Shown here: positions 1 through 24,416 of the stretch, piece by piece
Position numbering within the stretch: position 1 is the stretch's first letter
Layout: the number at the start of each line of letters is the position of its first letter
Origin: Saccoglossus kowalevskii
Lineage: Eukaryota; Hemichordata; Enteropneusta; Harrimaniidae
NCBI RefSeq assembly: GCF_000003605.2
Contig: NW_003109978.1
Coordinates: 400,556 to 424,971, forward strand
DNA: 24,416 bases
Direction of reading: 5' to 3'
Notes under the pieces: model-generated
What the model saw: the letters and a program-made list of their open reading frames with translations, nothing else
Databases searched by the model: none
What the model was told of the DNA's origin: nothing
Made by a program: the position numbers and the translations under genes

Positions 1-441
1 TTCTATTGGTTGCAAACCATCATTCTATTGGTTACTAAACCACATTTGTATTGCTTATCAAACTACCATACTATTGGTTACCAAATCACATTTTTATTGT
101 TTATCAAACTACCATTCTATTGGTAGCAAACCACCATTCTATTGGTTACTAAACCACATTTTTATTGCTAATCAAACTACCGTTCTATTGTTGCAAACCA
201 CCATTCTATTGGCTGTGAACAACCATTCTACTGGTTACAAACCACCATTCTATTGGTTGCAAACCACCATTCTAATTGTTGCAAACTAGCATTCTATTGG
301 TTACTAAACCACATTTTTATTGCTTATCAAACTACCATTCTATTGGTTGCAAACCACCATTCTAATTGTTGCAAACCACCATTCTATTGGTTACTAAACC
401 ACCATTGTATTTGTTACTAAACCACATTTTTATTGCTTATC
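1..441. repeat. CCAAT-rich minisatellite
   Basis: A tandem array of about 18 units of 22-26 bp that starts before the window. Two unit types mix: one reads like ACCATTCTATTGGTTGCAAA, the other like ACCACATTTTTATTGCTTAT followed by CAAACT. Most units of the first type contain ATTGG, a CCAAT box on the other strand. The repeat is open in some frames (for example 74-289 plus), but the predicted peptide is only the repeat translated, so I do not call a gene. Confidence 0.9.
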
Positions 442-459
442 ATTATTATTATGGATACT

Positions 460-1020
460 TATAAACCCAAAACTAATTAGATCATTGCATTATTTTAGTG
501 TATTATATGTACCAAGTTTCAATGGAAAAAGATTAAGTACTCGAGATATTACTGGAAAAGCTAAAAACTGATTAATTATTATGCAAATTAGGTAATCAAA
601 ATTCACAGATTTTAATGTAAAACTAATAATGTCATAGACCACCAATTTACCAAGTTCATTGAAATGTGATTGAGATATCTATGGAAAAGACAAAAAAATA
701 AGAATTTGTAATTAGGTAATTACTATGCACATATTTACCGGTAAACCAAAATTAACCAGGTCTGTGCATTGTCCTAGAACATATAAGTATCATTGAAATT
801 TAATGAGGAAAAGCCAAAAATTTACTAATTATGCAAATTAAGTAAATTTATTAGATCTATGCATTGTCCTATGACATCTCTGTACTCAGTTTCGCTGTAA
901 TGTGATGACAGTATTTGAGATATTAGTGGAAAAGTTAAAATTGACTAATCATTATGCAAATTAGGTAATTTATATGCACGGGTTTGCATTATCCCAGAGC
1001 ATCTAAGTACTGAGTTACAT
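460..1020. repeat. degenerate repeats of roughly 95-150 bp
   Basis: Four to five diverged copies follow the minisatellite. Each begins near a TGCATTGTCCTAGAACAT-like stretch, continues with a GTTTCATTGAAATGTGAT-like stretch and GATATTACTGGAAAAG, and ends near ATTATGCAAATTAGGTAAT. The octamer ATGCAAAT is intact at 581-588, 831-838 and 954-961. Copies differ in length, so this is an old array or an old repetitive element. No coding potential is visible. Confidence 0.7.
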
Positions 1021-3582
1021 CATAAACAAACATATGCTTCTCAAGATATCAGAGAAACAGATGGACACACAAAAAACAGCAAAGAATAAGTTGCATATCA
1101 ATAATCCGGTATACAATAAATTATTTTTTGAGCTTATGTGCACCTGTATTAGATGCGCTTTTATTAAAATACAAATAGCAAATATGGTATATTTATTATA
1201 TATATATATATTACAAAAAAGACTTGCATATTTATGTTAATAATAGTACCAATGACATAAAATCAAGCTGGTCTTCAACATAAACAATTTTTGATGTTTT
1301 AAGATATATTTTTATAAAGTATATAAATACTTTCTTTTCGAGTATTTCTATACTGTTGTTTTTCGGGCCTTTTTTTTTTAATAAATATTTGTGTGCCAGG
1401 CAACAGTTTATGACAAAAGATGTCCTTACAGTGTATCCTGACTTTTTGTATGGGCAAATTGTGAGTGTAATTGAGAGTAAAACACTTCCACCATGCATAT
1501 ACAGTACATTTTCCAACAAATATCAATATTTAGGACTGAGCAGCTGAGTCGTTTAACCATCTTCATTTCATATTGAGATATTGTAAGTTATTGCACCATC
1601 TGAGTATGACCAGGGCCAGTATAACACACAAGAAGCTGTGAACCTCAACAAAGGTTTCACCAAAATCGCATCATCACTGAATGAATATACATGTATTTCA
1701 AACAGTGGTTTTTTACCTACCGGTACTCAGTGAGAGTCTATGGGACACTATTTTGCCTTCCCATTAAACCTTTTCACCACCAGACTTTTTTGTCCAAATT
1801 TGTTTGCACTCTTTTCTTATGTTCTGCAATATTTCTGGACATGAACCCTAATTTTGATGTCAACAGACAAAATTTGAGACAATATCACTTTTTACTCAAA
1901 AAAATTGGCTATTTTTGTCCCAATCTTCTAGAAGAAAGTGCAGAGTAAAATGGACTATTTTGTGAATTTGTGATGAAAAGAGGGAACTTGTGGTGAAACA
2001 CACCCTGGGTACACACAGCGGTTTTTCGCCAACCCCCTAACCCAAATGAGTCTGCGACACTCTCATCAAGGGGGCAGCAGACCAGCCCCAGTACTATGAA
2101 TACTGGTGTACTACACTACAATAGTACCAGTGTTCACAAAACTATTAAGTGAAAACAAATATTGTTACGAAAGTGTTTTCACATTAAAAAATGATTCCTA
2201 AAACACCCATTTACATGTTTATGGAGATTTTAAGCGATTTATCAAAATTACTCATGGTGAAAAAATCTCATTTATGAGACGGGTATTTATAAGTCAAATT
2301 AAGTGTCACATTTATTTGAAAATTCTAAAAAACAATATTTTTTTTCCCCTGCCTAAAAAATATAGTTCCATTTTTTGGTCACTTTAATCTGACAAAAAAA
2401 AAAAATTGTACCAGGTAAAAAATAGACAAAAGTTGACGACTTGTACCCTAATGATGTGACGGGTAAAAAAAAAATTGTGATAAATTTTCCGATTATTTTT
2501 TTTTAGCTCTATAGACGAAAAAAACGACCGTAAAACTTGAATGTAAAGTTATAGTCAACATTTTAAAACAGAGAAAAAAAAACCGCACATACGTGTACTG
2601 CACAACTCATTCGAGCTCATTTGATGACATGGCGTACAGTTTGAAAAAAACAAACACACGAAAGTAATATAAATTTACATTTACAAAGTCCTGCGGCGGT
2701 GAGACTGAGAGTGTGTAAATATAAGAACGCGGTCTGTCACAACATTCACTTGCCTATTTGTCAAAAAACATGAGATAAGCTCACCTATTGGTTGGTTTCT
2801 ATGACCCGTCCTTTGTTCTGATTTCAACAAAATTACAATTAACTACACAGAGCTCTGTTCCTTCTGCTACATACTAGTATGCATGTCTTCGCTGTAGACC
2901 CTTGACGATAAAAAAACAAGGGTCAAACTGGGGTCATTAAGCTCTATAAAATGCAACTACATCCTCGATCCGATAATATATGTAAACCGATTTTAAAATA
3001 ACTTAATACTATCTTCCTGACATGATTTCTTACGCTATAATTTTAAATATTCCATGTAATTTATGTATATTAATAGCTATATCTCATGAAAACAAATGAT
3101 CCAGTTGTGAAAAACCTTTGATCTATATATTTTTATTGTGAACGAGGACATTACTGTGTGATGGCGCTGTATCAGTATCGGGTTTTCTGCTGTCTGTCGC
3201 GGTGCGTGTTATGGTCATAGTGGCTAGTGTGGTACCCAATGATAGTCCAGGCCTAAGAGTGTATGATATTCCAATAATCGGAAGGCTATTTAGTTGGAGT
3301 CATACATGTGTATAATCTGTATACTTATATGCATCCACTCTTTTCAAAACAATTTGATTTTTACGTCAAAATATTGTGGATTGAGAGAATAAATAAAAAG
3401 GATGCTGATTACTGCATTTAATCTGATTTGCAAACATGATAACAAAATTGACGTTAGACATATGTGAATAAAATACGTAAAAAATAAAATAAATGCATAA
3501 ATAACGTCGCGTTACCAAGCAAGATGTAACGATGAGCTTTGCACAGTGTACCAAAGTAGCATTGATTCAGAACACATAGACT
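1021..3582. other. non-coding stretch, no gene recognised
   Basis: About 2.5 kb without a convincing exon on either strand. It contains a short TA-rich run at 1188-1212, many A/T homopolymer runs (for example around 2340-2410 and 2460-2510) and several short open frames with no recognisable domain. A stretch near 1690-2130 is slightly less AT-rich and may be an old dispersed element, but I can match it to nothing else in the window. Confidence 0.5.
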
Positions 3583-3586
3583 TTAA

Positions 3587-3651
3587 GAGCAAATGTCTGT
3601 AAGAATTAAACAATGGTGGCAGGCGCAAAACAAATAGATTTGGCTCATATT
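3587..3651 (+). repeat. left terminal inverted repeat
   Basis: Begins GAGCAAATGTCTGTAAG directly after TTAA (3583-3586). It aligns with the reverse complement of 7270-7333 over 65 bp with about eight mismatches and one single-base gap. The outermost and innermost parts agree best (TTTGGCTCATATT is shared at the inner end). Homology stops at the TTAA on the outside, which fixes the element boundary. Confidence 0.9.
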
Positions 3652-4850
3652 ATTATCAAAGATGAATCTATGTATTGCCTATCAAATGAAGTTTCGGGTC
3701 ATGACGTTCGGTCACGTGGTTGTCCCTGAAATTAGGCCATTTTTTGCATTTGACGCAAATTGTAAATTTTAGCTTTGTTCAACGTACGCAACGTGACGAA
3801 GTGAACAATAATTCTAATTCAACTTCTGGTCAAATGTACATCTATGTATTGTCTATCAAATAGATGCTTGTAGAGTTTCGGGTCATAACGTGAAGTCACG
3901 TGGTTGGCCCTGAAAGTAGGCCATTTTTTACATTTGACAAAAATTGTGAATTTTAGCTTTGTTCAACGTACACTACGTGACGAAGTGAACAATAATTCTA
4001 ATTCAACTTCTGGTCAAATGTACATCTATGTATTGTCTATCAAATAAATGCTTGTAGAGTTTCGGGTCATAACGTTAAGTCACGTGGTTGTCCCTGAAAG
4101 TAGACCACTTTTTGCATTGTGAATTTTCAAAGTATGCTACGTGAAGAAATGAAGAAGAATTCTGATTCAACTTCTGATGAAATGTACATCTTTGTATTTT
4201 CAACTTATTATCAAAGGTGAATCTATGTATTGCCTATCAAATGAATGATTGCAGAGTTTCGGGTCATGACGTTCGGTCACGTGGTTGTCCCTGAAATTAA
4301 GCCATTTTTTGCAATTTGACAAAAATTGTGAATATTAGCTTTGTTCAACGTACGCAACGTGACGAAGTGAACAATAATTCTAATTCAACTTTTGTTCAAA
4401 TGTACATCTAAGTATTGTCTGTCAAAGAAATGCTTGTAGAGTTTCGGGTCGTAACGTTAAGTCACGTGGTTGTCCCTGAAAGTAGGCCACTTTTTGCATT
4501 GTGATATGCCACGTGAAGAAATGAAGAAGAATTCTGATTCAACTTCTGAACAAATGTACATCTTTGTATTTTTTACTGAATATATGCTTGTAGAGCTTCG
4601 GGTCATGACACCTAATCACATGGTTGTCCCTGAAAGCAGGTCACTTTTTGTGCTCAACGAAAATTGTGAATTTTAGCTATGTTCAAAGTATGCTACTGTA
4701 CCTGCTACTGTACCTGATTCTAACTCAACTTCTTCTTAAGCCAGTCATCTATGTGCTGCCTATCAAGTAACTGCTCGTAGAGTTTTAGGGAGTGACGTTT
4801 AGTCCCGGGAAGTCTCTGAAAATAGGCCATATTTAGACATTGTGTACCAA
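3652..4850 (+). repeat. left subterminal ~185-bp tandem array
   Basis: Seven copies, marked by the motif GTTTCGGGTCATAACGT or a close variant beginning at 3691, 3875, 4059, 4256, 4441, 4595 and a diverged one at 4782. Spacing is 184, 184, 197, 185, 154 and 187 bp. Intact copies carry GGTCACGTGG or AGTCACGTGG, an inverted-palindrome E-box CACGTG, then TTGTCCCTGAAA. Another shared block is CAACGTACGCAACGTGACG. The short copy at 4441-4594 has lost a segment. The reverse-oriented array is at 6421-6850. Confidence 0.9.
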
Positions 4851-5203
4851 CTGAATGTTAGGAACGTTTGTTCCCGTGTTAGTGTTCCTTTTGATATGCA
4901 TTATAGAACATAGCTGAATTTAAAACAATATCTTAGTTTCTTTATTACAAATTGATATTTATACGGCGCTTAACTAAACTTTAAGTTAACACAGTAAGTG
5001 CATTATCAGTCATTGTAATACCAATCTAATATACATTACACATTGACAATGTTAAAAGAAACAAACTGTTCAAGAGGCATCTTCTCCAAAGTAACGGAAC
5101 ATTCTAACAACATTTATCTAACAAAGCCTACATGAGAACACACAAACCTCTACGTCTTAGTACACTCTAGTTTTACACAAACCAGGTAGAAACTCAAGTA
5201 CTC
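4851..5203. other. transposon interior, no feature
   Basis: Sequence between the left array and the 3' end of the decayed gene. AT-rich and without a recognisable domain or repeat. It would be the 3' untranslated region and tail side of the element's gene. Confidence 0.5.
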
Positions 5204-6434
5204 TCAAAGTTTTGCAACAAATGCCGACATGCGTCGACGATCAGTGATGGAGGATACGTCGACATCAAAGTGCTCGCAAATGGACCTTAATACTACTATG
5301 CCAATCTCATACAGGCCTCCCCTCTTTGCCAAGTCACAAAGGTTGAATATATCGTACAGGACAGGGTGACATAGTTCGACGTTGGTGATGATTTCCTCCT
5401 GTATGCGACTGTTAGAGGATTCGATTACAGCAGGGGCCTGTTGCTCCTCCTCCTCAGAACCTTCTGAAGCGTTATGGCGTTTAGCTGTCAGTCGGGAGAA
5501 ATAGCTAGAGACTTGCTGGCCAGTCAAAAAGTCCTGCACCTGGAATAGCTGTTGGCCTTGTGCCTTCTTCAGACTGCGCAGTGCCCATCCTTGCTGTGGG
5601 AAAGGTGTTGTTCTATTTACTTCTAAGGATGGCTCTACATGTGGCACTTCTGACAGACCCTGTGCAAGCTTTTCTGCGTACTTCAACTTTGTCTTGTCCA
5701 GCAAAGTCTCTCTTTCAAGGCGACGTTTGTGCTTTCCGACAGCTACATGAGCCTCCAGACCTTTGCATGTTTTATAAATCTTGACGCAGCTCTCTTCTGG
5801 ACAAGGCAAAAGGCTACCATTGGCTGGGTTGCACAGTCTCATCACTTGCCGCATCTTCATCAGAATCTGACTTCTTGTTAAGCTTGCACCTTCATCTGCC
5901 TGGACCTAATGGGTTGAAATGCAGAACCAGGATTTGACGGCTGACTGGCAATCTTCAGTAGCGGTGGTTCTATGGCAGGCAATCGCAGCCAAGGGACAAT
6001 ATTCCCTTCTCCGATGTTGTATGCTCGCCAGACACGTATACCTGCATCACTAAACTCAAAGAGTTTGGTGATTCCACTCAGTTTTATGGATGTCGCTGCA
6101 AGATCTGCACCCACTTCACACAGAAAGACTTTTCTCCCGGATTTCTCCCGGGATTTGTGATAACACCAAGCATTGTCACTTCGGAGGTATATGGACTTGG
6201 ATAGATTCCTTGCTGGTATGCTACCGTGATGTGCCATGATATGCCCCGCTTTCTAAACCAGCCTGTTTGGCTTTCCGTGTACTTCCTTGGCAGGAACTTC
6301 ATTTCCCAGTCCAGTACCAGAAGCACACTTGTATTATCCAGGCTATTCAGAAGTACATGCCAGGCGTCATTTTGATTACACTTTGTCCCGTAGAGTACTT
6401 TGAATATGGCTAACATTTTTTTTGGCAAATGCAA
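5204..6434 (-). pseudogene. decayed gene of the C2H2/'MKFLP' family, candidate transposase
   Basis: Three overlapping or adjacent open frames together resemble one protein family that I know as long uncharacterised proteins in coral, hemichordate and lancelet genomes. In order: 6434-6084 holds LDWEMKFLPRKY and KRGISWHITV; 6237-5878, another frame, holds YLRSDNAWCYH and GIRVWRAYNIGEGN; 5860-5204 holds a C2H2-like finger (CPEESC, then EAHVAVGKH), ERETLLDKTKLKYAEKL, GWALRSLKKA, LTGQQVSSYFSRL and a C-terminal HPVLYDIFNLCDLA block. Compared with my memory of the family, the stretch between WHITV and SDNA, a Cys/Asp-Arg block, and the segment between GWAL and the SSYFSRL block are missing, so the copy is internally deleted as well as frameshifted (one shift near 5895-5920). 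The invariant-looking Asp residues in LDWEMKF and SDNA could be two acidic residues of an RNase H-like fold. That is inference. Its position inside TTAA-flanked inverted repeats is what suggests transposase. Confidence 0.7.
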
Positions 6435-6850
6435 AAAAGTAGCCTACTTTCATGGACAGCCACGTCACTAAACTTTACGACCCACAACTCTACAAACATT
6501 CATTTGATAGACAATACATAGATCTACATTTGATCAGAAGTTGAGTTAACGTTCTAATTCACTTTGTCCAGTATAGTACTTTGAACATGGCAAAAATTCC
6601 AAAAATTCGCCTAGTACAAAAATGACCTACTTTCAGGGACAACCACGTGACTAAACATTACGACTCGAAACTCTACAAGCAATTATTTGATAAGTTATGC
6701 ATAGATCAACATTTGGAAAGAAGTTGAGTTAGAATTCTATTTTACTTTGTCATGTAGAGTACTTTGAAGATGGCTTACATCCACATCTTTGGTCAAGCGC
6801 AAAAAAAATACCTACTTCTTGGTACGAGCACGTATGAACCAAACAAGTTA
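6421..6850 (-). repeat. right subterminal ~185-bp array, inverted
   Basis: Two clear copies of the left-array repeat in reverse orientation, with the marker motif (reverse complement of GTTTCGGGTC) ending near 6490 and 6673, about 183 bp apart, and a third degenerate copy running to about 6850. The shared blocks TTTCAGGGACAACCACGTG and CTCTACAAGC are the reverse complements of left-array blocks. Its upstream edge cuts into the 5' end of the decayed gene, so the gene's N-terminus may have been replaced by repeat. Confidence 0.85.
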
Positions 6851-7269
6851 CCAACTTTTGGAAGATATAATTTGAAAGATATTTTAATTATCTATGTATA
6901 GTACAAATTTCAAGTAAAAAAAATTCAAGAGCGGCACTAATAGCATTACAAAAAATTACATATTTTAGAAGCTAGAAACATTGCTGCATTGTTTTCAGGC
7001 TTCCAAGAAACTGAAGTCTATCTCTTTCACACTTTCACAACAATTTTCAAAAAGCCAAAAGCCAAAAGGTCTTATTTTGTTTTGACGATAAGCTCAAAGG
7101 TGTGGCAGAGACAATGCCGCGAATTATGCTGATTCCCGTGTTTTTGAGATGCAAAAATTGGGAAAAATGGCCAGAAATCTTTATTTGTCTGTTACCATGG
7201 CAACAATGAGTTTTGATCTAAAAGAAGGCTATTTTGAGGGGATGTGGACCAAGTACTACCACTGTGCAA
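6851..7269. other. transposon interior right of the array
   Basis: AT-rich sequence with no counterpart at the left end, where the array starts directly after the inverted repeat. The two halves of the element are therefore asymmetric. A short plus-strand open frame (7149-7337) runs into the terminal repeat and has no recognisable domain. Confidence 0.5.
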
Positions 7270-7333
7270 AATATGAGCCAAATCGATTTTTTGATCCCTG
7301 CCACCATTGTTTGATCCTTACAGATATTTGCTC
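7270..7333 (-). repeat. right terminal inverted repeat
   Basis: Reverse complement begins GAGCAAATATCTGTAAGG and pairs with 3587-3651. It is followed by TTAA (7334-7337). The next bases outside differ from those outside the left end, as expected for flanking DNA. Confidence 0.9.
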
Positions 7334-7345
7334 TTAAAAGCTTGT

Positions 7346-7433
7346 TTAAAGGGCGGTGTTCGTCGTGCCGCGCATGTGCGACATTTGGATTGATAAACAG
7401 TTATTTCCCCCATAATCCAATGCACAGCACAAG
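7346..7433 (-). repeat. dispersed repeat 'GCATTGGATTATGGG', copy 1
   Basis: On the minus strand this reads GCATTGGATTATGGG, then an A-rich piece with TTTAT, a CATGCG-type block and ACACCGCCC. The same order of blocks occurs at 13430-13507 (plus) and more loosely at 8847-8927 (plus). It lies immediately outside the right end of the TTAA transposon. It may be a small non-autonomous element or SINE fragment. The class is unknown. Confidence 0.55.
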
Positions 7434-7451
7434 TCTTGGCCTGGTCGTTTT

Positions 7452-7751
7452 TTCGCTGGTTTTCCTGGTCCTCGGCATCCTGTTAAGCTATCATTAAAAT
7501 TATTAGAACGCGCATTTGCAATAATTGAGGGCGCTATTGCAAACTGTTCCTTAAGTGCTTTAACATATGTTTCATTCTACTGTTGTCCGATTTTACAAAG
7601 CACGAGTACATATAAAGTAACAGTGTTTTCGTACATTTATTTGCAATTTACTGTCTGAAAAAAAAAGAATATTTTTTGTCAAAACGGGAAGAATATGCAT
7701 AAGTTTTGCTTACTATGAATTTGCGTGGAGAAGCAAATACAACATTGCACT
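7452..7751 (+). repeat. 300-bp dispersed repeat, copy 1
   Basis: Begins TTCGCTGGTTTTCCTGG and ends AATACAACATTGCACT. A second copy in the same orientation is at 9563-9845, about nine in ten positions alike with several small indels. No inverted ends, no open frame and no LTR-type TG...CA ends are seen, so the element class is unknown. Confidence 0.85.
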
Positions 7752-8162
7752 GTATTGTTTTGATAAAATTGTACCTATGTTTGAGAGTAGATGCTAGTAG
7801 TCTCTTCCAGCATACGCTGATAACATTTCCACAAAATGTGGCCCTCTCAAAAAGTGTCTTGGCCTCCTATTGAAAATGGGGTGGCCTAATCTGATAACTA
7901 TCTCCAGACGCCAGTTTTAATCAGCACAGACGATTTGTTAACAAGTTTGCTGACTATGTTGGTAATTAGGTGTTCTTTCATTCACGCGTCCACAGTAAGC
8001 AGTAGTTGATTCGTATTCTACTTGGCAACTTAAAATTAACTTTAGTAAATGTAATATCATATCTTTTAGCATGGATCTTATTTTAATTAAACACATATAT
8101 AAAATTCGTCAGGTTGTTGTTAGTAGAGTAACGATTATACGCGATTTAGAGTAAACTTCATT
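7752..8162. other. non-coding, no feature
   Basis: Sequence between the first 300-bp repeat and the LINE fragment. I see no exon, repeat or RNA gene in it, though its right part may be more of the LINE, too decayed to read. Confidence 0.4.
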
Positions 8163-8815
8163 TTAGAGATCATATAAAGAATTGTGTAAGAAAAGCCTTT
8201 AAAATGTTGGGTTTTCTAAAGCGAACGTGTAAATCTATTAATAGCGGCCATCTTATTATTACCATATACAACTTTAGTGAAAAGAAACCTGGAGTACTGT
8301 TCTCAGGTGTGGTATCCTTTACAAACATTGCTTGTTAATAAAATTGAACGAGCTCAAAAGAAATATATCAAATTTTCATGTACAAAGTCAAATATATTCA
8401 TCAAAAGTTTATGTATCACTGTGCAACCATTTCAACATACCTCTAGAAATACGTCGCAAATTTCTTGACTTGTATTTTTTTACACAAATCCCTCCCCTTG
8501 TTACGATTGCTCCTATATCTTATCGGAAATCCCTTTGCGCTCGCTTTTCCATATCCCAAAATGTCAAATAAATACCAGAAAAAGTTCAAACTTCCTTGTA
8601 TACTTCCTCTTTTTAATACAATTTCAAAAAAAATTACACAATTAATAGTTTTAAAAACAATGTAGTCGCTTTTTTAGAAAGCATTTTTTTTGTTATTTAT
8701 GATTTTTAATATTTGATACATGTTTTATTTGTTAAATATTTTATTGTGCAAGCCTTTAATTGTTTATTTTTTTTGCCTGTTAGGTCTAGCTTAATAAAAT
8801 AAAAAAAAATAAGTG
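8163..8815 (+). mobile_element. 5'-truncated LINE, reverse transcriptase C-terminus and 3' end
   Basis: Frameshifted remains of the end of a non-LTR retrotransposon ORF2. Reading in order: DHIKNCVRKAFKMLGFLKR, then in another frame NLEYCSQVWYPLQ and KIERAQKKYIKF, then in a third frame IPLEIRRKFLDLYFFTQI. These are typical of the region after the catalytic reverse transcriptase core in CR1/Jockey-like LINEs (...VRSxLEYcSqVWxP..., ...RRxxxDL...). The 3' end is marked by AATAAA near 8792 and an A-rich tail at about 8790-8812. At least two frameshifts and stops show it is dead. The catalytic YxDD region is not present. Confidence 0.85.
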
Positions 8816-8846
8816 TACATGGCACCCATGTCAAACCCTGATTTCC

Positions 8847-8927
8847 GTTGGGAGAACGCATTGGATTATGGGTAAAATCAATGTTTATCTAAGCAAATCT
8901 TGTTTGGGTAAACCGCTCTTTTATTAT
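8847..8927 (+). repeat. dispersed repeat 'GCATTGGATTATGGG', copy 2
   Basis: Carries ACGCATTGGATTATGGGT, then ATGTTTATCTAAGC and AAATCTTG. It matches the first half of the copies at 7346-7433 (minus) and 13430-13507 (plus); the second half is diverged. Confidence 0.45.
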
Positions 8928-8961
8928 AAATTAAATTAAATTAAATTAAATTAAATTAAAT
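8927..8961. repeat. (TTAAA)n microsatellite
   Basis: Six to seven tandem TTAAA pentamers at the end of the preceding dispersed repeat, as is common for the 3' tails of retroposed elements. Confidence 0.9.
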
Positions 8962-9562
8962 CCATGTGAAATACTATCATTTCGATCTCAAACAATACAG
9001 CGCAAAATGACCTTTTATTATAGTACAAGAACAGAAGGGGCTGTGGCATTTAATGAAACTTGGTACCCAGATAGAATGCGCATTTTATTGAAATTATATG
9101 TCCAAATAATACTGTTTTCACTAATAATAATAGCCAACTCAACTGTGTCTCATTTACGATCTCATTACTATGACAGCAACCTTAACTAGGTTACATAAGT
9201 CGACCCATTATGTTGATTTTTATCTTTAACGAAGTGTTATAAGATGATGCGTACTCTATGTAGTTGACCCAGTAAACAAACAGAAAAATGTACAAATAAT
9301 TTGCAAAGAAATCGCCTATTATCAGCAATAAATCTACATAGGTAGGTCGATGAATTTAGAATTAATGAAAATAGTAACACAGCGACCAGTGTTGGTGTAG
9401 ATGTTATTGTGCCCATACATGGACTAATAGGCTTGTGTGTGAAATGATATCCATGCATTACGTAAAGTAAGCGCCTTGCCGTTAAAAGACGCAACGTTTA
9501 AGAACATAGTGTCATAAGACGGTTTTCTAGTGATAGCGCCATCAGTAGGTTTACGTGCGAGA
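8962..9562. other. non-coding, no feature
   Basis: No exon or repeat recognised. The open frames at 9007-9189 (plus) and 9237-9494 (minus) have no domain, no splice context and ordinary AT-rich composition. Confidence 0.4.
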
Positions 9563-9845
9563 TTCGCTGGTTTTCCTGGTCCTCGGCATTCTGTTAAGCT
9601 ATCATTATAATTATTAGAACGTGCATTTGCAATAATTGAGGGCGATATTGCAAACTGTTTAACATGTGTTTCATTCTACTGTTGTCCGATTTTTACAAAG
9701 CACGAGTACATATAAAGTAACAATGTTCGTACATGTATTTGCAATTTACTGTCGGAAAAAAAATATTTTTTGTCAAAACGGGAAGAATATGCATAAGTTT
9801 TGCTTACTATGAATTCGCGCGGATAGGCAAATACAACATTGCACT
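9563..9845 (+). repeat. 300-bp dispersed repeat, copy 2
   Basis: Direct copy of 7452-7751, slightly shorter because of internal deletions (notably about 13 bp after GCAAACTGTT). Both limits are sharp: flanking sequence is unrelated on both sides. This indicates an interspersed element of defined length and not a large segmental duplication. Confidence 0.85.
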
Positions 9846-10065
9846 TACAACATGTGTAATTAATATCGAATTATCGAATAACAAATAATTTACATGGATA
9901 TTATGTTTAACAGATGGAAACAACGCAGCAAAAAAGTTCGTACCTGTAAACCTCGCATGTTATTACAACTAGTATTTCGCATTCCATTCCATTTCATGAA
10001 TGGAAATTAACATGTATTGAATAGCAATTACGTACGAATAGTTGATTCACTGTACATTCTACCAA

Positions 10066-10125
10066 TCATTAGGGTCACGTATATGTAATCCACACTACAT
10101 GTTAGTCAATATAGTAGTGTTTGTT
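10066..10125 (+). repeat. ~60-bp repeat, copy 1
   Basis: Contains CATTAGGGTCACGTATATG, then a CAYACTACWTGTTAGTCAA block. Its partner at 11712-11771 is in the same orientation with small indels. Function and class unknown. Confidence 0.55.
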
Positions 10126-11711
10126 TCTTATCAATAACAAAAAAACACGTTTTCTTTCCTACTGCTGTGATTGCCCTATGTGTGAACTGTGAAACAACGT
10201 CTGTTTAGCAAGTACTTGCCGACACGGTGCCGCCATACACTATAGTAATGTCTTGACGTTATTCAATTAAACATTAGTTACATGTGTTTAGGCTGCGTTC
10301 AGTGGTAAATCTAGGTTCCAAACACCTACTGCCCAGTGCCAACTCAATTTCTAGTGCGTAAACATAAACCACGCAACTATTTACACAGAATAACACGAAC
10401 TAACACTAATCAATACGCACACATGAAATTCCTTATATGTACTGGCTTTTTTTGAACATTATTTATTTAACTGACTACATAATGTGACCGTGAAAATAGT
10501 TGTATATTTTATTTTACAATTGTTTGTAAGATAACATTACGTCTTCTTACCCATTTTATTTCAAAGACACACAATGCACAATGATTACGCATTGTTACGC
10601 TGTGATGGCAAGATATGTAAACACACCGAACAAGAGAACCACAATACTTTACTTGTATTCCGCAAATAGCGATCCATTATTGCCCGTCGTCACGTCCACT
10701 TTCCCAAAAATCATAGTTATTCAGACCAGAGAAGAGAAATACTTCTATAAGTATTTTAATTTCTTTCAAAACGCGCGATGGAAACTAAGCTGATTGCAGT
10801 TGATATACAAACAACAACACATCAACAGGTGTTCGTTTCATCATTAGAAGTGAAACAACATAGTTGTAATAAGAATTCCATCGACGGAGTTATTATATAT
10901 TTAAAATCAATGTGTTTTGTAACTGATTTTTTCAGTGTATATGTCTGGTTATTATTTATGAATGTTTCGTGTGAAAAAAACAACGATTTGTTTCCACGTT
11001 GATTGTTTCATTTACAATTGAAATGCAGCATTGGATTATCTGTGAACGGTATTGCCACGAAGTTTAGGGGTAACCCATTTGGCAATTGGGGAGGGAACTG
11101 GAATAATTTGGAATGCTGCAAATATTGTATTCTTGTTCCCCTAACTTCACATTATACAGAACCATTTGAAGATTTTATCGGCTGTTCTCCATCAACAATT
11201 TCGAACTAGTAACTGTCGTGCTTATTGTTTATTGGTGTCGCACAGCACGCAAAGTGGTTCGCAATTTATTGGCCACTTGAGGGCGACTGTACTGTAAATA
11301 CTGCGGATTTGAAAGTCAAGTATGCCATTCGTCTACCTGATGGTGGAATTAAACTGAGACAATCGTTGTTACTTGTGTCTGTGTGCGGGGTTGGCGTCGC
11401 GTAGAGAATTATGTATAAGCAAAATGTTATTGTTTATGCCTTAATATTCAGTATAAATAACCGTCAAGGGTCGATTTTTGTTATATAGCAACGCATTGAT
11501 ACATCATTAGGAATAATTGGGGTGCAATATCACCGCACATTGTGAAACATTGTGCCATCGGCTGAGCAAGTCAATTATGAAAGGTTCAATAGGGTCAACC
11601 CACGATGACTTAATTGCATGAATACAATATATCCTGTATTGTAAAGCAATGCCCTGGAAACACAGCTAAATGGAGTCATGCACAGTCTACCGCCCACTGA
11701 AGCAGGTATGT

Positions 11712-11771
11712 CATTAGTGAGGTCACGTGTATGTAATTCATACTACTTGTTAGTCAATAATGTAATGTTTT
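11712..11771 (+). repeat. ~60-bp repeat, copy 2
   Basis: Contains CATTAGTGAGGTCACGTGT and TTGTTAGTCAATAATG. It matches 10066-10125 at most positions. Flanks are unrelated. Confidence 0.55.
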
Positions 11772-13429
11772 CTAAGTAACACTAGAAGCCATTTTGTGAT
11801 GGCAATTGATGGTGATTTGAAGGCGTTACCAATGTGCAAAATCGTTATTCTCAGCCACAATCCGCCTACTAGTTTATAATTGAGAAGTATAACCTAAGAA
11901 ACAAACAACTTGCAACAGGTAGGCCATCTTGTGTTATAAAGTACTGTTAATTGTATTTAACAGAGAGCAGGCAGATATCTTTCAAGGCTGACGATGTGAA
12001 CTCCATACTATGACGTAGCTACTTTTCACTGTATAGCTGGTTTGTTAAACAGTATACTGTTGTAAATCACACTACAGGTCTGGATGTGATGAGTCAGAAG
12101 CTGCACAACACGTTTATATTTTATTTTGTTTGTTAAATTAAAAAAACAAAAACAATGACTCATAGATTTATTGTGGACGATCCAAAGGAAGCAATGTCTG
12201 GTATTTTTTCACGACTTACCAGTGAAGGAACGCAGTGTTCTCCTCCCCACCCGGTTAATGCGCGATGTTATTGAAACGGAACGTGGAAGTCGTTTAAACA
12301 TGTTCCGCCTAAACCTTACGAAATGCAAGCATATCAAATGACCACACATGATTAGGTGTCTGACTACATGTATTGGCGATAGATTCCTGAAACTGATTGT
12401 TGAGGTTGTAGAATAACTCTCATACTCGTATCACCATGTTGTCACTATATCGTGGCGTTGCTAATGAAATACGGGTTAATGTTTTTGGAACCAGTGTGTT
12501 GCCAGTACCCACAGTGTCAGTCCTATTTCTTTTGATGAATAGCTTAAAATAAAATGTTAACTACTTTGCCGGCTAGATTTCTTTTATGACGTTTTTTTCG
12601 TGTACTCGAGCCATTCCCCCCGATGAAATGACGATTTGTAAAGATTGAAGCACGCTTTAAATTGCTTTACTGCTGCACGTACTGAATGCCAAACCCTCAC
12701 AAGACAGAAGACTAAAAATGGACCTCTAAGTGTTCTAATAACTCACAAACACCACAAAAACAACACAATATGCGGAGTATCGGATCTGTATATTGTAACT
12801 GTTTACTTGTTTTCTCTGTACAAATTGCGTAATCATGATTTAGTATAAAATACAAATGACTGTTAAAATAGTAATATATGTCAATAATGTTAATAATGTA
12901 ATGTAATAATGTAAATTATAGTAGTAACGTAATATTTCGACGACAATTGTGATATGTAACCATTTATATGGATCACTGTTCGCAATTTAACTTTACATGA
13001 GAGTAAAAACATGTAATGACTACAGGTTGTCAAGCAAATAATGATTTTCTCGGCAGCCATTACGTCAGCCTGTCTCTGGCGAAATCAATTATCGTTCACC
13101 GTCCTACTTTGTATTGCCATACACCGCGAAGTTGTTCTCCATGCACCATTTGTCACCACTTGATTACTGCAATCGACATGACAATGCTGACATAAGTAAA
13201 CTGATGTTAACATTCAATGAATTCACAGTCCCACGTTGTGAATAAACAAATGATAGTGATTAGAACGGCGGTCGTCGCACTGATATACTAGTATGAACTC
13301 CATATTAACAAAGATGGCGACTTTCATAGTTGCCCAGAGCAAAAAAACGAGTTTAACTACGCCAAGTTTAACTTGGGAAATTCTTGGGATGATTACAATG
13401 CTCCGAAAGACTAAATAGTTTGTGAGAGC

Positions 13430-13507
13430 GCAATGGATTATGGGAAAAACTATATTTATGAACACGAATCTTGAATATGCGTCATGAACGACCATCGCCC
13501 TATAATG
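13430..13507 (+). repeat. dispersed repeat 'GCATTGGATTATGGG', copy 3
   Basis: Begins AGCGCAATGGATTATGGG and continues with TTTATGAACACGAATCTTG, an ATATGCGTC block and ACCATCGCCC. The order of blocks matches the reverse complement of 7346-7433. Confidence 0.5.
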
Positions 13508-13523
13508 GTTTGATATGTAAATT

Positions 13524-13553
13524 AAAGCGAAGAGGTCGTCACCTGCGCATGCA
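13524..13553 (+). repeat. 30-bp GC-rich repeat, copy 1
   Basis: Ends TCGTCACCTGCGCATGCA and matches 24369-24398 on the same strand at 27 of 30 positions. It contains an NRF1-like TGCGCATGC and an E-box CACCTG. Either a fragment of a dispersed element or a regulatory-type site; I cannot tell which. Confidence 0.5.
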
Positions 13554-13683
13554 CGGGAATTGAGTCCTAAGCGACGATAACAACGTAAGCTGAAAACACA
13601 AAGGCTCATGGGTAGACGCTTGTTTGTATAAAAAGACACGCTATGACCATCTGACGTATGCGAAATATAAATATGAAACATAC

Positions 13684-13734
13684 CTGTTCTTTGGACTTTA
13701 CAAGTGTTTCGTCAACAGTAGCGTCAATTGTCAT
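13684..13734 (-). CDS. putative cytoplasmic-tail exon (51 bp)
   Basis: Acceptor CAAATTAG and donor CAG/GTATGT frame a 51-bp exon. In phase 0 it reads MTIDATVDETLVKSKEQ. This phase is what the preceding 74-bp exon delivers if the 16-bp microexon is skipped. If the microexon is included, the frame entering here stops after three residues (DDN then TGA). A short acidic and lysine-containing tail is plausible, but no known signalling motif is visible. The downstream exon was not identified. The first codon is ATG, so an alternative role as an initiating exon cannot be excluded. Confidence 0.5.
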
Positions 13735-16700
13735 CTAATTTGAATGTTGTCATTGATGTTTCTGATATAAAGAAAGCAACAAACAATTGTCAGTGCGGGT
13801 AATGTAACTAATTTAAACTAATAATTGGCATGAAACCAACAAGCAAGTAATGATACCTTCGTGTTGTTTATCGACTCTGTCACTTGAGGCGGCGGTCTTT
13901 TCGATTTGGCTGAAGTCTCGGTTCTCAATGCTGAAATGGAAAACATCCACAATTACTCACCTACATGGAGTAAACATTAAATGATGGTGCGTTTTAATTT
14001 ATTTGAATAAATATCGCGCAACTTATCATTTATCTCTTAAAAAGAGAAGTATTTGTCTAGCATACACACACTTTGTTAAAACTTGTACGTTCGACCACTT
14101 TGCTGCCACGGGATGTTTAGAAGCGAACATACAGCAATTTCCACGTGAAATTACGTCGTACCGCGAATGTATTAGTAAGGGCAAATCATTGAAACTGCTG
14201 TATATTTACAAACAGGTATGAACTCCGTAATATTTTTCTAAAATAAATCAAGAAAAAATTTTTTCTCGAAACAAATCTAACTTGACGGGTTATGTTATAT
14301 CTTTGTTCGACAGAGTCTCGTGTATTAACTCCGTAATATTATTGCAAATATTTAACTATGCAGGCTTCAAGTTCTCAAACCTGTTCAATCGAAACCTCTA
14401 CTTTATGGTCTAGCTTATATTGGATATCTAAGCTGCATAAAACACCATTAAAGCCAGTTTTATGGCAACTTTTCAACCAAATAACTTTCCAAGATTTTGA
14501 CTTTTGTTAATTCTACCATCAAATAAGGACTTCAAGAATACTGGGTTGTTATATTTCCCGGAGTTGTATTGATCAAATGAGGATATTGCACAAATAAAAA
14601 AAAATGTATGATGACGTCATATGTACAGAGATACACCAGGGAAACATTGGAATGGTTTGACATCAAGACAGAAGTAAAACAATCATGCAATATGTCAGTT
14701 TTTTTTAATAGTGGACGATTGAATAATGATAAGGAATGGCGAAAATTGCGAAACAGGAAATAGATGGAAGTTTACATCAAAGTTAAATTTCGAAGATGAT
14801 TTGGCACTAATATCATCCACAAAATAGCATATCCAACAAAAAATGACAGGTTATTCACAGAAGCTAATCGAGTTGGCCTAAAAGTGAATTCACAGAAGAC
14901 AAAAATAATGAAAATTAATGCAAGAAATGTCGTGGTGAAGTTCTTCAAGATGTAACTGGGTGCAAGCTTTACCAAATCAGGAGGAGGAATTGGATATATT
15001 GAAACGGAGTTTCAAAGAGGAGAAGTGCATTCATGCAGCTCAATAAAATATGGAGCAGTAACAAAAATTCAAGAGAGCAACTATACTTAAACAGTACAAA
15101 TCATTGGTGTTGTAAGTGCTGTTATATGGATCTGAAACTTGGCAGATTGCTAAAGGTGACAAAAGAAAACTCAATACTTTTCAAACAGAGTGTTAAGAAG
15201 CATATTGAAGGTAAAATGGCAACACCATGTTAGGAAAGAAGAACTACTGTAAACAGGCTTGGTATGGAGGAACTGAGCAGTATAGTAATGAAGAGGAGAT
15301 GAACATTTATTGGGCACATCTTAAGAGAGGATTCTACAAGTATATGCAACACAGTATTGACATGGACCCGAGAATGGAAAAGGAAACGTGGTAGACCCAA
15401 AACAACTTGGCAACGCATTGTTGAGAAGGAAAGAAATAAGGCTGGATGGAAGTCATGGACGGAAGCCACAGTCGCAGAAGCTGATAGGACAGAATGAAGA
15501 CGTTCGGTGGAGGCCCTACGTCAACAATTTGTTTGAATATATTTTATTCGTGGAGTTTGGCGACATGTCGTTCAACAAATCATCTGTATTTCAATTTAAC
15601 CTTATTGTGCTTCTCTGATGGCCGATTTGTTTATTTAGGACTCATATGAGGCAAACGTTCTTAGAAACTTGTAAAAAATAAAAAGATACAGGGAGGCGAA
15701 ATCATTCAATTTTACGTCAAGGTATATAGATTATGTCCTTTCCATCAACATTGATTATCTTCATATGATACATCCACGTGAACTCTCATACAAGTACCTT
15801 ATTCTCTATGAATTTGAAACAGTGTATGACAAAAGAAATGATTTTCCTTTGTCCTTTGTAGTAATGTATCTTTTTCATGCATATGGTGCATATATTTCTC
15901 AGCTTCATTATTATGCTAGAGTTTACACTGGATATAACTTGAAAATCGTCATAGACAGTTGTATCCTTAGCTGCTTACTCAAGCTTCTTTTTAAGTGAAC
16001 GTATTATCTCAACATACAAGCGTTTAAGCGGCAGATATCATACACTGGTGACAAACACGTCAAATCACCGATTTGGCAGGTGATTGTTTTCATTTAACAA
16101 CATTTATTCTATGTTGAAGTTCCCTTCATGAATTGACGACTCAAATTGATATATGGCGGTGCTACTAGTAGTTGAAACCCACATATCATCGTTTTGTACA
16201 TTTAATTGTTGTGAATGGTATGAGACTATTTTTTTGCTCGTGTAGCACATTCATTTCTGTACGTTGTCGAAATCTCTATACGATTGTTGATTTTTGATTA
16301 ATGGATGGTATTCATTGATCCCTATTTTCCGACATAATATCACATCTACCTGTAGAATTTTGCAATCAATTCGCAAAATGTGTTGAGCAACCTTACATAC
16401 ATTTCAATTGACGATTTCCGATGATAGAAATATAACGTATAAGGTGTAATGATATAAGCTTAGAAAACTCTAAATTAGTTAATTGTTATTGTTCCCCAAA
16501 TATACTTCAAATTATCTTAGACCCAGGACCCGCTACATGGGAGATATACTGAGATGAATGAATACGTCAAACCACACTGAATTTATTTTCCAAATAATGA
16601 AATCTCTCTAAGAACATCATAATATATAGTAACATTGTAGTGTCAATACTCACCCGTGTTTGGTGATCACTGTGAAAAAAAGAATGAAAAATAAGTGTAT

Positions 16701-19700
16701 TTGGAATACATAGTTTCTGGCAGGCTAGCTTGGGTATAATTCCATCGTTATCGAACTATTATTCAAAGTAATGATGATGATGATGATTATGATGATGATG
16801 ATGAATGTGTTACAGAGCTAAAGTTTGAAGTTGTTCCCTGGTTGGTTTCCATTAACTGTTACTTCATAAATTCATATATAATCTAAGACATAAAATGTAC
16901 ATTTAAATCTAAAATACGTTCACATGCCTAGTAGTTTGGTAATGTGGAATTTTTAACCAACTCACCCACAGAACGGCTCTTTCGTTTTTTGTTAATCCTC
17001 GAATAAACAACATAGATAATAACAACAACTGCAACAACCACCGCAACAATTACACCAATTATAACAGCCAGAGACAATGTAGATACAGTTGGTGCTGTAA
17101 ACAAATATACTTATAGTTGTAAAATGTTGGGATTTTTTAAAAGGCAGTGGTTGTCGCGGCGCGTCCTGTTCGATATGGAACTTATAGCGACGTATACAAC
17201 GCGTGTAAAATACATTGTTTGTTACATGAAATTCGAACACGCGCTGCGCGACGACCACCGCCGCGCTTTAAGCAACGCTAATAATATCACTGACTTGCGG
17301 TTAATTGTCACTTTAGTTCAATTAGGTGATTTGATTTGAATTACGTAATATGATTGTCACTCACCAGATTCTGATACATATAATTTAATGACAAGACTGT
17401 GTTCCGAAAATATATCGCTTACAGCAATACACGTGTATTTCCCTTCGTTTGTCTTTGCGACGTCTCTAAGCGTCAACGTCGATGTAACGAGCGTACCATC
17501 TCGTACAGTGGTGACGTCTGAAGCGATGGATTTCATATTAGTATCCTTCCATACGACGGATTCAACGGATGGGTTAGAATCTACTGTACACACCAAGAAT
17601 GCATCTTCGTTGTGTTTCACTGTGACATCCTCACCAGTGATCAAAGGTGAATCTACAAGGACAACATCAGAAAGACGAATATAATCAATTGCACACACCG
17701 GGATGAGATATTACTGAAAACACAGCACTCAATCAACTCATGATCTTGTGATAATTGTAACACATACAGCACAAATGTGATTTAGTAAAATGTTTTTGTT
17801 TATTTTTCTGTTGACGAAATATAAACAACTCAAATAATACTTACAATATATTTGAATATCCAGTTTCGTACTTTCTGGCTGAAGTTCTGTATTATCATAA
17901 AATGTAATATATGATTTACAGTAATATGTTTCATTTAATTTACTACTAGCAGTGTTGATGACATTGATAAAGATAACCCCGTGTTCATTTATGTCTTCAC
18001 GTATTACAGTATCTCCATCAGTAACAGTAACACGGTATAACTCCATCTTGTAAGGATCTGGGACACCACCCGATATTGAACACGTGATGTTAAATACATC
18101 GCCTCTGAGAGGTGGCTCTGAAGGGCCAGTGATACTAACATTTCCAGGATCTGTGAATATGCAAATTAGGAATGATAAAGTGTATCTACCACAATAAGAA
18201 TATAAACAGTTATACACCACTATCTGCCGAGTGTCTGTATGTAATAATAACAACTACAACACAATATGTATGTTCTATTAGATTTCATTATTCAATATAG
18301 TATGTTAATAGATGGCTACCCATAGTTTATAAAATAAGAGATTGGAAACTTTAAAATGTTTTATTAATTAATTTTGTTCGTTTTCAAATCAGAAATACAG
18401 CAATAGGTATACTCACATTGTACATTTAAATACTCTGATGCACTTGTTGTTCCATCACTACCGTCATGAAATGTATTAGTTGCAGTACATGTATATATCC
18501 CTGTAGAATCACGTGTTATGTCCATTATTGTATACACTCCAGGGATATGTAAATCTACGCCGTCTTTGTCCCACGTGATATCAACAGTCATTGGGTTAGC
18601 ATCCAACACGAAGCAGGTCATCGATATATTATCACCTTCTTTGCCAACATACGGCATCGACAATTTCACAGTTGGGGAGTCTGGTGGTGAGATATAGCAT
18701 TTACATAATGAAAATTAATTGATGTACATTTCATTTTCATGTGCTTATGCAAATTATAACAGTTGTCTTTAAGGAAGATGTGCAACATACCAACAAATCA
18801 TTAGAAAAAAATCATCGTTACCTACATTGAACATCAAGATACTTCGTGACATTCACAGAACCAACGCTACCGTCGTAGAATATGTTTACAGCTGAACATG
18901 TATAATTTCCTGATGCATTTCTTGGGACGTTAATTAACTCAAACAGTGATGTAACACCGAGATCTATTCCATTCTTAAACCATGCGATATTTTCTACCAT
19001 AGGATTGGCATCTTCTACAGAACAATTTAATGTGATATCGGAACCCTCTTTGGCGATTTCCGACATTGTCACACTCACAGACGGCAGATCTATGTATTCA
19101 AATTTGTTAACAATGTAATTTCCTGGAGGTATTTGTTTGTTCACTGTACTGGTATGTGTGTATAATTTTATATAATCCTCCGTTTTTTCGAACGAATGTG
19201 ACGTCACCGTGGACGAGTAACTCCTCGTATAGCAGCAGTAAAAATCCGAGCCACAGAGAGTCACGAGTCAGTGATGAAATCACATGAGGAGTACCGGAAA
19301 ATTGTATATTTACATATTCGTAAACACAGTATTCTAAGCGAAGATAGAGTCAGTCGGCAAAATTTAGGCAAGGTTAGGTTACCGGAAGCATACTATTTTT
19401 TGTGTTTAGTCTAATGTAGTTTGAATTTTTTTTTATTAATTTAACTTTTTTATACGACTTTTAACTTACAAATTATTATACTTTAAGCTACTCTATTTTA
19501 GCATAAATTAATTTCACTGAAAAGGCAGTTTGGGTGTTTTGTATGAAGTATAGTTTCAATGATTCTTGGCGAGTTAAATAATTTTTACTGGATTTTATTT
19601 CGACTAGTGCATCCTTTCTGCGTAAATACCAAAACTTAATTTCAAGTAAAAAAGAGTACATTTCAGAAGTTAAAACTATTGCCTCGTTACAAATAGTAAA

Positions 19701-22700
19701 ATTATTTTTGAAATTGTGAAAATTATATTTGCTCGGATTGTTCAAGCATATATCCAAGTTGTTAATTAATGAAATACAGTCACCATGGCGTTAATGAAAC
19801 GTGACTGTATAATATGCACTACATGGTTTTTAATATTTAAATAAGAAACACCTATTATACTCACATTGTACATTTAAATAATTTGATGCACTTGTTGTTC
19901 CATCACTACCGTCATGAAATGTATTAGTTGCAGTACATGTATATATCCCTGTAGAATCACGTGTTATGTCCATTATTGTATACACTCCAGGGATATGTAA
20001 ATCTACGCCGTCTTTATACCACGTGATATCAGCAGTCATTGGATTAGCATTCAAAACTAAGCAGGTCATCGATATATTATCACCTTCTTTGCCAACTTCC
20101 GGCATCGACAATTTCACAGTTGGAGAGTCTGATGGTGAGATATAGGGTTTACATAATGGGAATTAATTGATGTACATTTCATTTTCATGTACTTATGCAA
20201 ATTATAACAGTTGTCTTTAAGAAAGATGTACAACATTTGAACAAATCATTAGAAAAAACATCGTTACCTACATTGAACATCAAGATACTTCGTGACATTC
20301 ACAGAACCAACGCTACCGTCGTAGAATATGTTTACAGCTGAACATGTATAATTTCCTGATGCATTTCTTGGGACGTTAATTAACTCAAACAGTGATGTAA
20401 CACCGAGATCTATTCCATTCTTAAACCATGCGATATTTTCTACCATAGGATTGGCATCTTCTACAGAACAACTTAATGTGATATCGGAACCCTCTTTGGC
20501 GATTTCCGGCATTGTCACACTCACAGACGGCAGATCTATGTATTCAAATTAGTTAACAATGTACATTTCCTGGAGGTATTTGTATAGATATATGTGTATA
20601 ATTATATATAATCCACCGGTTTTCGAACGAGTGTGACGTCACCGCGGACGAGTGACTTCTCGTATAGCGACAGTAAAACTCCGAGTTGCAGAGAGTCACA
20701 GTCGAAGATGGCGTCACATGAGGAGTACCGGAATCTTGTATATTTATCATATTCGTAAATCAGTCTTCTAAGCGTAGATAGAGTTGGTCGACGCAATTTA
20801 GGTATGGTTGGGTTACCGGAAGCATACAATTGTACAATTGTTTGTGTTTAGTCTAATATGGTTTGATTTTTTTCGATAAATTTAACTTTTCTATACAACT
20901 ATTAATTTACAAATTATTATACTGTAAACTACTTTAGTTTAGCATGAATTAATTTTCACTGAAAAGACTGTTTTTGGTGTTTTGTGTGAAGTCTATTTTC
21001 AATGACTCTTGTTGAGTTGAATATTTTTTTTACTTTCAGCGTAAATAGCAAAAATGAATTCCAAGTGCAAAAAGTACATTACAATAGTTAAAACTATTGC
21101 CTCGTTTCAAATAGTAAAATTATTTTTCAAATTGTGATAATTATATTTATTTTTCATTTGTTCAAGTATATATCCAAGTTGTTAATCAATGAAAAAAGCA
21201 GTCACTGTGGCGTTAATTAAACATGACTATATAATATGCAAACTGGTTTATATTATTTAAATTAAAGAACACCTATTATACTCACATTGTACATTTAAAT
21301 AATTTGATGCACTTGTTGTTCCATCACTACCGTCATGAAATGTATTAGTTGCAGTACATGTATATATCCCTGTAGAATCACGTGTTATGTCCATTATTGT
21401 ATACACTCCAGGGATATGTAAATCTACGCCGTCTTTATACCACGTGATATCAGCAGCCATTGGATTAGCATCCAAAACTAAGCAGGTCATCGATATATTA
21501 TCACCTTCTTTGACAACTTCCGGCATCGACAATTTCACACTTGGAGGGTCTGGTGAATAGCATTTGAAGAACGAATATTGAAAAAGTTAACATTTCGTGA
21601 CATTACGATTTAAAGTGGCAATGATCTAGCTGGTAACTACTAATTTTGTTATGAAACAGCTCACGACAAACTTCAAATGTATTAGTCCGCCATTTTAAAA
21701 CCAGCTGGGTTTGCTAAAATGTTACTGACAAACCTGAGGCTTGCTCATACTGGTATCATATTTTATAACACAGTTTTAAATACAAGCATGCAATCTTTTG
21801 CAAAAAGTTATTTTCAAGACACAGAGAATTACATCTGTTGGTGATCAATTGTGACCCGCGCCTTGATACAAATGATCATTAATGTTATCAGGAATGACAT
21901 GATAAGCACCAGTGTTGCCAATCATAAACTGTATCTGTATTTCTCATAGCTTTAGAAATACAATTTTGTATGAGGATGACTCACATGATCCAAAAAATGA
22001 GGGATAAAATATACTCAAATTGCAAAACAAAACATTGTTCGAGATCCACTCACGAAATGTGATACTTGTATCAAGTTTGACTGACATCGGCCAGTGTATT
22101 TTCATGAAATCCGTGCTATGTGGGACAATATCATTTTTTTTATCCAACCATGGCCAACATATAAATTACTGGTTAATTTGAATAAAAATAAGAAACACAA
22201 GTAATAAAAATAATATATAATATATATATAGTCTGAGGTCGAAATAAACAACGTGCCACGGCAATCCATCATGGTTACGATGATCCTATTTATTGCTGTG
22301 AAATTGTTGTACGATTACACTCTCTCTCCCGCAAAGACATCGCTCATTCAACTAAACTCCATTTCGAATAAAACGTTACCTACATTGAATATCAAGATAC
22401 TTTGTGATATTTTCAGAACCAACGCTACCGTCGTATAATATGTTTACAGCTGAACATGTATAATTTCCTGATGCATTTCTCGGGACGTTAATTAACTCAA
22501 ATAGTGATGTAACACCGAGATCTATTCCATTCTTAAACCATGCGATATTTTCTACCATAGGATTGGCATCTTCTACAGAACAACTTAATGTGACATCGGA
22601 ACCCTCTTTGGCGATTTCCGGCATTGTCACACTCACAGACGGCAGATCTACGTATATAAATTCGAAGATGAGTGCATAATATTATGCTTGTATAAGAATT

Positions 22701-24317
22701 ATTCTATAAAACAATTTACATGAAACGTCAATAATAATATAGTAGAAATTTCTTCTAATCTTCTAATGCATTTATTTTCTGATTCTCTGGTCAATAAAAT
22801 GTCATATACTCCTGAATTGTTATTGAAATGCTAGGTTTACACGAATGATGTGTATGATATGTATCTCCGCGGCACTTACACTGAACATTGAGATGATGAG
22901 TGACATTATAGATTCCAATACTACCATCATAAAACGTGTTTATTGCAGTGCACGTGTAATTTCCAGTCTCCAATCTCGTTATATCTGTCATCTCATACAC
23001 TGTGGGAATATGTAAATTAACTCCATCTTTGAACCAGATGACGTCATCGGTTGTTGGATTGGCATCTTCCACTCTACACATTAGCGTTATGTTTTCTCCT
23101 TCCTTGCTAACAGTTGGCATGGAAACGGTAACATTTGGGGAATCTGGTAAAGACATTTGTTACAAGAGAAGTTAAGCTTCGTATCATAAGAGTGTACTAC
23201 GAAGTACTATATTGTAAAACAATAGAACACTTACACTGAACATCCAATATAATATGATTACAACCAGTGGCATCTATATCGTTCCAGAAAGTATTACGTG
23301 CACAACAGGTATAGTTCCCGTTATCCTGTCTTTGAACGCCATGTATTTCCAATCTCTCGCCATAAATGATGCCACTGAGGTCGTGCTTCCAGTAAACAGT
23401 CGCATATGGGTTCGCGTCAACATTGCAATATGCGTAGTACGAATTCCCTTCAACAACGTACCATTGCGTTGACGCATTGACAGTGACGGTGGGCGAATCT
23501 AAATACAATGATGTTAAAAGTATTCAGAAAATGGGATTCCTTATAATGAATTTAATGAAAGACTAAGTAGGAATGTGTTATTGGTTTTTGTAAAACATTT
23601 ATTGGTTTTCCTTGCATAAGCAAATGAGATGACTAACTAGTCTTAGAACATAATTAATATTACTGTTCGAAAACGTACACTGTACATTGATATTTATAAT
23701 CTGTTCCGCTGAGCCCAGTTCCTCGTCATACAATCTGTTAGACGCACTGCACGTATATGTACCAGTACGATTTCTGTGGACTTCATCGAAGTGTAGTTGG
23801 GACTCATGAAGAATAAAACCATTCGGGTACTTCCACGTTATGTTTGCATTCGGATTGGCATCGGCTGAACAGTTCGACGTGAAATCATATCCCTCTATCA
23901 CAGTCCCGTTGTTTTGATCAAGCACTGTGAGAGTCGGTGGATCTAATGAGACAAAAAATAAGCCAGACGAGTGTAAGAACGACCTCGGCTGAAAAGAAAT
24001 CATTTAATTTTAATTTTGTTAACGTTACATGATGACACAGAAATCGTACTTACACTGGACATCATGGAAGGAGGTGTAATTCACACTTCTGATCGTATTA
24101 TCGTGTAATATGTTGACTGCTGTACACGTATAATATCCAGTGAATTCTCTGTTGATGTTTACGATTTCGTAGACTGCAGGGACGTTGAGATTAACTCCGT
24201 CTCTTAACCATGTGATGCTATTAGGCACAGGATTGGCGTCGGTTACAGAACAATTGAATATGACGTTCATGCCTTCTTTGCTGAATAATGGTACGTTCAC
24301 TTCCAATAATGCGGGAT
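13684..24317 (-). CDS. multi-Ig-domain single-pass membrane receptor, spliced, 5' and 3' incomplete
   Basis: Gene-level entry. Exons, 5' to 3': 24317-24054, 23942-23679, 23498-23235, 23143-22880, 22647-22384, 21549-21286, 20535-20272, 20128-19865, 19089-18826, 18680-18417 (each 264 bp), 18150-17845 (306), 17652-17365 (288), 17094-16966 (transmembrane), possibly 16669-16654, then 13930-13857 and 13734-13684. All have AG acceptors and GT donors. From the first Ig exon to the transmembrane exon every junction is phase 1, and each Ig exon boundary splits a Tyr codon giving YPP, YSP or YLP. That yields twelve Ig domains, about 1120 residues, before the tail. Domains have the Cys...Trp...YxC pattern and the DANP motif after the first Cys, as in Ig proteins related to CD22, nephrin or Kirrel. 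Known Ig receptors of this layout mediate cell adhesion or recognition at the plasma membrane; that role is inferred here. The signal peptide lies beyond the right edge, and the end of the tail was not found. Confidence 0.85.
13857..13930 (-). CDS. putative cytoplasmic-tail exon (74 bp), open in two frames
   Basis: Good acceptor TTTTCCATTTCAG and donor GAAG/GTATCA. Spliced directly to the transmembrane exon it reads ALRTETSAKSKRPPPQ and on to INNTK, a basic, proline-containing tail with a possible SH3-type RPPPQ, and leaves in phase 0. Entered from the microexon it reads GIENRDFSQIEK and on to KQHE and leaves in phase 1. Both frames are open through the exon. Length not divisible by three makes the microexon decisive for the tail. 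Confidence 0.6.
13931..14604. other. intron, left part
   Basis: Part of the 2.7-kb intron of the Ig gene tail. No exon recognised. An ACTCCGTAATATT motif occurs twice (about 14221-14234 and 14329-14342). Confidence 0.4.
14605..15530 (+). mobile_element. LINE fragment, reverse transcriptase motif B to C-terminus
   Basis: Frameshifted 3' part of an endonuclease-reverse transcriptase of the type often annotated as 'craniofacial development protein 2-like'. Seen in order: FDIKTEVKQSCNMSVF (motif B, canonically tGVrQGCxlS), TGNRWKFTSKLNFEDDLALI with the catalytic xDD as FEDD (14789-14800), LKVNSQKTKIMKINARN, FTKSGGG, FMQLNKIWSSNK, LYGSETWQIAKGDKRKLNTF, RRWTFIGHILREDSTS, RKRGRPKTTW, KERNKAGWKSWTEATVAEAD. 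The 5' endonuclease half is absent, so it is truncated; numerous frameshifts and stops show decay. It lies in the tail intron of the Ig gene in antisense orientation. Confidence 0.88.
15531..16653. other. intron, right part
   Basis: No exon, RNA gene or repeat recognised. The plus-strand open frame at 15765-15998 has no recognisable domain. Confidence 0.4.
16654..16669 (-). CDS. candidate 16-bp microexon
   Basis: TGATCACCAAACACGG lies between a strong acceptor (T-rich run then CACAG) and a strong donor (GTGAGT), 296 bp downstream of the transmembrane exon. Entered in phase 1 it adds Val-Ile-Thr-Lys-His and leaves in phase 2. It is too short for homology support and could be chance. Its inclusion shifts the frame of the next exon. 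Confidence 0.4.
16771..16804. repeat. (GAT)n microsatellite
   Basis: About eleven ATG/GAT triplets with one interruption (ATT), inside the intron after the transmembrane exon. Confidence 0.9.
16966..17094 (-). CDS. transmembrane exon (129 bp)
   Basis: Acceptor TTTGTTTACAG and donor GG/GTGAGT. It encodes a short stalk (PTVSTLS), then about 25 hydrophobic residues (LAVIIGVIVAVVV, AVVVIIYVV) and a basic stop-transfer segment YSRINKKRKSRSV. The charge step fixes the orientation: Ig domains outside, tail inside. Phase 1 on both sides, matching the Ig exons. No ITIM, ITAM or PDZ-type motif is in this exon. Confidence 0.88.
17141..17267. mobile_element. 127-bp palindromic MITE-like element with TTAA flanks
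   Basis: Imperfect inverted repeat: 17144-17173 pairs with 17233-17261 (GCAGTGGTTGTCGC against GCGGTGGTCGTCGC, and TGTTCGA shared at the inner end), with about 60 bp of loop. TTAA lies on both sides (17137-17140 and 17268-17271). The arms are much more GC-rich than the surrounding intron. Small size, palindromic ends and TTAA flanks fit a non-autonomous DNA element. Its end sequence differs from that of the 3587-7333 element. Confidence 0.6.
17365..17652 (-). CDS. Ig exon L (288 bp), membrane-proximal
   Basis: Acceptor TTGTCCTTGTAG and donor TCTG/GTGAGT. It carries the complete Ig signature: FLVCTVDSNP, VVWKDTN, LTLRDVAKTNEGKYTC. The SNP motif replaces the DANP of the other domains. It ends with the short linker YVSES leading to the transmembrane exon. 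It lacks the DVQY ending of the 264-bp exons, as expected for the last domain. A 98-aa plus-strand open frame opposite it is a shadow. Confidence 0.88.
17845..18150 (-). CDS. Ig exon K (306 bp), divergent Ig domain
   Basis: Acceptor TGCATATTCACAG and donor ATATT/GTAAGT. Begins YPGNVSITGPSEPPLRGD and has the paired Cys of an Ig fold (FNITCSISG and ETYYCKSY). At the position of the conserved Trp it reads KMELYRV, so the core Trp is absent. It ends STKLDIQIY. At 102 residues it is longer than its neighbours, with an extended central part (TDGDTVIREDINEHGV), closer to C2-type Ig domains. N-glycosylation sequons NVS, NIT and NET are present. Confidence 0.85.
18417..18680 (-). CDS. Ig exon J, type Y (264 bp)
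   Basis: Acceptor TCACCACCAG, donor CAAT/GTGAGT. Type Y: KLSMPYVGKEGDNISMTC, then LDANPM, then DITWDKDGVDLHIPGVYTI and STGIYTCTATNTFHDG. It is the last and most diverged of the three Y exons, differing from H at about six residues, including TWDKD for TWYKD. Cys, Trp and YTC are intact. Confidence 0.9.
18826..19089 (-). CDS. Ig exon I, type X (264 bp)
   Basis: Acceptor AATACATAG, donor CAAT/GTAGGT. Type X: LPSVSVTMSEIAKEGSDITLNC, split here only by position, then VEDANPM, NIAWFKNGIDL, NASGNYTC and NIFYDGSVGSVNVT. It differs from exon G at only two residues (Ser for Pro in MSEIA, Asn for Ser before the first Cys), which creates an extra NCS sequon. A second possible donor (GTAACG) lies 4 bp further on; the 264-bp rule favours the first. 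Confidence 0.9.
19865..20128 (-). CDS. Ig exon H, type Y (264 bp)
   Basis: Acceptor TCACCATCAG, donor CAAT/GTGAGT. KLSMPEVGKEGDNISMTC, LNANPM, DITWYKDGVDLHIPGVYTI, STGIYTCTATNTFHDG. The DANP motif is NANP here. Differs from exon F at three residues. The short intron (143 bp) separates it from exon G upstream. Confidence 0.9.
20272..20535 (-). CDS. Ig exon G, type X (264 bp)
   Basis: Acceptor AATACATAG, donor CAAT/GTAGGT. SVTMPEIAKEGSDITLSC, VEDANPM, NIAWFKNGIDLGVTSLFEL, NASGNYTC, NIFYDGSVGSVNVTKYLDVQ. All Ig core residues present; sequons NAS, NYT and NVT. Confidence 0.92.
21286..21549 (-). CDS. Ig exon F, type Y (264 bp)
   Basis: Acceptor ATTCACCAG, donor CAAT/GTGAGT. The exon starts AC instead of AT, still completing a Tyr codon (T+AC). 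KLSMPEVVKEGDNISMTC, LDANPMAAD, ITWYKDGVDLHIPG, STGIYTCTATNTFHDG. It follows an 834-bp intron that is unrelated to the short introns preceding H and J, so the duplication boundary lies at its acceptor side. Confidence 0.9.
21550..22383. other. 834-bp intron between exons E and F
   Basis: Unrelated to the 143-145 bp introns at the equivalent X-to-Y positions. Contains a TA-rich run (about 22210-22231). No exon recognised; the minus open frame at 21944-22147 has no domain. Confidence 0.6.
22384..22647 (-). CDS. Ig exon E, type X (264 bp)
   Basis: Acceptor TATATACGTAG, donor CAAT/GTAGGT. SVTMPEIAKEGSDVTLSC, VEDANPM, NIAWFKNGIDL, NASGNYTC, NILYDGSVGSENITKYLDIQ. It differs from G at about five residues, so it is the oldest or least homogenised X copy. 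It precedes the duplicated block. Confidence 0.92.
22880..23143 (-). CDS. Ig exon D (264 bp)
   Basis: Acceptor TCTTTACCAG, donor CAGT/GTAAGT. SPNVTVSMPTVSKEGENITLMC, VEDANPTTDD, VIWFKDGVNLHIPTVYEMTDI, ETGNYTCTAINTFYDGSIG, HHLNVQ. It blends X-like (FYDGS) and Y-like (LHIP.VYxxxDIT) features and may resemble the ancestor of the two types. Confidence 0.92.
23235..23498 (-). CDS. Ig exon C (264 bp), with two extra cysteines
   Basis: Acceptor TTGTATTTAG, donor CAGT/GTAAGT. SPTVTVNASTQWYVVEGNSY, YAYCNVDANPYATVYWKHD, DNGNYTCCARNTFWNDIDATGC is broken here for length, ending IILDVQ. Core Cys, Trp and YTC are intact. One extra Cys directly follows the YTC Cys and another lies in DATGC, so an additional disulfide is possible. 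Sequons NAS and NYT. Confidence 0.9.
23679..23942 (-). CDS. Ig exon B (264 bp)
   Basis: Acceptor TTTTTGTCTCATTAG, donor CAGT/GTACGT. PPTLTVLDQNNGTVIEGYD, SNCSADANPNANITWKYPNG, HRNRTGTYTCSASNRLYDEE, then INVQ. Sequons NGT, NCS, NIT and NRT make it the most glycosylated-looking domain seen. Confidence 0.92.
24054..24317 (-). CDS. Ig exon A (264 bp), most 5' in window
   Basis: Acceptor TTATTATAATAG, donor CAGT/GTAAGT. PALLEVNVPLFSKEGMNV, FNCSVTDANPVPNSITWLRDG, VNLNVPAVYEIVNI, FTGYYTCTAVNILHD, SFHDVQ. Its phase-1 acceptor shows that at least one more coding exon lies to the right of the window. A 61-aa plus-strand open frame opposite it is a shadow. Confidence 0.9.
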
Positions 24318-24368
24318 CTATTATAATAATTTCGAGAAGATTTACATCATTGTACTTTGCTACAGTTT

Positions 24369-24398
24369 AAAGCGAGGGAGTCGTCACCTGCGCATGCA
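24369..24398 (+). repeat. 30-bp GC-rich repeat, copy 2
   Basis: Partner of 13524-13553 (27 of 30 positions). It lies in the intron upstream of exon A. The window ends 18 bp later, so a larger repeat continuing to the right cannot be excluded. Confidence 0.5.
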
Positions 24399-24416
24399 TC
24401 ATATGGCCATAGCGTG

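Follow-up and report, generated by a model that had tools for sequence, protein, structure and literature searches.

What moves a transposon that lies between two TTAA tetranucleotides and carries a gene for a protein with an MKFLP motif and a C2H2 finger, and to which group of transposons does it belong? The stretch of 24,416 nucleotides analyzed here (the window) raises this question because its initial annotation proposed that the gene encodes the transposase of a distinct or unrecognized TTAA-type group. We consider it highly probable that a TTAA-specific cut-and-paste transposon family is represented here by a decayed copy with internal deletions and that the MKFLP/C2H2 gene is a remnant of the family's own transposase.

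Element anatomy and insertion at TTAA

The element occupies positions 3587 to 7333 of the window and is bounded by TTAA target-site copies at 3583 to 3586 and 7334 to 7337. Its left terminal inverted repeat (TIR), which begins with GAGCAAATGTCTG and is a multicopy end in the host genome, spans 3587 to 3651 on the forward strand, and its right TIR spans 7269 to 7333 on the reverse strand. The TIRs are ∼65 bp long and consist of 42 nt with 93% identity, counted inward from TTTAA, and 23 nt with 91% identity. In an ungapped alignment of the two ends that starts at GAGC, 35 of the initial 42 positions match, while the best of 2,000 Markov-generated pairs reached 21 of 42; the match between the two ends is, thus, far beyond chance. 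On the left, ∼184-bp units that have diverged from one another form a subterminal array (3645 to 4807, forward strand), which is mirrored by a right array of inverted copies of these units (6375 to 6806, reverse strand). Within these arrays, ∼184-bp repeats were located at 3690 to 4500 and their inverted counterparts at 6443 to 6774. The remains of the MKFLP/C2H2 gene, the putative transposase gene, lie at 5204 to 6434 on the reverse strand as three open reading frames (ORFs) in shifted frames. The anatomy initially described for this locus, i.e., TTAA on both sides, inverted ends of ∼65 bp, inverted subterminal arrays, and a reverse-strand C2H2/MKFLP gene, is therefore confirmed.

Several observations show that the element is a transposon of the TTAA-targeting type. 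First, a search of the 572-Mb host genome with the ends and with protein fragments, as had been suggested, uncovered a small multicopy family with GAGCAAATGTCTG ends. TTAA adjoins 17 of the 21 family ends in the window and 15 other loci, against a background of 978 TTAA occurrences at 136,821 positions (0.7%) in the same loci; the four remaining ends adjoin TTAC, TCAA, GTCA, and TTTA. Second, the likeness between family insertions ends at TTAA and their flanks are unrelated, with mean pairwise identities of 0.84 in the first 40 bases inside the ends and 0.28 in the 40 bases outside (210 pairs each). Third, both ends are present in five copies, i.e., in the window, in L009, L010, and L011, and in a 304-bp MITE at 5429 to 5732 of L018, the left end of which has only its first 13 bases in common with the family. 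TTAA is found on both sides of all of these copies except that in L011, which has TTAA and GTAA. TIRs in several independent insertions together with a short target-site duplication identify the element as a TIR cut-and-paste DNA transposon.

The initial annotation also suggested a test for empty sites with a single TTAA, and one diverged empty site was identified. The joined flanks of five insertions were compared with 73 records comprising the own-genome loci and the window. The flanks of the L011 insertion aligned across the junction with positions 2121 to 2299 of L019, where the element is absent and 127 of 180 alignment columns (71%) are identical; the single tetranucleotide at this site is, however, TAAA rather than TTAA. 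Judged from its sequence, the L019 site is a diverged, paralogous, and old empty site. The other four insertions had no match across the junction in the same 73 records.

The MKFLP/C2H2 gene and its putative catalytic residues

The C2H2-containing, C-terminal part of the gene gave 15 protein matches in eight loci of the host genome. A family end is present at all eight loci, and both ends are present at four of them; the gene, therefore, belongs to the element, as had been supposed. Every copy found in the host genome is broken. In the window, the three ORFs encode 218, 119, and 116 amino acids, and in comparison with its sister copies, the gene has lost ∼97 to 119 nt near position 5563 and ∼200 nt near position 6150. 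The stretch with the third putative catalytic residue is deleted from the window copy.

The relative on contig C1605 (L027) preserves more of the putative catalytic region, although its gene is also split over separate ORFs. It has a first aspartate in MDWAMKFLP (D1), a second in SDNAGCYH (D2), and a third in CDR, in an RNase H-like order and with a spacing of D1-82-D2-40-D3. The corresponding codons in the window, counted from the ORFs, are on the reverse strand at 6309 to 6311 for the putative first catalytic aspartate (LVLDWEMKFLP) and at 6175 to 6177 for the putative second (YLRSDNAWCYHK). The D1 motif is common to the window, C1605, C2503, and C2617 copies, and all three aspartates are common to L027 and L013. 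CDR is readable in L027, L009, L013, and L038 and was not read in L011 and L023, where there are small indels. The difference between copies in the D1–D2 interval was considered as a possible intron; this was rejected because DNA is missing from, not added to, the window, C2503, and C2617 copies relative to C1605. The observations that bear on a putative RNase H fold with three acidic residues are this order of the motifs and a crude pattern of propensities. Third codon positions were more diverged than first and second positions in all three comparisons made with L027 (0.63 versus 0.32, 0.75 versus 0.37, and 0.66 versus 0.42). No TIR was recognizable for the C1605 relative, one side of which consists of N (at 5673 to 9901 of L037).

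Downstream of the putative catalytic motifs, the window gene has a C2H2 finger (CPEESCVKIYKTCKGLEAHVAVGKH; pattern match at 5729 to 5803, reverse strand). The full C2H2 pattern is also present in ORFs of L009, L012, and L013 and absent from the L011 and L027 ORFs tested; in L011, a 221-amino acid ORF reads in a single frame through the segment that follows the third residue and through most of the finger. Because the C1605 relative has D1, D2, and CDR in an RNase H-like order, our judgment is that the gene encodes the transposase of the element itself. By its motifs, it looks like a DDD-type transposase and unlike that of piggyBac. The part of the initial proposal that concerns the identity of the gene gains support from the motif order, while the part that assigns it to a distinct or unrecognized group is unsupported and unproven.

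Domain searches returned no known transposase. The Pfam-A scan covered the three window ORFs, two single-ORF scans of L027, and nine ORFs from six of the seven other gene-bearing copies, i.e., seven of eight gene-bearing copies with C2617 left out and all copies incomplete. Neither a Pfam transposase nor any family above the Pfam-A cut-off was found in these pieces, and those searched against Pfam and PDB had no match to an RNase H transposase. The presence of a standard Kolobok or piggyBac transposase in other copies, initially named as a finding that would speak against the proposal, was not observed in the ORFs scanned. The subthreshold Pfam matches were taken as chance (L1R_F9L at 0.26 on the L027 ORF; DUF4798 at 0.023, Autophagy_act_C at 0.22, WD40_WDHD1_1st at 0.016, and Raffinose_syn at 0.11), as was a PDB match to one viral glycoprotein chain with an E value of 0.51. 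An additional subthreshold match, zf_Hakai at 0.035, overlaps the C2H2 finger. There were no related loci in viral contigs, no match to the window ORF in phages, and no match to the L027 ORF in plasmids. The DWAMKFLP pattern occurred in no viral stretch, and the DNAGCYH pattern in one viral and 34 prokaryotic stretches; these 35 were judged to be chance because tblastn with the L027 protein gave nothing below an E value of 0.13 and their contexts are unrelated. Pattern matches in the host genome on C3774 and C998 were likewise set aside as chance, these 3-kb loci having no match to the L027 protein.

Proposed mechanism and assignment to a transposon group

The ends, the TTAA flanks, the independent insertions, the single diverged empty site, the association of gene and ends, and the motif order are direct observations. 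From these we infer catalysis, DNA binding, and mobilization in trans as follows. The protein would possess an RNase H-like DDD catalytic domain with D1 in MDWAMKF, D2 in SDNAG, and a third acidic residue that is probably that of CDR. This domain would be followed by the C2H2 finger and a basic tail, whose probable binding sites are the GAGCAAATGTCTG ends and the subterminal repeats. An intact protein, presumably supplied by copies unseen in the assembly, would excise the element and insert it at TTAA with duplication of the four bases. The same protein may also have moved the deleted copies and the 304-bp MITE in trans.

The element is probably a member of Sola3. Sola3, a group of the Sola superfamily reportedly described by Bao et al. 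in 2009, has a 4-bp TTAA target duplication, which it would share with this element, and a DDD transposase unlike those of other families; the MKFLP/C2H2 group is probably the Sola3 of Repbase. With these features, Sola3 argues against the initial suggestion of a distinct or unrecognized group, and it makes us doubt that the element represents a TTAA-type superfamily so far unrecognized anywhere. Such novelty would agree with the lack of a Pfam-A family at cut-off in the MKFLP/C2H2 pieces scanned and with the open-licence literature, in which no TTAA transposon with an MKFLP/C2H2 gene was recognized among the matches listed. It would also agree with the relevant section of PMC5704228, which gives the insertion site of Sola as AT, not TTAA, and leaves the subgroup unnamed. 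An unnamed superfamily of this kind, which we regard as unlikely, would be characterized by a D-82-D-40-D core, a C-terminal C2H2 finger, a tail whose spacing resembles that of a homeodomain, and long inverted subterminal arrays that serve as binding sites.

Kolobok likewise speaks against the claim of a distinct group, in that its TTAA target and 5′-RR...YY-3′ ends, as given in an excerpt of PMC9587614, are matched by the TTAA copies and GA...TC ends of this element. The same excerpt describes Kolobok lineages with accessory proteins, so that the element could be a nonautonomous Kolobok moved in trans, with the MKFLP gene as an accessory or captured gene. We find this improbable because the DDD-like motif order lies within the MKFLP/C2H2 gene itself, and the C/DxxH signature of Kolobok is missing after D2 in both readings tested (L027 and L013). 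Moreover, the interval from D2 to the last acidic residue holds a zinc finger in most Kolobok lineages, whereas in L027 and L013 it contains only isolated cysteines, and the ORFs from seven of the eight gene-bearing copies contain no Pfam transposase, although Pfam may lack a Kolobok model. A piggyBac derivative that harbors a foreign gene would account for the TTAA target-site copies but is highly implausible: the ends of the element are GAG...CTC (GAGCAAAT) rather than the CCC...GGG listed for piggyBac in the pertinent part of PMC5704228, and neither a piggyBac nor another transposase domain was among the Pfam matches of the pieces scanned.

The preferred reading, a Sola3-like element with its own DDD-type transposase, would tie a protein family that falls below the Pfam-A cut-off in the pieces scanned to a concrete function, i.e., transposition into TTAA. 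If the element belongs to Sola3, it provides a useful anatomical record of ends, arrays, MITE, empty site, and motif order. Otherwise, it represents a further, separate machine for insertion at TTAA, which would be of interest because the insertion of piggyBac at TTAA is the basis of genome-engineering tools.

The element and its family in the host genome

The element lies at window positions 3587-7333, between TTAA at 3583-3586 and TTAA at 7334-7337, on contig C446 of the 572-Mb host genome (window, G000:C446:400556-424971). It is real, as the initial annotation saw: the inverted termini are 93% identical over 42 nt (counted from TTTAA) and 91% identical over another 23 nt, and the minus-strand gene is flanked by subterminal arrays, the left one built of diverged ~184-bp units and the right one of the same units in inverted orientation. 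Searches of the host genome with these ends revealed a multi-copy family. With the window's own copy counted, the left end had at least 31 matches, 20 extending to the terminus and 11 representing internal repeat units, and the right end at least 22, again with 20 that extend to the terminus. We analyzed 21 ends from 15 fetched regions and the window, the 21st being the left terminus of a 304-bp element in region L018. The host genome has 10 exact occurrences of the 17-mer TTAAGAGCAAATGTCTG, all within these 21 ends; with at most one mismatch, the 17-mer occurs at 21 places versus 5 for the reversed control (18 of the 21 were examined, leaving out C2041, C2607, and C2850). TTAA adjoins 17 of the 21 ends, the remaining four having TTAC, TCAA, GTCA, and TTTA; in the background loci, TTAA accounts for 0.7% of positions. 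Mean identity between ends is 84% over the first 40 bases inside versus 28% over the 40 bases outside TTAA. The family copies are independent insertions with precise boundaries, and both the TTAA target and the element boundaries are established.

Five copies retain both ends: those in the window, L009, L010, and L011, and the 304-bp MITE (L018 5429-5732), which is flanked by TTAA at either end and shares the 13-bp GAGCAAATGTCTG termini; past these 13 bases, its left end has little resemblance to other ends. The other eleven fetched loci have a single end. An N run lies on the inner side in L013, L015, L017, and L022, and the contig stops in L016. L012, L014, L019, L020, L021, and L023 are N-free, yet the fetched sequence shows no second end; they are, therefore, truncated, eroded, or interrupted.

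Association of the gene with the ends

A search with a 218-aa C2H2/C-terminal ORF gave at least 15 matches in eight loci among the best candidates scored (C446, i.e., the window, and C2503, C3691, C2730, C2858, C2071, C211, and C2617). Among the matches listed, a family end is present at all eight: C446, C2730, C2858, and C211 have both ends; C2503, C3691, and C2071 have one clear end each; and C2617 has a single eroded end that reads TTAT and then GATCAAATGTCTG, in which 27/40 positions match (shuffled controls, up to 22). Thus, the gene is the element's own, as originally proposed, and no gene copy was found outside the end-bearing family among the best candidates scored with this ORF. In the same search and with the same scope, the nine end-bearing loci L014-L022 had no gene match. 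The initial annotation had also considered that the gene could be a captured fragment, in which case other copies would carry a Kolobok or piggyBac transposase. We catalogued open stretches of ≥80 aa in spans of 13 loci and scanned against Pfam nine ORFs of L009, L010, L011, L012, L013, and L023, one of L027, and three of the window. In these ORFs, which represent seven of the eight gene-bearing copies and L027, no transposase family matched at E up to 10, and to that extent no such replacement was seen.

The putative transposase and its relation to named TTAA systems

A fuller relative of the gene on contig C1605 (L027) has an ORF of 208 aa. MDWAMKFLP (containing a first aspartate, D1) and SDNAGCYH (second aspartate, D2)...DPQ.GK...CDR are common to L027 and the window family, with 43-56% identity in aligned stretches; in L027, 82 residues separate D1 from D2 and 40 separate D2 from the aspartate of CDR. 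CDR is present in readings of L027, L009, L013, and L038 and missing from those of L011 and L023, where the frame is displaced by small indels. In a crude propensity profile, a strand precedes D1; then come two strands, a mixed stretch, and the strand that precedes D2, and last another strand and, beyond CDR, a helix. This order suggests, short of demonstrating a fold, an RNase H-fold transposase. Third codon positions differ more than first and second positions between L013 and L027 (0.63 v 0.32 and 0.75 v 0.37) and between the window and L027 (0.66 v 0.42), and the excess in these three comparisons fits selection on the protein in the past. ORFs of the window, L009, L012, and L013 contain the full C2H2 pattern, which was not found in the tested ORFs of L011 and L027; one 221-aa ORF of L011 runs in a single frame through the region following CDR and most of the finger. 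A relative of the tail on C1605 has 17/36 identical residues (E = 7e-8 for that single comparison). By eye, the tail end in L009 (LTGQQVSSYFSRLAAKRRK; ORF 2639-2971, minus strand) resembles a homeodomain third helix, and the tail is homeodomain-like in its spacing; no homeodomain was matched by Pfam in the sister-copy ORFs covering the tail.

Relative to its sisters, the copy in the window lacks ~97-119 nt near 5563 as well as ~200 nt near 6150, and the D1-D2 segment is shorter in the window, C2503, and C2617 than in C1605. The close-family copies seen are, therefore, deletion derivatives; an intact element, now gone or unassembled, probably mobilized them. In C1605, core and tail lie in separate ORFs, and no end is visible for this gene (L037 5673-9901, also on C1605, is N). 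An upstream 73-aa ORF, whose sole match in the host genome is itself, is on the same strand and, by resemblance, is taken to be the N-terminal part of the gene.

We infer that, most likely, a DDD transposase would bind the GAGCAAATGTCTG core as well as the subterminal repeats and cut the element out, and that the excised element would be joined at TTAA, generating the 4-bp duplication.

Bao et al. (2009) reportedly described Sola3, with TTAA targets and DDD transposases. Membership in Sola3 would then be likelier than the unrecognized group that the initial annotation envisaged. In the passages of PMC5704228 surveyed, a table lists AT for baculovirus insertions of Sola, with the subgroup not named; the Sola3 target is stated in none of the literature passages surveyed. 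PiggyBac shares the TTAA target; however, its ends are CCC/GGG (PMC5704228, same passages), and no piggyBac domain was found in the element-family ORFs scanned. Kolobok shares both TTAA and RR...YY ends (PMC9587614, passages surveyed), but its C/DxxH motif is missing from the two readings of the MKFLP protein tested. No TTAA transposon with an MKFLP/C2H2 gene was recognized in listings or passages of the openly licensed literature (including PMC5199201, PMC8634313, PMC4455052, PMC10294476, PMC5753468, PMC4735498, PMC3878927, PMC9976928, and PMC2836005), and a term search within PMC3310237 gave no hit; this is weak evidence because most subscription papers and Repbase Reports fall outside that literature.

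An element-free relative and the neighboring sequence

The initial annotation had also raised the question of whether empty sites with a single TTAA exist. When the flanks of five sites were joined and compared with the fetched loci and the window, one gave a match across the junction and the other four gave none. When the two L011 flanks are joined through one TTAA, the junction is spanned by an alignment to L019:2121-2299 (127/180 columns identical, E = 1e-16), a related sequence without the element in which the tetranucleotide at that point is TAAA.

The right flank of the element (7452-7751) has a second, ~90% identical copy 2.1 kb downstream at 9563-9845; this repeat begins 118 bp from the junction and, therefore, does not show an empty site. 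Short repeats beside the element pair 7342-7386 with 17229-17275 and 7383-7423 with 8858-8898, one pair being inverted and 1.4 kb apart, and may be what is left of another TIR element adjoining the insertion. Farther along, 16992-24306 (minus strand) holds tandem immunoglobulin-domain ORFs, two of which were checked and are Ig_3/I-set; its 300-nt units, spaced at ~1.4-2.1 kb, are 90-99% identical except for one copy at 62%, and the region is a recently duplicated Ig cassette. At the other edge of the window, 1-439 is a tandem array of ~19 copies of a 22-23-bp unit.
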